A DNA stretch of 64,000 nt, from NCBI RefSeq assembly GCF_002750975.1, contig NZ_PEJS01000001.1, positions 1,798,001-1,862,000 of the forward strand, read 5' to 3'. This DNA comes from Stenotrophomonas indicatrix. GTDB lineage: Bacteria; Pseudomonadota; Gammaproteobacteria; Xanthomonadales; Xanthomonadaceae. Positions 1 to 64,000 of this stretch are shown piece by piece; position 1 is the stretch's first letter; each line of letters begins with the position of its first letter. The notes below the pieces were generated by a model. That model saw only the letters and a list, made by a program, of their open reading frames with translations. It had not been told where the DNA came from and did not search any database. Both the position numbers and the translations under genes were made by a program.

Positions 1-170
1 TCGGTCTTGCTGGTCACCGCCTGGAAGATCGGTTCCAGCGGCTTGTACACCGCGTCGGCCGAGCCGGCGATGCTGTCAGCGTTGGACAGGTTGGAGGCGA
101 TGGTGCTCATGCGCACCGACTGCGCCTGCAGCGCGGAGCCGGCGATATCGAAGATCGGCAGGTTGCTCAT
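1..170 (-). CDS. flgC: Flagellar basal-body rod protein FlgC (N-terminal part, cut by window edge)
   Basis: The first 56 residues are visible (MSNLPIFDIAGSAL...). They contain the rod/hook-family N-terminal pattern with the conserved SNLSNADS stretch, in the usual place for the ANxxNxxT-type motif. FlgC forms part of the proximal rod of the flagellar basal body in the periplasm. The ATG lies three bases after the flgB stop, so the two are translationally linked in a flgBC... operon running leftwards out of the window. The rest of the gene is beyond base 1. Confidence 0.9.
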   Translation of the reverse strand, partial: MSNLPIFDIAGSALQAQSVRMSTIASNLSNADSIAGSADAVYKPLEPIFQAVTSKT

Positions 171-173
171 GGC

Positions 174-569
174 TTATTGCCCCGTGATCGCGGTGAGCAT
201 GGAACGCACCTTGCTTTCGACGAAGCTCAGCGAAGCGCGGTATTCCAGTGCAGCGCGGCCATAGGCGGCGCGTTCGGCATCGGGGTCGACGGTGTTGCCG
301 TCGATGCTGGGCTGTACGCCCTCGCGGGCCACCTGGAACGGGTTGAGGCCACTACCGATTTCGTAGTGCTGCTCGTTGGTGGTGGTCATCAGGCCGTTGG
401 CATCCAGCCCCTGCGCATGGCGAAGGGCCGAATCGAAGTCCAGGTCCTGGGCCTTGTAGCCGGGGGTGTCGGCATTGCCGAGGTTGCTGGCGATCAGCTT
501 CATGCGCTGTTCGCGCAACGGCATTGCCTGGGCATGGACGCCCAGGTAGTCGGTAATCAGGTTGCGCAC
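174..569 (-). CDS. flgB: Flagellar basal-body rod protein FlgB
   Basis: 131 residues, the normal size for FlgB, which forms the proximal rod of the flagellum in the periplasm after export by the flagellar type III system. The motif ASNLGNADTPGYKA matches the rod-family signature, and the C-terminal helix (ALEYRASLSFVESKVRSML) fits the family. I chose the GTG start because it gives MRNLITDYLG and has GGGAG seven bases upstream. A longer ATG frame exists but its added residues look like noise. It is first in the flgBC operon, and a sigma-54 promoter lies about 35 bases upstream. Confidence 0.93.
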   Translation of the reverse strand: MRNLITDYLGVHAQAMPLREQRMKLIASNLGNADTPGYKAQDLDFDSALRHAQGLDANGLMTTTNEQHYEIGSGLNPFQVAREGVQPSIDGNTVDPDAERAAYGRAALEYRASLSFVESKVRSMLTAITGQ

Positions 570-602
570 GGTGCACTCCCACGGGAACGTTGCCCGGGAA
601 GC

Positions 603-618
603 TGCAAGCGGTGTGCCA
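603..618 (-). promoter_or_regulatory. Sigma-54 (RpoN) promoter of flgB
   Basis: Read on the minus strand the sequence is TGGCACACCGCTTGCA: the -24 element TGGCAC and the -12 element TTGCA at the canonical spacing. The transcription start would fall near 592, about 23 bases before the flgB GTG. This fits known RpoN/FleQ-type control of class II flagellar genes. Confidence 0.85.
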
Positions 619-643
619 GAACCGTGGTGCGCAACATCGCGCT

Positions 644-711
644 CGCCGGGCATGGCCCGGCGCTACCGTGGGTCGGAGCAGGTGTCTGGTAGCGCCGGGC
701 CGTGCCCGGCG
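644..711. repeat. Inverted pair of SMAG-type REP palindromes
   Basis: Two copies of a 23-base palindrome of the form GTAGCGCCGGGC(C/A)..GCCCGGCG face each other. The pair can fold into a large stem-loop downstream of cheV and just upstream of the flgB promoter. The GTAG head is typical of Stenotrophomonas REPs. Confidence 0.75.
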
Positions 712-729
712 GAGACGCGTGCGGCGGCC

Positions 730-1674
730 TTACGCCGCCATCGCCACCTTGCGCAGGCGGTCCAGCACGAAGTCGGCCAGCTCGTGCGGCGAATACTTGG
801 CGACGAAGGCGTTGGCACCCACGCGCTCGACCATCGCATTGTTGAATACGCCCGACAGCGAGGTATGCAGCAGCACGTACAGCCCGGACAGGCCGGCATG
901 GCGCCGGATTTCCGTCGTCAGCGTGTAGCCGTCCATCGCCGGCATCTCGATGTCCGAAATCACCATGGCGTAGCGTTCGGCCGGGTTTTCACCCGAGGCA
1001 TGGATCTGCAGCAGGTGGTCCAGCGCCTGTTTGCCGTCCGAGAGCAGGGTCGCGCCCACCCCCAGCTGGTCCAGCACGCTGCGGATCTGCTGGCGCGCCA
1101 CCCGCGAATCATCCACCACCAGCACCTGCAGCTGCGGGGCGTCGGCGGGCATCGCCATGGCCGGGTCGAGCACGGCCTCACCGCGCACCTGGGCGATGTC
1201 GGCCAGCACGCTTTCCACGTCGATCACCTGGATCAGCTCGCCCTGGAAGCGGGTCACCGCGGTCAGGTAGCTCGATTCAGCGCCCAGTTCCGGCGGCGGG
1301 TGGATGTCTTCCACCGCGATGTTGACGATGCGCTCCACGCCGCTGACCAGGAAGCCCTGGATCGAGCGGTTGAACTCGGTCACCACCAGGTAACCGGGTG
1401 CGGTGTCCGCATCGGGCTCGCGCTCGGGGTGGCCGATGGCCAGGCCCAGGTCCAGCACCGGCACCGAACGGCCGCGCACGTCGGCCACGCCGGCGAACTG
1501 GCCGGGCAGGCCGGGCACCTGGAACAGTTCCGGGCGGCGCAGCACTTCCTGCACCTTGAAGACATTGACGCCAAAAAGCTGACGTCCGCCGAGGCGGAAC
1601 AGCAGCAGCGCCAGGCGATTGTGGCCGGCCAGTCGGGTTCGCTGGTCGATCCGGTTGAGCAGGTCATGGGACAT
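730..1674 (-). CDS. cheV: Chemotaxis coupling protein CheV
   Basis: 314 residues. An N-terminal CheW-like domain (about residues 15-165) is followed by a response-regulator receiver domain (about 185-310). The receiver shows the acidic pair (VVDDS), the phosphoacceptor aspartate in ISDIEMPAMDG, and a C-terminal lysine region. CheV couples chemoreceptors to CheA and is tuned by phosphorylation. I chose the ATG giving MSHDLLNRIDQ, the family's usual beginning. No Shine-Dalgarno sequence precedes it, and a sigma-28-like element ends seven bases before it. It is divergent from flgA. Confidence 0.93.
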   Translation of the reverse strand: MSHDLLNRIDQRTRLAGHNRLALLLFRLGGRQLFGVNVFKVQEVLRRPELFQVPGLPGQFAGVADVRGRSVPVLDLGLAIGHPEREPDADTAPGYLVVTEFNRSIQGFLVSGVERIVNIAVEDIHPPPELGAESSYLTAVTRFQGELIQVIDVESVLADIAQVRGEAVLDPAMAMPADAPQLQVLVVDDSRVARQQIRSVLDQLGVGATLLSDGKQALDHLLQIHASGENPAERYAMVISDIEMPAMDGYTLTTEIRRHAGLSGLYVLLHTSLSGVFNNAMVERVGANAFVAKYSPHELADFVLDRLRKVAMAA

Positions 1675-1681
1675 GGCTGCT

Positions 1682-1709
1682 GTATCGGCGCGGGCAGGGG
1701 GGAACTTGA
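1682..1709 (-). promoter_or_regulatory. Possible sigma-28 (FliA) promoter of cheV
   Basis: On the minus strand TCAAGTTC, close to the sigma-28 -35 box TAAAGTTT, is followed by 12 bases and then GCCGATAC, a near-perfect -10 box. The spacer is one base longer than consensus. The predicted start falls at or next to the cheV ATG, so the message could be leaderless. Confidence 0.5.
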
Positions 1710-1755
1710 GGGCGAGTGCAGGGCCGCGGCCGGGAAGCTGTCCGCCCTGTGCCTG

Positions 1756-1771
1756 TGGCACGCAGCTTGCA
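1756..1771 (+). promoter_or_regulatory. Sigma-54 (RpoN) promoter of flgA
   Basis: TGGCACGCAGCTTGCA has the -24 TGGCACG and the -12 TTGCA with four bases between, exactly consensus spacing. The start would be near 1783, leaving a leader of about 24 bases that contains the flgA ribosome-binding site AGGAGG. Confidence 0.85.
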
Positions 1772-1806
1772 CGCGTCTGGGCCAGGTCTTACCGACAGGA
1801 GGCGCC

Positions 1807-2463
1807 ATGCGCCGCATTGTTCTTTTCCTTGCCACTGCAATGGCCGTGGCCGCGCCGTGGGCAACCGCTGCCGACTGGCAGGCGGTGGCCAGCATCCGTG
1901 CTGCCGCGTTGTCGACCCTGGCCGCCGGCACTGAAGGTGAGGCCGTGGTTGCTGATGCGCTGCGCCTTCCGCGTTGCGGCGGCGCGTTGCAGGTGCAGCC
2001 CACGGCAAACACCACCGTGGAAGTGAGTTGTCCCGACGCCGGTGGCTGGCGCCTGTTCGTGCCGGTGAAGGTGCGCCGCAACCAGACCGTGCTGGTGCTG
2101 ACCCGTGGCATCGGCACTGGAGAATCCATCGCCGCCGCCGATATCAGTACTGCCCAGCGTGACGCGGCACGGATTGCCGGCGCAGTGCTGGCCGATCCTG
2201 CCGCAGCGATCGGCCGCATCGCCCGTCGGCCGTTGCCGGCAGGAACACTGTTGTCGAGCAACGATCTGGTTGCACAGCGTCTCATCAAGCGAGGAGACAG
2301 TGTGGCACTGGTATCGCGGCGTGGTTCGGTCGAGGTCCGCATCGCCGGCCGCGCACTGGGCGATGCCGGCCAGAACGAGCGCGTCTCGGTGGAAAACCTG
2401 TCCTCGCGCCGTATCGTGCAGGGCACGGTGGACGCGACCGGTGACGTAATCGTGGCGCGTTGA
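1807..2463 (+). CDS. flgA: Flagellar P-ring assembly chaperone FlgA
   Basis: 218 residues with a signal peptide (MRRIVLFLATAMAVAAPWATAA) and a C-terminal SAF-type domain. The signature (LPAGTLLSSNDL, RGDSVALVSRRGSVEVRI, ENLSSRRIVQGTV) is typical of FlgA. It chaperones FlgI while the P-ring is built in the periplasm. AGGAGG stands four bases before the ATG. It is followed by flgM and flgN, the common flgAMN order, although flgM also has its own sigma-28 promoter. Confidence 0.93.
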   Translation: MRRIVLFLATAMAVAAPWATAADWQAVASIRAAALSTLAAGTEGEAVVADALRLPRCGGALQVQPTANTTVEVSCPDAGGWRLFVPVKVRRNQTVLVLTRGIGTGESIAAADISTAQRDAARIAGAVLADPAAAIGRIARRPLPAGTLLSSNDLVAQRLIKRGDSVALVSRRGSVEVRIAGRALGDAGQNERVSVENLSSRRIVQGTVDATGDVIVAR

Positions 2464-2481
2464 AATAATGCAGAATTCCCC

Positions 2482-2508
2482 TAAAGATCACGGCCCTGCG
2501 GCCGTTAT
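2482..2508 (+). promoter_or_regulatory. Sigma-28 (FliA) promoter of flgM
   Basis: TAAA at the -35 position is followed by exactly 15 bases and then GCCGTTAT, matching the TAAA-N15-GCCGATAA consensus in all but two bases. The start would be about 20 bases before the flgM ATG. This would let FliA drive its own anti-sigma factor. Confidence 0.85.
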
Positions 2509-2538
2509 CCCTTGTGTACGGCAACTCCAGGACACCCC

Positions 2539-2844
2539 ATGAGCCAGAAAATCGACGGCAACCTGCAGGTCCCCCAGGCACTGCGCAGCGTGACCACCCC
2601 GGCCGCCAAGCCCGGCGTCAGCACCGATTCGGCGGCACGTCCAGTCGAGGCGGCCGACAGCCTGCGCCTGACCGGCGAAGCCACCAACCTGCAGGCCATC
2701 GAGCGTGAGCTGAGCACCGCCCCGGCGATCGACGCCCAGCGTGTTGCAGCGGTGCGCGAATCGCTGCAGAACGGCACCTACAAGATCAATCCGGACGCGA
2801 TCGCTTCGCGCATGCTTGAACTGGACCAGCAGCTGCAAGGATGA
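2539..2844 (+). CDS. flgM: Anti-sigma-28 factor FlgM
   Basis: 101 residues, small and mostly disordered in the N-terminal half, as usual for FlgM. The C-terminal half holds the FliA-binding helices (VAAVRESLQNGTYKINPDAIA), with the conserved I..GTY.I....A pattern. FlgM holds FliA inactive until it is exported through the completed hook-basal body. The start was chosen at MSQKIDG because the upstream ATG lies inside the promoter-proximal leader. It overlaps flgN by four bases (ATGA). Confidence 0.92.
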   Translation: MSQKIDGNLQVPQALRSVTTPAAKPGVSTDSAARPVEAADSLRLTGEATNLQAIERELSTAPAIDAQRVAAVRESLQNGTYKINPDAIASRMLELDQQLQG

Positions 2845-3179
2845 CCGCGGCGATGAGCGAGCCGCTGCAGCGCCTTGCCCAGGCCCTGGACGTTGAACGC
2901 CAGGCCCTGGTCGAGCACGACGTGCACGCCCTGATCCGTGCCACCGGCGCGAAGCTGGAAGCGCTGCGTGCGCTGGAAGGCGCGCCACCGGTGGGCGAGG
3001 GCGAGCAGCTGCAGGAACTGGCCGAGCGCAACCGCGCCAACGGGGTGCTGCTGTCGCGGCGCCGGCGCGAGGTCAACTGGGCACTGCGCCAGATGGGCCG
3101 CACCGAAGAGTCCTCGGCATACGATGCGAAGGGCCAGTCGCATACCGTCACCGCGCGGCGGCCACTCGCCGTCGCCTGA
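2841..3179 (+). CDS. flgN: Flagellar export chaperone FlgN
   Basis: 112 residues, strongly helical, with a long N-terminal coiled-coil region (LQRLAQALDVERQALVEHD) and the short NRANGVLL.RRR motif of FlgN. FlgN escorts the hook-filament junction proteins FlgK and FlgL to the export gate. It is translationally coupled to flgM by an ATGA overlap. A second ATG four codons in (MSEPLQ) is an alternative start. Confidence 0.88.
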   Translation: MTAAMSEPLQRLAQALDVERQALVEHDVHALIRATGAKLEALRALEGAPPVGEGEQLQELAERNRANGVLLSRRRREVNWALRQMGRTEESSAYDAKGQSHTVTARRPLAVA

Positions 3180-3271
3180 CAGGACCGGCGGTCGGCTGAC
3201 CGCCCGATGGCGGCTGTAGGCCGCCGCATGAACGCGTATATTGGGCGCCTGTTTGATCGCCCCGAGCCGCC

Positions 3272-4489
3272 GTGTCTGCCGCCAACGTTCTGGTTACCGC
3301 CCCCCTTCCGCCGCAACCGGTGCTGCAGGCCCTGCTTGAGCGCCTGCGCGAAGGCCTGCTGCTGTTCACCGAAGATGGGCAGGTCGCCCTGGCCAACCCG
3401 GCCGCGCAGAGCCTGCTGGGCAGCGATGAAGGCACCTTGCCGCCGCCACAGCGCCTGCGCCAGCTGCTGCCGCCGGATGCGCTCGAACATGCGCGCCAGC
3501 ACGGTCACTGGAACGGCAGCCTGCCGCTGGGCGAGGGCGTGGTCATCGCCCATCTGTACTTCCATGGCGAACCCGGTTCGGGGCACTACCTGGCCTTGTT
3601 CCGCCATATCGAAGGCCAGGAAGACTACGAACGCGAACTGCAGCAGCGCCATGCCGAACTGCGCCAGGCCTACCTGCGCTTGAACGGCACCCAGGAAAAG
3701 CTGCTGCAGTCGGAAAAGATGGCGTCCATCGGCCAGCTTGCCGCCGGCGTGGCGCACGAGATCAACAACCCGATCGGCTACGTGCATTCCAACCTGGGCA
3801 GCCTGCAGGAATACCTGCGCAGCCTGTTCACGGTGATCGAGGCCTACGAACGCGCCCTGCGTGCGCCCGACCCGAAGGCGTTGATTCCGGAAATCGACGA
3901 TATCCGTGACCGCCTGGACATCGATTTCATCAGCCGCGACCTGCCGCAGCTGATGGCCGAGTCACGCGAAGGCATCGAGCGCGTCACCCGCATCGTGCGC
4001 GACCTGAAGGACTTCTCCTATTCCGGCCGCGACGAATCGTGGAAGCTGGTCGACCTGCATTCCGGCCTTGAATCGACCATCAACATCATCTGGAACGAGC
4101 TCAAGTACAAGGTGCACCTGGTGCGCGAGTTCGGCCAGCTGCCGCTGGTGGAATGCCTGCCCTCGGAGTTGAACCAGGTCTACATGAACCTGCTGCTCAA
4201 CGCCGGCCACGCCATCGCCGAGCGCGGCACGATCACCGTGCGTACCGGCGTGGACGGCGACACGGTGTGGGTCGAGTTCGAAGACACCGGCGGCGGCATT
4301 TCGCCGGAACTGCGCCAGCGCATCTTCGATCCGTTCTTCACCACCAAGCCGGTCGGCAGCGGTACCGGGCTGGGCCTGTCGATCTCCTACAGCATCATCA
4401 ACAAGCACCACGGCCGCATCGATCTGGACAGTACCCCGGGCGTCGGCTCGCGCTTCCGCCTGGTGCTGCCGATCAAGCAGCCGCGCTGA
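3272..4489 (+). CDS. Cytoplasmic PAS-type sensor histidine kinase (RavS-like)
   Basis: 405 residues with no membrane segment. A PAS-like domain (about 20-112) leads through a coiled coil to a HisKA domain with the phosphorylatable His162 ([12 protein letters not shown]), then an ATPase domain with N box ([14 protein letters not shown]), G1 (EDTGGG) and G2 (GSGTGLGLS) motifs. It starts at a GTG 92 bases after flgN and converges on the GGDEF-EAL-receiver gene downstream. In Xanthomonas a kinase in this flagellar neighbourhood works with the response regulator RavR. By position this is a likely partner, which is inference. Confidence 0.85.
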
Positions 4490-4498
4490 AGCAGCACG

Positions 4499-4584
4499 GT
4501 AGTGCCGGCCGCTGGCCGGCAACCCGATGAACCTGGAAACCCCGCATCTGCCGGCCAGCGGCCGGCACTACCCGTGTGCGGGGT
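4499..4584. terminator. Inverted REP pair inside a larger hairpin, likely bidirectional terminator
   Basis: A GTAGTGCCGGCCGCTGGCC palindrome and its inverse (ending at 4571) lie between two convergent genes. An outer stem, AACCCCGCA against TGCGGGGTT (about 4537-4584), encloses the second copy. The position between convergent 3' ends suggests transcript end formation. There is no long T run. Confidence 0.6.
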
Positions 4585-6360
4585 TCAGCGCAGCGGCGAA
4601 CGATCCTCACCGCCGTCGGCCGGCTCGACAGCCGCCAGGCCACCGTTGCTGCGCCGCTGTTCCTCGTAGGTGCGGAAGGCCTGGTGGATGTGCTTGCGCA
4701 GCTCGTCGTCGTTCCACGGCTTGGTCAGGAACCGGTAGATCGCACCGCGGTTGATCGCATCGGTCACCGTGTTAAGGTCGGTGTAGCCGGACAGCACCAG
4801 CCGGATCGTGTCCGGGTACAGCATCTTCACCCGGCCCAGGAACTCGGTGCCGCTCATGTCGCTCATGCGCTGGTCGGACAGGATCACCTGCACATCGTTG
4901 ATGGCCAGCAGATCGAATGCATCGCGCACGTTGCCTGCCGCCAGGATGCGGTACCCATCGCGGCGGAACAGGCGCACCAGCGAGCGCAGCACGTTCTCCT
5001 CGTCATCCAGCAGCAGCAGGGTGCGGTCCGGCCGGGTTTCGGCGAACGCTTCGGGGCGCAGGTAGCGGCGGCGCAGGGTCATGCCGGCGGCATCGGCGGA
5101 CATCGGTTCGCCGAACAGGTAGCCCTGGAACACGTCGCAGTCGTTGCGGCGCAGGAAGCCCAGCTGTGCCTGCGATTCCACGCCGTTGGCGATCACCGTC
5201 ATGCCCAGCTGATGGCCCATCGCAATGATCGCGCGTGCGATCGCCGCTTCACGGTTGCCGGCCGGGGCGCTCTTGATGAAGCTGCGGTCGATCTTCAGCT
5301 TGTCCACCGGGTAGCGCACCAGCGCACTCAGGCTCGAATCGCCGGTGCCGAAGTTGTCCAGGCTCAGGCTGATGCCTTCGTTGCGCAGGTTGGCCAGCGT
5401 TTCGTGGACGAAGTTGACGTTGTTGGTCAGCGCGCTTTCGTTGATTTCCAGTGTCAGCATCTGCGCCGGCACGCCGGACGCCTGGATCACGCCCATCACT
5501 TCGGCAAAGAAATTCGGGCGCAGCAGCTGCAGGGTGGACACATTCACCGCGATGGTGAAGTCATCAAAGCCCTGGTCGCGCCACAGCCGGGCCTGCTTCA
5601 ATGCACCCTCCAGCACCCACGTACCAATCTGCACGATGATGCCCAGGCGCTCGGCGGTGCGCATGAAGCGCTCCGGTACCAGCATGCCCAGGGTCGGCGA
5701 CTGCCAGCGCAGCAGCGCCTCCATGCCCACCACATGGCCATCGCGGGCACTGACCAGCGGCTGGTAACGCAGCTTCAGTTCGCCGTTGGGAATGGCATCG
5801 ACGATCTGCCGCGCGATGATGCTCTCGCTGTGCGCGCTCGGCGGCGTGTCCACCGCATGGATGCGTACCGCATTGCCGCCTTCGCGGGCGGCCTGGTACA
5901 GCGCATCCTCGGCATGGTCGAGCAGGCGTGAGGCATTGCTGGCGTGCTCCGGGCACAGGCTCACGCCCAGCTTGCCGGTCATGAACAGCGTATAGGGCAG
6001 TACCGAGAGGGGCAGTTCCATCTGCTGGCGGATCTCTTCGGCGAAATCCTCGGCCAGGGGCAGATCGGCGGTGCGCGGCACGGCAATCAGGAACTCATCG
6101 CTGCCATGCCGCCACAGCATGCCGCGTCCGCGCAGGTAGGACTGCAGGCGCTGGGCCACCAGCACCAGGGCCTGGTCACCAACCTCCGCACTCATGTTCT
6201 CGTTGACCGAGGCGAAGTGGTCGATGTCCACATGCATCAGCATCAGCGGGGTACCTCCGGAGGCGGCTTCGGCGACCATCGCCTGCAACTCGGGGTTGCC
6301 GGCGCCGAGGCGATCAGGTGCATCATCGATGCTGACCGGGGGCAGGTTGGGGTTCCACAT
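4585..6360 (-). CDS. ravR: GGDEF-EAL response regulator with C-terminal receiver domain (RavR-like)
   Basis: 591 residues in the order GGDEF (about 40-185), EAL (about 200-440) and receiver (about 460-580, phosphoacceptor in LSDQRMSDMSG). This C-terminal receiver layout matches RavR of Xanthomonas campestris, which ties c-di-GMP to virulence and motility. The GGDEF motif has become HGSDEF, so synthesis is unlikely. The EAL domain keeps EALLRW and KIDRSF but has EINES for ELTES, DNFGTG for DDFGTG and ANGVES for AEGVET, which puts phosphodiesterase activity in doubt. It starts four bases after the RavA-like kinase stop, in one operon. Confidence 0.88.
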   Translation of the reverse strand: MWNPNLPPVSIDDAPDRLGAGNPELQAMVAEAASGGTPLMLMHVDIDHFASVNENMSAEVGDQALVLVAQRLQSYLRGRGMLWRHGSDEFLIAVPRTADLPLAEDFAEEIRQQMELPLSVLPYTLFMTGKLGVSLCPEHASNASRLLDHAEDALYQAAREGGNAVRIHAVDTPPSAHSESIIARQIVDAIPNGELKLRYQPLVSARDGHVVGMEALLRWQSPTLGMLVPERFMRTAERLGIIVQIGTWVLEGALKQARLWRDQGFDDFTIAVNVSTLQLLRPNFFAEVMGVIQASGVPAQMLTLEINESALTNNVNFVHETLANLRNEGISLSLDNFGTGDSSLSALVRYPVDKLKIDRSFIKSAPAGNREAAIARAIIAMGHQLGMTVIANGVESQAQLGFLRRNDCDVFQGYLFGEPMSADAAGMTLRRRYLRPEAFAETRPDRTLLLLDDEENVLRSLVRLFRRDGYRILAAGNVRDAFDLLAINDVQVILSDQRMSDMSGTEFLGRVKMLYPDTIRLVLSGYTDLNTVTDAINRGAIYRFLTKPWNDDELRKHIHQAFRTYEEQRRSNGGLAAVEPADGGEDRSPLR

Positions 6361-6364
6361 GGGC

Positions 6365-8467
6365 TCAGTATTCCGCTGACTCGACGGCCGCCGTAACAGC
6401 GGGCTGGTAAGGAAGGTGGACATCGACGAGGGTACCGGCGCCATGCGCCGACTCGATCCGCACGTGGCCGCCCACGCTCTGCGCGCGCTCGCGCATCACG
6501 ATCAGGCCGAGGCCGCGCGGGCCATCCGGATCGAACCCTTCGCCATCGTCACGGATCATCAGGTGCAGCCCGCGCTGGTCGACGTCGCGCAGCTGCAGCA
6601 CCACCTGGCTGGCGCGCGCGTGGCGCAGTGCATTGGTCAGGCTTTCCTGGGCGATGCGGAAGCAGGCCTGCTCGATGCTGTTGTCCGGGCGCGTGGGCAG
6701 CGATTCGATCTCGGCCTGCAGCTCGACGGTGGACGAGCGGAACAGCACGCGTGCCTGCCAGCTCAATGCCGCTTCCAGGCCCAGCGCATCCAGCTGCGGC
6801 GGCCGCAGCAGGGTGGAGATGTCGCGCAGCTTGGCGACAGTGGTATCAGCCAGGCTGACGATCTGCGCCAGGTCCTCGCCGCGCCGCTGCGCATCGTCCT
6901 CGTCCTGCGCCGCATAGGCCGACAGCTTGATCGCGGTGATCGCCTGGCCGATGTCATCGTGCAGGTCGCGCGAGATTGCCCGGCGCTCGTCCTCCTGCAG
7001 CGAGAACAGGCGGCCGGCCATCGCCTGCAGCTCGCGGTTGCTGGTCTCCAGCGCGCTTCGGGTCTGTTCGGATTCACTCAGGTCGCGCACGATCAGCAGC
7101 TTGCAGTCGCGGCCGCCGTAGCGCACGTCGCCCACCGCAATGCCAGCCTGGAAGCTGCGGCCATCGGCGCGCTGCATGGCCACCACGCTGCTGTGGCCCG
7201 GGCTGTGCTGCGGCTGCCCGGCGCGCATCTGCGCGCGCATCCGGGCCAGGTCGCCGCCTGCCACCAGGGCCGACAGCGGCTCGCCCAGCAGCGTGTGGCT
7301 GCCGTAGCCGAACAGGCCGGCCGCCCACGCATTGGCATACAGCACATGTTCGTCGGACAGGATCACCACGCCATCGGGCAGCACCCGCACCAGCTCGCGG
7401 AACTGCTCTTCGCGTTCGCGCAACAGGCGCCGCGACTGCTCACGCTCGGTCACGTCCTGCAACGTGCCCAGTATCCGGTCACGTCCGGCTTCATCCACGC
7501 CGCTGGCGGCACGCAGGTGCACCATCAGCGCACGGCCATCCATTGCCAGTACCGGCAGCAGCACGTCCACCTGCACCTGCTCACCCGAGCACAGCTCGGC
7601 CAGCACCTGGTCGGTCTGTGCCGCCGTGGCCGGGTCGGCTGCCACCAGCAGCTCGTCGAAACGGTGCCAGCGTCGCGCCTCGGGCGGGCGACGGCCCAGC
7701 AGGCGATAGACCTGGTTGGAGTAACGGCCCTGGCCGGTGGACGGGTCCAGCTCCCACGCGCCGATCCGGGCCAACTCGTGGGCTTCTTCCACGCGGGCCA
7801 ATGCCTGGTCGCGCCGCAGTTGGGCCAGGTCTTCGGCCGTGCGGTCGATGGCGATCAGCAGGCGCGCAGTGTGGCCGTCGTAGTCGATCGCGTTCGAACG
7901 CAGTTCCATCTGCCGCAGGCTGCCATCACGCAGCTGCAACTGCGCGCGCAGGATGCACAGCTGGTCGGGCGCGCCGCGGATCTCCTCCAGCTTGGTCTGC
8001 AACGCCTGGTCCTGGCCGGGTGGCCAGAGCACGTCGATGGTCTGCGCCAGAAGCGCCTCGCGGTCCCAGCCGAAGGTGGTGCAGGCGGCCGGATTGGCAT
8101 CGAGGATGGCCAGGCTGTCCAGGTCATACACCAGGATCGGGCCCGGGTTGCCCTCGAACATCTGCCGCAGGCGCAGTTCGGAGGCCTGCAGGCGGGCATG
8201 GGTGTGCAGCACGTGCTCGGCCAGCGGCCGCAGCAGCAGGTACAGCAGGCCGGCGCTGGCCAAAGCGAAGAACGCGCCCTTCATGCTCTGCCAGAGCGCC
8301 GCCTGCTGCGGGTCGGGCACCAGCGCGGTCACCGCGCCGTCGGTGGCGATCATCCAGGCCAGCGCCATCGCCAGGTAGCTCAGCACGATGCGCCGACGGT
8401 CGCGCCCCAGCGCCTGCGCCATCCGCGGGTCGGAAACAGGGGCGGTGCCGGTCGGTTCTACGGGCAT
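6365..8467 (-). CDS. ravA: Membrane multi-PAS histidine kinase of the NarX/DegS class (RavA-like)
   Basis: 700 residues. Two N-terminal membrane helices (about 28-48 and 62-80) are followed by three PAS-type domains, then a HisKA_3 dimerisation domain with the histidine in SRDLHDDIGQ, and an ATPase domain (IAQESLTNALRHA, DDGEGF, GLGLIVMRERA). It is the upstream gene of the operon with the RavR-like regulator, so it probably phosphorylates that receiver. In Xanthomonas RavA has this genetic position. The ligand cannot be read from the sequence. Confidence 0.85.
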   Translation of the reverse strand: MPVEPTGTAPVSDPRMAQALGRDRRRIVLSYLAMALAWMIATDGAVTALVPDPQQAALWQSMKGAFFALASAGLLYLLLRPLAEHVLHTHARLQASELRLRQMFEGNPGPILVYDLDSLAILDANPAACTTFGWDREALLAQTIDVLWPPGQDQALQTKLEEIRGAPDQLCILRAQLQLRDGSLRQMELRSNAIDYDGHTARLLIAIDRTAEDLAQLRRDQALARVEEAHELARIGAWELDPSTGQGRYSNQVYRLLGRRPPEARRWHRFDELLVAADPATAAQTDQVLAELCSGEQVQVDVLLPVLAMDGRALMVHLRAASGVDEAGRDRILGTLQDVTEREQSRRLLREREEQFRELVRVLPDGVVILSDEHVLYANAWAAGLFGYGSHTLLGEPLSALVAGGDLARMRAQMRAGQPQHSPGHSSVVAMQRADGRSFQAGIAVGDVRYGGRDCKLLIVRDLSESEQTRSALETSNRELQAMAGRLFSLQEDERRAISRDLHDDIGQAITAIKLSAYAAQDEDDAQRRGEDLAQIVSLADTTVAKLRDISTLLRPPQLDALGLEAALSWQARVLFRSSTVELQAEIESLPTRPDNSIEQACFRIAQESLTNALRHARASQVVLQLRDVDQRGLHLMIRDDGEGFDPDGPRGLGLIVMRERAQSVGGHVRIESAHGAGTLVDVHLPYQPAVTAAVESAEY

Positions 8468-8610
8468 GGACAGGGCAGGGAGGCGGGCAGGGAGAAGGGG
8501 TACGGGCCATCTTACCGCGCAGCTGTGCCCTGGCCACTCAATTATCCGCCGCAGGCGCCGTTAACCACTGCGTGCCCCGCTGTCGGGCGTTTCATCCGGA
8601 GCAAGATCGC

Positions 8611-11370
8611 GTGGACCAAGGGATCATCGCCAGCCTGCTGCAGCATCCGCTCGCCTCGGCGCTGGTCATCGTCGACCGCAGCGGGCGCCCGCTCGCGGCC
8701 AATCCGGCTGCGCGCGAGCATGGCCTGCCGGCCACGGTGGCCGCCTACGCGCCGATGCTGGAAGACCTGCGCCTGCTGGCCGCCGACGGTGGCATCGTCG
8801 CCTGCACGCTGCCGGGCGGCCCGCGCGGCCATTACGATGGCCACCTGCGCGCCGTGCATGACGGCAGCGGCAACCTGCTCGCCTTCACCCTCAGCGTGCC
8901 CGAGCCGGTGCCGGTTGATGGTGGCGGTCGCTGGGAACTTGCACTGGACAGCGCCGGCCACAGCCTGTGGGACTGGGACATCCCCAGCGACCGCGTGGCG
9001 CGCACGCCCGCGCTGGGCGAGGAAACGGCCACGCAGATACTGGCGCGCGTGCACGCCGACGACATCACCCAGGTGCGCGCCGCGCTGGATGAACACCTGC
9101 ACGGCGACAGTGAGCAGTACAGCGCCCAGTTCCGCTTCCGCCAGGCCGATGGCCAGTGGCGATGGGTGCTGGACCGCGGCCGGGTGGTGGCCCGTACCGC
9201 CGATGGCCAGCCACTGCGCATGGTCGGCACCCATACCGACATCGAGCAGCAGAAGCAGCTGGAAGCCCTGCTGCAGGAGCAACAGCTGCATCTGCGCGAA
9301 GCCCAGCGCATCGCCAGCATGGGCAGCTGGTCGTTCGATCCGCACAGCCGGCAATTCTGGTGGTCGCCGGAACTGCGCTCGCTGCTGGCGCTGCGGCAGG
9401 ACAGCATCCCGGGGCAGCGACGCTGGCTCAAGCAGCTGCACCCGCGCTCACGTGGTGCACTGCGTGCGGCCTGGCGCCGCCTGTGGCGCGATGGCCGGGC
9501 CGCTAACCTCGAACTGGAACTGACCCGCGGCAACGAACCCTCGCAGCATCTGCGGTTGTGGATGCAACCGTTGCTGGACATGGACGGGCAGCCCAAGCGC
9601 CTGCTGGGGCAGGTGCAGAACATCACCGAACAGCATCAGACCGATGCCCTCATCCGCTGGCGTACCGAGCTGCTCAACCGCGTGTCCGCGCTGGGGCGCA
9701 TCGGTGGTTGCGAGATCGAAGTGGCGACGCGCAACATGCAATGGACCGAGGAGTGTTATCGCATCCACGGCCTGCGCAAGGAACCGATCACCCTCGACCA
9801 GGCGCTCGCGTTGTATGCCGAGGATTCGCGTGCGGCGTTTGAAGCCGCGCTGGGGCGCATTGCCGGTGGCGGCCTGCCGGAGCAGCTGGATCTGTGCTTC
9901 TACCGCCAGTCCGGGTTGCGCGTATGGGTGCAGGTGCTGATCGAACTGGACCGTCGTGATGGCCTGCCGCCGCGCTTTGTGGTCCTGTTCCGTGACATCA
10001 CCCGCGAGCGCGAAGCGAACGAGCGGATTGAACTGCTTGCCCACTACGACCTGCTGACCGGACTGCCCAACCGGGTGCTGCTGGGCGAGCAGACCTCCGA
10101 AGCCATCGAGGAAGCGCGTGATCGCGGCACCTCGCTGGCGATGCTGTTCATCGATCTGGACGGCTTCAAGAACATCAACGACAGCTTCGGCCACGCCACC
10201 GGCGATGCGCTGCTGAAGGCCGCCGCAACCCGGCTGCACCAGAACCTGCGCAACAACGACCTGTTCGGCCGCTTCAGCGGCGACGAGTTCATCGTGGTGC
10301 TGCGCGACCTGGCCGAACCGGAAGATGCCGGGCACGTGGCGCGCAAGCTGATCAACTCGCTGGCCGAGCCGCTGCGCCGTGGCGACACCACCTTGAAAGT
10401 GGGCGCCAGCGTGGGCATCGCCATGCTCGGCGAGAGCCAGACCGACTTCGATTCGCTGCTGCGCGCTGCCGACGCGGCGATGTACGCGGCCAAGGAAGCT
10501 GGTCGCAATACCTATCAGTATTACAGCCAGGACGCGCTGGCGCGGATCCAGCGCCGGCTGGAGATCGAGCACGGCCTGCACGGCGCCATCGAGCGCGACG
10601 AGTTCAGCCTGGCCTACCAGCCACTGCTGCACGCCCATCACGGCGAGCCCCCCGCAATCGAGGCGTTGCTACGCTGGCATCGCCCGGGCATCGGCTACTG
10701 CAGCCCGGCAGAATTCATTCCGATCGCCGAAAAGTGCGGCGAAATCGTCCGCATCGGCGACTGGGTATTGTCCGAAGCCTGTCGCCAGGCAGCCGCGTGG
10801 GATCGTGCCGGCCTGCATTTCGAGCGCATCGCCGTAAACGTGTCGGCGGTGCAGTTGCGTGATCGTGGCTTTGCCGAGCGCGTGATCGAGATCTGCCACG
10901 CGCATGGCTGGCCGCCGCAGCGGCTGGAGCTGGAGTTGACCGAATCTGCGTTGATCCGTGACACCGACATCCTGCGCCACTGCTTCGATGTGCTGGAACG
11001 GCACGGCGTGCCGCTGGCAGTGGACGACTTCGGTACCGGCTTCTCCAACCTCAACTACCTCAACCGTTTCCCGGTCGGCCGCCTGAAGATCGACCGCAGC
11101 TTCGTGCAGGGCATGCTGCACGACTCGGGCACCGCCGAGGTGACCCAGGCCATCGTCCATCTTGGCCACGCACTGGGCATGAAGGTGGTGGCCGAGGGCG
11201 TGGAAACGCACCAGGAAGAGGACATGCTGCGCCGCCAGGGCTGCGACGAGATCCAGGGCTACCTGTACTCGCGCCCGCTCACACCGCGCGACCTGGCGCA
11301 GTGGCTGCGCCAGCAGCACCTCGCCCCAGGCCGCACCGATGCCGCCAGCGAAGTGATGCTGGCGCGCTGA
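8611..11370 (+). CDS. PAS-GGDEF-EAL cyclic-di-GMP signalling protein
   Basis: 919 residues without membrane segments. Several PAS/PAC repeats fill about 1-470, followed by GGDEF (about 480-640) and EAL (about 650-905). The GGDEF signature reads FSGDEF, a variant that can be active elsewhere. The EAL domain has all usual motifs (EALLRWH, ELTESAL, DDFGTG, KIDRSF, AEGVET), so it is probably a working phosphodiesterase, perhaps with a regulatory GGDEF. The GTG start follows GGAG. It is divergent from the ravA-like kinase, with 143 bases between them. Confidence 0.9.
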   Translation: MDQGIIASLLQHPLASALVIVDRSGRPLAANPAAREHGLPATVAAYAPMLEDLRLLAADGGIVACTLPGGPRGHYDGHLRAVHDGSGNLLAFTLSVPEPVPVDGGGRWELALDSAGHSLWDWDIPSDRVARTPALGEETATQILARVHADDITQVRAALDEHLHGDSEQYSAQFRFRQADGQWRWVLDRGRVVARTADGQPLRMVGTHTDIEQQKQLEALLQEQQLHLREAQRIASMGSWSFDPHSRQFWWSPELRSLLALRQDSIPGQRRWLKQLHPRSRGALRAAWRRLWRDGRAANLELELTRGNEPSQHLRLWMQPLLDMDGQPKRLLGQVQNITEQHQTDALIRWRTELLNRVSALGRIGGCEIEVATRNMQWTEECYRIHGLRKEPITLDQALALYAEDSRAAFEAALGRIAGGGLPEQLDLCFYRQSGLRVWVQVLIELDRRDGLPPRFVVLFRDITREREANERIELLAHYDLLTGLPNRVLLGEQTSEAIEEARDRGTSLAMLFIDLDGFKNINDSFGHATGDALLKAAATRLHQNLRNNDLFGRFSGDEFIVVLRDLAEPEDAGHVARKLINSLAEPLRRGDTTLKVGASVGIAMLGESQTDFDSLLRAADAAMYAAKEAGRNTYQYYSQDALARIQRRLEIEHGLHGAIERDEFSLAYQPLLHAHHGEPPAIEALLRWHRPGIGYCSPAEFIPIAEKCGEIVRIGDWVLSEACRQAAAWDRAGLHFERIAVNVSAVQLRDRGFAERVIEICHAHGWPPQRLELELTESALIRDTDILRHCFDVLERHGVPLAVDDFGTGFSNLNYLNRFPVGRLKIDRSFVQGMLHDSGTAEVTQAIVHLGHALGMKVVAEGVETHQEEDMLRRQGCDEIQGYLYSRPLTPRDLAQWLRQQHLAPGRTDAASEVMLAR

Positions 11371-11377
11371 CATACTC

Positions 11378-11541
11378 ATCCACGCATGGCGTGGATCTAC
11401 TCCAAGGCTAGCCCTGGTGGGTGCCGTTGGGCAAGCCTGGGGGGGGGGGGGGGCGACCGTTGGGCACGCTTTGGTGGGTGCCGACCGTTGGTCGGCACTG
11501 ATGCCTGCACTCGCAGCCATCCACGCATGGCGTGGATCTAC
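11378..11541. repeat. Cluster of three SMAG-type REPs with a 15-base G run
   Basis: Two direct copies of ATCCACGCATGGCGTGGATC-TAC (11378-11400 and 11519-11541) flank a related palindrome (about 11473-11501, GTGCCGACC..GGTCGGCAC). Between them is an uninterrupted run of 15 G (11439-11453). The last copy overlaps the 3' end of the following minus-strand gene and supplies its stop codon. Confidence 0.8.
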
Positions 11542-12065
11542 TGCGGCGCGGCAACCAAGCGCTTCGGAAATTCGGAGCGAAGTCGTGCGCGTACCGCTTC
11601 GACCACCTCTACATAGCGTCGGCGCTGGATGAAATAGCCTATGTAGAACAGCACCAGGGCCACCAGCATCGGCCACGCAGCGGGTCGGACGAGGATGACC
11701 GGCACCAGCATCAGTGTCAGGCCCAGCGCGAACCAGCTGCACAGCCCGATCACCCGCACCTCCCTGCGCCGTGCATCGATCATCACCCGCCCGCGCATCA
11801 GCGGAAAGTAGCGACGGCCAACGCTCGGCACGAAGCTCTCGCGAAAGGCGATGCTGCCGTCCGGCAGCGCGCGGAACACCAGGCAAAGCCAGGTATCGGG
11901 CGGCAGGTCATGCTCCAGACCGGCCAGTGAAAGCTGCGCCAGCTCTGCCGGCGTAGCGGCGATGCGCTGGTTGAACAGCGCGATGCCGGTGCGGAAGAAG
12001 AACGGCGCCCAGAGGGCCAGCAGCAGGAGTTCGATCAGCAGCAATGCGATCAGGGCGATGGCCAT
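11538..12065 (-). CDS. Hypothetical membrane protein
   Basis: 175 residues with one N-terminal membrane helix (IALIALLLIELLLLALWAPF) and a hydrophobic pair near 108-143 (SWFALGLTLMLVPVILV and MLVALVLFYIGYFI). The stretch between them (about 40-105) is soluble. I recognise no family and no catalytic motif. Its TAG stop is the GTAG head of a REP palindrome, so the C-terminus may have been set by that element. Confidence 0.75.
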   Translation of the reverse strand: MAIALIALLLIELLLLALWAPFFFRTGIALFNQRIAATPAELAQLSLAGLEHDLPPDTWLCLVFRALPDGSIAFRESFVPSVGRRYFPLMRGRVMIDARRREVRVIGLCSWFALGLTLMLVPVILVRPAAWPMLVALVLFYIGYFIQRRRYVEVVEAVRARLRSEFPKRLVAAPQ

Positions 12066-12119
12066 CGGTCTTCCATGAACGGGACCGGCGCATCATGCCA
12101 TAGCGATTACGCCACGCCA

Positions 12120-12142
12120 GTAGATCCACGCCAAGCGTGGAT
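12120..12142. repeat. Single SMAG-type REP
   Basis: GTAGATCCACGCCAAGCGTGG-AT is a near-perfect palindrome with the GTAG head. It lies between two minus-strand genes, upstream of the membrane protein. Confidence 0.8.
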
Positions 12143-12213
12143 GATGTCAGGACATCCGTAGCGTTGTGGCGTGCACGCCCGAGAAAGCGCAGGTGGCCAG
12201 CAGTCCCTCTGGA

Positions 12214-12678
12214 TCAATCCTCTTCCGCCAGATCACTGAGATCCAAAATCTGTGGATCAACACTGTGCGCGACGATGTTTCGGATCATTCCCGGCCTGGG
12301 CCGAAGTGAATAGGCTCGCATCGTATGGATGGGATTGAATTCCAGCCACGGGCAGGATGAGTGTCCCACGATAACCGGCATGTTGAAGTTTATGTCCTTG
12401 GGGTCATCCAGTGGCAGGGTCCATTTGCCGCCGTGATGCTCCCACACTACATCGCCCAGATATCGTGCAAACACAACCCTCAAAGCATTCTGTTCGTCCT
12501 CCGATAGCGTTGCAGCCATCGTCGTGTACAGGATCTCCAGGCGATCAAGGCTCTCCAGGCTGCCGTCAAGGTCGATGCCGTGGACGTGCGCCTGGTCGAC
12601 AAGCCATTCAATCTGGTCGTCCATGATCATCAAAAATTGTTCGAAGGCTTCGTGGGCCTTGTGAAGGTCTAGCGTCAT
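12214..12678 (-). CDS. Hypothetical protein, lower GC than neighbours
   Basis: 154 residues from the ATG giving MTLDLHKAHEAF. It is acidic and soluble with no signal peptide. A helical first half (FEQFLMIMDDQIEWLVDQA) and a WEHHGGKW motif near the middle are visible. The composition and use of rarer codons suggest acquisition. The layout resembles immunity-type or orphan accessory proteins, but I cannot name a family. An in-frame ATG 47 codons upstream is possible, though its residues look non-coding. Confidence 0.7.
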   Translation of the reverse strand: MTLDLHKAHEAFEQFLMIMDDQIEWLVDQAHVHGIDLDGSLESLDRLEILYTTMAATLSEDEQNALRVVFARYLGDVVWEHHGGKWTLPLDDPKDINFNMPVIVGHSSCPWLEFNPIHTMRAYSLRPRPGMIRNIVAHSVDPQILDLSDLAEED

Positions 12679-12813
12679 GCTGATGTCTGGGTTGCAAAAA
12701 GGCAGTGTGTCCTGCCGGCTCGGCTCAAGCCATGCAACAATTCTCAAATCGCTGTTGGCAGCGGGCACTAATCGACAGGAAGACCTGAGATGGCTGGTGC
12801 TCGGGTGAAAGCC

Positions 12814-12836
12814 ATCCACGCATGGCGTGGATCTAC
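12814..12836. repeat. SMAG-type REP overlapping a stop codon
   Basis: ATCCACGCATGGCGTGGATC-TAC. On the minus strand its GTAG head provides the TAG stop of the small gene that ends at 12833. Confidence 0.8.
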
Positions 12837-13048
12837 CTCAAGGCTTCCCCATCCAACCCTAGGTCCCACGCCAGGCCCAGCACGTCATCGCCGGCTGCCG
12901 GTGGGGCAGGGCGCGCGTCGGCCAGCTTCTGCAGCTCCTGGATTTCTTCGCGGGCCACCTCTTCCAGCTGGCGCAGCTGCTCACGTACGCCCGCATTGCG
13001 CGGGCGCTCGTTCTCGTTGATCGGGGGCAGGGCGCGGATCAGGGTCAT
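12833..13048 (-). CDS. Small conserved hypothetical protein
   Basis: 71 residues starting MTLIRALPPINENERPRN. A central charged coiled-coil stretch (VREQLRQLEEVAREEIQELQKL) is followed by a short acidic tail. It has no signal or membrane segment. It lies just downstream of the chemotaxis transducer on the same strand. The stop codon comes from a REP palindrome. Confidence 0.7.
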   Translation of the reverse strand: MTLIRALPPINENERPRNAGVREQLRQLEEVAREEIQELQKLADARPAPPAAGDDVLGLAWDLGLDGEALR

Positions 13049-13087
13049 GGTGCGCTTGCAGGATGCATCCAAAGGCGGGTCACACGC

Positions 13088-13115
13088 AAAGGCCCCGGCA
13101 GAACCGGGGCCTCGC
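13088..13115 (-). terminator. Hairpin downstream of the chemotaxis transducer
   Basis: On the minus strand GAGGCCCCGG, a five-base loop and CCGGGGCCTTTG form a strong stem followed by only three T. It is 30 bases past the transducer stop. Confidence 0.6.
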
Positions 13116-13146
13116 ACGCTGCCGGACGGGGCAGCGGACATCAGGA

Positions 13147-14337
13147 TCAGAACAGCTCGACCGTACCGGCGCCCATGCTCTGCTGGGCAACCGGCTTGTG
13201 CGGCGGGCGCTCCCATTCGCTGCGCAGTTCGCGCAGGCGGTTGCCGGTGCGCTGCAGGGCAGAGGCGATTTCTTCGTCGAACACGCCGCCGTTGCGGTGC
13301 AGCAGTTCCTGCAGGGCCACCGCTTCGCGGTTGATCGCGGTCAGGCGGTCCAGGTGGGTATGCACGCCGCCCAGGGCCTGGGTGGCGATGTCCTCGAACT
13401 GCAGGGCGCGCACGGCTTCGGCCACGCTGCCATCGATCGAGCGCGCGCAGTCGGACACTTCGCGCATGCCGTCACCCAGCGAAGCGTTGATCTGGGCCAC
13501 GTTGTCCAGCATCGCCGCCGCTTCCTGGCGCGCTTCACGGGAGCGGTCCATATCGCGCGAGGCCATGTGCGAAACCGTCTCGCGGACCTTGGCGATGGCA
13601 TCCTTGGAGCTGTGTGCCAGCTTGCGGATCTGCTCGTTGAAGGTGGTCGAACGCTCGGACAGGTTGCGGACCTCGTCGGCAACCACGGCGAAACCGCGAC
13701 CGGCTTCACCGGCACGCGCAGCTTCGATGGCAGCGTTCAGGGCCAGCAGGTTGGTCTGGTCGGCAATCGACTTGACGTCTTCCAGCAGCGCGAAGATGCC
13801 ATCCAGGTGCTGCGCCATCTGGTCGATGTGCTGCACGGTGGTGCTGCTCTGGCCGCTGACCTGCTCCAGCGCTTCCACCAGCTGTTCCATGCGGTGGCTG
13901 GCGTGCTGGGCGAAACGGGCAACGTCGAGGCCGGCGCCGCCTTCGTCACCAGCGCGGTCGACGATGCGTGACAGGGCCTGGCTCTGCTGGCGCGACTTGC
14001 GGTTCATGGCATCGAAGCTGCCGCCGAGGCTGGAGACGGCCTGGCGGATCAGGTCGCGGGCGCGTTCCACTTCACCACGCGAACCGTCGATCTCGTTGCC
14101 GACGAAGTTGCGCAGTTCGGTCAGCAGCTGGTCCTGCTCACGCAGGACACGGGCATGTTCCGGGGAACGGTGCGCCTGGGCGCGGGCGGTCCACCACGCA
14201 AAGCCGAGCCAGCTCAGCGTCATCGTGGTCAGGATCGCCCAACGCAGGGCAACCGGCCATTCGAAACCGATGGCGAAGGGGAGCAGCAGGGTCAGAGCCA
14301 GGGGGGCGGCCAGACGGATGAAAATGCGTGAGTACAT
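13147..14337 (-). CDS. Methyl-accepting chemotaxis protein without a periplasmic sensor domain
   Basis: 396 residues. Two closely spaced N-terminal membrane helices (about 5-45) leave almost no periplasmic loop, so it probably senses an internal or membrane state. The cytoplasmic part carries the invariant hairpin tip ([20 protein letters not shown], then [15 protein letters not shown]). The C-terminus ends in GTVELF. It reports to CheA through CheW/CheV. A consensus sigma-28 promoter lies 29 bases upstream of the ATG, tying it to the motility regulon. Confidence 0.92.
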
Positions 14338-14365
14338 GGACGTTCTCGGGAGGTGCACGGAGGAT

Positions 14366-14392
14366 GTATCGGCCGTACCCCCTTTCTCTTTA
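14366..14392 (-). promoter_or_regulatory. Sigma-28 (FliA) promoter of the chemotaxis transducer
   Basis: On the minus strand TAAA, exactly 15 bases, then GCCGATAC. This is one base from the full TAAA-N15-GCCGATAA consensus. The start would be about 20 bases before the ATG. Confidence 0.87.
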
Positions 14393-14436
14393 ACGTCGAT
14401 GTGCTCACTGAATGCGCCGGATTTCTGGCGCCGTCC

Positions 14437-14500
14437 GCCGGACATGGCCCGGCGCTGTCCTCGGGGCGCTCGGTCGCCAGCGCCGGGCCATGCCCGGCGG
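14437..14500. repeat. Inverted pair of SMAG-type REPs
   Basis: CGCCGGACATGGCCCGGCGCTG faces CAGCGCCGGGCCATGCCCGGCG. The GTAG head is degenerate (CAGC) in both. They lie between the hflD 3' end and the transducer promoter and may end the hflD transcript. Confidence 0.7.
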
Positions 14501-14511
14501 GCTCCCCGCCC

Positions 14512-15126
14512 TCAGGCCAGCTGCCGGTCCACGGCCTCGACCATCGCCTTGCGGCTGAGCAGGAAGTCCCAGTAACTGCCACCCAGCTGCCGCCACAGTA
14601 CGGCGGCGCGCACGGCGGCCAGCAGCAGCGCACGGATCTCGGCCACCACGCCGGCCTGGCCCAGGTAATGCGGGTTGCCCTGCACCATGACCCGCGGCTT
14701 GAGGTGGCTGATGGTGTCTGCATACAGGCCGCCCAGCGCGGCCAGCACATCGGGGTGGCCGCTGTCACCCAGCTCGGTGGCCTGGCGCTGGGCGCGCTCG
14801 ATACCCGAGGCGACCTTGTTCACGGTAGCGCCGTCCTGCACGAAGCGGCGCTCCAGCTGCAGTACCGACAGGGCCAGCTTGGGCAGGATCGGGTCCTGGC
14901 CCTGGCTGCGGAAATAATTGTGCAGCAGGCGCAGGCCGGATTTCAGGGCGTGCCGATCGCCAAAAACCGCCTGCGGCGAGGCCGCATCGATGCGGAACAC
15001 GCTGTCCACGGCAGTGCGCACGGCAGCGGCGTCGGAGTGGCCGGTATCGGCGATACGGCGTACCTGCTGCAGGGCCTGGGCAATGCCGGCCAAAGCCAGA
15101 ACGCGGTCGTCGACAGTGAAACTCAT
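14512..15126 (-). CDS. hflD: HflD family protein (lysogenization regulator)
   Basis: 204 residues, all-helical, with the family pattern [17 protein letters not shown] near the start and SVLQLERR in the middle. HflD is a peripheral inner-membrane protein known in E. coli for its effect on lambda CII. Its general role is unclear. As in E. coli it follows mnmA, here with an ATGA overlap that implies coupled translation. Confidence 0.92.
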
Positions 15127-16265
15127 GCAGCGATTACCTCAAAAGGAGAAGGGGTGGTGCGCAGGCGCTGTTCCAGCGGCGCGTCGGTGGCGGCGATCAC
15201 CGCGCCACCCAGGCAGACCTCACCGTCATACAGCACCAGGGATTGCCCGGGGGTGACTGCACGCTGCGGCCGGGCGAAGGTGACCTGCACGCTGCCGTCG
15301 TCCAGCACATCCACCGTGCACGGCTCATCGGGCTGGCGGTAGCGGGTCTGCGCGGTGCATTCAAAACGCCGTGCCGGTGGTGCGCCGGCAATCCAGTGCG
15401 CGGTCTCCGAGCGCAGCCTGTTGGACAGCATCCACGGGCTGTCACGGTCCTGGTCCACGTACAGCACGTTGCTGGCCACGTCCTTGCCGACCACATACCA
15501 GGGCGCGGCAGGGCGGCCGCGCACGCCGCCGATGTTCAGGCCTTCGCGCTGGCCCAGGGTGAAATAGAAGACGCCAGGATGTTCGGCGATCACGCTGCCA
15601 TCGCTGGGATCGAGGATCTGCCCGGCCTTGGCCGGCAGGTAGCGCCCAAGGAACTCACGGAAATCGCGCTCGCCGATGAAGCAGATGCCGGTGGAATCCT
15701 TCTTGGCGTGGGTTGGCAGGCTGACGTCGCGGGCGATCCGGCGCAGGTCGCTCTTTTCCAGGTCACCAATCGGGAACAGGGTGGCCGCCAGCTGCTCCTG
15801 CCCCAGCTGGTGCAGGAAGTAGCTCTGGTCCTTGGAGCGGTCGGCGCCGCGCAGCAGCAGCCACTGATGGCCGCGCTGGGCAATGCGTGCGTAATGGCCG
15901 GTGGCGATCCGCTCGGCGCCCAGTTCGCGGGCCGCATCAAGGAAGTGCTTGAACTTCACTTCGCGGTTGCACAGCACGTCCGGGTTGGGCGTGCGGCCGG
16001 CGGCGTATTCGGCCAGGAAGTGCTCGAACACGCCCTGCCAGTATTCGTTGGAGAAATCGCGGAAATGGAACGGAATGCCCAGCAGTCCGCAGACCGCTAC
16101 CGCGTCGCGGCGGTCGTCCTCGGCGCGGCAGTCACCGCTGCCGTCGTCGGCCCAGTTCTGCATGAACAGACCGGCCACGGCCTCGCCCTGCTGCACCAGG
16201 CGCCAGGCAGCCACGGAAGAATCCACGCCGCCAGACACGCCAACCATCACCCGAGGGCTGCTCAT
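15123..16265 (-). CDS. mnmA: tRNA-specific 2-thiouridylase MnmA
   Basis: 380 residues. The PP-loop (GVSGGVDSS) is at the N-terminus. The two catalytic cysteines sit in [12 protein letters not shown] and [13 protein letters not shown], and a C-terminal beta-barrel follows. It adds sulfur to U34 of tRNA Lys, Glu and Gln using ATP and a Tus-type sulfur relay. I chose the ATG giving [13 protein letters not shown]. The start overlaps the NUDIX gene by four bases, and hflD follows, giving a nudJ-mnmA-hflD operon as in enterobacteria. Confidence 0.95.
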
Positions 16266-16722
16266 GCGACCTCCCGGACCAGTGCAAGCGGATAGCGCTG
16301 GCCGGCCAGGTAGTCGGCCAGCACCTGCCAGACCAGCGGGCTGCGCTGGCGTCCGGCGGCGGCCTGCAGTTCGGCCGGGGTCATCCACAGCGCCCGATCG
16401 ATGCCGGCATCCAGCGGCCGCGCCGGGTCGTGCGAGACCGGGCGCGCGGCATAACAGAAGCGCAGGAACGGGGTTCCGTCACCGGCGGTCCACTGGTAGC
16501 AGCCGATGAAGGCGGTCAGTTCCACCGTCCAGCCGGTTTCCTCGACGGTCTCGCGCAGGGCAGCCTCGGCCAGGCTTTCACCCGGCTCAAGATGCCCGGC
16601 CGGCTGGTTCAGCACCTGCCGGCCCTCGATGGTTTCTTCCACCAGCAGCACCCTGCCGCCGTCGACACCACGGTGGCGACGGTTGCATGCGGTGCCCAGC
16701 GCGGGTCCGGCGAGGTGTTCAA
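16262..16722 (-). pseudogene. nudJ: NudJ-like NUDIX hydrolase with an apparent 2-base frameshift near its start
   Basis: The main frame from an internal GTG at 16651 (129 residues) holds the Nudix box (GHLEPGESLAEAALRETVEETGW without a break) but lacks the first beta-strand. That strand is encoded in another frame just upstream: from a TTG at 16722 it reads MNTSPDPRWAPHATVATVV, a good NudJ-type beginning. Removing an extra GT near 16664-16668 joins the two as VVDGGRVLLVEE. NudJ removes phosphates from thiamine pyrophosphates and nucleotides. The shift may be a real mutation, a sequencing error or, less likely, recoding. Translation from the internal GTG could still give a shortened protein. 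Confidence 0.72.
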
Positions 16723-16723
16723 C

Positions 16724-17212
16724 TCAGAGATCGTCCTTCTTGGTCAGCTCCAGCTCCATCGCGTCGGCGGTGCGGATGGCCGCATCGATGGCGTCGCTGA
16801 GCTGGTCGGAGGTGGCGTCGGCATCGATCTTCACCACGAACATCGCAGTCGATTCCTGCTTCACCCAGCCGCCCATCTTGGCGTCCTGCGAATCTTCCAG
16901 CAGGCGGTTGGCCACGGCCACCGGGAACTGCTTGGTCTGCGAGGTGTAGCCCGGCGACCAGATCTCGCGGATGTTGTGGGTACCGAAGTCTTCCACCGAC
17001 GAGCGCACATAGACGATCTGGGTGCGATCGCCTTCGACATCGAACACCATCTGGTAATCGCCGTCTTCATCGACCTCGTAGGTGTAACCCAGCTTTTCCA
17101 GGTGACGGGCAACGGCCTTGTCGGCCTTCGTGCTGTCAGTGGTGGTCGCAGCGCCAGCGGTGCCCGCGGCAGCCAGGGCGATCAGCAGGGCGGAGAGAAG
17201 GGTCCTTTTCAT
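16724..17212 (-). CDS. Secreted YbjN-like protein
   Basis: 162 residues with a signal peptide (MKRTLLSALLIALAAAGTAGAA). The mature part has a YbjN-type alpha/beta pattern (ARHLEKLGYTYEVDEDGDYQMVF, then IVYVRSS). Such proteins resemble type III secretion chaperone folds and are of unknown role. The stop is one base before the TTG that would start nudJ, so it may head the nudJ-mnmA-hflD transcript. It is divergent from clpS, with 113 bases between them. Confidence 0.75.
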   Translation of the reverse strand: MKRTLLSALLIALAAAGTAGAATTTDSTKADKAVARHLEKLGYTYEVDEDGDYQMVFDVEGDRTQIVYVRSSVEDFGTHNIREIWSPGYTSQTKQFPVAVANRLLEDSQDAKMGGWVKQESTAMFVVKIDADATSDQLSDAIDAAIRTADAMELELTKKDDL

Positions 17213-17313
17213 GAAGATCCTGTGAAACCAAGTGTGTGGGAAGGTGCAATTGTGACGGCGGGCGCCCGTGCCGTCCATTCCACGCGGGGCCTACGCAAGG
17301 CCGTCGCACCCCT

Positions 17314-17319
17314 TATAAT
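17314..17319 (+). promoter_or_regulatory. -10 box of clpS, placed for a leaderless mRNA
   Basis: TATAAT ends six bases before the clpS ATG. The expected transcription start is therefore the A of the ATG, and no Shine-Dalgarno sequence is present. The -35 region is weak (around 17291). Confidence 0.6.
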
Positions 17320-17325
17320 CGGCAG

Positions 17326-17652
17326 ATGCCTCGCGAGTCCGCCCCCGATTCCCACCACGAGCACGGCGTTGCCGTGGAGCCCGCGCGCCCGGAAGTGGCG
17401 CCGCCGCCGTTCTACCAGGTCATGCTGCTCAACGACGACTACTCCCCGATGGATTTCGTCGTGGACGTCCTGCAGCAGTTCTTCAACATGGACCTGGACA
17501 AGGCCACCCAGGTGATGCTGCACGTCCACACCCGTGGCCGTGGCGTCTGCGGTGTGTTCACCCGCGAAGTGGCCGAAACCAAGGTGGCCCAGGTCAACGA
17601 GTACGCGCGGATGAACCAGCACCCGCTGCTGTGCACGATGGAAAAGGCCTGA
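17326..17652 (+). CDS. clpS: ClpAP adaptor ClpS
   Basis: 108 residues, the usual size. A disordered N-terminal extension precedes the core fold, with the substrate-pocket residues in [11 protein letters not shown] and the region [19 protein letters not shown]. ClpS recognises N-degron proteins (Leu, Phe, Tyr, Trp) and hands them to ClpAP. The ATG was chosen because it gives MPRESAPD and a TATAAT is positioned just upstream. clpA follows on the same strand but about 1 kb away, separated by an oppositely oriented kinase gene. Confidence 0.95.
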
Positions 17653-17662
17653 CCCTGGCGCG

Positions 17663-17690
17663 GCGTGCCCACCAGGGTGGGCACCTGCCA
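17663..17690. repeat. SMAG-type palindrome between convergent genes
   Basis: GCGTGCCCACC and GGTGGGCACCTGC are inverted around a short centre. It is a weak REP variant lying between the clpS and aph 3' ends. Confidence 0.5.
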
Positions 17691-17698
17691 GGTTCGAG

Positions 17699-18511
17699 TC
17701 ACGCCTCCGCCAGCGCCTGCAGGGCCATCACGGCCACCGCCTCATCGATGTCGGCCGGGTCGCCATCATCCCTGAACCACACCGCTGACAGGCCGGCACT
17801 GGCCGCGATCCAGCGCAGCAGCCGCGTGCGCTCGAGATCGGCCAGCCGGCAGACCTGTTCCACCCGGGCATGGAAGCGCTCGGGTCGTGTTGCCACATGG
17901 ATGCCCGGCCCGCACAGGTCCGGGTTGCTGAACATCGTGGTGTAGTCGAACGCGCGGTCGCCCAGCAACCGCTTCGGGTCGATCGCCAGCCAGCCCCGCG
18001 CGCCGAAATCCAGCATGTTGTCGTGGTGCAGGTCGCCATGCAGGGGCCGGATCTCCTGCTCGTCCTCCAGCAGTGCCATCGCCAGCGATCTGCACTGTTC
18101 CAGCAATGGCGGCAGCGGTGCCCTTGGTTGCAGCAGATCGGCGAACCATCTACGCAGGCAGACCAGATCTTCTGGTGGCGCGCTCCGTGGCCGGTGCAGC
18201 TGCTGCAGGACCTGGCACAGGATCATGGTGCAGGCGTCGTCCTCGCCCTTGATCGAGCGTTGCCGCAGCGAATCGCCGTGCGCCCGTTCGATCAGGATCG
18301 CCGGCCCCTCGTGGGCCAGCAGGCGTGCGGCACCATCGCCGTTCCACCAGCGCAGCAGGCGATGGCCGTTCTGTTCCTCTGTCTCCGTGCTCACCTTCAA
18401 CATGGCCGCCTCGCCAGAGGCGGTCAGCACCGGCCAGAGCCGGGCATGGGGGGTACGGATCGAAGGACCATCACGTCGCAATCGCCAGCGGCTCAGGTAG
18501 GGTTCGCTCAT
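17699..18511 (-). CDS. APH(6)-family aminoglycoside/hydroxyurea phosphotransferase
   Basis: 270 residues. The Brenner-type catalytic motif HGDLHHDN and the metal-binding AIDPKRLLGDRAFDY fit the APH(6)/hydroxyurea kinase family (streptomycin 6-phosphotransferases). It is cytoplasmic and would inactivate substrate by phosphorylation. Chromosomal aph genes are known in S. maltophilia. GC and codon use match the neighbours, so it looks long resident. It is inserted between clpS and clpA in the opposite direction, which splits a pair usually adjacent. Actual drug resistance cannot be judged from sequence. Confidence 0.85.
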   Translation of the reverse strand: MSEPYLSRWRLRRDGPSIRTPHARLWPVLTASGEAAMLKVSTETEEQNGHRLLRWWNGDGAARLLAHEGPAILIERAHGDSLRQRSIKGEDDACTMILCQVLQQLHRPRSAPPEDLVCLRRWFADLLQPRAPLPPLLEQCRSLAMALLEDEQEIRPLHGDLHHDNMLDFGARGWLAIDPKRLLGDRAFDYTTMFSNPDLCGPGIHVATRPERFHARVEQVCRLADLERTRLLRWIAASAGLSAVWFRDDGDPADIDEAVAVMALQALAEA

Positions 18512-18648
18512 GTGGGTGGGCTGTCCTGGAGTGAACGATGATCAAGCGTTTGGTAGTGCTAACGCCATCTGAACGTCGCAATCCGCTAGGGTGATGGAAA
18601 TCGTGTAGTCAGGCCGCATATTGTCTCCAACTGCCGCCGGAGTAATCC

Positions 18649-20931
<2,283 letters not shown>

Positions 20932-20966
20932 GGATGTGCCGGGCAGCGCCCGGCAACGGAAGCAAC

Positions 20967-20993
20967 GACAGGGCGGCGCAGGCCGCCCTTGTC
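20967..20993. terminator. Hairpin between clpA and the convergent small gene
   Basis: GACAGGGCGGC, four bases, GCCGCCCTTGTC: a long near-perfect stem between convergent 3' ends. T runs are short on both sides. A smaller palindrome (GCCGGGCAGCGCCCGGC) precedes it. Confidence 0.6.
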
Positions 20994-21004
20994 GTGTCAG
21001 CTCC

Positions 21005-21400
21005 TCAGCGGCTGCGCTGGCGGGCCATGCGCTGGAAGGTGGCAGCTTCGAGGGGTTCGATCCGCTCGACCGTGCAGCTGGCGCGGTCGGTCTTCAGTAC
21101 GCTGCGTGAGCCGGCGCAGAGCTGGTTGCTTTCGCCCTGGGTTTCAAAGGCCAGCCGGCGCGAGGTCACGGCGCCGTTGCAGGAGGCTTTGAACACCACG
21201 CGGTAGTGCTGGTCACCATTGCGCAGCAGCACATCGCGATCGGCGCCGGCGCGGACGATCTGTTGGTCTTCGCTCAAGGCAATGCAGCTGTCACCGGCGC
21301 TTGCCGACGGCGTGTCGGCGGCCTGGGCGGCGGGTGCGATCAGGGCGGCAGTGCTGAATACCAGGGCGGCGAAGCCAGCGGGCAGGGAGGTCACGTTCAT
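21005..21400 (-). CDS. Small secreted protein of unknown function
   Basis: 131 residues from the ATG giving MNVTSLPAGF. The signal peptide ends near APAAQAA. The mature part has four spaced cysteines (GDSCIAL, KASCNG, NQLCAG, RASCTV) that could form two disulfides, and a repeated beta-strand pattern. It resembles small cysteine-bearing secreted families of xanthomonads (DUF6491-like, uncertain). It converges on clpA. Confidence 0.7.
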   Translation of the reverse strand: MNVTSLPAGFAALVFSTAALIAPAAQAADTPSASAGDSCIALSEDQQIVRAGADRDVLLRNGDQHYRVVFKASCNGAVTSRRLAFETQGESNQLCAGSRSVLKTDRASCTVERIEPLEAATFQRMARQRSR

Positions 21401-21548
21401 GGCAGGGGGCAGGGGGTGGCGATCCGGACTGGATCGGATGCCACGATGACGCCGCCGCTGCGAATGCGAATCTGCCGCAAGCATGGCTGACCGATGTCAC
21501 GGTGCATTCGGTCAGGGTGCCGTCCGGCAGGGCCGGATTCCAGGCATG

Positions 21549-21577
21549 ACAAAAGGCCAGCGTCCAGGGCTGGCCTT
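21549..21577 (-). terminator. Rho-independent terminator of infA
   Basis: On the minus strand AAGGCCAGC, a seven-base loop, GCTGGCCTTTTG: a nine-pair stem ending in a short T run, about 28 bases after the infA stop. Confidence 0.85.
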
Positions 21578-21604
21578 GTCGAGGTGGCGCAACGCGCCAG
21601 CCGC

Positions 21605-21823
21605 TTACTTCATTCGGTAGGTGATACGACCCTTGGTCAGGTCGTACGGGGTCATTTCAACCTTGACCCGGTCACCGGTGAGGATGCGGATGTAGTTCTT
21701 GCGCATGCGGCCGGAGATGTGGGCAATGATTTCGTGCCCATTTTCCAGACGAACGCGGAAAGTGGTGTTCGGCAGCGTCTCGCTGACGGTGCCCTCGAAC
21801 TCGATGGAATCGTCTTTCGACAT
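21605..21823 (-). CDS. infA: Translation initiation factor IF-1
   Basis: 72 residues, the full OB-fold of IF-1 ([48 protein letters not shown]). It binds the A site of the 30S subunit during initiation. It sits near clpA and aat as in many gammaproteobacteria. A good promoter lies about 50 bases upstream and a terminator follows, so it forms its own transcript. Confidence 0.97.
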
Positions 21824-21872
21824 GTAGTCCTGTGCGGTTCAGAAAACGGCCACGCTGGGCCTAAGGCGCAGC

Positions 21873-21901
21873 ATTTTACGCGTCAAACGCCCAGCTTGCA
21901 A
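21873..21901 (-). promoter_or_regulatory. Sigma-70 promoter of infA
   Basis: On the minus strand TTGCAA, 17 bases, TAAAAT. The spacing is ideal and the start would be about 40 bases before the ATG. It overlaps the 3' edge of the aat region. Confidence 0.65.
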
Positions 21902-21909
21902 AGATTGTG

Positions 21910-22650
21910 TTATTCCCCGGCAAAATCCGCTGCTGGCACGCGCCCGACGAGCCGGGTCCAGGCGCCTTCCCGGCCCGGCGCCTGTACCGCGCTGCGGACC
22001 TGCTGCAGAAACGGCGCACGCGGCAGGTGCTCGGCGCCCATGCGCAGCAGATGCGGATTTTCCACCTGCGCATCGATCAGTGGCCAACCCCAGCCGTGAA
22101 GCGTGCGTGCCAGTGCGGCCAGCGCCACCTTGGAGCCGCCACTTTCGCCACTGAACATGCTTTCACCAAAGAACATCGTGCCGATGGCCACACCATAGAT
22201 GCCGCCAACCAGCGTCTGCCGATCCCATACCTCGAAGGAATGTGCGAAACCCAGGTCGTGCAGCTGGCTGTAGGCATCCACCATCGCCGGGCTGATCCAG
22301 GTGCCGTCCTGGCCGGGGCGGGGCGCGCTGGCGCAGGCGCGCATCACCTGGCTGAAGGCGGTATCGGCGGTCACTTCCCAGCAGTTGCCGCGCAGCTGCC
22401 GGCGGAACCTGCTGCTCAGGTGCACGCCGTCGGTACGGAACACCATGCGCGGGTCCGGCGACCACCACAGGATCGGCTCGCCTTCACTGAACCACGGAAA
22501 GATGCCGCCGGCATAGGCATTGAGCAGGCGCAGCGGGTGCAGGTCGCCGCCCACCGCAAGCAGGCCATCGGGTTGGCGCAGCGCTGTCTCTGCCGGCGGG
22601 AAGGGGGCATCCGGCGCATCGGCCAGGCGCCAGGGCAACTGACGGGTCAT
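21910..22650 (-). CDS. aat: Leucyl/phenylalanyl-tRNA--protein transferase
   Basis: 246 residues. It shows the family landmarks AYAGGIFPWF, WWSPDPRMV and GGIYGVAIGTMFFGESMFS. Aat adds Leu or Phe to proteins with N-terminal Lys or Arg, making the N-degrons that ClpS delivers to ClpAP, both encoded a few kb away. The start MTRQLPWRL was preferred over an ATG 16 codons upstream. Confidence 0.95.
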   Translation of the reverse strand: MTRQLPWRLADAPDAPFPPAETALRQPDGLLAVGGDLHPLRLLNAYAGGIFPWFSEGEPILWWSPDPRMVFRTDGVHLSSRFRRQLRGNCWEVTADTAFSQVMRACASAPRPGQDGTWISPAMVDAYSQLHDLGFAHSFEVWDRQTLVGGIYGVAIGTMFFGESMFSGESGGSKVALAALARTLHGWGWPLIDAQVENPHLLRMGAEHLPRAPFLQQVRSAVQAPGREGAWTRLVGRVPAADFAGE

Positions 22651-22721
22651 GCCGGCATTGTATTCGTCGTGACGATGCGCGATGTCTGGCACCATCACGC
22701 ACTACCGGCAAGGAGCCCCGC

Positions 22722-23990
22722 ATGAGCGATCCGATCACCGCCATCCTCGATGCGCACGATGCGCCGCGCACACGCAATGACAGCCTGGCCATGCTGTTGG
22801 CTCTGGCCAGCGAAGACCGCCCCCAGCTTGGCTCGCTTCTGCTGCAGGCGCTGGATCGCCGCTCGCCCAGCTCCACCTTCCTCGACACGGCCTTGGATCT
22901 GCTGCCGGACGAGGCTGTCGCCCCGGTCTGTATTGACGCTTGGCGGCGCTATCGTGACGGCGAGCGTGGCGAGCTGCTGACCAGCGTGCTGGAGTTTGCC
23001 AGCTACCAGGCGCCGCACACGCTGCAGGACGATTGGGAGGCGCTGCTGGAGGTCGCCATCGAGGATCACATCCAGCTGGCCTCGCAGGTCTGGCAGGCAT
23101 TGCCGCCGTCGGTTGCGACTGACTGGGCGCATCGGTTGACCGAGGCAGACGACGATCGCGAACTGGAGCGGGCCAAGGCAGTGCTGCTGACCACCCAGCC
23201 GGAGACCCACGCCGCCGCCCGTGGCTACCTGGCCGACTGGAGCGACCTGGATGCCGAGGTCTGGGCGCACTGGGCGGGCCTGGCCGATGGCCCGCGTCTG
23301 CGCCATCTGCATGGCCGGCAACCGCTGCACCTGCGTTTCGGGCGCGAACAGCGCCGCGTGCAGGTGGCCGAAGAGCCTGCCTGGCGCAAGCGGATCTGGC
23401 GTCTGCACCCCACCTGGAATAGCGGCCAGGTGCGTCACGCCGGGCGCATGGGCGGGCTGCTCGATGCGTTGTGCGGCAGCTGTCATGCGCCGCTGCGGCG
23501 TCTGCTGCAGACCGATGCTGCGGCGCTGCAGCCGGACGCGGAGGGTGAGGTCACGCTCGGGCTGTGCCTGGACTGCTGTGGCTGGGAAGACCCACCCGTG
23601 CGTTTCTATCGGCACGATGCACAAGGCATGCCGCGCTGCCACCCCAGCCAGCATTGCCAGGTGCCGATCAATCCCACCGACAGCGGCGACCTGCTGCAGG
23701 CCGAGGTGGGTCTTGCCGCGATGGACAGCCATCGCTGGCAGCAGCAGGACTGGGGCCAGTCCAATCACCGGCAGAACCTGTCGCGGGTGGGTGGCGCACC
23801 GAGCTGGGTGCAGAGCGCGCACTACCCGGCGTGCATCGATTGCGGCGAGCAGATGCCTTTCGTGATGCAGCTGGACTCAACGTTGCCGACCACCAATGAA
23901 GGCATGTTGCTGTGGGGTAGTGGCGGCATGCTGTACAGCTTCTGGTGCGCGAAGTGCCGGGTGAGCGGGCACTTCTGGCAGTGCACCTGA
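22722..23990 (+). CDS. Hypothetical protein with a Cys-rich DUF1963-like C-terminal region
   Basis: 422 residues, cytoplasmic. The first half (about 1-190) is helical, HEAT-like. The second half has four cysteine clusters (CGSCH, CLDCCGW, CIDCGEQM, CAKCR) that could bind zinc. The segment RVGGAPSWVQSAHYPACIDC and the following FVMQLDS resemble the end of DUF1963/YwqG-type domains. It is divergent from aat, with 71 bases between them. No catalytic role can be read. Confidence 0.75.
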   Translation: MSDPITAILDAHDAPRTRNDSLAMLLALASEDRPQLGSLLLQALDRRSPSSTFLDTALDLLPDEAVAPVCIDAWRRYRDGERGELLTSVLEFASYQAPHTLQDDWEALLEVAIEDHIQLASQVWQALPPSVATDWAHRLTEADDDRELERAKAVLLTTQPETHAAARGYLADWSDLDAEVWAHWAGLADGPRLRHLHGRQPLHLRFGREQRRVQVAEEPAWRKRIWRLHPTWNSGQVRHAGRMGGLLDALCGSCHAPLRRLLQTDAAALQPDAEGEVTLGLCLDCCGWEDPPVRFYRHDAQGMPRCHPSQHCQVPINPTDSGDLLQAEVGLAAMDSHRWQQQDWGQSNHRQNLSRVGGAPSWVQSAHYPACIDCGEQMPFVMQLDSTLPTTNEGMLLWGSGGMLYSFWCAKCRVSGHFWQCT

Positions 23991-24015
23991 GCGCAGCATC
24001 CCCGCCATTGCCGTG

Positions 24016-24042
24016 GTAGGTGCCAACCTTGGTTGGCACGCT
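24016..24042. repeat. SMAG-type REP (GTAGGTGCCAACC type)
   Basis: GTAGGTGCCAACCTTGGTTG-GCACGC is a GTAG-headed palindrome lying between two convergent genes. Confidence 0.8.
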
Positions 24043-24051
24043 TCTCCGGCG

Positions 24052-25176
24052 CTACGGTTCCGCGCGGAACGGGCCATGACCCTGCAGCTCCTGCTGGTAG
24101 CGCCGCACATCGCGTCGCTCCTGTCGGCACCAGTCGCGCAGTGCCTCGGCAAACTCCGCATCGGCCACCCAGTGCCGGCTGCGCACGATGGTGGGCAGGA
24201 AGCCGCGTGCCAGCTTGTGCTCGCCCTGCGCACCCGGCTCGAAGCGGGCCACGCCCTCGCGCAGGCAGTACTCGATGCCCTGGTAGTAGCAGGCCTCGAA
24301 GTGCAGGCCGGGCAGGGTGGCACCGCCCCAGTAGCGGCCGTACAGCGTGTCGCCACCGCGCAGGCACAACGCGCCGGCAATCGGTTCGCCGTCCTGTTCG
24401 GCCAGGAACAGCACCAGCCCGCGCCCCAGTGAAACCGCCAGATGGCGCAGGAACGCTTCGGTCAGCGCTGGCGCGTTGCCGTATTCCAGGAACGTCTGGA
24501 GGTAGAAGCGGTACATCGCCTGCAGATCGGCGCGGGTGGCCTCATCGCCATGCACCACCCGGAAGCTGATGCCCTGGCGGCCGACCTTGGCGCGCTCCTG
24601 GCGGATGTTCTTGCGGTGTTTGTGGTCCATCGCGCCCAGGAACGCTTCGAACGTCACCCAGTCACCCGGGTTCTGCCACTGGAACTGGATGTCCTCGCGC
24701 AGCAGCCAGTCGTCATCGAAGACTGTTTCGTCAGCCGCTGTGTGGAAGTTGATGTGTGCTGATGACACATCCAGCGCGGGCAACTGTTCGCGCAGTGCCG
24801 TCAGCAGGGCGGTGCGCTGCGCATCGTCGCGGGCCAGCAGGCGCGGGCCGGTCACCGGCGAGTACGGCACCGCGCCGAGCCACTTCGGGTAGTAGTCGCG
24901 CCCGTGCCGCGCATAGGCATTGGCCCAGGCGTGGTCGAACACGAACTCACCGTGGGAATTGGTCTTCAGGTAGCCGGGAATGGCGCCGACCAGGGCATCA
25001 CCGTCCCAGAGGGTGAAGTGCCGCGGCTGCCAGCCCCAGTCCTCGCGCAGGCAGCCGTAGGTTTCCAGGCCGGACAGGAAGGCGTGGCTGACGAATGGAT
25101 TGCGGCCATCGTGCAGGGCATCCCAGGCGGTGGCGGGAACGGACTGCAGGGAGTCGAGGAAGCGGGCGGTGGGCAT
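24052..25176 (-). CDS. FemAB-like/GNAT-fold protein of the COG3146 (DUF482) family
   Basis: 374 residues. Family landmarks include PFVSHAFLSGLE, the segment DYYPKWLGAVPYSPVTGPRL, DHKHRKNIRQERAK and the acyl-CoA-fold region YYQGIEYCLREGVARFEPG. These proteins have two GNAT-like halves as in FemX aminoacyl transferases, with unknown acceptor. It is cytoplasmic. The start was set at MPTARFLDSL, since upstream residues look non-coding. Confidence 0.85.
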   Translation of the reverse strand: MPTARFLDSLQSVPATAWDALHDGRNPFVSHAFLSGLETYGCLREDWGWQPRHFTLWDGDALVGAIPGYLKTNSHGEFVFDHAWANAYARHGRDYYPKWLGAVPYSPVTGPRLLARDDAQRTALLTALREQLPALDVSSAHINFHTAADETVFDDDWLLREDIQFQWQNPGDWVTFEAFLGAMDHKHRKNIRQERAKVGRQGISFRVVHGDEATRADLQAMYRFYLQTFLEYGNAPALTEAFLRHLAVSLGRGLVLFLAEQDGEPIAGALCLRGGDTLYGRYWGGATLPGLHFEACYYQGIEYCLREGVARFEPGAQGEHKLARGFLPTIVRSRHWVADAEFAEALRDWCRQERRDVRRYQQELQGHGPFRAEP

Positions 25177-25368
25177 GGTTGGCAAGGATAGGGCAGGTGG
25201 ATCACGAACGGTGTTGGCGGGGCTGGGTTGGTTTGTTCTGGTTGGGGATGAGGGAAGTTTGAAATGTCCATCGGTGTGCGCCTGGTGCGGAATCGCTGGC
25301 GCACGGCTGGGCAGGGTGGCGGGGCGCCGCATGAGCGGCGTGTATCCCACCACATGGAGAAATCAATA

Positions 25369-26847
25369 ATGAAGGGACTGAAGCTTGGGTCTACTGTGGT
25401 CGCGTGTAGCTTGTTCTTCGCGTCACCTGTGTTCGCTTCTGAAACTCAGTCAACGAAAGTGGTTGAGGATCCGGGTGTGTACGCGGAGGTGATCGCGCTG
25501 CTGGAACGTGAAGCCGCGAGCCAGCTGACGCGTCATCTGCAGGAGAGGGGTGAGCTGCGACAAGTCAGCGTGAGCATCCGACTTGATATGAAGACAAGAT
25601 CAATGAAGATCAGCTTCGGTCCTGGATACCTTCCCGGGCCCGAAGGTAGTTATGACGAGCTCTTCCTGATTCCGATGGCGTCCACATTGAGGTTCTACGC
25701 TGAAAAGTCGGGGCTGGATGTGAACGACATTGATTTCCTCTTTGATGGGAAAGCCCTTGAGGAGTATTACCCCGAAGATCTGGCCGTTCCGCCGCAGGTA
25801 CGGGCGAAGTCCACGCACACCTCAGCTCTGATCTCGGCAAGTCATGGCTATATCAGCCTCCATCCAAGCAGAGAGTGGAAATTCCAGCGACCGGCGCCTC
25901 TCGGCGTCCAGGAGGACACGCTGAGTCCGGCATATGGCGACGAACTGCAAGGGTTGATCGAACAGCGTAGCGGTTTGACGGTACACCGGGCACGGAGTCG
26001 CTCGACGGAACTCCATCCGGAATCCGGAAAGCCATGGGAGCACATGTCATCCCGCTACCATCTAAAGGCGCTTTTTCCCGAGCGCACCGACATGTGGAAT
26101 GAATATCCGAACAGCCCAGAGTCTGCTCGCGAAAAGGACGAGGACATAAGGGCTCGCCCCAACTACGCCAATCATCTGGGGGTGGACGTGATGCTGAGCC
26201 TGCACACCAATGGCAGCGATTCAGCCAGTGTGCGTGGTGCCGAGGTCTACTATCACCGGGAAAAACCGCAGGATAAGCCCTTGGCGGACAGCATCCTGTG
26301 CGGCATGAGAGAGGTGATCCATGCGCAGCCCGGGTACGAGAGTTTTCCAGTTCGAGCCGAATCGGTTGCTGAAGGCCACGGTGAGAACCGCATTGGCACG
26401 ATGCCGTCGGTGATCGTCGAGACGGCCTATCACTCCAATCCGGAGGATGTTGCCGCACTGCAGGACCCGGTCTTCCGGTCTGCTGCCATGAAGGGTGTTG
26501 AGAAGGGCTATCGCTTGTGGGCTACCGGAAAGTCCTGCGAGCCACTGACGTTGGCGCCCATCGCAGATGTTGAGATTCCCACACAGTCAGCCAGGGAGAT
26601 CGAGCTTGGCTATCAGGGCAACCCTCAGTATCCGGTCACCATCGAGTTCACCTCCGCATCATGTTCCAAACCCGGCGCGTGCACGCCAACCAGAACGCTG
26701 TTCGAAGATCCCACCAAGCCGATCAGGGCAGAACTGACGTGCAAAGGATCCAACCCAGGGGTTGCCCGCTGGAGCGTTGTGCTCCGGGATGCGGATGGTG
26801 TCGCAACACCGCCTGTCGTATTCCAGCACGCGTGTGTGCAGGTCTGA
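25369..26847 (+). CDS. Secreted N-acetylmuramoyl-L-alanine amidase (Amidase_3 fold)
   Basis: 492 residues with a signal peptide (MKGLKLGSTVVACSLFFASPVFA). The amidase core shows the zinc-site motifs ISASHGY, SLHTNGSD and VIVETAYHSNPED. A further C-terminal domain of about 90 residues with three cysteines (SCSKPGACTP, ELTCKG) may bind the wall or substrate. It would cut the peptide from the glycan strand in the periplasm or outside. Base composition is less GC-rich than the neighbours, hinting at transfer. It converges on trxB. Confidence 0.8.
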   Translation: MKGLKLGSTVVACSLFFASPVFASETQSTKVVEDPGVYAEVIALLEREAASQLTRHLQERGELRQVSVSIRLDMKTRSMKISFGPGYLPGPEGSYDELFLIPMASTLRFYAEKSGLDVNDIDFLFDGKALEEYYPEDLAVPPQVRAKSTHTSALISASHGYISLHPSREWKFQRPAPLGVQEDTLSPAYGDELQGLIEQRSGLTVHRARSRSTELHPESGKPWEHMSSRYHLKALFPERTDMWNEYPNSPESAREKDEDIRARPNYANHLGVDVMLSLHTNGSDSASVRGAEVYYHREKPQDKPLADSILCGMREVIHAQPGYESFPVRAESVAEGHGENRIGTMPSVIVETAYHSNPEDVAALQDPVFRSAAMKGVEKGYRLWATGKSCEPLTLAPIADVEIPTQSAREIELGYQGNPQYPVTIEFTSASCSKPGACTPTRTLFEDPTKPIRAELTCKGSNPGVARWSVVLRDADGVATPPVVFQHACVQV

Positions 26848-26887
26848 GCGTCGGTTTGGTGTTCCCTACAGAGGCGGGTAAATAGCC

Positions 26888-26913
26888 CCCAAAAAAACGG
26901 GCGCTTTCGCGCC
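26888..26913 (-). terminator. Rho-independent terminator of trxB
   Basis: On the minus strand GACGGGCGC, GAAA loop, GCGCCCGT, then seven T. A second hairpin (GAGTCGAGC..GCTCGACTC, 26919-26941) lies between it and the trxB stop. Confidence 0.9.
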
Positions 26914-26958
26914 CGTCTCGAGTCGAGCGCAGCTCGACTCCCCAGTGCCGGGCCAGCC

Positions 26959-27993
<1,035 letters not shown>

Positions 27994-28162
27994 TCATAGA
28001 GTGGCGGCTGGGGCAGGGCGATTCAAGCCGATGAACAGAACAGCGCCATCCACGGGCAGTTTCAGGCCCTGTCCTCGCTTGCGCGGCAACGGATAACTGA
28101 AAACTGACGCCGTCTCGTTTATTATCAAACACTAACAGCGCATTCCAAAGGTATGGTCTAAG

Positions 28163-30526
28163 GTGGCGAAGCAGGTCCCCGAACGCTCCAAGTCCGACGA
28201 CAAAAAGGCATCGCGTCGCTCGGCGGCAGCGGCCACGACCGACAACCCACGCCGTCAGCGCCTGTGGCGCGACCTGGGTCTGATCGCCATCGCGCCGGCG
28301 CTGCTGTATCTGGCTGCCAGCCTTTTCACCTATTCAGCGACGGACCCGGGCTGGTCACACACCGGCAGCGTGGTTGCGCCGGTACACAACATGGGCGGCC
28401 GCGCGGGCGCGTGGATCGCCGACGTGCTGCTGCAGCTGTTCGGCTACATCGCCTTCCTGCTGCCGGTGGTGCTGGGCGCGCTGGCCTGGATCGCAATGTT
28501 CGGCCTCAAGCGTGAGAGCAAGGGCGAGAACGATCTGGACCCCGCGTTGCGGCTGGTTGGCCTGGTCGGCTTCCTGATCGCCGGCACCGGTTTCCTGCAC
28601 GTGCGCCTGTTCAGTGGCGACGTCTCCCATGCAGGCGGCATTCTCGGCAAGCTGGTCGGCAATTCGCTCAGCGTGGGCTTTGGCGCGCTGGGGGCGAACC
28701 TGTTCGTGCTGGTGTTGCTGCTGGCCTCGATCACCCTGGCCACGGGCCTGTCCTGGTTCGTGGTGATGGAGAAGATCGGCCGCGGCGTGATGTCGCTGGC
28801 ACCGTTGCTGGAGCGCAAGAAGGAGCAGGCCACCGAATGGCAGCAGACCCGCGTCCTGCGCGAGGAACGCCAGGAAGTGCGGAAGGCCGATGCCGAAGTG
28901 CGCGCCAAGCGCGAGCCGGTGAAGATCGAGCCGCGCCCGGAGCCGGTGATCGAAAAGAGCGACCGGGCCAAGCGCGACAACCAGATCCCGATGTTCCGTG
29001 GCGTCAATGGCGACGGCTCGGACCTGCCGCCGCTGGCCCTGCTGGATGATCCCAAGCCGCAACCCGTGGGCTATGACAAGGACACCCTGGACGCGCTGTC
29101 GCGGCAGATCGAGTTCAAGCTCAAGGACTTCCGCATCGATGCACAGGTGGTCGGCGCCAACCCCGGCCCGGTCATCACCCGCTTCGAGATCGAGCCGGCG
29201 CCGGGCATCAAGGTCAGCCAGATCAGTTCGCTGGACAAGGACATCGCCCGCGGCCTGTCGGTCAAGTCGGTGCGTGTGGTCGATGTGATCCCGGGCAAGT
29301 CGGTGATCGGCCTGGAAATCCCCAACGTCACCCGCGAGATGATCTACCTGTCCGAGCTGCTGCGTTCGAAGGAGTACGACAAGTCGGCCAGTTCGCTGAC
29401 CCTCGCGCTGGGCAAGGACATCGCCGGTCGCTCGACCGTGGCCGACCTGGCGCGCATGCCGCACCTGCTGGTGGCCGGCACCACCGGTTCGGGCAAGTCG
29501 GTGGCGGTCAACGCGATGGTGTTGAGCCTGCTGTTCAAGGCGTCGCCGAAAGACCTGCGGATGCTGATGATCGACCCGAAGATGCTCGAACTGAGCGTCT
29601 ATCAGGGCATTCCGCATCTGCTGGCGCCGGTGGTCACCGACATGAAGGAGGCCGCCAACGGCCTGCGCTGGTGCGTGGCCGAGATGGAGCGCCGCTACAA
29701 GCTGATGAGCGCGGTGGGCGTGCGCAACCTGGCTGGCTTCAACAAGAAGGTGAAGGACGCCCAGGACGCCGGTCAGCCGATGATGGACCCGCTGTTCAAG
29801 CCGAACCCGGAGCTGGGCGAGGCGCCGCGCCCGCTGGAGACGCTGCCGTTCATCGTCATCTTCATCGACGAATTCGCCGACATGATGATGATCGTCGGCA
29901 AGAAGGTCGAAGAGCTGATCGCGCGACTGGCGCAGAAGGCGCGTGCGGCCGGCATCCACCTGATCCTGGCCACCCAGCGCCCGTCGGTGGACGTCATCAC
30001 CGGCCTGATCAAGGCCAACATTCCCACCCGCATCGCCTTCCAGGTCAGCTCGAAGATCGATTCGCGCACCATCCTCGACCAGTCCGGCGCCGAGACGCTG
30101 CTCGGTCACGGCGACATGCTGTACCTGCCGCCGGGCACGGCGATGCCCGAGCGTGTGCACGGCGCCTTCGTGTCCGATGAGGAAGTGCATCGCGTGGTCG
30201 AGCACCTCAAGGCAATGGGGCCGGCCGACTATGTCGACGGCGTGCTGGACGAAGTACAGACGATGGGCGATGGCGTGGTGGTCGGTGCGACCGGCCTGCC
30301 GGAGACCAGTTCCGGCGGCGGCGATGAGTCCGACCCGCTGTACGACGAAGCGCTGCGCGTGGTCACCGAGACCCGCCGCGCGTCGATTTCCGGTGTGCAG
30401 CGTCGCCTGAAGATCGGCTACAACCGCGCGGCGCGACTGATCGAGGCCATGGAAGCGGCCGGTGTGGTCAGTCCGCCCGAGCACAACGGCGACCGCACGG
30501 TGCTGGCACCGCCCCCGCCGAAGTAA
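28163..30526 (+). CDS. ftsK: DNA translocase FtsK
   Basis: 787 residues. Four N-terminal membrane helices (about 38-190) anchor it at the septum, followed by a short charged linker. The motor has Walker A GTTGSGKS and Walker [11 protein letters not shown]. The C-terminal gamma winged helix ([20 protein letters not shown]) reads KOPS and activates XerD at dif. A dif site lies about 19 kb downstream in this window with GGGCAGGG octamers pointing to it. It starts at a GTG. Confidence 0.96.
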
Positions 30527-30567
30527 GCCAAGCCCTGCCGCATTCCCGACGTCCAAGGAACCGACGC

Positions 30568-32508
30568 ATGCTTCAACCCGTTTCCTGCGCGCTGGCGCTG
30601 GCCTGCCTGCTGGCAGCCGGCCCGGTGCTGGCCGACGCCGACGCGACGGCTGTACCCGCAGTCGCGCCGCCGTCCACCGGCAGCGATGCCGAGGCCAGCA
30701 ACAACTTCAGCTTTGTACGTTATCGCGCCGACTACCAGGTGCGCGCCGATGCCGGCAACGTGCAGACCGAAACCTACGAAATCCTGCTCAAGACCAAGGC
30801 AGCGGTGGAGCAGTTCAGCCAGGTGCGGTTGAGCTACAGCGAGAAGATGGAAACGCTGGATGTGGTCAACGCCTATACGCTGACCGCCGACGGCCAGCGC
30901 CGCGAAGTGCCGGCCGACCGCATCTACACCCAGGAAAGCTATTCCAGTGCCTCGGCGGCGATGTATGCCGACCGCAAGGTGCGGGTGATCGTGTTCCCGA
31001 ACCTGGCGCCGGGCACGCGGCTGTTCTATCAGGTGCGCCGGACCCAGCTGACGCCCTATTTCCCGGGCTACTTCGGCCTGTGGGAAACCTTCAATGTGTT
31101 CACCCAGTACGACGATGCCGAAGTGACCCTCAGCGCGCCGGCCAATCTGCCCATGTTCGTGGACAGCCGTGGCGTTCAGGGCAGTGACCGGCCGGTGGTG
31201 AAGAACGGCCAGGCGCAATGGCGCTGGCGCTACCAGCGCCGCGAGCCGATGCAGGCGCAGAACTGGTCGGCGGCGGTGTGGGAGTTCGGGCCGAACATCA
31301 TGGCCAGCACCTATCGCGACTGGGCGCAGATGGGTCGCGCCTACCAACTGAAAGCAGGGCCGGCCGCACAGGTCACCCCGGAGATCCAGGCGCTGGCCGA
31401 TGAAGTCACCGCCGGCGTCAGCGACCGTCGCGCGCAGGCCGATGCGCTGTACCGCTGGGTGGCGCAGAACATCCGCTACGTGGCGGTGTACCTGGGCAAT
31501 GGCGGCCTGGAGCCGAACAGTGCGCAGAGCATCCTCGACAACCACTATGGCGACTGCAAGGACCACGTAACGATCCTCGAGGCGCTGCTGGCGGCCAAGG
31601 GCATCACCAGTTCGCCGGTGCTGATCGGTGCCGGTGGCGGCCCGACGCTGCCGAAGATTCCGCTGCTGGGCCGCTTCAACCACGCCATCACCTACGTGCC
31701 CGAGTTCGACCTGTACCTGGATTCGACCAGTGCCTGGGCGCGCTTCGGCCAGCTGCCCGATGGCGACCTCGGTGCGCCGGTGCTGCACACCCGTGATGCC
31801 ACCCTGGCGCGCACGCCGGCCAATGATCCGCAGCGCAACGCCACGGTAATGGATGTGCGCTTCACCTTCGACGCGCAGGGCAACCTGCGTGGCGAGACAG
31901 TGCCGCAGCTGAGCGACAACGCCGAGATCGGCATGCGGGCGCAGTTCGCCCAGCTCAATGCACAGAACCGGGCGCGCGCTGAAGAATCGATCATGGCCGC
32001 GTCCGGTTTCGATGGCCGCGGCCAGCTGCAGCTGCAGGGTGTGCCGGTCGACCTGACCCGGCCGTTCGGCTATCGCATGGCCTTCCAGGCCGAGGACTAC
32101 GTGGACTTCGATGTGGCCGGCGGCATGGCCGTGCCCGATCCGCCCGGTGGTGAATCGGTACGCGGGCTGTATGCCAGCGCCTCGGCGCCGGACAATGAGA
32201 CGCCGTTCTACTGCAATGCCAGCCTGCGCGAGGAAACCTATCGCCTGCAGTTCCCGGCCAATGCCCCGATCATCGCGATTCCGCGCAGCCAGCGGTTTGC
32301 CAATGCGGCCGGCGAGTACCGGGTCGACTGGAGCCGGCAGGGCCAGGAAGTGACCGTGCATCACCGCCTGCAGCAGAACGCGGTGCGCGGCGCCGAGGCG
32401 CTGTGCCAGCCGCAGGACTATGCCGCGTTCCGCGCGCTGTTCCGCGAGGTACGCCGCGGCTTCCGTGGCCAGGTGCTGTACGGCAAGCTGCCGGCCGCTG
32501 GCGGCTGA
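30568..32508 (+). CDS. Secreted DUF3857/transglutaminase-like protein
   Basis: 646 residues with a signal peptide ending near PVLADA. An N-terminal DUF3857 beta-domain (about 50-240) is followed by a transglutaminase-like core. Its catalytic triad is visible as Cys in HYGDCKDH, His in RFNHAITYVP and Asp in LYLDSTS. It is probably periplasmic or outer-membrane associated. Substrate is unknown: peptidase or amide-transfer activity are both possible. It follows ftsK by 41 bases and precedes lolA, likely co-transcribed with ftsK. Confidence 0.85.
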   Translation: MLQPVSCALALACLLAAGPVLADADATAVPAVAPPSTGSDAEASNNFSFVRYRADYQVRADAGNVQTETYEILLKTKAAVEQFSQVRLSYSEKMETLDVVNAYTLTADGQRREVPADRIYTQESYSSASAAMYADRKVRVIVFPNLAPGTRLFYQVRRTQLTPYFPGYFGLWETFNVFTQYDDAEVTLSAPANLPMFVDSRGVQGSDRPVVKNGQAQWRWRYQRREPMQAQNWSAAVWEFGPNIMASTYRDWAQMGRAYQLKAGPAAQVTPEIQALADEVTAGVSDRRAQADALYRWVAQNIRYVAVYLGNGGLEPNSAQSILDNHYGDCKDHVTILEALLAAKGITSSPVLIGAGGGPTLPKIPLLGRFNHAITYVPEFDLYLDSTSAWARFGQLPDGDLGAPVLHTRDATLARTPANDPQRNATVMDVRFTFDAQGNLRGETVPQLSDNAEIGMRAQFAQLNAQNRARAEESIMAASGFDGRGQLQLQGVPVDLTRPFGYRMAFQAEDYVDFDVAGGMAVPDPPGGESVRGLYASASAPDNETPFYCNASLREETYRLQFPANAPIIAIPRSQRFANAAGEYRVDWSRQGQEVTVHHRLQQNAVRGAEALCQPQDYAAFRALFREVRRGFRGQVLYGKLPAAGG

Positions 32509-32618
32509 ATCGCCGATCAGCGATCAGGGCGTCATAATGGCGTCCTGATCGCCCATTCATCTTTCGCCGGGCACACTGGCACCCAACTTTCCTGGCCGCG
32601 CGCCCACAGGATCCCTGC

Positions 32619-33257
32619 ATGAACCTTCGCCTCCGCCGTTTCCTTGCCACCACCACCCTGGCCGTGGCCTGCGCCGCTGCCGGCAGCGCCTGGGCCGGCG
32701 CCCGTGATGACCTGAAAACCTTCACCACCGGCCTGAAGGGCCTGGATGGGCAGTTCAGCCAGCAGGTGTTCGACAGCCGTGGCAAGGTCAAGGAATCCAC
32801 CAGTGGTCGCGTCGCTTTGTCGGCACCGCGCCTGTTCCGTTGGGAATACGTGCGCCCGCACGAGCAGCTGATCGTGGCTGACGGCAAGAAGGTGTGGATG
32901 TTCGAGCCGGACCTGGAGCAGGCGACCGTGCGCGAGCAGGGCAAGGAAGAGCAGAACAGCCCGCTGACCGCGCTGATCAACCCGGCACTGCTGGAGCAGC
33001 AGTACGACGTGAGCGAAGAGGCCGCCACCCGCGATGGCCTGCAGTGGCTGTCGCTGTCGCCGAAGCGCGAGACCGAAGCCAGCTTCCAGTACGCCGCGCT
33101 GGGCTTCAACGCGCAGGGTCTGGCGAAGATGGAGATCACCGATGCCGTGGGCCAGCGCACCGTGATCAATTTCAGCGGCTGGAAGCGCAACCCCAGCTTC
33201 GCCGCCAACACCTTCCGCTTCACCCCGCCGGCCGGTACCGACGTCATCGGCAACTGA
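32619..33257 (+). CDS. lolA: Outer-membrane lipoprotein carrier protein LolA
   Basis: 212 residues with a signal peptide ending in AGSAWAG. The LolA fold is clear (LKTFTTGLKGLDGQFSQQVFD, RLFRWEYVRPHEQLIVADG, YAALGFNAQGLAKMEITDA). It ferries lipoproteins across the periplasm from LolCDE to LolB. The ftsK-lolA-rarA order is widespread in proteobacteria. An inverted repeat (GCGATCAGG..CCTGATCGC, about 32520-32553) precedes it. Confidence 0.95.
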   Translation: MNLRLRRFLATTTLAVACAAAGSAWAGARDDLKTFTTGLKGLDGQFSQQVFDSRGKVKESTSGRVALSAPRLFRWEYVRPHEQLIVADGKKVWMFEPDLEQATVREQGKEEQNSPLTALINPALLEQQYDVSEEAATRDGLQWLSLSPKRETEASFQYAALGFNAQGLAKMEITDAVGQRTVINFSGWKRNPSFAANTFRFTPPAGTDVIGN

Positions 33258-33263
33258 TCGCGG

Positions 33264-33456
33264 TCGCCGGGCATGGCCCGGCGCTACCTGCGCTGGTGGG
33301 TGTCAACCGGCACCGCCTTGGTGGGTGTCAACCTTGGTTGACATGCTTTTGATCTGCCGGCCAGCGGCCGGCACTACCGATTGCCGCACATCTCCGGTCA
33401 GTCGGGCATGGCCCGGCGCTACCGTCCTTGGTGGGTGCCAACCTTGGTTGGCACGC
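33264..33456. repeat. Array of five SMAG-type REPs of different subfamilies
   Basis: Within 190 bases there are CGCCGGGCATGGCCCGGCG, GTGTCAACCTTGGTTGACA, TGCCGGCCAGCGGCCGGCA, a second GGGCATGGCCCGGCG copy and GTGCCAACCTTGGTTGGCAC. Most end in CTAC (GTAG inverted). They fill the lolA-rarA gap and reach into the rarA -35 region. Confidence 0.8.
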
Positions 33457-33463
33457 TCTCGCG

Positions 33464-33469
33464 GTACAA
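33464..33469 (+). promoter_or_regulatory. -10 box of rarA, placed for a leaderless mRNA
   Basis: TACAAT ends seven bases before the GTG chosen for rarA. The -35 side lies in a REP palindrome (TTGGTT or TTGGCA, non-ideal spacing). Confidence 0.45.
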
Positions 33470-33476
33470 TGACCGC

Positions 33477-34838
33477 GTGCCAAGACATCGCTCCACTTCA
33501 TTCCCCGGCCCCGATCTGCTGAGTGTTGATCGGGAACACATGCGCCCGCTGGCCGAGCGCATGCGCCCCCGCACCCTGGATGAGATGGTCGGGCAGAAGC
33601 GTCTGCTCGCGCCAGAGAGCGCTTTGCGCCGCGCCGTCGAATCCGGACGCGTGCATTCGATGATCCTGTGGGGACCGCCCGGCTGCGGCAAGACCACGCT
33701 GGCGCTGTTGCTGGCTGAATACTCCGACGCCGAATTCCGTGCCATTTCCGCCGTGCTGTCCGGCCTGCCGGAGGTGCGCCAGGTGCTGGCAGAGGCCGCG
33801 CAGCGCTTCGCCGAAGGTCGTCGCACCGTGCTGTTCGTCGATGAAGTGCACCGCTTCAACAAGGCGCAGCAGGATGCGTTCCTGCCGCACATCGAGCGCG
33901 GCACCATCCTGTTCGTCGGTGCAACCACCGAGAACCCGTCGTTCGAGTTGAACTCGGCGCTGCTATCGCGTTGCCGCGTGCACGTGCTGGAAGGTGTTTC
34001 GCCAACCGACATCGTCGAAGCGCTGGAACGTGCGCTCGGTGATCGCGAGCGCGGGCTGGGCGAGGAACGCATCGAAGTCGCGCCCGAGCTGCTGCTGGAG
34101 ATCGCCACCGCCGCTGATGGCGACGTCCGCCGTGCGCTGACCCTGCTGGAAATCGCCGCCGAGCTGGCGGGCGGGGAGGGTGGTCGCATCACCCCGCAGA
34201 CGCTGACCCAGGTGCTGGCCGACCGCACCCGCCGCTTCGACAAGGGCGGCGAGCAGTTCTACGACCAGATCTCGGCGCTACACAAGTCGGTGCGCAGCTC
34301 CAACCCGGATGCCGCGCTGTACTGGCTGACGCGGATGCTCGACGGTGGCTGCGATCCGTCCTATCTGGCGCGCCGGCTGACCCGCATGGCCATCGAGGAC
34401 ATCGGCCTGGCCGATCCTCGCGCGCAGAGCATGGCGCTGGAAGCGTGGGACATCTACGAGCGGCTCGGCAGCCCGGAAGGCGAGCTCGCCTTCGCGCAGC
34501 TGGTGCTGTACCTGGCCAGCACCGCCAAGTCGAATGCCGGCTATGCCGCCTTCAACCAGGCCAAGGCCGATGTGCGCGACAGTGGTACCGAAGAAGTGCC
34601 GCTGCACCTGCGCAATGCACCGACCAAGCTGATGAAGGAGCTGGGCTACGGTGCCGAGTACCAGTACGACCACGATGCCGAGGGCGGCATCGCGCTGGAC
34701 CAGACCGGTTTCCCCGATGCGATGGGCGAGCGGGTGTATTACAACCCGGTGCCGCGTGGGCTGGAGATCAAGCTGAAGGAAAAACTGGATCGCCTGCGCG
34801 CCGAGCGTGAGGCGGCGAGGGCGGCCAAGGGCGCGTAG
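33477..34838 (+). CDS. rarA: Replication-associated recombination protein RarA (MgsA)
   Basis: 453 residues from a GTG (MPRHRSTSFPG). An ATG 21 codons later (MRPLAERMRP) is the alternative. AAA+ motifs: Walker A GPPGCGKT, Walker B FVDEVHRFNK, sensor region GATTENPSFELNSAL. The C-terminal tetramerisation part includes HLRNAPTKLMKELGYG. RarA acts at stalled replication forks with SSB and RecA. The GTG is favoured because a TACAAT lies at the right distance for a leaderless transcript. Confidence 0.92.
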   Translation: MPRHRSTSFPGPDLLSVDREHMRPLAERMRPRTLDEMVGQKRLLAPESALRRAVESGRVHSMILWGPPGCGKTTLALLLAEYSDAEFRAISAVLSGLPEVRQVLAEAAQRFAEGRRTVLFVDEVHRFNKAQQDAFLPHIERGTILFVGATTENPSFELNSALLSRCRVHVLEGVSPTDIVEALERALGDRERGLGEERIEVAPELLLEIATAADGDVRRALTLLEIAAELAGGEGGRITPQTLTQVLADRTRRFDKGGEQFYDQISALHKSVRSSNPDAALYWLTRMLDGGCDPSYLARRLTRMAIEDIGLADPRAQSMALEAWDIYERLGSPEGELAFAQLVLYLASTAKSNAGYAAFNQAKADVRDSGTEEVPLHLRNAPTKLMKELGYGAEYQYDHDAEGGIALDQTGFPDAMGERVYYNPVPRGLEIKLKEKLDRLRAEREAARAAKGA

Positions 34839-34922
34839 TCGTCTGTGTGTGGCAAGGCGGCGCATTGCCCCGGCCGCATGCATTTGGCAGACTGCGCGGC
34901 TTGTTTTTCAAGGAACGATGCC

Positions 34923-35324
34923 GTGCAGGAAATGATTCTGCCGTTGAAGCGCTACGCCCAGTTCGAAGGCCGCGCCAACCGCCGCGAGTACTGGATGTTC
35001 CAGCTGTTCCTGCTGCTTGCGGGAGCCGCGGTATGCGTGATTGCGCTGACAGTGGCGCTCGTTGCCGGCCTCGTGCTGGACGCTGATTCCAGCTGGATGG
35101 CCGGGATCACGATCGGCGCGGTGGCACTGGCGGGTGCGCTCTGGCTGGCCACGATCGTGCCGCTGATCGCGGTGACCGTGCGCCGCCTGCATGACTGCAA
35201 CCAGTCAGGGTGGCTGTACCTGCTGGCGCTGGTGCCGGGCGGTGGCGTGGTGATCCTGATCTTTGCGCTGCTGCCGGGTACGCCGCAGGACAACCCGTAC
35301 GGTCCGGTGCCCGCCGGCCCCTGA
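34923..35324 (+). CDS. DUF805 inner-membrane protein
   Basis: 133 residues from a GTG with AGGA eight bases upstream. An ATG three codons later is nearly as good. It has the DUF805 signature FEGRANRREYWMF, three membrane helices and VTVRRLHDCNQSGW before the last one. Function of the family is unknown. It follows rarA by 84 bases. Confidence 0.85.
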   Translation: MQEMILPLKRYAQFEGRANRREYWMFQLFLLLAGAAVCVIALTVALVAGLVLDADSSWMAGITIGAVALAGALWLATIVPLIAVTVRRLHDCNQSGWLYLLALVPGGGVVILIFALLPGTPQDNPYGPVPAGP

Positions 35325-35349
35325 GTCAACGGGTTTTGGCCCGATGCAA

Positions 35350-35374
35350 CGAAGCCGGCCCAGGGCCGGCTTCG
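35350..35374. terminator. Bidirectional hairpin terminator
   Basis: CGAAGCCGGCC, three-base loop, GGCCGGCTTCG: eleven perfect pairs between the DUF805 gene and the convergent small secreted-protein gene. It is followed by TCGTTT on the plus strand. Confidence 0.75.
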
Positions 35375-35409
35375 TCGTTTCTGCGCTGCTGTCGGCGGTG
35401 CCGAACCGA

Positions 35410-35784
35410 TTACTGCAGAACGCAGTCGCCCAGCGCCAGGTAATCCGAGCCCGAACTGAACTGCAGTGTGCAGCTGGCGGTGAAGGCGACGCCGTCCTCC
35501 ATCGCTGCAAGCTTGGCATTCTGCTCGTCATTGGAGGCGGTCAGGCGGGCCAGCACCTGGCCATCCTCATCGCCCGCCTCAAGGACCGGCTCGCCCTGCA
35601 GGTTGCTGGAGGCGCCCAGGCTCACCGCCGTGAACTGTACGGTCTGGTTGAGCTGTTCCAGCCCGAGGGAGGAATAGCCGGCCTCTTCATAGGCCGAATA
35701 CAGCCCGGCCAGGCTCGGCGCGGCATGGCCGGCCAGCGGGGCGAGAAGGCCGGCGACGAGTGCGATCAGTGCTTTGTGCTTCAA
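35410..35784 (-). CDS. Small secreted OB-fold-like protein
   Basis: 124 residues from a TTG that begins a clear signal peptide (MKHKALIALVAGLLAPLAGHAA). No ATG or GTG fits better. The mature part resembles tRNA_anti-like OB domains: NQTVQFTAVSLGAS, later VAFTASCTLQ and LALGDCVL, with two cysteines that could pair. Role unknown. Confidence 0.65.
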   Translation of the reverse strand: MKHKALIALVAGLLAPLAGHAAPSLAGLYSAYEEAGYSSLGLEQLNQTVQFTAVSLGASSNLQGEPVLEAGDEDGQVLARLTASNDEQNAKLAAMEDGVAFTASCTLQFSSGSDYLALGDCVLQ

Positions 35785-35974
35785 GGGGTTCTCACAATCA
35801 TGGGATCCGATCCCATGGCGGTTGTGGAGCTGATGGGCAGGGGCCAGGCAGGCACCCGCAAGGGCGGGGCGATTCCTGCGCCCCGATGGCAGGCAAAGTA
35901 GAGGAACCCGGACTTCCGGTGCAAGCGCTGGCTTAAGCATTGTCGCGCGCGTGATACATAGCGTGACGTTTGAT

Positions 35975-35993
35975 CGATGTGATAATCATTCGC
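35975..35993 (+). promoter_or_regulatory. Fur box upstream of the esterase-hmu operon
   Basis: CGATGTGATAATCATTCGC matches 12 of 19 bases of GATAATGATAATCATTATC, including an unbroken TGATAATCATT core. It sits where a promoter for the following operon would be, so iron repression is likely. Confidence 0.65.
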
Positions 35994-36054
35994 GTTTAAG
36001 GTAGACTGCGGTCCCTTGTGAACCGGTGGCCGTGTGCCGCTTTCGCCGTCACTG

Positions 36055-37083
36055 ATGAAGTCTTCCGTCCTGCCTCCGCGCCGCGGCCCGCTGCTGTCCG
36101 GCCTGGCCGCCTTGATGATGGGCCTGCTCCTGGCTACCCCGTACGCATACGCGCAGCAACGCAATCCGCTGCAGAAGATGGGCCAGACCGTGCTTGATGC
36201 ACCGGCGGCCAGCTATCGCTTCGAGCGTTTCGTGATCGACAGCCCCGACCAGCAGCGCCGCTGGCGGGTGAATGTGGCGATTCCGGCCAAGGCCCCCAAG
36301 GCGCCATCGCCGGTGCTGTACGCACTGGACGGCAACGCCGTGGCGATGGTGCTGGACCAGCCGCTGCTGGCCGAGCTGGCCGCACGCAAGGCGCCGCCGG
36401 TGCTGGTGCTGATCGGCTACGACAACGACCTGCGCATTGATTCGGCGTCGCGCACCCGCGACTACACCGCATGGATCGATCGCGCCGATGATGAAAGCGG
36501 CAGGACGCAGGCTGTCGGCGGCGGCGCAGCGGCCTTCCTGGACATGATCGAGCGTCGCATCAAGCCCGAAGTGGAACGCCGCGTCAACATCGATCGCCAG
36601 CAGCAGGCCCTGTGGGGCCATTCGCTGGGCGGCCTGTTCGTGCTCAGCAGCCTGTACACCCGTCCGGCCGCCTTCCAGTACTACCTCAGTGCCAGTCCGT
36701 CATTGTGGTGGAGCCAGGGTGCGCCGCTGGGTGACATCGAGCAGCAGTTCGTGCAGAACGTGCATGGCCAGCCAGCAAAGGTGTGGCTGATGCTGGGCGG
36801 TGCCGAGCGCGTCGGCGACCGTGGCAAGCGCGACATGAGCAATCCGCGCGTGGTCGCGCATCTGCGCCGCATTGGTGGCGCCACTCCGGATGCGGCGATG
36901 CAGCTGTCCGAGCGCTTGGGCAAGGTGCCGGGGCTGAGCGTGCAGTACCGCGAGTTCCCAGGCCTGGGCCATGGCCCGATGCTGCCGGCGTCCTTCCACG
37001 CGGCGCTGCACGAGCTTTATGGCGTGACCGACCGCAGCGCCGCCGACGGCCAGCCGGCCGGTGGAGACAACGCCGCCGAATGA
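36055..37083 (+). CDS. Secreted alpha/beta hydrolase of the esterase-D/IroE type
   Basis: 342 residues with a signal peptide (to about ATPYAYAQ). The nucleophile elbow GHSLGG and the oxyanion-side region VLYALDGNAV, plus a late GLGHGP histidine, fit the putative esterase family that includes IroE and Fes-like siderophore esterases. It would act in the periplasm. First gene of the Fur-boxed operon, so a role in releasing iron from a ferric siderophore is plausible but unproven. A GTG seven codons upstream is an alternative start. Confidence 0.8.
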   Translation: MKSSVLPPRRGPLLSGLAALMMGLLLATPYAYAQQRNPLQKMGQTVLDAPAASYRFERFVIDSPDQQRRWRVNVAIPAKAPKAPSPVLYALDGNAVAMVLDQPLLAELAARKAPPVLVLIGYDNDLRIDSASRTRDYTAWIDRADDESGRTQAVGGGAAAFLDMIERRIKPEVERRVNIDRQQQALWGHSLGGLFVLSSLYTRPAAFQYYLSASPSLWWSQGAPLGDIEQQFVQNVHGQPAKVWLMLGGAERVGDRGKRDMSNPRVVAHLRRIGGATPDAAMQLSERLGKVPGLSVQYREFPGLGHGPMLPASFHAALHELYGVTDRSAADGQPAGGDNAAE

Positions 37084-37204
37084 CCCCCTCGCACGGCAGT
37101 GCCGTGCGACCCCACTACCCAGGCGGACTGTCGATGTGCAGCGGCCAAGGCAACCGATGAATTCCGCGCCACCAGGCGCGGCCTACGTGTGCAAGGAGCC
37201 TTCC

Positions 37205-38584
37205 ATGTCATTCCGTCCGTCTTTCCGCCTCACTTCCCTGGCCGCCGGCCTGCTGCTGGCAGTGACCGCCAGCGCACAGCCGGTGTTCGACCAGCCGGCC
37301 AGCGCTACCTTCAAGGGCCAGGTTGTCTCACGCGGTGAGAACGTGGTTCCCGGCAGCACCGCCGATGTCACCGGCCGCGGCTTCGTGCCGGGCCAGCAGG
37401 TCAGCCTGCTGCGTGGCGATACCGTGCTCAACAGCCAGCCGGTGGTGGTCGATGCCGATGGCAACTTCAAGACCCAGCTGGCCATTCCGGCCGACGCCGT
37501 GCCGGGTACCCATCCGGTGGTGGTGCGCGCCAGCCAGCCGGCCGCCGCAGCCGTGCTGAAGCTGCGTGTGTCGCCGCAGCTGCCGCTTTCGGGCCAGGCG
37601 AAGTTCGCCACCCAGTCCAACAAGCTGGTGCCGGGCCTGTACCAGTCGGCCTACAGTGCTGCCAGCAATGCCGTGTTCGTGACCTCGGCCGTCGGCCGCC
37701 CGCCGGTCACCCAGTCGCAGCTGCTGAAACTGGACCCGAAGTCGCTGAAGGTGACCAAGGCCATCACCCCGGCGCAGGTGCCGGGCAGCACCAGCGGTGC
37801 GGTGTTCGCGGTGTATGGCGTGGGCGTCGATGATGCCAATGGCAATGTCTGGGTCAGCAATACCCGCCAGGACACCGTGGCTGTCTATCGCCAGGCGGAT
37901 CTGTCGCTGGTCCACCAGTTCCCGGTCGGCGCCGTGCCGCACGCCCGCGACGTGGTGGTCGACAGCACGCACGGCAAGGTGTTCGCCTCGGCCGCCGGTG
38001 AGGACCATCTGTCGGTGTTCGATGCGAAGACGCTGAAGACACTGGAGCCGATCACCCTGGCCTCCGGCGTGGACGACGAGAAGTTCGTGCCGATGAGCCT
38101 GGTGCTGGATGAGCCCAGCGGCAAGCTGTTCACGGTCAGCATCGGTACGCCGGAAGCGGCGGTGATCGATGTGGCCAGCGGCAAGGTCGACAAGGTCATC
38201 GATCTGGGCAATTCGATCAGCGCTTCGGGCGTTGCCTTCGATGCCGAGCGCAACCGCCTCTACGTGGCCTCGCAGGGCACCGACAACCTGCTGATCGTCG
38301 ACGTGGCCAGCGGCAAGGTCGTGCACGACGTGCCGGTCGGCGCCGGCGCACTGAACGTGGCCTTCGATGCGAAGAGTGGCCTGGCCTACGTCACCAATCG
38401 CGGTGCCGGCACCGTCACTGCCGTCGACCGTGATGGCAAGGTGGTCGGCAACCTCGATGGCGGCACCTTCCCCAATCACGTCCGCGCCGATGGCAAGGGC
38501 AATGTCTTCGCCGTGAACAAGTCGCGTGGCGCTGAAGATCCGAAGGGTGACCGCATCACCCGCATCAGCCTGCGCCAGCCGTAA
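37205..38584 (+). CDS. Secreted YncE-type seven-bladed beta-propeller protein
   Basis: 459 residues with a signal peptide ending TASAQPV. An immunoglobulin-like domain (about 35-125) precedes YVTN/NHL-type propeller repeats (NVWVSNTRQDTVAVY, RLYVASQGTDNLLIVDVASG, LAYVTNRGAGTVTAVD). YncE of E. coli is also iron-regulated and periplasmic. AAGGAG stands six bases before the ATG. It lies between the esterase and the haem importer genes and is probably in the same operon. Confidence 0.85.
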   Translation: MSFRPSFRLTSLAAGLLLAVTASAQPVFDQPASATFKGQVVSRGENVVPGSTADVTGRGFVPGQQVSLLRGDTVLNSQPVVVDADGNFKTQLAIPADAVPGTHPVVVRASQPAAAAVLKLRVSPQLPLSGQAKFATQSNKLVPGLYQSAYSAASNAVFVTSAVGRPPVTQSQLLKLDPKSLKVTKAITPAQVPGSTSGAVFAVYGVGVDDANGNVWVSNTRQDTVAVYRQADLSLVHQFPVGAVPHARDVVVDSTHGKVFASAAGEDHLSVFDAKTLKTLEPITLASGVDDEKFVPMSLVLDEPSGKLFTVSIGTPEAAVIDVASGKVDKVIDLGNSISASGVAFDAERNRLYVASQGTDNLLIVDVASGKVVHDVPVGAGALNVAFDAKSGLAYVTNRGAGTVTAVDRDGKVVGNLDGGTFPNHVRADGKGNVFAVNKSRGAEDPKGDRITRISLRQP

Positions 38585-38634
38585 GCCACAGGGCAGGGCG
38601 GCACCCCGCCGCCCTGCCAGCAAGGAGAATCTGC

Positions 38635-39681
38635 ATGAACATCGCTTCCCGCCTGCGCCAGTGCGCGCTCCCGATTGCCGTTTCATTGGTGCTGGCCGCC
38701 TGTGGCGACAAAGCGCCGCCGTCTGCCGGCAACCCAGATGCAGCAGCACCGGCGGCCGCCACCGCCAAGGCGGGAGCACTTCCCGCAGGTTGGCAGCGGG
38801 TGGCAGGCAGCGACGTGCCGACACTGCCGGGGCAGCAGGCGGTGCTGCCGAGCAAGGTACACTCCGACGATGGCGCCGATGTGGAGGTGGGTGACAGCAG
38901 CCGGATCATTGCTGGCGGTGACGACATCATCGCGGTGATCGAGGCGCTGGGGCTGGGCAAGCAGGTGTTCGCCGCGCCGACCAACACCACCACCGAGGCA
39001 GGCCTGGCCGCACCGCACCAGTTCCTGTTCAACCGCACGACCGGCGTGGAGGGGGTTCTCAGCCTGCAGGGGTCGCTGTTCATCGGCAACAGCCTGCGTC
39101 GCCACACCGAACTGGCAAAGAAGCTGCGCGAAGTGGGCGAGCCTGCAGTGGTGATCGATGACCTGCAGCCGGCGCCGGACAAGGTGCGCAAGATCGCCGC
39201 CGTGCTCGGCGTGGCCGACGCAGGGCAGACCCTGGCCACGCAGGTGCAGCGCCAGCTGGATGAGGCCGCCGCGATCGGCAAGGGCCTGGCGCATGCGCCG
39301 CGGGTGATCCATGTGTCGGCGACGGGAGCGGGCGGTTCGCCCACCGTGGCCGGTGCCGACAGCGCATCGGCCAAGCTGATCGCCCTGGCCGGCGGCCTCA
39401 ACATCGGCACCGAGGCCGGCGTGGCCAACTATTCGCAGCTGAGCAACGAAGGCGTGGTCGCGGCGGCACCGGACGTGATCCTGGTGACCGAGCACGACCT
39501 GCAGCTGTTCGGTGGCGCTGAAGGCCTGTGGAAGGCCTACCCGACGCTGAAGCAGACCCCGGCCGGACAGGCCAACCGGGTCTGGGTGATGCCGGATGCG
39601 CAGCTGAAGTACGCCAGCATCGGTTCCGGTGCGGGTGCATTGGCCCTGGCGCAGGCGCTGGCGGCGCTGCCGAAGGCATGA
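38635..39681 (+). CDS. hmuT: Haem/siderophore ABC transporter substrate-binding lipoprotein
   Basis: 348 residues. A lipoprotein signal with lipobox LAAC (Cys23) and a low-complexity Ala/Pro linker lead to a cluster-A periplasmic-binding fold (SRIIAGGDDIIAVIEALGLG, APDVILVTEHDLQLFGG). The N-terminal half and the gene order fit HmuT. It delivers haem to the permease. Its stop overlaps the permease start (ATGA). Confidence 0.88.
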   Translation: MNIASRLRQCALPIAVSLVLAACGDKAPPSAGNPDAAAPAAATAKAGALPAGWQRVAGSDVPTLPGQQAVLPSKVHSDDGADVEVGDSSRIIAGGDDIIAVIEALGLGKQVFAAPTNTTTEAGLAAPHQFLFNRTTGVEGVLSLQGSLFIGNSLRRHTELAKKLREVGEPAVVIDDLQPAPDKVRKIAAVLGVADAGQTLATQVQRQLDEAAAIGKGLAHAPRVIHVSATGAGGSPTVAGADSASAKLIALAGGLNIGTEAGVANYSQLSNEGVVAAAPDVILVTEHDLQLFGGAEGLWKAYPTLKQTPAGQANRVWVMPDAQLKYASIGSGAGALALAQALAALPKA

Positions 39682-40721
39682 GCCCTGCGGATCGACGCCG
39701 CCGTCGCGGGCGGACGATGTTGTTGATTGCGCTGCTCGCGCTGCTGGGCGCGGTGCTGGCGTCGTTCGCCGTGGGGCCGCTGCGCTTGCCACCGCTGGAA
39801 GTGATGCAGGCGCTGGCGGTGAAGCTGGGCCTGCTGGATCCGCAATCGGTCAGCAGCCGTGACCTGGCCGTGGTCTGGCAGCTGCGCATTCCGCGTGCGT
39901 TGCTGGGGGCGATGGTCGGCGCGGCGCTGGCGATGGCCGGTGCCAGCCTGCAGGGACTGTTCGGCAATCCGCTGGCCGATCCGGGCATCGTCGGTGTCAG
40001 CCAGGGCGCCGCGCTGGGTGCCGTGGCGGCGATCGTGCTGGGCGCTGCGGGTGCAGCCGGCTGGCTGGTGCCGGTGGCGGCCTTCGGCGGCGGTGCCGCC
40101 GCGATCGGGCTGACCTACGCGCTGGCGCGGCCGGGCAAGGGCAGTGGCAATGCCACGCTGTTGCTGGTGGGCATTGCGATGGCCGCGTTCTGTTCGGCAC
40201 TGATCGGCTTCCTGACCTACATCGCCAACGAAAGCGAGCTGCAATCGCTGGTGTTCTGGCAGATGGGCTCGCTGGCGCGCGCGAACTGGGCCGACGTGGT
40301 GGCGGTGCTGCCGCTGTTCGCCATCGGCGCGTTCGCACTGCATCGCCTGGCCACGCCGCTGGACATGCTGGCGCTCGGCGAGCGCCAGGCACAGCATCTG
40401 GGGCTGGACGTGGCGCGCACACGGCGCCTGCTGGTGGCCTTCAGTGCGCTGCTGGTCGGCGCTGCGGTAGCGTTCGCCGGCTCGATCAGTTTCGTCGGCC
40501 TGGTGGTGCCGCACGTGGCGCGCCTGCTGGTTGGCCCTGGCCACCGCTGGCTGCTGCCGTTGTCGGGGCTGCTGGGTGCACTGCTGATCGTGGTGGCCGA
40601 CACTGCGGCGCGCACCCTGGACCCGCCTGCCGAGATTCCGCTGGGCCTGTTCTCCGCCGCGCTGGGCGCGCCGTTCTTCCTCTGGCTGGTGCTGCAGCAG
40701 CGCCGCAAGGCGGCCGCATGA
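39678..40721 (+). CDS. hmuU: FecCD-family permease (haem importer)
   Basis: 347 residues with about nine to ten membrane helices. FecCD landmarks are LRIPRALLGAMVGAALAMAG, GNPLADPGIVGVSQGAALG, the coupling region LALGERQAQHLGL, and FVGLVVPHVARLLVGPGHRW. Forms the membrane channel of the importer. It overlaps both neighbours by four bases. Confidence 0.93.
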   Translation: MSPADRRRRRGRTMLLIALLALLGAVLASFAVGPLRLPPLEVMQALAVKLGLLDPQSVSSRDLAVVWQLRIPRALLGAMVGAALAMAGASLQGLFGNPLADPGIVGVSQGAALGAVAAIVLGAAGAAGWLVPVAAFGGGAAAIGLTYALARPGKGSGNATLLLVGIAMAAFCSALIGFLTYIANESELQSLVFWQMGSLARANWADVVAVLPLFAIGAFALHRLATPLDMLALGERQAQHLGLDVARTRRLLVAFSALLVGAAVAFAGSISFVGLVVPHVARLLVGPGHRWLLPLSGLLGALLIVVADTAARTLDPPAEIPLGLFSAALGAPFFLWLVLQQRRKAAA

Positions 40722-41479
40722 GCGCCTTCCTGCAACTGCGCGATGTGGTGGTGCGTCGCCAGCAGCGCGAGATCCTGCATGGCATCACCCTCGCATTCGA
40801 GCCGGGCACGGTGACGGCGCTGGTGGGGCCCAACGGTGCCGGCAAGTCGACCCTGCTGGGGGTGGCGGCTGGCGATCTGCGTGCCGACGGTGGCGATGTG
40901 CAGCTGCATGGACGTCCGCTGCGCGACTACAGGGCCGGGCCGCTTGCGCGCGAACGTGCGGTGATGCCGCAGGAGCACGGCGTGCGCTTCGCCTTCAGCG
41001 TGGAGGAAGTGGTGGCGATGGGGCGCCTGCCGCACCCGCCGGATCCGCAGGTGGATGAGGCTCAGGTGGAGCGGGCGATCGATGCTGCCGAACTGCAGGC
41101 GCTGCGCCTGCGCGAAGTGCAGCAGTTGTCCGGCGGCGAATCGGCGCGCACCACGTTCGCGCGCGTGCTGGCACAGGACACGCCGTTGCTGCTGCTGGAT
41201 GAGCCTACGGCTGCCTTGGATCTGCGCCACCAGGAGCGCACTCTGCGCAGCGTACGGGCCTGCGCCGAAGCCGGTGCGTGCGTGATCGTGGTGCTGCATG
41301 ACCTCAACCTGGCGGCCGGATACTCCGATCGCATCGTATTGCTGGAGCAGGGCAGGGTGGCCGCTGACGGCACGCCTTCGCACGTGCTGACCGAGGGCAA
41401 CCTGCAGCGTGTCTACCAGCAGGACGTGGTGGTGCTGCAGCATCCGCGACGCGGTGTGCCATTGGTTGTGGTGACCTGA
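40718..41479 (+). CDS. hmuV: Haem ABC transporter ATP-binding protein
   Basis: 253 residues with Walker A GPNGAGKS, Q-loop MPQEHGV, signature LSGGESARTTFARVL, Walker B LLLLDEPTAALD and H-loop VLHDLNLA. The MPQ and DLRHQE features are typical of HmuV. Powers HmuTU in the cytoplasm. Last gene of the iron operon. No TonB receptor or haem oxygenase gene is adjacent. Confidence 0.92.
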   Translation: MSAFLQLRDVVVRRQQREILHGITLAFEPGTVTALVGPNGAGKSTLLGVAAGDLRADGGDVQLHGRPLRDYRAGPLARERAVMPQEHGVRFAFSVEEVVAMGRLPHPPDPQVDEAQVERAIDAAELQALRLREVQQLSGGESARTTFARVLAQDTPLLLLDEPTAALDLRHQERTLRSVRACAEAGACVIVVLHDLNLAAGYSDRIVLLEQGRVAADGTPSHVLTEGNLQRVYQQDVVVLQHPRRGVPLVVVT

Positions 41480-41548
41480 TGCAGTAAAGCTTCCTTGCGC
41501 AGCGCGACGTATCATTGTCGGTTCGTTTTTCTCAACGGAATGACCCCC

Positions 41549-42298
41549 ATGAACTACATCCTCCCGCGCGCGACACTGCTGGCTTCGATCATTGCTGCAT
41601 CGTGCACGGCGCACGCCGCTCCCGTCCGCACGGTTGTGCTGGACAAGGTCGCTGATCAGGCGACCTCGATCGAAATCCGCCATGCGAAGGGCGCCGGCGC
41701 CGCCTCCGATCTTTTCACCACGCACTACTACACCGGTGGCGCGATGCTGATGGCCTGGGGCAATCAAAGCGTGCTGCTGCTCTGCAAGAAGTCGGCGTAT
41801 CTGAAGCTGCCGGGCATGAAGCCTGCGGCCAGCGAACTGCCGCTGGAGAAGCGGCAGATGATCGGCTACGAAGCGATGATGGCCGGCTACGGCAGCCTCG
41901 CTTCGATCAGTGGACTGGTGGATGGCAAGATCGAGGTGGCCGATGACGGCAGTGAAGTGCGCCGCCAGGCCGAGCGGTCGTGGGCCTACGGCGTTGAGCG
42001 TTACGACGTGATCAGCCAGCGCATGCCCAGTGGTGCGCTGCGCGTGCGCGCACTGAAGACCGCCACGGTGAACAACGCAAAGCCGTCCAAGCCGGGCGAC
42101 ACCTTCAGCACCGATGACGACCAGGCTGCCCGCCTGAGCGAGCTGGGTGCGGTGGGCGCCTGGACTGAAGTGACCATCCACGACACGCCCCGTCGAGGCG
42201 AGATCAATGCCGCCTTCCCGCTGAAGGACTGGGTGTCGGTGACGGGGGATCACGCCGCGACGGTGGGTGAGGCGCGGCGGATCAATGGGTGCGAATGA
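41549..42298 (+). CDS. Secreted hypothetical protein
   Basis: 249 residues from MNYILPRATLL with a signal peptide ending CTAHAAP. An ATG three codons upstream is possible. The mature part is mixed alpha/beta, with one Cys in VLLLCKKSAY and one at the C-terminus (NGCE). I recognise no family. It follows hmuV by 69 bases, but its role in iron uptake is not evident. Confidence 0.7.
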   Translation: MNYILPRATLLASIIAASCTAHAAPVRTVVLDKVADQATSIEIRHAKGAGAASDLFTTHYYTGGAMLMAWGNQSVLLLCKKSAYLKLPGMKPAASELPLEKRQMIGYEAMMAGYGSLASISGLVDGKIEVADDGSEVRRQAERSWAYGVERYDVISQRMPSGALRVRALKTATVNNAKPSKPGDTFSTDDDQAARLSELGAVGAWTEVTIHDTPRRGEINAAFPLKDWVSVTGDHAATVGEARRINGCE

Positions 42299-42361
42299 TC
42301 GTTCCTGGGTGATTGCTGCCCCGTTGCGCCTCATCGTTCCATCCATGTGCGCAATATTCAC

Positions 42362-42389
42362 TTGCGCGCCAGATTGACAGGTCTAGAAT
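42362..42389 (+). promoter_or_regulatory. Promoter of the EF-G paralogue leader
   Basis: TTGCGC, 16 bases, TAGAAT. The -10 box ends seven bases before an ATG, so the first leader ORF would be leaderless. A TTGACA at 42374 is too close to serve as the -35 for this -10. Confidence 0.5.
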
Positions 42390-42396
42390 GCGCCGC

Positions 42397-42486
42397 ATGA
42401 ACCGGATGCCGCTCCTGAAGTTTTTCACCCTGACCCGCGCAAGCGCGGAACGGGCGTGTCTGCCTGGAGCCCTACGAGGCCGCTGA
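42397..42486 (+). CDS. Putative 29-residue leader peptide of the EF-G paralogue
   Basis: The ATG stands exactly where the transcript should begin. The peptide starts MNRMPLLKFFTLTRAS and ends ALRGR at a TGA. The stop lies inside a hairpin (AGGCCGC-TGATC-GCGGCCT, 42477-42495) that is followed by a terminator-like stem. This is the layout of a transcription-attenuation leader. Coding status is inferred from position, not from homology. Confidence 0.5.
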   Translation: MNRMPLLKFFTLTRASAERACLPGALRGR

Positions 42487-42509
42487 TCGCGGCCTTCGCT
42501 GGACCATCC

Positions 42510-42537
42510 ACAGAGCGCCCTCCGGGGCGCTCTTTTC
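42510..42537 (+). terminator. Terminator-like hairpin in the EF-G leader (attenuator candidate)
   Basis: AGAGCGCC, a four-base loop and GGGGCGCTCTTTTCG: about eight pairs and four T. It lies after the leader peptide and about 140 bases before the EF-G paralogue start, so it would stop transcription before the gene unless overcome. Confidence 0.65.
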
Positions 42538-42585
42538 GTTTCCGTCCCCATCCCTCAACCCGCTCCACCGCAAGGAGAACGTGCC

Positions 42586-42615
42586 ATGCACCAGATCGCC
42601 GAGACCGAACGCTAG
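42586..42615 (+). CDS. Nine-codon upstream ORF before the EF-G paralogue
   Basis: MHQIAETER then TAG, preceded at ideal distance by the strongest ribosome-binding site in the leader (AAGGAGAA). The stop abuts a perfect ten-pair hairpin (CCGCACACGC..GCGTGTGCGG, 42616-42647). Its loop can alternatively pair (GCCAAC with GTTGGC at about 42656) close to the EF-G ribosome-binding site. This suggests translation-coupled control. Confidence 0.45.
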   Translation: MHQIAETER

Positions 42616-42679
42616 CCGCACACGCCGTTGCCAACCAGCGTGTGCGGCCCCCGAAGTTGGCCCAGCAGGAACCTTTCTC

Positions 42680-44722
42680 ATGAACACCAACACCCAGACT
42701 CTGTCGCGTCTTCGCAACCTCGGCATCATTGCCCACATCGACGCTGGCAAAACCACCCTTACCGAACGCCTTCTGTGGAAGACCGGCGAGATCCACCGCG
42801 TCGGCGAAGTGCATGACGGCAACGCGACCACCGACTTCTCGGCGATCGAGCGCGAACGTGGCATCACCATCGGCGCGGCCGCCGTGCACGCACAGTGGGC
42901 GCCACGCGATCTGCCGCTGCACCAGCTGACCCTGATCGACACGCCCGGCCACATCGACTTCGCCATCGAGGTCGAGCGCTCGCTGCGCGTGCTCGACGGT
43001 GCCGTGGCCGTGTTCTCGGCCGTGGACGGCGTGCAGCCGCAATCGGAAACCGTGTGGCGCCAGGCGCGCCGGCATGGCGTGCCGTTGATTGCGTTCGTCA
43101 ACAAGATGGATCGCATCGGTGCCTCGTTCGAGCGCGTGCTGGAGCAGCTGCAGGACAAGCTGCGGGCGCGCCCGTGGGCGCTGGGCGTGCCGCTGGGCAG
43201 TGAGGGCGACTTCCACGGCTGGGTCGACCTGGTCGATGGCCGCGTACTGCAGTGGCAGGACGCGGGCGCGGCGACGGTGACGGCATGGAGCGAGGCCGAG
43301 CGCGCGCAGTGGCAACCGCAGCGCAATGCGCTGGTCGAAGCCGTGGCCGACCATGATGATGTGCTGGCAACGGCATGGCTGGAAGGCCGTGACATCGACG
43401 CGGCGACGCTGCGCGCAGCGATCCGTCGCGCGACGCTGGCGGGCGCCGGCGTACCGGTGCTGGCGGGTGCTGCCTTCAAGGACAAGGGCATCGAAACACT
43501 GCTGGATGCGGTGGTCGATTACCTGCCGTCGCCGCTGGATCGTCCTGCGGTCACTGCCGAAGGCGAGGGCGGCGACGTCCTGCTGCCGCCGGACCCGGAC
43601 GGTCCGCTGGCTGGCCTGCTGTTCAAGATCACCCACCAGCAGCACGGTGCGTTGAGCTTCGTGCGGCTGTACTCGGGCACCTTGAGGGTAGGCGACAACG
43701 TGGCCAGCTCGCAGCACCCGCAAGGGCGTCGCATCAGCCGGCTGGTGCGCGTGCAGGCCGACCAGACCCAGGACATCGGGCAGGCCGTGGCCGGCGACAT
43801 CGTGGCGGTGCTGGGCTGGAAGGATGCGGTCAGCGGTGAAACGCTGAGCGGGCGAGGGCAGCCGCTGCGCCTGGAGAGCATCCAGGCACAGGCCCCGGTA
43901 TTGGCCTGGCGGTTGGAGCCGGCACGTGCGGCCGACCTGATCCGGCTGGCACAGGGCCTGGCAAGCCTGGCCCAGGAAGATCCCTCGTTCCGGGTGGAAA
44001 CCGATCGCGAGACCGGTGAAACCCTGGCTTGGGGCATGGGCGAGCTGCACCTGGAGGTGATGGTCGAGCGCCTGCGCAGCGAATGGAAGCTGGACATCGG
44101 CATTGGCGCGCCACGCGTGGCTTACCAGGAAACGCCGCAGCGTGCCGTGGAAGGCGTTGTGGGCCGCCTGGTCAAGCAGACCGGTGGCCAGGGCCAGTTC
44201 GCGCACGTGGTGCTGGATGTGGTGCCGCGCGACGACGGTGAGGTTGTGTTCAATGACCGCATCGTCGGTGGCGTGGTGCCGCGCAACTTCATCGCTGCGG
44301 TGGAGAAGGGCGTTCGTGCCGCGCTGTCGGAAGGCCCGCAGGGCCATCCGGTAGTCGGCATCGAAGTCAGCCTGGTGGATGGCCAGACCCACGCGAAGGA
44401 TTCGTCGGAGATGGCGTTCCATCGGGCCGGCAGCGAGGGCATCAAGGCCGCGTTGGCGGCCAGCGGTACGCAGCTGCTGGAGCCGGTGATGGCGGTGACG
44501 GTGCATTCGCCGTCCGCCTCGGTGGGGGACGTGGTGGGTGATCTGAATCGCCGCCATGGACGCGTTGCCCGCATCGACGACCAGGACGGTCGCGCCGAAG
44601 TCAGCGGATTCGCGCCGCTGGCGCAGCTGGTCGGGTATACGACCTCGCTGCGTTCGCTGAGCCAGGGACGGGCCAGCAGCGAATCGCACCTGCATGGCTA
44701 CGAGCCGGTGCGTGCAGCGTAA
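42680..44722 (+). CDS. Elongation factor G paralogue
   Basis: 680 residues with GTPase motifs HIDAGKTT, RGITI, DTPGH and NKMD, EF-G domains II-V and no C-terminal extension. It departs from housekeeping EF-G (shorter G domain, TLTERLLWKTGEIH at switch I), resembling the second EF-G copies and, more distantly, ribosomal-protection factors. The main fusA is normally in the str operon with rpsL/rpsG and tufA, absent here. A translocation, recycling or protection role cannot be told apart by eye. A terminator follows directly. Confidence 0.88.
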   Translation: MNTNTQTLSRLRNLGIIAHIDAGKTTLTERLLWKTGEIHRVGEVHDGNATTDFSAIERERGITIGAAAVHAQWAPRDLPLHQLTLIDTPGHIDFAIEVERSLRVLDGAVAVFSAVDGVQPQSETVWRQARRHGVPLIAFVNKMDRIGASFERVLEQLQDKLRARPWALGVPLGSEGDFHGWVDLVDGRVLQWQDAGAATVTAWSEAERAQWQPQRNALVEAVADHDDVLATAWLEGRDIDAATLRAAIRRATLAGAGVPVLAGAAFKDKGIETLLDAVVDYLPSPLDRPAVTAEGEGGDVLLPPDPDGPLAGLLFKITHQQHGALSFVRLYSGTLRVGDNVASSQHPQGRRISRLVRVQADQTQDIGQAVAGDIVAVLGWKDAVSGETLSGRGQPLRLESIQAQAPVLAWRLEPARAADLIRLAQGLASLAQEDPSFRVETDRETGETLAWGMGELHLEVMVERLRSEWKLDIGIGAPRVAYQETPQRAVEGVVGRLVKQTGGQGQFAHVVLDVVPRDDGEVVFNDRIVGGVVPRNFIAAVEKGVRAALSEGPQGHPVVGIEVSLVDGQTHAKDSSEMAFHRAGSEGIKAALAASGTQLLEPVMAVTVHSPSASVGDVVGDLNRRHGRVARIDDQDGRAEVSGFAPLAQLVGYTTSLRSLSQGRASSESHLHGYEPVRAA

Positions 44723-44732
44723 GGTGGATGCA

Positions 44733-44762
44733 GGGAGCCCGTTCGCGGGCTCCCTTTTTTTG
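44733..44762 (+). terminator. Rho-independent terminator of the EF-G paralogue
   Basis: GGGAGCCC, six-base loop, GGGCTCCC, then seven T. It begins eleven bases after the stop codon. Confidence 0.93.
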
Positions 44763-44778
44763 TGTTGGCGAGCGGGTC

Positions 44779-44868
44779 ATCCACGCATGGCGTGGATCTA
44801 CCGACCTTTGCATTGGCGGGGGTCTATCCACGCATGGCGTGGATCTACTTCCCACGCCATGCGTGGAT
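44779..44868. repeat. Three SMAG-type REPs
   Basis: Two direct copies of ATCCACGCATGGCGTGGATC-TAC (44779-44801, 44826-44848) and a shorter inverted one (about 44850-44868). They sit in a 272-base gap after the EF-G terminator. Nothing else recognisable lies there except the promoter region of the next gene. Confidence 0.8.
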
Positions 44869-44994
44869 GGGTGCCATCCGTGCGTCACGTGCCTGCATTG
44901 CATTGCAACAAAACTGCAGAAAAAGCTGGATTAAAGTGATGCCTCACGATAAATTGCGCACCCCCCGTTGCTTGCCGCCGCCCGCACCCTGCCC

Positions 44995-45267
44995 ATGCGT
45001 GATGACAATGATCCCGGAACCCTGGAGCTGACCCTGCCGCGCAAACGCGGTCGGCCGCCCAAGTTCGGGTACGCAATGAGCGACGCACAGCGGGCTGCAC
45101 GCTATCGGGCACGGCGCGCTGGCCAGGCCAACCACGCCGATGTGCGGCATTGCAGCGACATGGTCCTGCTGGACAAGATCCGCGCAGCGGTCAGTGCGCG
45201 CGACACCGAACTGGCCGGCTTCCTGGTCCACGTACTGTGGCAGCGCTACCCGTTGCAGTTGAAATAA
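44995..45267 (+). CDS. Small basic AT-hook-like protein
   Basis: 90 residues from MRDDNDPGTLEL. An AT-hook-like core (RKRGRPPKFG) is followed by a basic helix (DAQRAARYRARRAG) resembling the N-terminal part of short relaxosome or DNA-binding proteins. The C-terminal helix is hydrophobic. It may bind the minor groove of DNA. A start ten codons earlier is possible. Confidence 0.7.
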   Translation: MRDDNDPGTLELTLPRKRGRPPKFGYAMSDAQRAARYRARRAGQANHADVRHCSDMVLLDKIRAAVSARDTELAGFLVHVLWQRYPLQLK

Positions 45268-45378
45268 GTCGGCCGCAGGGTGGCCGTTGTCACCTGCCTT
45301 GTTGATAATGCGGGATTCAGGTTGTTCCCGCTGGCGCGCCCGGGATGGCAGGCGCGCATGATCGACATGGTTTCCACG

Positions 45379-46134
45379 ATGACCACCACCAGCGACACCA
45401 CCACCGAAGCTGCGCCGAGCAGCGCGCCCCTGTTCTACACCCGCCCGGTGCCGCTGCAGGCAGACCTGCACGCCGATCTGCGCATCCTGCCAGGCAAGCT
45501 CGAGTTCGCTGCCAGCAGCAACTCCATCCCGCTGGTGCTGGGCGAATTCTCGCTGGCGCTGCACCACTTCCCGATCCTGTTCGCAGGCCCGAGCGCGGTG
45601 CCGATGGCCGCCGTGGGTGTGACCACCGACAACCTGTTCATCACCGATGGCCTGTGGGACGACGAGACCTACATCCCGGCCTACCTGCGCCGCCATCCCT
45701 TCATCTTCATCGACACCGGCGCGGACAATGACTTCCTGCTCGGCATCGACGAAGACAGCCCGCGCATCGTCCGTGGCGGCGAAGAAGGCCAGCCGCTGTT
45801 CGTCGATGGCAAGGCCACCGAGATGGTGCAGCAGGCGCTTGAGTTCTGCGGCCAGTTCACCCGCGAGCACGAACAGACCCAGGCCTTCTCCAAGGCACTG
45901 GTCGACAACGGCCTGCTGGTCGAGCGCAATGCAACCGTGCGCCTGCCCGATGGTCGCGAGTTCAACCTCAATGGCTTCTTCGTGGTCGACGTCGAGAAGT
46001 TCATTGCGCTGCCGGATGCGACCGTCATCGAATGGCACCGCAACGGCTGGTTGGCGCTGATCCACCAGCACCTGATGTCGCTGGGTCGCTTCAACGACCT
46101 GACCCGCCGCCAGGCAGGCCGCAACGCCGCCTGA
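45379..46134 (+). CDS. SapC family protein
   Basis: 251 residues. The PF07277 SapC pattern is clear (FAASSNSIPLVLGEFSLALHHFPILF, WDDETYIPAYLRRHPFIF, EFNLNGFFVVDVEKF). No signal peptide. The family was named from the Campylobacter S-layer region but its function is unsettled. An ATG seven codons upstream (MIDMVST) is an alternative start. It converges with the kinase gene, one base apart. Confidence 0.85.
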   Translation: MTTTSDTTTEAAPSSAPLFYTRPVPLQADLHADLRILPGKLEFAASSNSIPLVLGEFSLALHHFPILFAGPSAVPMAAVGVTTDNLFITDGLWDDETYIPAYLRRHPFIFIDTGADNDFLLGIDEDSPRIVRGGEEGQPLFVDGKATEMVQQALEFCGQFTREHEQTQAFSKALVDNGLLVERNATVRLPDGREFNLNGFFVVDVEKFIALPDATVIEWHRNGWLALIHQHLMSLGRFNDLTRRQAGRNAA

Positions 46135-46135
46135 T

Positions 46136-48463
46136 TCAGGGCGACGGCGCGGTTCCCGCACCCCGGGAGCCGCGCCACGTCTGCAGCTCGGCCAGCAGCT
46201 GGCGCGCATCGTCCCAGCCGGGCGGCACGCGATCGCCCAGCTCCCATAGCTCGCCGGCACGGGCATCCATGCCGCCCGCGTTGAGCATCTGCAGCACGCC
46301 CTGCAGGCGATGCGCATGATGGCGCAGCTGCGCGGCATCGCAACGAACGATCGCTTCGTGCAGGCATTGCAGCTCGCGATCGATATCTTCTTCGTAGGCG
46401 GCCACCAGTTCTCGGGCAGCGCTTTCGAAGGCACGGTGGGGCACAGCCTGGCCCAGCGCCTGCAGCAGCGCATCGGCCTGCAACGGCTTGAGCAATACCG
46501 CGTCGATGCCGGCAACCTGGCAGCGCAGCGTGTGATCGTCGCCAGTGAAGGCGGAAAGCGCGATCAGTCGGGCGCGCGGCGCGCCTTCTGCCTCATGCAG
46601 CCGCAATTGCCGGGCCAGCGCGCACCCATCCATTCCCGGCAGACCGATGTCCAGCATCACCAGCGGGCAGGGCGCCTGCATCTGGGCCGCCAAGGCCTCT
46701 TCGGCATTGGCAGCCTCCTGCACCGTCGCGCCCCAGCGCCGCAGCTGGGCGGCAATGACCTGTCGGGTCAGCGCGTGATCCTCCACCAGCAGGATGCGCG
46801 TGCCGGCCAGCCGGGGCAGGGCGGACGCAGCGGCAGTGGCCGGCGCATCTTCCTGCACCTGCTGCACGGGCAGGCGAAGAATGAAGCGGCTGCCACGGCC
46901 ATGCACGCTATGGACATCCAGGGTGCCGCCCATGGCCTCGGCCAACGTGCGACAGATGGAAAGGCCCAGGCCGCTGCCACCGCGCTGCCTGCCTGCATCG
47001 GCCTGCCGGAAGGGCTCGAACAGGGCGCTCATCTGCGCTGGCGCGATGCCGATGCCACTGTCGATGACCTCTATCAACAGTGATGCGTTCTTCGAGGACG
47101 CATCCAGCTGCAGACGCAGTTCAACGCCGCCTACGTCGGTGAACTTGACGGCATTGCCGAGCAGGTTGTCGAGCAGCTGGCGCAGGCAGTCCGGATCCGT
47201 TGCCAGCATCGGCAACGGCGCCTGCGGTGCACAGAGCTGCAGGCTGAGCGCCTTCTTCTGCGCGAGGGGCGTAATGGCCTGCAGCGCCTGCGTGCAGATC
47301 GCAGGGACGTTGCAGGGCACCCGCTTTGGCCGGAACGTGCCGCTGGCCAGGCGGGAGAAGTCCAGCGTGCGGTTGAGCAATCCGCGCAATGTCTGGCTGG
47401 CGGTGGCCGCAGCGGCTACCAGTTCGCGCTGCCCGGCTGGCAGTGGCGCCTGGCCCAGCAGGTCGATCGACGCCATGACCGCCTGGGCGGAATTACGCAC
47501 CTCATGGCTGATCATGCCCGTCATCTGCGCCTGCTTCTGATCAAGACCCTGCTGCTGGCGCAGCCTGCGTGCAGCCAGCAACGGGAGTGCCAGCAGCAGG
47601 GCTGCGGCTGGCAACAGCCAGAGCACGGTGCCATCGAGGCCTTCGCGCACCTTCTGGCCGAGCGCGGCCGGCAGCGTCTGCCGTGCCCAGCGCTGCAGCA
47701 ACTGGGCATGCTCTTCGATGGTGATGTCATCCAGTGCCGCCTCGATACGATCGAGCAGCGCCTGGTCTTCGCGCCGGGCAAGCAGATGCAGCTGGGTCGA
47801 AAGATCGGCATCCACTGTCTGCAACCGCAGGCTGTGGGAGAAGTGACGTCGTGCTATCGCGCCTGCAGTGGATTCCAGGCCGATCGCAGCGTCGGCAATG
47901 CCGGCATCCACGGCAGCCAATGCCGCCCGCATGCTGGGGTGCGGCAGCACAGGCAGTGCAGGGTGATGCTGTGCGAGCCACACAGGGTAGGGGCCTCCTT
48001 CAACCGCAGCGATGCGCAGCGTGCCGAGATCGGCAACCCGCCGCGGCAAGCGCTCGCCAATGCGGCCGGCGAGCACGCTGGCACCGCCAGGAAAACTGCG
48101 CGAGGGCGCCAGGCTGGGGCAGGGCAGGCGTGCCCCATCGTCAGCACCCATCGCCAGCACAAGATCGGCCCGCCCCTCACAGACGGCGGCCATCGCGGCG
48201 AGGGTGCTGGGAAAAGGGACTTCGACGAAGGTCAGGCCGGAATGGCGGGCCACGAGCGCGGCATAGCCATGCGCCAGCGTCTGCAGCACCTCGGGGTCGG
48301 CAGCATCTTCGGGCGCAGGGTGCAGCGTGGGGGCCGCGGCCACCCTGACCACGCGCCCCGCTGTCCATTTTCCGTGCTGGATGTCGCCCGCGGACGTACA
48401 GGGAAGCAGGGTAAACAGCGCCAGCAGCATGAACCTGCGGCCACGCTTGAACAGCGCGGTCAC
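46136..48463 (-). CDS. EvgS/BvgS-like hybrid sensor histidine kinase
   Basis: 775 residues. A signal sequence and one periplasmic solute-binding-type domain (about 38-265) lead to a membrane helix (about 285-305), HisKA (ISHEVRNS), ATPase (DNLLGNAVKFTD, DSGIGIAP, GSGLGLSICR), a receiver (MLDIGLPGMDG) and a C-terminal HPt domain (HHAHRLQGVLQML). This is a full His-Asp-His relay whose final acceptor is almost certainly the LuxR-type regulator encoded just upstream (ATGA overlap). Confidence 0.92.
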   Translation of the reverse strand: MTALFKRGRRFMLLALFTLLPCTSAGDIQHGKWTAGRVVRVAAAPTLHPAPEDAADPEVLQTLAHGYAALVARHSGLTFVEVPFPSTLAAMAAVCEGRADLVLAMGADDGARLPCPSLAPSRSFPGGASVLAGRIGERLPRRVADLGTLRIAAVEGGPYPVWLAQHHPALPVLPHPSMRAALAAVDAGIADAAIGLESTAGAIARRHFSHSLRLQTVDADLSTQLHLLARREDQALLDRIEAALDDITIEEHAQLLQRWARQTLPAALGQKVREGLDGTVLWLLPAAALLLALPLLAARRLRQQQGLDQKQAQMTGMISHEVRNSAQAVMASIDLLGQAPLPAGQRELVAAAATASQTLRGLLNRTLDFSRLASGTFRPKRVPCNVPAICTQALQAITPLAQKKALSLQLCAPQAPLPMLATDPDCLRQLLDNLLGNAVKFTDVGGVELRLQLDASSKNASLLIEVIDSGIGIAPAQMSALFEPFRQADAGRQRGGSGLGLSICRTLAEAMGGTLDVHSVHGRGSRFILRLPVQQVQEDAPATAAASALPRLAGTRILLVEDHALTRQVIAAQLRRWGATVQEAANAEEALAAQMQAPCPLVMLDIGLPGMDGCALARQLRLHEAEGAPRARLIALSAFTGDDHTLRCQVAGIDAVLLKPLQADALLQALGQAVPHRAFESAARELVAAYEEDIDRELQCLHEAIVRCDAAQLRHHAHRLQGVLQMLNAGGMDARAGELWELGDRVPPGWDDARQLLAELQTWRGSRGAGTAPSP

Positions 48464-49086
48464 AGTGCCTCCAACTGCTGCCGTATCGCGAAGATCTCCG
48501 CGTCATTACGCAACCCCAGCTTACGCAGCGCGGCAATCTTCTGCGTGCTGACGGTCTTGATGCTGCGGTGCCGATGCAGGGCAATCTCCGAGACGGTCAG
48601 CCCATCCAGGACCAGCCGGATGACCTCGCGCTCGTTGCGGCTAAGTGCATCGCAGGGCGTCAGCAGCTTGCACGACGGTGGAATGCGGCAGAGCCCTTGG
48701 GCCACGCGCACGACCGCGTCGGACAGTTCAATCAACGGCTCGGATTTGCCGACAAAACCGCTGATTCCGGCATCCAACAGGTGGTTGATGATCGCCACCG
48801 AGGTCTGTCCGGCAAAACCCAGCAGCGTTACCCGCGGCAATGCCTGCCGCAGGTGCTCGACGAGCTCGGTGCCGCTGATATCGCCGGGCGCCAGGGTGAT
48901 GTCGATGATGGCCACATCGGCATGACGCTGCTGCAGCGCCTGCACGAACGCCTGGCTGTCACTGTGGCTGGCGACGATCTCGAAGCGGCTGTCGTTGCCC
49001 AGGTGGAAGGCCGTGCCGCGGCGGACGACGTCATGGTCATCAAGCAGGGCCAGGCGAAGCCGGCGCGGTGCAGGGAATCCGTTCAT
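48460..49086 (-). CDS. LuxR/FixJ-type response regulator
   Basis: 208 residues. A receiver with the acidic pair LLDDHD and the phosphoacceptor in IIDITLAPGDISG is followed by a GerE/LuxR helix-turn-helix (LSRNEREVIRLVLDGLTVSEIALHRHR without a break). Similar to EvgA/BvgA/RcsB. Overlaps the hybrid kinase gene by four bases. Two inverted repeats lie 65-120 bases upstream and may be its own binding sites. Confidence 0.92.
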   Translation of the reverse strand: MNGFPAPRRLRLALLDDHDVVRRGTAFHLGNDSRFEIVASHSDSQAFVQALQQRHADVAIIDITLAPGDISGTELVEHLRQALPRVTLLGFAGQTSVAIINHLLDAGISGFVGKSEPLIELSDAVVRVAQGLCRIPPSCKLLTPCDALSRNEREVIRLVLDGLTVSEIALHRHRSIKTVSTQKIAALRKLGLRNDAEIFAIRQQLEAL

Positions 49087-49150
49087 GCGCGGGAGTGTTG
49101 TCAGCGCCCAGTGGCGTGGCACTCATTCTGGCGCCGCTGTCGCGTCGAGC

Positions 49151-49202
49151 ATCGAAAACGTTCGATTTTTGAGACTTTTCCTAGAGTTGAAGTAGGAAAA
49201 GT
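49151..49202. promoter_or_regulatory. Two inverted repeats upstream of the LuxR-type regulator
   Basis: ATCGAA-AACG-TTCGAT (49151-49166) and ACTTTTCCTA-nine bases-TAGGAAAAGT (49174-49202), both perfect. They are AT-rich in a GC-rich genome and lie in the promoter region of the minus-strand regulator gene, so they are candidate operator sites. The rest of 49,087-49,709 shows no convincing gene. Confidence 0.5.
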
Positions 49203-49709
49203 TGGAGGTTTGTGTCGGGATCTGCACAGCGTGGGTGCAGCGAAGTAGCCTGTTGCGTCTGATGAATTTTGGATCGCGTCTGCAAGGAGCGCGCGGACTG
49301 CGTGCGCTGCGCATGTCGAGTGCGGGCTCCGCTGGCGAAATGCCAGCGTCCACGGCCTGGTCCAGGGCGGCTCCAATCACAAGACGTTCCAGAGCGGCGC
49401 GATTGACGGGTTGGCGGGCGCAATTAACGTGACGCGTCACAGTGGTCGCGGGTCCGCCGGCGTTGAATTCTGCAGGGCTGAGGGCTTGGGTTTCCCTCAG
49501 AATTGAACGTTGGTCCGGCGAGGTACGCCTGACTATTGGAGACTGGAGCGTGCGACTGTTTGAGCGGGCATGTGTCGCCTGGACGCGGCGGGATGCCTTT
49601 GGGTCGCCAGCGACCATGAGTGCAGAGAAGCTATGGCAGGGGTTGGGGCCCGGGTGATGTCCGGGGTGCCATTGGTCGGGCTTGGTAGCGGAGTCGATGC
49701 TCAGTCTGC

Positions 49710-49737
49710 TTTGAACATAATATACATTATGCGAAAT
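49710..49737. other. dif: Chromosomal dif site / left prophage junction
   Basis: Read on the minus strand: ATTTCGCATAA (XerC arm), TGTATA (centre), TTATGTTCAAA (XerD arm). This agrees with E. coli dif (GGTGCGCATAA TGTATA TTATGTTAAAT) at 23 of 28 positions, with the centre identical. KOPS-like octamers converge on it. It is the left junction of the filamentous prophage. Confidence 0.9.
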
Positions 49738-49845
49738 GCTGTATCAGTCGTCCGCAACCTTCGTTGGCTCAGCTTGGCAATGGCTGCGGCTCTGGCTCGG
49801 CTCTTGCCTGCCTGTTCGTTCCCCCGACAAGGATGAGCTCGCAGC

Positions 49846-50217
49846 ATGATCAAGATTGATCCCCACGACCGCATAGATCTAACCGGCCTTTGGGCCGGTT
49901 TCGGCTTTCAGGGCGGCCATATGTTCACCCCCGAAGGTCATCAGCTGGAGCCTTGCGACATGGCCTGGTGGTCGCTGACCTGCAACATTGCACGGGAATG
50001 GCGGTTGATGATGGCTGATGAGCGAGCCGAGGTGGCCGCCCGATCGGTACGGCCCCGACAGGCTTGTGCCACAACGAAATCCAGCGTCATCTACCTTGCC
50101 GAAGTGCTCAGAATTCGCCGAGAACGGCGGTTGGGCGCGGGTGTATCCGGTCCCGACGCCGAGCCGTCCAATGTGGTCTACATGAGTCGTGGGCCGAGGC
50201 CGCGCCAGCGCATGTGA
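49846..50217 (+). CDS. Phage protein, DUF3653-like
   Basis: 123 residues. N-terminal IDLTGLWAGFGFQGGHMFTP is followed by EPCDMAWWSLTCNIAREW, resembling DUF3653 proteins that lie beside regulators in xanthomonad filamentous phages. No membrane segment. Codons 10-18 contain a perfect hairpin (AACCGGCC-TTT-GGGCCGGTT, approx.) that is conserved in the truncated second copy at 57392, so the hairpin may matter as RNA or DNA. Confidence 0.7.
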   Translation: MIKIDPHDRIDLTGLWAGFGFQGGHMFTPEGHQLEPCDMAWWSLTCNIAREWRLMMADERAEVAARSVRPRQACATTKSSVIYLAEVLRIRRERRLGAGVSGPDAEPSNVVYMSRGPRPRQRM

Positions 50218-50225
50218 GGCGTTTC

Positions 50226-50247
50226 CGTAGGGGCGCTGCCCCTACAC
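50226..50247. other. Hairpin in the prophage intergenic region (possible origin or transcript-end element)
   Basis: GTAGGGGC-GCT-GCCCCTAC, a perfect eight-pair stem just after the DUF3653-like gene. A degenerate version follows the second copy near 57466-57495. Filamentous phage origins consist of such hairpins, but no nick motif can be identified with certainty. Confidence 0.4.
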
Positions 50248-50285
50248 CCCCGGTACAATGTAGCCTGGACGTGATTGGGGGGCGT

Positions 50286-50750
50286 ATGGAGCGCGAACGG
50301 CCTGAGTACCTTCCGCCGATTGAGCGGAAGCGCTGGAATTTCCCGTGGCTGATCACCGGATTCTTGACTCTGGTGAGTCTTGCAACTATCGGCGTGCTTA
50401 CGCTTGGCCGCACTAACAGTGCCTGGAGTGAGCGTTTCGAGGGTGTGCGGCAATCCACCGAGACCGCTAAGCAGTCGTCGACGGTGATGGCTGAGCCGCG
50501 AATGGCTGTCAGTTCGGCGCGATCGGCTTCTCCCGAGCGCCAGCAGGTCCGACCAGCCCAGAAGGCGCAGGATCTGCGCTGTATCAATGGGATGTTCTTC
50601 CGTCGAATTGAAGGTGGCTGGGAGAATCTGCCCGGTTCTCGGTGTGGGGAACTTCCGGCTAGCACTGTTCAATGTTTTGCCGGAAAGCCCTACCGGTGGA
50701 TGAGTGCTGAGGGCGGCTGGGTTCTTTCGCCGCAAGATCAGTGCCCCTGA
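50286..50750 (+). CDS. Phage hypothetical protein with one membrane helix
   Basis: 154 residues. Cytoplasmic N-terminus, a helix at about 19-40 (FPWLITGFLTLVSLATIGVLTL) and a C-terminal outside part with cysteines (DLRCINGMFFRR, GSRCGEL, TVQCFAG, QDQCP) in a pattern like small beta domains. Role unknown. Accessory position next to the DUF3653-like gene. Confidence 0.65.
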   Translation: MERERPEYLPPIERKRWNFPWLITGFLTLVSLATIGVLTLGRTNSAWSERFEGVRQSTETAKQSSTVMAEPRMAVSSARSASPERQQVRPAQKAQDLRCINGMFFRRIEGGWENLPGSRCGELPASTVQCFAGKPYRWMSAEGGWVLSPQDQCP

Positions 50751-50771
50751 AGCCGCCTCAAGCTGGGAACG

Positions 50772-51329
50772 TTATGGGGCGAGAGAGAGCATCGAGTGCA
50801 ACGCTGCGCTAGACATGCCAACGAACACGGAGCCTGCCTGGAGTTGACACAGAGTTCGGTGGGCCATTCCCCGCCTCATCTGCCAGCTGGCACGGGCTCC
50901 GTAAGTATGTGCCGCTGATTTCCGAATGCCTTTCCTTTCCGGAAAAGGAGCCCATGCTGCAATCCTAAGAGCAACCCTCTCCACATCCTCATCTTTGCGA
51001 GCGCCGAGATTCTGCTGCCCATCCGCCCCAAATTTCTCTCGAACCAATTTCTCCATTTCATGCTCGGATGAAATCGCCGCAAATGTCATTCGTTGAAGCC
51101 CTCCAAAGAGGATCGCTGCCCCACAAGCAATAAGAACATGGCTGACTGCGGACCCAATCATTCGCTCAAGAGCAGGCATTGAGCCAAGCACAACAACAAA
51201 GGCTGCACCGCTTCCAGCACTAATCCAAGTTGACAGCCCATTCAAGGCATTAGCTTCTCCTCGTACCATGCTGCTGACCACAACCAGATCTCCGTAATAT
51301 AGCTCTGGCTTCCGTTCGCTAGCATTCAT
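50772..51329 (-). CDS. Phage-borne three-helix membrane protein (family A, copy 1)
   Basis: 185 residues. Helices at about 30-52 (STWISAGSGAAFVVVLGSMP), 60-80 and near the C-terminus, with a cytoplasmic part of about 60 residues between. Distinctly lower GC. It is alignable along its length with the product of 57489-58037 (STWISAGSGAAFVVVL against SAWITGGCAAAFALVL; RTLCQLQAGSVFVGM against KTLCMVQALAVVICV). Each follows a DUF3653-like gene in convergent orientation. Candidate superinfection-exclusion or defence gene; function not known. Confidence 0.7.
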   Translation of the reverse strand: MNASERKPELYYGDLVVVSSMVRGEANALNGLSTWISAGSGAAFVVVLGSMPALERMIGSAVSHVLIACGAAILFGGLQRMTFAAISSEHEMEKLVREKFGADGQQNLGARKDEDVERVALRIAAWAPFPERKGIRKSAAHTYGARASWQMRRGMAHRTLCQLQAGSVFVGMSSAALHSMLSLAP

Positions 51330-51383
51330 TCCAGATCTCCAAATTCAACATGCGGAATTGCGGGGGCAGACAAGCGATTCTAG

Positions 51384-52598
51384 TCAGAAACTGGCTGGAT
51401 ATGGCGGCGCTTCCGGGAACGTGCCCATAGGACGTTTCCCAACCTCAACCAGTGCATGCGGCGATGGCTCAGTCGAGCCCGATGGTGTGGACTGAGCGAT
51501 GCCACGAGCTGATTGATCCTGACTCGACTCCGATTCCTGGCGTGGTGCGCGATACGGATTGTAGGCCGGACCATCATGTGCAATCGCAAGGCACACCGGC
51601 AACCTGATCTTCGCCTTGGTGCCCTGCTCTGTTACGCAGGTACACGTCGTGTCCTCGGTGGTGGTTCCAGAGGCCATGCAGTACAGCTCAGGCTGAGATT
51701 GCACGGTACGGTCATCGAAGGCCGGTGCGGACCACGGTTGAAACTCAATCCGTGGCTTGTGTTTTTCTACGTACTCTTCGCGGGTGAGGGGCCGTGCCGC
51801 CGGCCCGCCCGCGCCCAAGGGCGCCAGGGCTCCCGCCGCCGGCAAAGCACCGGCCCCCTCCTCCACCTTCTTGGGCGTCGGAGAAGGCTTGATGATGAAC
51901 GCATAGATCATCCAGACACCGAGAATAAGCACGATGGTCACAGACAGCGCCTGCCAGACCTTCTTAGGAACCTTGAACTTGTGACTGGCCGTGTGCAGCG
52001 TAGCGCTGCGATAGCGGCTGTACAGCGCCTTCGGGTAGGACCAGATTTCTTCCTCGGCTTTGTCGCGCACCTTCTCATCGTAAGGATCGCTCTGCACACG
52101 CGACCACGTGAGCACGCCAGCACGCTGCATGCCGAACGAACGATTCATGTGTGTGTGCGAACCGATAAGCGTGCGCACCTGGTGGTGGATCTTGTTCGGC
52201 CATTGCGTGACGAACACAAGATCGAAGCCACGATGCCGGTGCGTAGACATTGCGCGAATGCGCGGGTCATCGGATTCGCCCGGCTTGCCCGTAGACGGGA
52301 ACAGCCTGCCATAGCGCTCAAGACCCTGTGTGTTGCCATCGGAATGCGCTTCGTCGTAGATCACGAATGAGCCATCCGGCAGCTGCGTCCAGTCGTTGTG
52401 CTCGGGCAGCTTTTCCATCCATGGGAGGGCATCTGAGCTTTCCTCAGTCGTTGCGCCCGCGATGTTCGTAAAGAAGCGGCGCGGCTGCGCCTTGCCTTCC
52501 TTCACCTGCTGCTGGTTCTGCTCGTAGAACTCAAGCGCCATGGACATTGCGCGCAGGGTCTTGCCATTGCCGGGCTGACCCGAAATCAGATACATCAT
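51384..52598 (-). CDS. Zot family assembly/secretion ATPase (pI-like)
   Basis: 404 residues. An N-terminal ATPase with Walker A GQPGNGKT and Walker B-like FVIYDEAH, a single membrane helix at about 218-240 and a periplasmic Cys-containing tail (YCMASGT, TCTCVTEQ, LPVCLAI). In Ff phages pI drives assembly and extrusion at the inner membrane. The Zot name comes from Vibrio CTX phage; a toxin role here is not implied. ATGA overlap with the gene before it. Confidence 0.9.
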   Translation of the reverse strand: MMYLISGQPGNGKTLRAMSMALEFYEQNQQQVKEGKAQPRRFFTNIAGATTEESSDALPWMEKLPEHNDWTQLPDGSFVIYDEAHSDGNTQGLERYGRLFPSTGKPGESDDPRIRAMSTHRHRGFDLVFVTQWPNKIHHQVRTLIGSHTHMNRSFGMQRAGVLTWSRVQSDPYDEKVRDKAEEEIWSYPKALYSRYRSATLHTASHKFKVPKKVWQALSVTIVLILGVWMIYAFIIKPSPTPKKVEEGAGALPAAGALAPLGAGGPAARPLTREEYVEKHKPRIEFQPWSAPAFDDRTVQSQPELYCMASGTTTEDTTCTCVTEQGTKAKIRLPVCLAIAHDGPAYNPYRAPRQESESSQDQSARGIAQSTPSGSTEPSPHALVEVGKRPMGTFPEAPPYPASF

Positions 52599-52879
52599 TT
52601 GGACGCTGCCTTCTGAATGGCGACCTTGCCTGCATCAATGACGACCTTAGTCACGATGGCAGAGCCGATCATGGTAATGGCCTCCCCTGCCCCGGCCATG
52701 AGCATCACGTTTGCTAGATCCGCTGAAATGCCCGACCACTTCTGCGTAATGAGGTTCAGTGCGCCCTTGACGAGCGGCAGGAGCGCTGCGGCTGTGGCAA
52801 GACCAAGACCCGCGCCGGTCAGTACACGCGCAAGGGAGTTGCCCAGGAGTTGAGTAAGAAACGCGGCGAGCCAAGGCAT
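52595..52879 (-). CDS. DUF2523 minor coat protein (pVI-like)
   Basis: 94 residues from MPWLAAFLTQLLGN, hydrophobic throughout, with three membrane segments, as for DUF2523/pVI proteins that cap the virion end with the adsorption protein. Its first base overlaps the last base of the upstream stop and its stop overlaps the zot start. Confidence 0.82.
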   Translation of the reverse strand: MPWLAAFLTQLLGNSLARVLTGAGLGLATAAALLPLVKGALNLITQKWSGISADLANVMLMAGAGEAITMIGSAIVTKVVIDAGKVAIQKAASK

Positions 52880-53844
52880 TACTTGCGTACTCCTGAAACG
52901 ATGATGGCGGCTGCAATAGCAGCGCAAGCGATGACTAGCCCCCTGATCATCAGTGCAAAATCACAGAGAGGCTTGAACTCGAAGCTAATGGGCGTGGAGA
53001 TGGACCCAACGCCTACAGTCATGGTCTTTGCAGCAGGGCAGGAGCCGCCGCCGAGGCCGCTGGACCACTGGCCGAGGTAGCTACTCGGAATAGGCGGGTC
53101 GGCGTAGGGCATCGGAATGTCACCGGGATACGAGGGGTTCTCAGGAAGGCTCGGATTTTCGCCGTCACCATCACCATCACCGTCGCCATCCTGACCGCCG
53201 TCACTATCGCCGTCACCATCACCATTACCACCGCCCTCGCCGTCTCCACCACCGCCATCACCGCCACCATCTCCATCACCGCCGCCATCACCTCCGCCGT
53301 CCCCGTCACCGCCACCCGTCTCCCCGCCGGTACCACCGCCATCATCACCACCGCCGTCGCCAGCAGGCTTGGGCTCTGGCGCATCAGCGTTAGTGCAAAC
53401 GCCGCCCGTAGGCGCATAGCTGACGCCCGCAACGCCCTGGGGATCCAAAGCGCTGGAGTACATGCAACCGTTATGGCAGGCGTTCACGGAGCCCGCAGTG
53501 GTGCCACCCTCCCAACCAAATTCTTCCGGCCTAGCACTGCACTTGACGGTGAAAGAACGCCTCTTAGAGGCATAGCGTCCGGTCGAAGCGGAAGACGGTC
53601 TGACGAAGCCGACATAGCTATCGCTGCCATCGGGCTCGACCAATGGCGACCACTTCTGGCCGCCAAGGGCATTCGAACGGCCAGCCTCATCTGTAGCGGC
53701 CGCCCACGCTGCGGTGTAAGCAGCCCCCTGATCGGGGCAGGTATCCGAAGCAACGTCAGCGCTCGGCGAACAGGTGCCAACCTGAGCCGACGTAGGAGCG
53801 CTATACAGCGCAGCAAGCATGATCGCGAAGAGTATGCGGAACAT
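52879..53844 (-). CDS. Adsorption protein (pIII/TspB-like)
   Basis: 321 residues. A signal peptide (to about APTSAQ) and an N-terminal Cys-rich receptor-binding part are followed by a long Gly-Asp repeat linker (about 160-235), then a C-terminal part (CDFALMIRGLVIACAAIAAA) anchoring in membrane. This is the pIII plan: N domains, glycine linker, C domain. Position between the coat and pVI-like genes agrees. The Gly-Asp linker is encoded by a GGYGAY microsatellite-like tract prone to length change. Confidence 0.85.
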   Translation of the reverse strand: MFRILFAIMLAALYSAPTSAQVGTCSPSADVASDTCPDQGAAYTAAWAAATDEAGRSNALGGQKWSPLVEPDGSDSYVGFVRPSSASTGRYASKRRSFTVKCSARPEEFGWEGGTTAGSVNACHNGCMYSSALDPQGVAGVSYAPTGGVCTNADAPEPKPAGDGGGDDGGGTGGETGGGDGDGGGDGGGDGDGGGDGGGGDGEGGGNGDGDGDSDGGQDGDGDGDGDGENPSLPENPSYPGDIPMPYADPPIPSSYLGQWSSGLGGGSCPAAKTMTVGVGSISTPISFEFKPLCDFALMIRGLVIACAAIAAAIIVSGVRK

Positions 53845-53907
53845 CTAATCACCGAACGCGATGTACAGCGCGGCAGTGCCAGCGCACAGCACGAAAAGAC
53901 CCAGCAT
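53845..53907 (-). CDS. Tiny hydrophobic protein (pVII/pIX-like candidate)
   Basis: 20 residues, MLGLFVLCAGTAALYIAFGD, almost all membrane helix. GGGGGATTC stands three to nine bases before the start (GTG-ATG). The stop touches the adsorption-protein ATG. Size, hydrophobicity and place between pVIII and pIII match the small tip proteins of inoviruses. Too short for homology by eye. Confidence 0.5.
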   Translation of the reverse strand: MLGLFVLCAGTAALYIAFGD

Positions 53908-53923
53908 CACGAATCCCCCATGA

Positions 53924-53952
53924 AAAAAGGGGCCGGATTGCCCGGCCCCGTG
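53924..53952 (-). terminator. Rho-independent terminator after the major coat gene
   Basis: On the minus strand GGGGCCGG, five-base loop, CCGGCCCC, then six T. In Ff phages the strong central terminator also follows gene VIII, keeping coat mRNA abundant. Confidence 0.9.
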
Positions 53953-53961
53953 TCACAACGA

Positions 53962-54099
53962 TCAACCGAAGATCGCACCCTTCAGCCACTTGAAGCCGAC
54001 CGAGATTGCGGCCGGTGCCAGCTTGGCGGCGCCGATAGCGCCCAGGACGGCGGACAATCCGCCCAGAACGGTCAGTGCAGCAGTTGCGTCGAGATCCAT
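53962..54099 (-). CDS. Major coat protein (pVIII-like)
   Basis: 45 residues starting MDLDATAALTVLGGL: acidic N-terminus, hydrophobic centre (VLGAIGAAKLAPAAISVGF) and basic amphipathic end (KWLKGAIFG). This is the charge plan of a filamentous coat protein. No signal peptide is present, so it inserts without one. AAGGGGAA precedes the ATG. A terminator follows the gene. Confidence 0.82.
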   Translation of the reverse strand: MDLDATAALTVLGGLSAVLGAIGAAKLAPAAISVGFKWLKGAIFG

Positions 54100-54114
54100 G
54101 GTGTTCCCCTTTCG

Positions 54115-54306
54115 TTAGTTGCGGATGGTTCTGCCTAGTTGCTTGTATGCCCACGCCACGGCGAAACACACCGCAACCATGGACAGGATTCCCGACACCT
54201 CGGCAGTGGTCAGGGCGGGAATGTCGGTGCGCGGCACGAATGCGGCTTGCACGCATTCACCGGTCTGCTGGTTGAACTGCAAGCATTCGTAGACGTACCG
54301 CGCCAT
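54115..54306 (-). CDS. Small phage membrane protein
   Basis: 63 residues: a soluble N-terminus with two cysteines (YECLQFNQQTGECV) and a C-terminal helix (VSGILSMVAVCFAVAWAYKQL). Such proteins lie between the ssDNA-binding and coat genes in many inoviruses. Probably a minor coat or assembly protein. Confidence 0.75.
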   Translation of the reverse strand: MARYVYECLQFNQQTGECVQAAFVPRTDIPALTTAEVSGILSMVAVCFAVAWAYKQLGRTIRN

Positions 54307-54309
54307 GAC

Positions 54310-54612
54310 TTAGCCCTGCGCTGCGGCGCGCGGTGCAGCCTTGGGCAGCATGCGCAGGACGGTGAACTTGCTCAGCGACGCGACGCCCTTGTTGACCTGC
54401 AACATGGACTCGATGTCGAGCTCGTACTCGCCCTCGGGGTAGCCCGGTTGGCCCTTGTCCAGGCGCACGTCAAACGGATAGGCGAAACCACCGGTTTCGA
54501 GCTTGGCCTTCTGCTTGCGCGTGGTGTACTCGACGTTGTCGCCAGCATCGTTCTTGAAGCTGCCGCCGCGTTCATCGATTTCGTTCTTCAGGACGGTGAC
54601 CTTGACGCTCAT
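54310..54612 (-). CDS. Phage single-stranded DNA-binding protein (pV-like)
   Basis: 100 residues with OB-type strands (KVTVLKNEIDERGGSFKND, AYPFDVRLDKGQPGYPEGEY). Coats the phage single strand before packaging and, in Ff, represses translation of gene II. Three bases from the replication gene stop and three from the next gene start. Confidence 0.85.
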   Translation of the reverse strand: MSVKVTVLKNEIDERGGSFKNDAGDNVEYTTRKQKAKLETGGFAYPFDVRLDKGQPGYPEGEYELDIESMLQVNKGVASLSKFTVLRMLPKAAPRAAAQG

Positions 54613-54615
54613 GTG

Positions 54616-55722
54616 TTACCCCTCTTGGGTTGGTTGTACGGCCGCGATTTCGGGCCAATGCGCTGCTGTGTCCCCTGTTGCCCACCCCGGCAGCTTTGGC
54701 GAGGTGCAGGATTCGATAACGCCCTTCAACGCCTCAGCGTCGGGGCAATGCTTGACGATGAAACGCAGGGTTGCGCCGTACTGGCGGCGCAGATGACGAC
54801 GTGCGCTCTTCCACGTGGCTTCAACGGCTGCTTTCGTGATTTCGATTCGGGTGGCGACGCAGTTGAGAAAACTCAGCACCGGATAGGCGCCCAGCAGGTA
54901 CGTTGCTGGGTCGCGCAGAATATCGAGCGGCAGTTCCTTGCGATTGGAGTTGCGGAACTGCGCTTCGTAGCGCACCCACGGCGAACTCTTGTCGCCCTGC
55001 TCCCTGCCCTTCTCATAGACGCGCAGCTGCTTTTCGGACTTCTTGCCGCCCACGTAGAAGGTTTTGCCATCGCCGCTGTCGTAGTCATCCACCAGCTGCG
55101 CCTTAGGGCGCTGACCACGGTTGTCAAACTCGCCAGCGGCGTACCACTTCTGTGCCAAGCGCAGGGGGTAGTTGCCCACCAGGTCATCGGCGCACACATC
55201 CACGCGGGTGATCCTTCCGCCGCAGCTTTCGAGCTTCGCTCGAAGCTCCAGCCACCGCTGCGCATGGCCGCAGCGCGCTGCGCCTATCGCCTTGCATCCA
55301 TCACCGGTTAGCTCAATGCGGGCGGTATACGTGCCATCTGCGCGGCGGCAATCTTCGCCACCGAGTTCGATCATGCCGACGAACTTCTTAGCCGCGTCCA
55401 TGATCTTGACTCGCCACGTGTAGAAGCGACCGCCGCCCACGGTTTCATCCAGTTCAAGGCCGAGCCCAGCGAAGAACCAGCAGAACACCTGCAGGGCCGC
55501 GATGCGTGCGTTGTCCGGGGAGAACTCAATCCACTGGCGGACCTCTTCAAAGCTGTCGCCATCACGGAACGCGAGTTCGTCCAGCGCTGCGCGCAGGTCG
55601 ATGGAGGCGGAAAACCAGTCAATGCCGACCATCAGGGTTCCCTGTGCGTTCCTGAATTCACTGACTCCCCTGTTAGACGAGGGGAGTCCCGACCCGGCCA
55701 GCACCGCGCGATCACCGGCCAT
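54616..55722 (-). CDS. Phage replication initiation protein (gene II/X type)
   Basis: 368 residues from MAGDRAVL, or 338 from an internal ATG (MVGIDWFSAS, 55632) that fits the family start better. Motifs: RITRVDVCADD and RVYEKGREQGDKSSPWVRYEAQFR typical of the Phage_CRI/gpX family. It nicks the plus origin for rolling-circle replication. A hairpin (ACTCCCCT..AGGGGAGT, about 55669-55692) lies between the two starts and could be a translational operator. Confidence 0.85.
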   Translation of the reverse strand: MAGDRAVLAGSGLPSSNRGVSEFRNAQGTLMVGIDWFSASIDLRAALDELAFRDGDSFEEVRQWIEFSPDNARIAALQVFCWFFAGLGLELDETVGGGRFYTWRVKIMDAAKKFVGMIELGGEDCRRADGTYTARIELTGDGCKAIGAARCGHAQRWLELRAKLESCGGRITRVDVCADDLVGNYPLRLAQKWYAAGEFDNRGQRPKAQLVDDYDSGDGKTFYVGGKKSEKQLRVYEKGREQGDKSSPWVRYEAQFRNSNRKELPLDILRDPATYLLGAYPVLSFLNCVATRIEITKAAVEATWKSARRHLRRQYGATLRFIVKHCPDAEALKGVIESCTSPKLPGWATGDTAAHWPEIAAVQPTQEG

Positions 55723-55831
55723 TGCAACCACCCTTCCGGCGCAGAGCGAACACCAGCGACCAATACAGCCCCGTGAGCAGCACGCCGCCAACCACATAGA
55801 CGACCAGCGGATCGCGCAAGAAATCAGCCAT
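55712..55831 (-). CDS. Small phage membrane protein
   Basis: 39 residues, MADFLRDPLVVYVVGGVLLT then a basic tail RRKGGCNGR, one membrane helix. It overlaps the genes on both sides (eight bases upstream, eleven downstream), the compact overlap expected of real inovirus genes. Confidence 0.6.
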   Translation of the reverse strand: MADFLRDPLVVYVVGGVLLTGLYWSLVFALRRKGGCNGR

Positions 55832-56054
55832 GGACGGTCTCCTGCTGCTCAGCGAAGCGGGCAGCCGCCAGCAGATCGCCACGCTTTGCGGCGGCAATCT
55901 CAACCTTTGCGAGTGCGATGAGTTGGGCCTCGCGTGACCGCTGCGAGGCGGTGTAATCACGCCGGTCGAGCAGCCACGAAACGAGCTTTGCGCCGCCGAT
56001 GGACACAGCCACGATGGCTCCAAGCAAGGCGAATGCAAGAAGGGGCTCGGTCAT
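55824..56054 (-). CDS. Small phage membrane protein
   Basis: 76 residues: one N-terminal helix (LLAFALLGAIVAVSIGGAKLVSWLL), then a charged helical tail (QRSREAQLIALAKVEIAAAK). First gene of the minus-strand phage operon. It is divergent from the accessory gene at 56096, with 41 bases between starts. Function unknown. Confidence 0.65.
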   Translation of the reverse strand: MTEPLLAFALLGAIVAVSIGGAKLVSWLLDRRDYTASQRSREAQLIALAKVEIAAAKRGDLLAAARFAEQQETVHG

Positions 56055-56095
56055 GACAGAATCCGTCCAATTGCACAGGCGCCACAGGGGGCGGC

Positions 56096-56770
56096 ATGGA
56101 ACGTAGATTCGGGGTGGTACCCGTTGTTTTTATCTCCGCGTGCACATTTGCCGCTGGCGCGGCAGCTAGCTGGTACGGATTCGGCGCGCCGCGTGGAGTA
56201 GATCTTGTTGCAGATAACGGCAGCACCGCCGACTGGGTGGCTGCCATCTCTACTTGCGTTGTTGGCCTTGGTGCGTGCTGGTTCGCCTACGAGGCCAACC
56301 GACATCGTCGCGATGAAGTTGCGCGGCAGGAGGCGCGAGATCGAGTAGCCCGAAATGCGCGCCTTTCCTTGATACTCGATGCTGCGATTACATACGTGTG
56401 CGTTGAGGGGGCCGTCATAAGCTTCAGAGACCCGGCGGCAGCACGTAGGGGCTTCGACGACGTGAAGATGGCCCTTGATGTGAGTGCCAAGCTTCGAACT
56501 CGCCATAATTGGGCGAGTTTCGACAAGTCGGTACTGGACGATGCCACGATCATGGATCTGAGTAGGCTGGAATCGCTTCAAATTCAGTTTGACGACATCG
56601 CCGGCGACTTTCTCGCCATGTATGCCGAAGATCCGGCGCGGTTCGACCCGGATAAATGTGGCGGCCTTCGTAACCTCATCGAGACAGCATCGAGCATGCG
56701 TGTCGCCGCGGAACGGGTAATCGCAGACGTCCAGGCGCTTCGGAAGATCGACGTACCATCCTTCGCGTAG
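56096..56770 (+). CDS. Phage accessory protein with two membrane helices and a helical cytoplasmic domain
   Basis: 224 residues. Helices at about 8-30 and 45-68 are followed by a long alpha-helical domain with the charged stretch YEANRHRRDEVARQEARDRV. It is transcribed against the structural genes and lies beside the regulator, a typical site for lysogenic-conversion genes. I do not recognise the family. Confidence 0.65.
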   Translation: MERRFGVVPVVFISACTFAAGAAASWYGFGAPRGVDLVADNGSTADWVAAISTCVVGLGACWFAYEANRHRRDEVARQEARDRVARNARLSLILDAAITYVCVEGAVISFRDPAAARRGFDDVKMALDVSAKLRTRHNWASFDKSVLDDATIMDLSRLESLQIQFDDIAGDFLAMYAEDPARFDPDKCGGLRNLIETASSMRVAAERVIADVQALRKIDVPSFA

Positions 56771-56889
56771 TTGCATCGGTGAATTGCGCATCGTGTGGCC
56801 CTACCCCCCCCCCAAGGAACCCGCCAGCGGCCTTGGGGTGCCGGTGGCGGGGATGTTCAAGGTCAATGAACATCGGGTGCATGTATATT

Positions 56890-56915
56890 CCCCTTGAACA
56901 GAGCCTGTCAAGGGG
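56890..56915. promoter_or_regulatory. Operator palindrome and promoter of the phage regulator
   Basis: CCCCTTGAACAG, two bases, CCTGTCAAGGGG: a near-perfect inverted repeat directly before the regulator ATG. TATATT (56884-56889) beside it can serve as -10, placing the start inside the palindrome. A second TTCAAGGTCAATGAACAT half-site lies at about 56856. This fits autorepression. Confidence 0.6.
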
Positions 56916-56916
56916 C

Positions 56917-57405
56917 ATGAACATGCAGGACATCAATTCGCTGCTCGACGCGTGCAAGGTCGCAGCAGGCGTAGGTAGCGATAACCAGCTGGCGGCGGCA
57001 CTTGGCGTCGGCCGCTCAGCTATCAGCAATTACAGGCACGCAAGGGCGTTACCGGACCCGGTGGTCTGCGCAACCATCGCCGGATTAAGCGGAATTCCAT
57101 TGGCGCGTGTCCTGGGGATCGTCGGCGAGGCGCGTGCAATCAGCCGAGAAGAAAAGGCGGTATGGCGCAAGTTGGCCGCAACCGCCATGGCGCTGTGCCT
57201 GGCCGTTGGGTTTGCCCTACCCCAGAAAGCTCAGGCCGCTGCTACGGGCTTCGATAAGGCCGCAGTCTATACATTATGCGAAATGCCATATCTGCCGTTG
57301 TTGGCTTCGTTGGCTCTGCTTGGCAATGGCTGCGGCTCTGGCTCGGCTCTTGCCTCCCTGTTCGTTCCCCCGACAAGGGCGAGCTCGCAGCATGATCAAG
57401 ATTGA
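56917..57405 (+). CDS. Phage helix-turn-helix regulator with C-terminal hydrophobic segment, spanning the attachment site
   Basis: 162 residues. N-terminal Xre-like HTH (VGSDNQLAAALGVGRSAISNYR). A hydrophobic stretch (KLAATAMALCLAVGFALPQKAQA) follows, as in DUF3693 phage proteins. The second attachment site (57268-57284) falls inside the coding sequence, so the C-terminus here is supplied by the following remnant. The prophage's own 3' end lies at 49727-49845 beside dif. GGGG precedes the ATG within the operator. Confidence 0.8.
   Translation: MNMQDINSLLDACKVAAGVGSDNQLAAALGVGRSAISNYRHARALPDPVVCATIAGLSGIPLARVLGIVGEARAISREEKAVWRKLAATAMALCLAVGFALPQKAQAAATGFDKAAVYTLCEMPYLPLLASLALLGNGCGSGSALASLFVPPTRASSQHDQD
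57268..57284. other. Right prophage junction: dif-like site lacking the XerD arm
   Basis: TATACA (centre) and TTATGCGAAAT (XerC arm) are identical to dif, but the XerD-arm position (57257-57267, AGGCCGCAGTC) does not match. This is the arrangement of XerC-first phage attachment sites of the CTX/VGJ kind. Confidence 0.82.
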
Positions 57406-57478
57406 TCCGCACGACCGCATAGATCTAACCGGCCCTTGGGCCGGTTGTCGCGCCAGCGCGTGTGAGGCGCACCCGTAA
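57392..57478 (+). pseudogene. Deletion remnant of the DUF3653-like phage gene
   Basis: Begins MIKIDPHDRIDLTG like the intact gene at 49846, then jumps into the old 3' end in another frame (WAGCRASACEAHP) and stops. The middle of about 300 bases is gone. Confidence 0.8.
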
Positions 57479-57488
57479 GGTGCAGCCC

Positions 57489-58037
57489 CTACACCCCGGC
57501 AGTTCTAAAAATCGGCCCCCACGCGGTGACAATGACGCAGATCACGACTGCAAGGGCCTGGACCATGCAGAGGGTTTTAGTCCACTCAACTGCACGGATT
57601 AAAGTATCCCGGCTGGCTATGTCGAGAGGCTTCTCAAGGACGCCCCTTATCCGGCGGCGCAGGTGCCAAGGCAATAGATGGACAATTGCGAGCTGGACGC
57701 CTTGTGGCAAAGGGTCAACGTGTGACGGCATCTTGTCGCCAAATGTTTGAATAGCCTGTTCGTATGCGCCCCGAGCGGCATTGTGGCTAATTAGGCGATA
57801 TTTGACCCAGAAGCCCAGCATTATGCTGAGGCCAAGGGTGTTCAAGAGCGGAAGAACTCCGCTGCCCACAACGAGCGTCACGCCGTCTGGATTGGAGAGC
57901 ACGAGGGCGAAGGCTGCAGCGCAGCCACCCGTAATCCAAGCGGAAAACTGCCCAGCCTCTTTGGCTACGCTAAATGCGGCCGCCCTGCAAATTACGACCG
58001 CGGCCGCCTTCTCCCCCTCGGTTGATGAAGTGCTCAT
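57489..58037 (-). CDS. Phage-borne three-helix membrane protein (family A, copy 2)
   Basis: 182 residues from MSTSSTEGEKAA, with GGGGAAAGG directly before the ATG. An ATG 17 codons earlier is weaker. Helices at about 28-50, 58-80 and 155-180. Homologous by eye with the product of 50772-51329, in the same position relative to the DUF3653-like gene. Survives intact in an otherwise deleted prophage, which suggests that the gene is kept by selection. Confidence 0.7.
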   Translation of the reverse strand: MSTSSTEGEKAAAVVICRAAAFSVAKEAGQFSAWITGGCAAAFALVLSNPDGVTLVVGSGVLPLLNTLGLSIMLGFWVKYRLISHNAARGAYEQAIQTFGDKMPSHVDPLPQGVQLAIVHLLPWHLRRRIRGVLEKPLDIASRDTLIRAVEWTKTLCMVQALAVVICVIVTAWGPIFRTAGV

Positions 58038-58075
58038 CCTTTCCCCTTGCGTTCGGCTTAGATGATCAAGGAATC

Positions 58076-58204
58076 CTAATGCCGACATAACGTAGACATA
58101 GGCCGTTCACTAACAGAGATGACTGCACCCAGCATAGAGCCAGGCGATGCGTGTACGACCTGAGTGGATGCAAGCTGACTGTCGATGAATCGCGACTTCT
58201 TCAT
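58076..58204 (-). mobile_element. Remnant of an IS3-type insertion sequence (5' end of orfA)
   Basis: GAGGAGATCCC then ATG AAG AAG begins MKKSRFIDSQ, the usual first residues of IS3-family OrfA. After ten codons the similarity ends and a chance frame runs to a TAG. Upstream (58205-58260, minus) the sequence AAGTGGAATTTTCTCGTAAC looks like the leader inside an IS3-type left end. The rest of the element is absent. Confidence 0.6.
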
Positions 58205-58365
58205 GGGATCTCCTCGGGTTAGGTTACGAGAAAATTCCACTTCTGGCTGCGGCCAACCTGCGGGGGATTACCCAAGGCTCTGGCTTTGAACAGCGTCGTA
58301 GGGACGGTGCAGGGTGGCAGTTCGACCAGGTAGGCCAAGAAGTGCTAATCCAGCTAACCGTAAGC

Positions 58366-59058
58366 TTAATGATCCAGGGCGCCGTGCGCGAGCCTTCCCT
58401 TCACCTCCAACAGCGCGAAATCCAATATCTGATAGGCCACCCGTACCGCAGTGGCGTGGCCGGCCGCGACGACAAACAGCCCGGCGAACGAGATTGTGGC
58501 AGCAATGGCTGGGAAGATGCTCGCCTTCAAAGTGTCCGGCGAAATAGCCGGGGAAAGCACGCGTGCCGTGACAAGCCAAAACAAGGCACCCCAGAGGATG
58601 CCAACAAACCAGTTGAAACGCGCCATTCGCTCGGTCGTTTGCGTTTTCACGAGTTGCACCCCGGAGGACAAACGCTCCAACTCCGCCTGATCCTTCACGA
58701 ATTCCTCGATAGCGCCTGCAAGCATTCCAATAGACCTTGCGGTGACACCAGCAAGGACCGTCCGAGTAGGAAGGCCGAAGTAGACGCTAACAACGCTCAG
58801 CGCGAGCGCGGCGAGGACCATGACAGGATCGAAGGCCGTCTCGAGAAGGAAGAGTCCAATCACGAAGATGAGCGTAAGGACGAAGATCCAGAGCAGACGT
58901 TTCCAGATGATGCCGAAGCCACTCATGACTAACCATGGGCCGACTAAAAGCTCTTCTGAAAGTGCGCGCAGCCCGTCTTCCTTCACCCAAAGCGGTGGTC
59001 GGTCGACGACCGCGTATTCCGCGAGCCTGACTACTGACCGGATCTTCTCAAACTCCAT
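58366..59058 (-). CDS. Hypothetical membrane protein, low GC
   Basis: 230 residues. Four membrane helices in two pairs (about 55-95 and 150-195), a cytoplasmic middle (ARSIGMLAGAIEEFVKDQAELERL) and a soluble N-terminus. No family recognised. Composition resembles the prophage accessory genes, and it lies between the IS remnant and core genes, so it is probably also acquired. The 328 bases before it (58,038-58,365) hold only the IS remnant. Confidence 0.65.
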   Translation of the reverse strand: MEFEKIRSVVRLAEYAVVDRPPLWVKEDGLRALSEELLVGPWLVMSGFGIIWKRLLWIFVLTLIFVIGLFLLETAFDPVMVLAALALSVVSVYFGLPTRTVLAGVTARSIGMLAGAIEEFVKDQAELERLSSGVQLVKTQTTERMARFNWFVGILWGALFWLVTARVLSPAISPDTLKASIFPAIAATISFAGLFVVAAGHATAVRVAYQILDFALLEVKGRLAHGALDH

Positions 59059-59224
59059 TTCCCCTCCTTTGAATCACCCAGCTCCTTCAAGACCCAGCAG
59101 GTCTGCTCTGGGTCGGATAAGGCCCGAGCCAAGTGCCGCGACGCGTCACGACCGATCAACGCCCCATTGGCGCCCCACCCCACTCCCCCTATAGTGCCAG
59201 TCCTTACAAGGACCAGGCACCAAT

Positions 59225-59980
59225 ATGCCCTACATCGGAATCGGACTCCACGTACTGGCAGCCATCTACTTCGCGGTCCACGCCATCCGCTCAGGCCAGA
59301 GCCTCTACTGGCTGATCCTGCTCTTCTCGTTCCCTCTGCTGGGCAGCGTCGTCTATTTCCTGGCGATCTACTTCCCGGAAGCCCGCAATTCGCGCGGCGC
59401 GCGGCAGGCAATCCGCTCCGCAAAGCAGCTCATGGACCCGGGCCAGGACCTGCGTAACGCACGCGCTGAGCTGTCGCGAACGCCCACCGTACAGAACCGG
59501 GTTCGTCTTGGCATGACGCTGCTGGATGCAGGCCAAGCGGATGAAGCCAGGACCCTGCTTGAGCAGGCGGTCAGCTCGCCACTGGGTGACGACCCCTACA
59601 TCCTTACTGGTCTGGCGCGTGCCCGCCTCGAGTCCGGGCACGCCGCGCTTGCAGTCGAAACGCTGGACGGCCTGTTCGCCCGCCATCCGGATGTGCGCCG
59701 CAAGCCGGAACAGACCCTGCTCTATGCGCAGGCACTGGCCGCCGCCCAAGCAACTGGCACCCGCGCCGCGTTCGAGCGTGCGGTTGAATGCGGAAACGAT
59801 GCGGCCGCCCGCTGCCTGTACGCCGAGTGGCTGATGGCACAACCGCAGCCCGCTGATCGCGAGCGAGCCCGTGACCTGTTGGACAGCATCATCGACGATG
59901 CCCAGCATTGGTCACACCACGCGCGCGCCCACAATGCCGCATGGCTGGAACGGACCAAAGCAGCATTGAAGGGCTACTGA
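59225..59980 (+). CDS. Membrane-anchored TPR protein
   Basis: 251 residues. Two N-terminal helices (about 3-20 and 28-50, YWLILLFSFPLLGSVVYFLA) resemble a PLDc_N anchor. TPR-like repeats follow (NRVRLGMTLLDAGQADEARTL, DPYILTGLARARLESGHAAL). Probably a scaffold on the cytoplasmic face. High GC and regular codon use mark the return to core chromosome. Confidence 0.8.
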   Translation: MPYIGIGLHVLAAIYFAVHAIRSGQSLYWLILLFSFPLLGSVVYFLAIYFPEARNSRGARQAIRSAKQLMDPGQDLRNARAELSRTPTVQNRVRLGMTLLDAGQADEARTLLEQAVSSPLGDDPYILTGLARARLESGHAALAVETLDGLFARHPDVRRKPEQTLLYAQALAAAQATGTRAAFERAVECGNDAAARCLYAEWLMAQPQPADRERARDLLDSIIDDAQHWSHHARAHNAAWLERTKAALKGY

Positions 59981-60225
59981 CGACTGGAAATCCTGGACAA
60001 CGCTGTCGCATTCGCCTCGACCTCAGTCCGACTAGGCGGATGCCGACAGCACGCAGAACTGCACTTTTGATGCCGGGGACGGCCTTGCAGGCCAAGCCTC
60101 TAGCGCCCTTCCCCGCCATACAACGATTCTGAAAACGTCGAAAACGGCGACGGCATTGCCCTTACTGTATTGGCATCGCGCGCAACCGGGCGTATTCCTT
60201 GCCATGCCACCGAACACCGGTGGTC

Positions 60226-60435
60226 GGGCTTCGAAACCCCGGTTGTACGCTGATGTTTACGCTTGCCAGCCGGCACCACCGCGCGTGGTGCCGGCTGGCA
60301 ATCCGTCTGCCGGCTATGGCGGGCGGTGCGTGGGGGCCTTGTGCCCGCCGGTTTAGCGTACGCCGGGTTTCGAACCACGCATCGTCCGCCACCTTTATCG
60401 GTGGCGGCTTCTGCCTGCACGCAAGGAGCCCCGCC
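60226..60435 (+). other. Possible structured RNA leader
   Basis: A 17-pair perfect hairpin (TTGCCAGCCGGCACCAC-cgcgc-inverse, 60263-60301), a hairpin GGCGGGC..GCCCGCC (60315-60348) and a terminal one CCGCCACC-TTTAT-GGTGGCGG type (about 60390-60411). The outer arms (GCTTCGAAACCCCGGTTGTACGC-type, about 60229-60250, with GCGTACGCCGGGTTTCGA, 60356-60373) are largely complementary and enclose the first two. AAGGAG of the next gene follows. The region 59,981-60,225 shows nothing else. Confidence 0.55.
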
Positions 60436-60786
60436 ATGACCTACTCCCCCGCCCCACAGCCCATCCACGAGGCGCCCTCGGCCGGGCCTACCGTGGATCC
60501 CAACACCCTCATCGCGCTGCTGCACAGCATCGGCTCGGGCGTGGCCGCCAACGGCCAGCCCTGGCCAGAGCGGCATCAGCTGCGCGGCCGGCAGATGGCG
60601 CTGGCCGATGCCGACTGCTCGCTGACGGGCCTGCGCGTGGTGCTGGAAGTGCTGCTGGCGGCAGAACGCACCCGCCAGAACGGCGAGCCGGAGCAGTACG
60701 TCGGCGACCGGGTGATGGAAGGGCTGATCATGGCCGGCATGGGGCTCGCAGCCCACGCAAGCGAACGGCTGCAGCCTGCAGACTGA
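60436..60786 (+). CDS. Hypothetical protein behind the structured leader
   Basis: 116 residues, MTYSPAPQPIHEAP..., soluble, mostly helical (ADCSLTGLRVVLEVLLAAERT). AAGGAG stands eight bases upstream. The frame stays open through the whole leader region, but I judge that part to be RNA structure and not protein. Vague likeness to small DUF3077-type proteins; not reliable. Confidence 0.7.
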   Translation: MTYSPAPQPIHEAPSAGPTVDPNTLIALLHSIGSGVAANGQPWPERHQLRGRQMALADADCSLTGLRVVLEVLLAAERTRQNGEPEQYVGDRVMEGLIMAGMGLAAHASERLQPAD

Positions 60787-60810
60787 AGGGTCACTTCGGT
60801 GGGGCCTGAA

Positions 60811-61287
60811 ATGAAGGTGCGCCACGGGGTGATGTGGGCGCTCTTTCTGGCGCTGGTCGTTGCCGTACAGATGCATTTGCCAGAGCCTGTTGAGCCGGAA
60901 GTGCTCGCGTACCGTGATGTACCCGATGAGACATTCTGGATGCTGCGACGCCACGCGCTTCGATTCGCAGAGGCGCGGGCACGGGAGGGCTTCGAGTTCC
61001 TGGAGGGGACGCCCGCTTCGGCGTCCTTCCAGATCCTGTGCAAGGGTGCGCCGGTGCTGCACGTAGAGAGGCAGCCGCCGCTTCTGCTGATCCGGATTGC
61101 GCTGGGTACCGAGCATCGGGCGCCTGCGATCTACCCCCTGCAGGCCACGCTGCAGTGGCCACTGGTGCCGTTGACCTATCTGGAGCAGGTCCTGTCTGGC
61201 GTGCAGGACCCTGCGCTGCAGGATCGGCTGCTACTGACGCTTGCTGGCGATGTGCCTGAGGATGAGCGGTGTGGCGTGCGGAGGTAG
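60811..61287 (+). CDS. Hypothetical protein with N-terminal membrane anchor
   Basis: 158 residues from [20 protein letters not shown], an anchor or signal sequence, then a soluble mixed domain with a single cysteine pair far apart (FQILCKG, DERCGVR). GGTGGGG precedes the ATG. A GTG four codons upstream is possible. No family recognised. Confidence 0.65.
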
Positions 61288-61314
61288 TAGTACAACCCCG
61301 GCGACGCCAACGCC

Positions 61315-63966
61315 TCACCCACCCTGCCCCAGCTCGCGCGCAAGGAACGGCGCCGTCCTGCTGCCCTTGGCGCGCGCCACCTGCTGCGGCGTTCCCTTCG
61401 CCACGATGGTGCCGCCCGCAGCACCTGCGCCAGGCCCAACGTCAATCACCCAGTCCGCCTGCACGACCGCGCGCATGTCATGCTCGATCATCACCACCGT
61501 ATTGCCCGCGTCCACCAGTCGCTGCAGCTGCACCAGCAGCCTGTCCGCGTCCGATGCATGCAGGCCGGTGGTGGGTTCGTCCAGTACGTAGAGCGTGCGC
61601 CCGCGCTGGCTGCGCTGCAGCTCGGTCGCCAGTTTGATGCGCTGTGCTTCGCCGCCTGAGAGCTCCGTGGCTGGCTGGCCCAGCCTCAGATAGCCCAGGC
61701 CGATCTCCTGCAGCAGTTGCAGCGGGCGGGCAATGGCCTCTTCCTCGATGAAGAACGTGTGCGCCTGGTCCACCGTCATCTGCAGGACCTCGGCGATGTT
61801 GCGCTCATTCCACAGCACCTTCAGCGTCGCCTCGTTGTAGCGGGCGCCATGGCAGGTGGGGCACGGCGCATAGACGCTGGGCATGAACAGCAGTTCGACG
61901 CTGACGAAACCTTCGCCTTCGCAGGTCTCGCATCGGCCCTTGGCCACGTTGAACGAGAAACGGCCGGCATCGAAACGCCGGCGGCGCGCGGCGGGCGTGG
62001 CGGCGAACAGCTTGCGCACGTGGTCGAACAGGCCGGTATAGGTGGCCAGGTTGGAGCGTGGCGTGCGGCCGATGGGCTTCTGGTCCACCTGCACTACCCG
62101 CTGGATGGCGTCCACATCGCCGGCCAACCGGCCTCGGGTCGCTTCGATCACGGTCGGCGCGTCGGTGGGCGCACTCTCGGCGCTGTTGTCCTCGGGCTCA
62201 TGCCCCAGGTGCAGCAGCACCAGCTCGGGCAGTGCCTGCGCCATCAGGCTGGATTTGCCCGACCCCGAAATGCCGGTCACTGCGGTCAGCAACCCCAGCG
62301 GCACCTGCGCGTCCACACCCTGCAGGTTATGGCGGTGGATGCCCTTCAGCTCCAGCCAGCTGCTGGCGCTGCGCTGCCGACTGGCGGCCGCGGGCACCTG
62401 GTCGAACAGATACCGGGCGGTGCGCGACTCCTGGACCTTTCGCAGGCCGTCGGGCTCGCCACTGTAGAGAACGCGCCCGCCGTGCTCACCCGCCTCCGGG
62501 CCAACATCCACCAGCCACTGCGCGCGGCGCATCAGCTCCAGGTCGTGTTCGACAACGAACACCGAGTTTCCGCCGTCGCGCAACCGGTCCAGCGCGTCGT
62601 ACAGCGCCTGGCTGTCGGCGGGGTGCAGGCCGGCCGAGGGTTCATCAAGCACGTACAGCACGCCAAACAGCAACGAGCTGAGCTGCGTGGCCAGCCGCAG
62701 GCGCTGCAGTTCGCCGGCCGACAGGGTTGGCGTGGCGCGATCCAGCGAGAGGTACCCCAGGCCCAGGCCTCGCAGCTGGTGTACACGCGCCATGACGCCG
62801 CCTGCCAGCCGCTGCGCGGCCAAGCGCTTCTCTTCTGACAGGGCCGAGGTCAGCCGCACGTCGGGGGCCCCAGCATGGACAGGGCGGCCGCTTGCAGCCC
62901 GCTGCGTGCGATCGCGTTTCGTGGCGCTGCCGCTGGTACGCGCGCCGCGGCTGTGCGCGCTGAAATCGCCCTGCGCGATGGGCCCCAGCAGGTCCGCCAA
63001 CTGGTCCAGCGGCAACCGCATGAACTCGCCGATATCCACACCGGCAAAGGTGACCGAAAGCGCTTCCGGCTTCAGGCGCTTTCCGTGGCAGGCCGGGCAC
63101 AACCTGCCTTCCATGTAGCGTGAAACGCGCTTGCGCATCAGTGCGCTCTGGGTGTTGGCAAAGGTGTGCAGCACGTAGCGGCGCGCACCGGTATAGGTGC
63201 CCATGTAGCTGGGTTCCAGCTTGCGCTTCAGTGCGGCACGGGTCTCTGCGGGCGTGAAGCCGGCATAGACCGGCACGGTTGGCGTTTCCTCGGTGAACAG
63301 GATCCAGTCGCGGTCCTTCTTCGGCAGCTTCTTCCACGGCACGTCGATGTCGTAGCCCAGCGTGACCAGGATGTCGCGCAGGTTCTGGCCATGCCATGCC
63401 GGCGGCCAGGAGGCGATGGCACGTTCACGGATGCTCAGCGACGGATCCGGAACCATCAGCGCTTCGGTCACCTCGTACACATGCCCCAGGCCGTGGCAGG
63501 TGCTGCAGGCGCCCTGCGGCGTATTGGGCGAGAAGTCCTCGGCGTACAGCATGGGCTGGTTGGCCGGGTAGGCCCCTGCGCGCGAGTACATCATGCGCAC
63601 CAGGCTGGACAGCGTGGTCACGCTGCCCACCGAGGAACGTGCATTGCTGGCGCCGCGCTGCTGCTGCAACGCCACCGCCGGCGGCAGGCCGTCGATGGCA
63701 TCCACATCGGGTACGCCCGCCTGGTCGATCAGGCGCCGCGCGTATGGCGCTACGGACTCGAAGTAGCGCCGCTGCGCCTCGGCAAAGACCGTACCGAAGG
63801 CCAACGACGACTTACCCGACCCCGACACCCCGGAGAACACCACCAGTGCATTGCGCGGAATGGAGACATCGACATTCTTGAGGTTGTGCTCGCGCGCGCC
63901 GCGCACCTCCACGCAACCGCTGGCTGCGGCAGCGCATGAGGATTCACCGAAAGGGTTGTTGGACAT
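61315..63966 (-). CDS. UvrA-family ABC ATPase (UvrA2-like)
   Basis: 883 residues, shorter than housekeeping UvrA (about 940-990). Two ABC modules: Walker A GVSGSGKS and GISGSGKS, signatures [15 protein letters not shown] and [15 protein letters not shown], Walker [10 protein letters not shown](A/T)GLH. Zinc-binding CxxC pairs at [26 protein letters not shown] and [11 protein letters not shown] basic low-complexity insert lies near 350-375. UvrA2 paralogues are linked to DNA-adduct or drug tolerance and often lack the UvrB-binding part. Which applies here needs alignment. Confidence 0.9.
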
Positions 63967-64000
63967 CGTTGCGTTCCTGCAGGCAGTGAGCGGTGCGCCC

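Follow-up and report, generated by a model that had tools for sequence, protein, structure and literature searches.

In the window analysed here, a 64,000-nt stretch of Stenotrophomonas indicatrix DNA, a gene for an accessory elongation factor G (EF-G2) is preceded by a leader that, on balance, probably works as a two-stage, ribosome-controlled switch for this gene. Comparison of related sequences shows the elements of the leader (Table 1), their pairings, their spacing and their link to EF-G2, and we infer from these when the switch would be on or off, what would induce it and that uORF2 translation would favour rather than limit EF-G2, with folding supporting the proposal only in part. In the first stage, at transcription, prompt translation of uORF1 would cover region 2, the terminator would form and the transcript would end; when ribosomes lag before region 2, this strand would instead pair with the terminator 5′ arm and the polymerase would read on. 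In the second stage, at translation, the read-through mRNA would offer ribosomes a strong start site at uORF2 and a weak one at EF-G2. A ribosome at the uORF2 stop would unwind the hairpin S1 and leave the long-range pairing S2 just beyond its leading edge, and since it would open S1 and spare S2, initiation at EF-G2 is proposed to depend on uORF2 translation.

Table 1. Features of the EF-G2 leader, in positions of the window
Feature	Position	Strand	Description
Putative promoter	42362..42389	+	-35-like TTGCGC 42362-42367, -10-like TAGAAT 42384-42389, spacer 16; read from sequence
uORF1	42397..42486	+	29 codons and TGA (42484); leaderless spacing in its own Stenotrophomonas clade
P1 hairpin region in uORF1	42426..42449	+	CCGCG/CGCGG; candidate anti-antiterminator
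Region 2, antiterminator strand	42451..42461	+	CGGGCGTGTCT; pairs with terminator 5′ arm
Hairpin around uORF1 stop	42478..42496	+	AGGCCGCTGATCGCGGCCT, 7 bp
Intrinsic terminator	42512..42537	+	stem 42512-42533, then TTTT; 5′ arm 42512-42520 is region 3
uORF2 Shine-Dalgarno (SD)	42572..42577	+	AAGGAG; from anti-SD energy comparison
uORF2	42586..42615	+	9 codons and TAG, MHQIAETER
S1 hairpin	42616..42647	+	42616-42625 with 42638-42647, 10 perfect pairs; 11 including the G of TAG
S2 5′ strand	42630..42635	+	GCCAAC, within the S1 loop
S2 3′ strand	42656..42661	+	GTTGGC, 18 nt before the EF-G2 ATG (42680)
EF-G2 weak SD	42667..42670	+	AGGA, read in sequence; anti-SD energy -4.3
EF-G2 gene	42680..44722	+	680 aa; TIGR00484 and EF-G domains

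Conservation of the leader and its link to EF-G2

The EF-G2 protein matched TIGR00484 (EF-G) with 731.7 bits against a cut-off of 659.4 and shares 45% identity with the housekeeping EF-G of the same genome. On the contig it starts at 1840680, and the housekeeping gene lies at 502563, with a further GTPase match, presumably EF-Tu, behind it at 504780. EF-G2 is located outside the rpsL-rpsG-fusA-tufA operon, where an rpsL/str leader under S7 control would lie. The paralogue is distributed patchily across the order to which Stenotrophomonas, Xanthomonas, Lysobacter and Tahibacter belong.

For the comparison, 100 unique loci were gathered, from which L038, L075 and L127 were dropped owing to a missing terminator match or missing upstream sequence, and L139, which fell outside both the gathered and the reduced set owing to its SD spelling, was examined separately. 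Alignment A1 holds 59 of 85 unique stretches, with 26 close relatives omitted and eight more loci (L140-L147) kept separate, and alignment A2 holds 58 of 69 stretches. As 19 of the 58 A2 rows came from a scan requiring both GCCAAC and GTTGGC, the invariance of S2 in A2 is biased; the other 39 rows, obtained by homology searches, carry GCCAAC in 37 cases and GCCAAT in two. Compensatory changes were counted on a tree of 52 of the 66 loci.

uORF1, region 2, the terminator, uORF2 and S2 were all present in 34 of 34 EF-G2 orthologues collected by protein search and examined by simple motif tests (a loose motif for region 2, clade motifs for S2). When 84,980 named genomes were scanned by motif for the uORF2 module, it turned up 59 times; 58 of these matches lead directly into EF-G2 and the remaining one is truncated by the end of its locus. 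Eight loci of genus g91, from another family (f12), retain the layout in differing letters. A sequence-only reading of the window had placed two short ORFs, a terminator, a hairpin and a loop pairing upstream of this EF-G copy; all of these features are found in the sequence and nearly all are conserved in relatives. Relatives keep uORF1, uORF2, the terminator, S1 and the pairing of GCCAAC with GTTGGC, and the objection that such elements lack conservation therefore fails.

Two other origins of the leader were considered and rejected. Chance hairpins of GC-rich DNA do not account for the conservation in all 34 orthologues or for the compensatory changes described below. A terminator belonging to the upstream gene does not fit, because the leader still accompanies EF-G2 in loci from which the neighbours are absent: in the Lysobacter, Xanthomonas, Luteimonas and Tahibacter members of the set of 59, none of the four neighbouring proteins tested was detected, a weak absence in that several of these loci reach only a short way on one side. 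The uORF2 module showed no other home either: an RNA model of it, run against 200 genomes, gave 17 strong matches, all at EF-G2 genes already collected; this model covers the uORF2 part of the leader, and it missed the eight g91 loci. Its four weak matches (E 0.0015 to 0.007) lacked an EF-G motif in the 0.8-0.9 kb retrieved. Across 61 genomes of the genus, a DNA search yielded no second leader, only short leader fragments and canonical EF-G starts, and no Rfam family scored above its gathering threshold in 42300-42760 (best 20.8 bits vs 47).

uORF2 and the pairings before the EF-G2 start

The nine-codon uORF2 had been credited with the best ribosome-binding site of the region; its anti-SD energy averages -8.5 vs -3.9 for EF-G2 and is the stronger of the two in 89 of 90 loci. 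The start codon is ATG in 48 and GTG in 10 of the 58 A2 rows. The stop follows after 9 or 10 codons in 44 rows, and the other 14 uORF2s terminate on or past the S2 5′ strand (12, with 14 codons, at it and two beyond). No peptide-level signal was detected in uORF2 (synonymous fraction 0.20 vs 0.25 and 0.19 in the other frames), as expected if translation and stop position are what matter, and the ORF retains its SD, its start and, for the most part, its stop. A product joining uORF2 to EF-G2 through readthrough or frameshifting was rejected: the two ORFs are in different frames, and in many relatives a stop codon a short way upstream closes the frame of EF-G2.

Between the uORF2 stop and S2 lie 14 nt in 62 of the 72 loci with a 9- or 10-codon uORF2 and 12-14 nt in the six g91 loci measured, where the letters differ; in L139, outside the 72, S2 begins about 9 nt after the stop. 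For ribosomes arrested at a stop codon, mRNA cleavage is reported at +12 nt past that codon (PMC3834316), and at 14 nt S2 is just past the ribosome's edge. A 9-codon uORF2 is also kept in the g91 and f3 loci, together with a longer S2 whose letters in g91 are unrelated.

S1, the perfect ten-pair hairpin that had been described as touching the uORF2 TAG, indeed starts directly after it. Two-sided changes were found in 8 of its 11 pairs, a level reached by 0 of 500 shuffles, and parsimony on the tree inferred 12 compensatory changes. The complementarity of the S1 loop to GTTGGC near the EF-G start, also pointed out before, is the S2 pairing, and the S1 and S2 pairs together form in 97.0% of 985 cells of the 58-row alignment. 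S2 is retained more widely than S1: neither L139 nor L145 showed the S1 helix that the other g91 loci have, and none was recognised in L147. In folding calculations, masking the leader to the edge of a ribosome at the uORF2 stop raised the mean S2 probability from 0.07 to 0.66 over 72 loci; the window's own S2 probability stayed at 0.02 even with this ribosome, and the accessibility of the EF-G2 start site was hardly altered over 89 loci (0.52 to 0.55).

Two further readings of the second stage start from the same pairings. One is that it is a repressor, the S1/S2 pseudoknot crowding the EF-G2 start until ribosomes translating uORF2 remove it. That S1 covaries, that S1 and S2 topologically make a pseudoknot in which 7-9 nt separate S1 from the S2 3′ strand, and that the 14- and 22-codon forms of uORF2 would directly melt S1 and the S2 5′ strand are all consistent with repression. 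However, the gap from the end of S2 to the ATG measures 14-20 nt in 80 of 89 loci and 21-26 nt in eight more, which puts S2 at the rim of an initiating ribosome, some S2-bearing loci have no clear S1, and the pseudoknot lies beyond nested folding and hence carries no energy value; we regard repression as rather unlikely.

The other reading is that ribosomes bring about an activating pairing beside the weak EF-G2 site, in the manner of the pseudoknot in RepY/RepZ control of ColIb-P9. In that plasmid replication control, which also involves an antisense RNA, a short upstream ORF is translated beside a long-range loop pairing located just before the start site; it is not known to include a transcription attenuator. 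The EF-G2 leader likewise has an upstream ORF and a loop pairing beside a weak start site, and its strong leader-ORF SD, its weak downstream SD with the pairing directly upstream, the wider retention of S2 than of S1 and the average gain of S2 in folding with a ribosome at the uORF2 stop would all suit an activator. Against it, S2 could not form under such a ribosome in the 14 of 58 rows where uORF2 extends to or past the S2 5′ strand before it stops, and the value for S2 in the window itself is as low as given above, so that activation of this kind appears fairly unlikely. Control by an autoregulatory protein, EF-G2 or a ribosomal protein, binding the leader hairpins might be suggested by the attenuated rpsL operon leaders predicted in Xanthomonas and others (PMC2965389), but it is very unlikely here: EF-G2 is distant from the housekeeping EF-G, the g91 loci retain the layout and not the hairpin letters, and the near-fixed distance to the uORF2 stop points to the ribosome.

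uORF1, the terminator and region 2

The first stage of the proposed two-stage switch would begin at a promoter that is our own reading of the sequence, as a consensus promoter scan of 41800-43000 reported none; CTTG and most of the -10 hexamer are conserved among the Stenotrophomonas rows. The -10-like TAGAAT ends 7 nt before the ATG of the 29-codon uORF1, as had been observed, and the leaderless start claimed from this stands for the window and not as a general feature: the 7-nt spacing is confined to one Stenotrophomonas clade and occurs in 15 of the 28 rows listed (45 aligned), the other 13 having a longer gap. An upstream ATG in the same frame, at 42388, shares bases with the -10 and is therefore probably not transcribed.

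Several signs from comparison suggest that uORF1 is a translated short ORF before the terminator. Its frame is open over columns 23-110 in 59 of 59 A1 rows (2/59 and 56/59 for the other frames), its length differs among rows by 3 and 12 nt only, and the seven codons of its front half show a synonymous fraction of 0.53 vs 0.10 and 0.29 in the other frames. Codons 5-7 read P-L-L (P in 58, L in 59 and L in 59 of the 59 rows) with synonymous drift at codon 6, as might be expected of an amino-acid attenuator for leucine, proline or arginine supply, but P-L-L is absent from 8 of 8 g91 leaders and the gene under control codes for a translation factor rather than a biosynthetic enzyme, which makes this explanation highly improbable.

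The hairpin reported to enclose the uORF1 stop is present in the window, where 1 of 200 shuffles was equally good; among 76 loci the stop lies in a hairpin of at least 5 bp in 46, and this beats 95% of shuffles in only 25. The P1 arms pair in one register in 74.8% of cells, the window's clade uses a different register, and as a candidate anti-antiterminator P1 is weak by folding, region 2 being sequestered in 11 of 89 loci.

The terminator-like stem with four T, noted in the sequence-only reading, is the sole such site in 41800-43000; as shuffled versions of this region average 0.7 sites, the count alone proves nothing. Its pairs form in 100% of 505 cells of the 59-row alignment, and comparison places a predicted intrinsic terminator between uORF1 and EF-G2, as in an attenuator. 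Comparison also brings out a candidate antiterminator, mutually exclusive with the terminator, that the earlier reading had not contained. Region 2 pairs with the terminator 5′ arm in 94.3% of the 505 cells; pair 99-177 is UA in 29 rows, CG in 26, UG in three and otherwise in one, and the outer pair 103-174 is broken in 25 of 59 rows. Region 2 tracks both terminator arms, GGGTGC occurring with GCACCC and GGGCGC or GGGCGT with GCGCCC, with G-U intermediates in three rows (L051, L054 and L055), and this coordinated switch occurred only once on the tree. In 8 of 8 g91 loci GGGTGC is kept while the reading frame across it differs (R-G-C, not R-V-R), which argues that region 2 is kept as RNA and not as peptide.

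The folding results support the on and off states in part. The antiterminator energy is unexceptional in the window, where 104 of 200 synonymous recodings pair as well, and 40 of 81 loci have at most 10 of 200 recodings that equal their own pairing. Masking uORF1 as far as region 2 let regions 2 and 3 pair in 89 of 89 loci, although this mask also removes upstream competitors. Folded without a ribosome, 63 of 89 loci already paired region 2 to region 3 and only 11 sequestered it upstream, so that in the absence of a ribosome the switch is not clearly off. When the full terminator was included, it was favoured in 61 of 89 loci free and in 74 masked, and antitermination would therefore need to be kinetic.

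Related leaders and implications

The expectation of the sequence-only reading that two control layers would be unusual is weakened, since the Bacillus subtilis vmlR leader combines transcription and translation attenuation (PMC9226507). Like the EF-G2 leader, it is described with a uORF, an antiterminator overlapping an intrinsic terminator and a hairpin within the antiterminator loop, it too has a second control at translation, and its product protects ribosomes (PMC9226507). vmlR has one 3-codon uORF and an SD-sequestering stem-loop, whereas EF-G2 has uORFs of 29 and 9 codons and a pseudoknot-type pairing; antibiotic induction is demonstrated for vmlR (PMC9226507), and for the EF-G2 leader, in other bacteria, induction by impaired translation is what the sequence-only reading proposed. 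In a gammaproteobacterium, the PA5471.1 leader of Pseudomonas aeruginosa armZ likewise combines a leader peptide with predicted terminators, read-through being proposed upon ribosome impairment, but armZ encodes an efflux-pump anti-repressor and the account describes neither a second uORF nor a pseudoknot (PMC12057347). At the toiL uORF of Escherichia coli topAI, stalled ribosomes are proposed to reshape the structure of the downstream ribosome-binding site, as here; unlike the EF-G2 leader, this system is Rho-dependent, with a single uORF, and is described without an intrinsic attenuator (PMC12121999).

The reasons for extra EF-G copies in bacteria are often obscure, and the conserved leader suggests what EF-G2 expression depends on and makes the role of the paralogue directly testable. 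It is an unlikely, speculative extension of the proposal that uORF1 senses slow translocation during elongation and uORF2, with its fixed stop codon, slow termination and recycling, EF-G2 serving as a homeostatic back-up for the housekeeping factor when EF-G work is limiting. If the two-stage reading is true, ribosome-sensing attenuators would reach beyond resistance genes to a core factor of translation, and the leader would provide an example of a second uORF controlling translation through a conserved stop-to-helix distance. That this distance is nearly kept in g91 despite differing letters represents a sharp and testable constraint on ribosome-RNA mechanics.

The EF-G2 gene and the leader that accompanies it

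The window is assigned to a Stenotrophomonas genome on the strength of 98% protein matches to named Stenotrophomonas. In it, an EF-G paralogue (EF-G2) is separated from the gene before it by a leader of about 280 nt, and every element listed for that leader by the sequence-only reading was located where the reading had placed it. The evidence assembled here is comparative throughout. No Rfam match above a gathering score was obtained at the leader.

Features of the EF-G2 locus and its surroundings, in window positions
Feature	Position	Strand	Description
Upstream protein	41495-42298	+
Promoter			putative, read from sequence; leader 5′ part
uORF1			29 codons; upstream of terminator
Region 2	42451..42461		antiterminator strand in uORF1
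Terminator	42512-42520 (5′ arm, region 3)		between uORF1 and uORF2
uORF2			9 codons; strong SD
S1 hairpin	42616-42625 / 42638-42647		adjoins uORF2 stop
S2	42630-42635 / 42656-42661		loop GCCAAC complementary to GTTGGC just 5′ of EF-G start
EF-G2	42680-44722	+	EF-G paralogue; TIGR00484 above cut-off, EF-G domains
Inverted units	44780-44880		downstream of EF-G2
C4 antisense RNA	60312-60396	+	RF01695, 63.1 bits (gathering 45)

EF-G2 is a full EF-G with 45% identity to the genome's housekeeping copy, whose gene is directly followed by another GTPase match, presumably EF-Tu. Among solved structures, EF-G2 scored higher with the Thermus-type EF-G 1dar (626 bits) than with 2rdo and other E. coli-type entries (578 bits), though its hosts are gammaproteobacteria. 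The family search at E <= 1e-190 gave orthologues in 19 of 149 genomes, spread over 6 of 54 genera; the order search at E <= 1e-200 gave them in 25 of 200 (5 of 69 genera), and the class search at E <= 1e-205 in 3 of 369, these being the window's own genome and two more from the same order. Leader and gene occurred together in 45 of the 61 genomes of the genus; 13 of the other 16 gave short query matches only (EF-G start or leader), and the query had no match in the remaining 3.

Motif tests on the 34 distinct orthologues from the family and order searches detected the terminator, uORF1, region 2, uORF2 and S2 in all of them, the region 2 test being a loose one. An exact motif scan of 84,980 named genomes yielded 59 loci, hosted by Stenotrophomonas, Xanthomonas, Lysobacter, Luteimonas, Tahibacter, order-level MAGs and one Bacillus-labelled record. 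EF-G2 directly follows the motif in 58 of these, and the 59th ends at the locus edge and begins like EF-G2. The record titled Bacillus subtilis SK7B5 (L116) holds a Stenotrophomonas-type EF-G2 locus, 76% identical, and is probably a contaminated or mislabelled assembly. Matches to four tested neighbour proteins were confined to Stenotrophomonas-type loci, which argues that the leader travels with EF-G2 and not with the neighbourhood. The terminator-uORF2 spacer, variable among relatives in both length and content, served as an internal contrast to the conserved elements.

The upstream protein, tested over 41540-42295, gave no Pfam or NCBIfam match; it is 45-56% identical in the relatives having it, whereas their EF-G2 is mostly ~90% identical, indicating that it is fast-evolving or differently inherited. 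The inverted units downstream of EF-G2 are repeated around CCACGCATGGCGTGG and look to us like S. maltophilia REP-type elements (SMAG). The C4 antisense RNA, a phage regulator, suggests prophage DNA near the window end.

uORF1 and the proposed transcriptional stage

The uORF1 frame is open in 59/59 rows, and its length varies by 3 or 12 nt; the openness alone carries little weight, since a second frame is also open in 56/59. Its front half (7 codons) has a synonymous fraction of 0.53 (other frames 0.10 and 0.29), indicating coding, and its back half, within which region 2 is located, gave no coding signal (0.41, 0.42, 0.23).

Region 2 is complementary to the terminator 5′ arm, and 94.3% of cells in the 59-row alignment pair. 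Of the 59 rows, the one switching core pair is UA in 29, CG in 26 and UG in 3, and a single row leaves it unpaired; this switch matches the terminator's own AU/GC switch. An outer pair is broken in 25/59. The UG rows (L051, L054 and L055) are, as the alignment reads, an intermediate state, and one switch event was placed on the 52-locus EF-G2 tree, from which these three are absent. In all eight loci of g91, a genus of family f12, GGGTGC is kept in the same letters and in a different reading frame, so the RNA is the conserved thing.

When everything 5′ of region 2 was masked in folding, which also removes competitors, regions 2 and 3 paired in 89/89 loci; they did so in 63/89 without a ribosome, and an upstream hairpin held region 2 in 11/89 only. 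This weak sequestration and ribosome-free pairing favour a simple ribosome-passage reading, by which prompt passage over region 2 would block the antiterminator and lagging ribosomes would allow it. With the full terminator included, the folding equilibrium lay on the termination side (61/89 free, 74/89 masked), so any read-through would need to be kinetic.

PA5471.1 is a gammaproteobacterial leader of this first-stage kind (PMC12057347); the rpsL leader predicted in Xanthomonas belongs to a different operon (PMC2965389). No paper among the matches listed, judged by title and abstract start in a collection with few subscription journals, described a comparable leader in front of an EF-G paralogue.

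uORF2 and the proposed translational stage

Two control layers had been considered unusual, a view weakened by the vmlR leader, in which transcription and translation attenuation are already combined (PMC9226507). The mean SD energy was -8.5 kcal/mol for uORF2 vs -3.9 for EF-G2, and uORF2 was the stronger in 89/90 loci. Across 58 rows its start is kept (ATG in 48, GTG in 10), and its length is 9 codons in 41, 10 in 3, 14 in 12 and 22 in 2; the peptide carries no coding signal besides the start and stop pattern. Its C-terminus is Glu-Arg or Ala-Arg in 22/58 rows, the window included, and Glu-Pro before TAG in 10/58 (L064, L066, L069, L070, L072, L073, L074, L085, L086 and L115). A C-terminal Pro-Pro motif is reported to interfere with termination (PMC3834316), but the 22 rows above end in Arg.

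S1 covaries in 8/11 pairs, a level seen in 0/500 shuffles, a control that ignores relatedness; parsimony counted 12 changes on both sides of a pair, 18 on one side that preserved pairing, and 16 that broke or restored it. Among the 72 loci whose uORF2 has 9 or 10 codons, S2 starts 14 nt after the uORF2 stop in 62, 12 nt in 5, 15 nt in 4 and 17 nt in 1. For ribosomes arrested at a stop codon, mRNA truncation at +12 nt after that codon is reported (PMC3834316), so a stop-arrested ribosome would cover S1 and leave S2 just outside. Masking to this ribosome edge raised mean S2 in folding from 0.07 to 0.66 across the 72 loci, but the window stays at 0.02. Nineteen of the 58 aligned rows were collected by a scan requiring the S2 motifs, which biases that part of the S2 sample.

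In g91, uORF2 has 9 codons, S2 is GCCAGGGGC/GCCCCTGGC, and S1, where found, is built with the end of uORF2; at the single locus of another family (f3), S2 has 13 bp. The layout is thus maintained through a change of letters. S2 may assist EF-G2 or block it.
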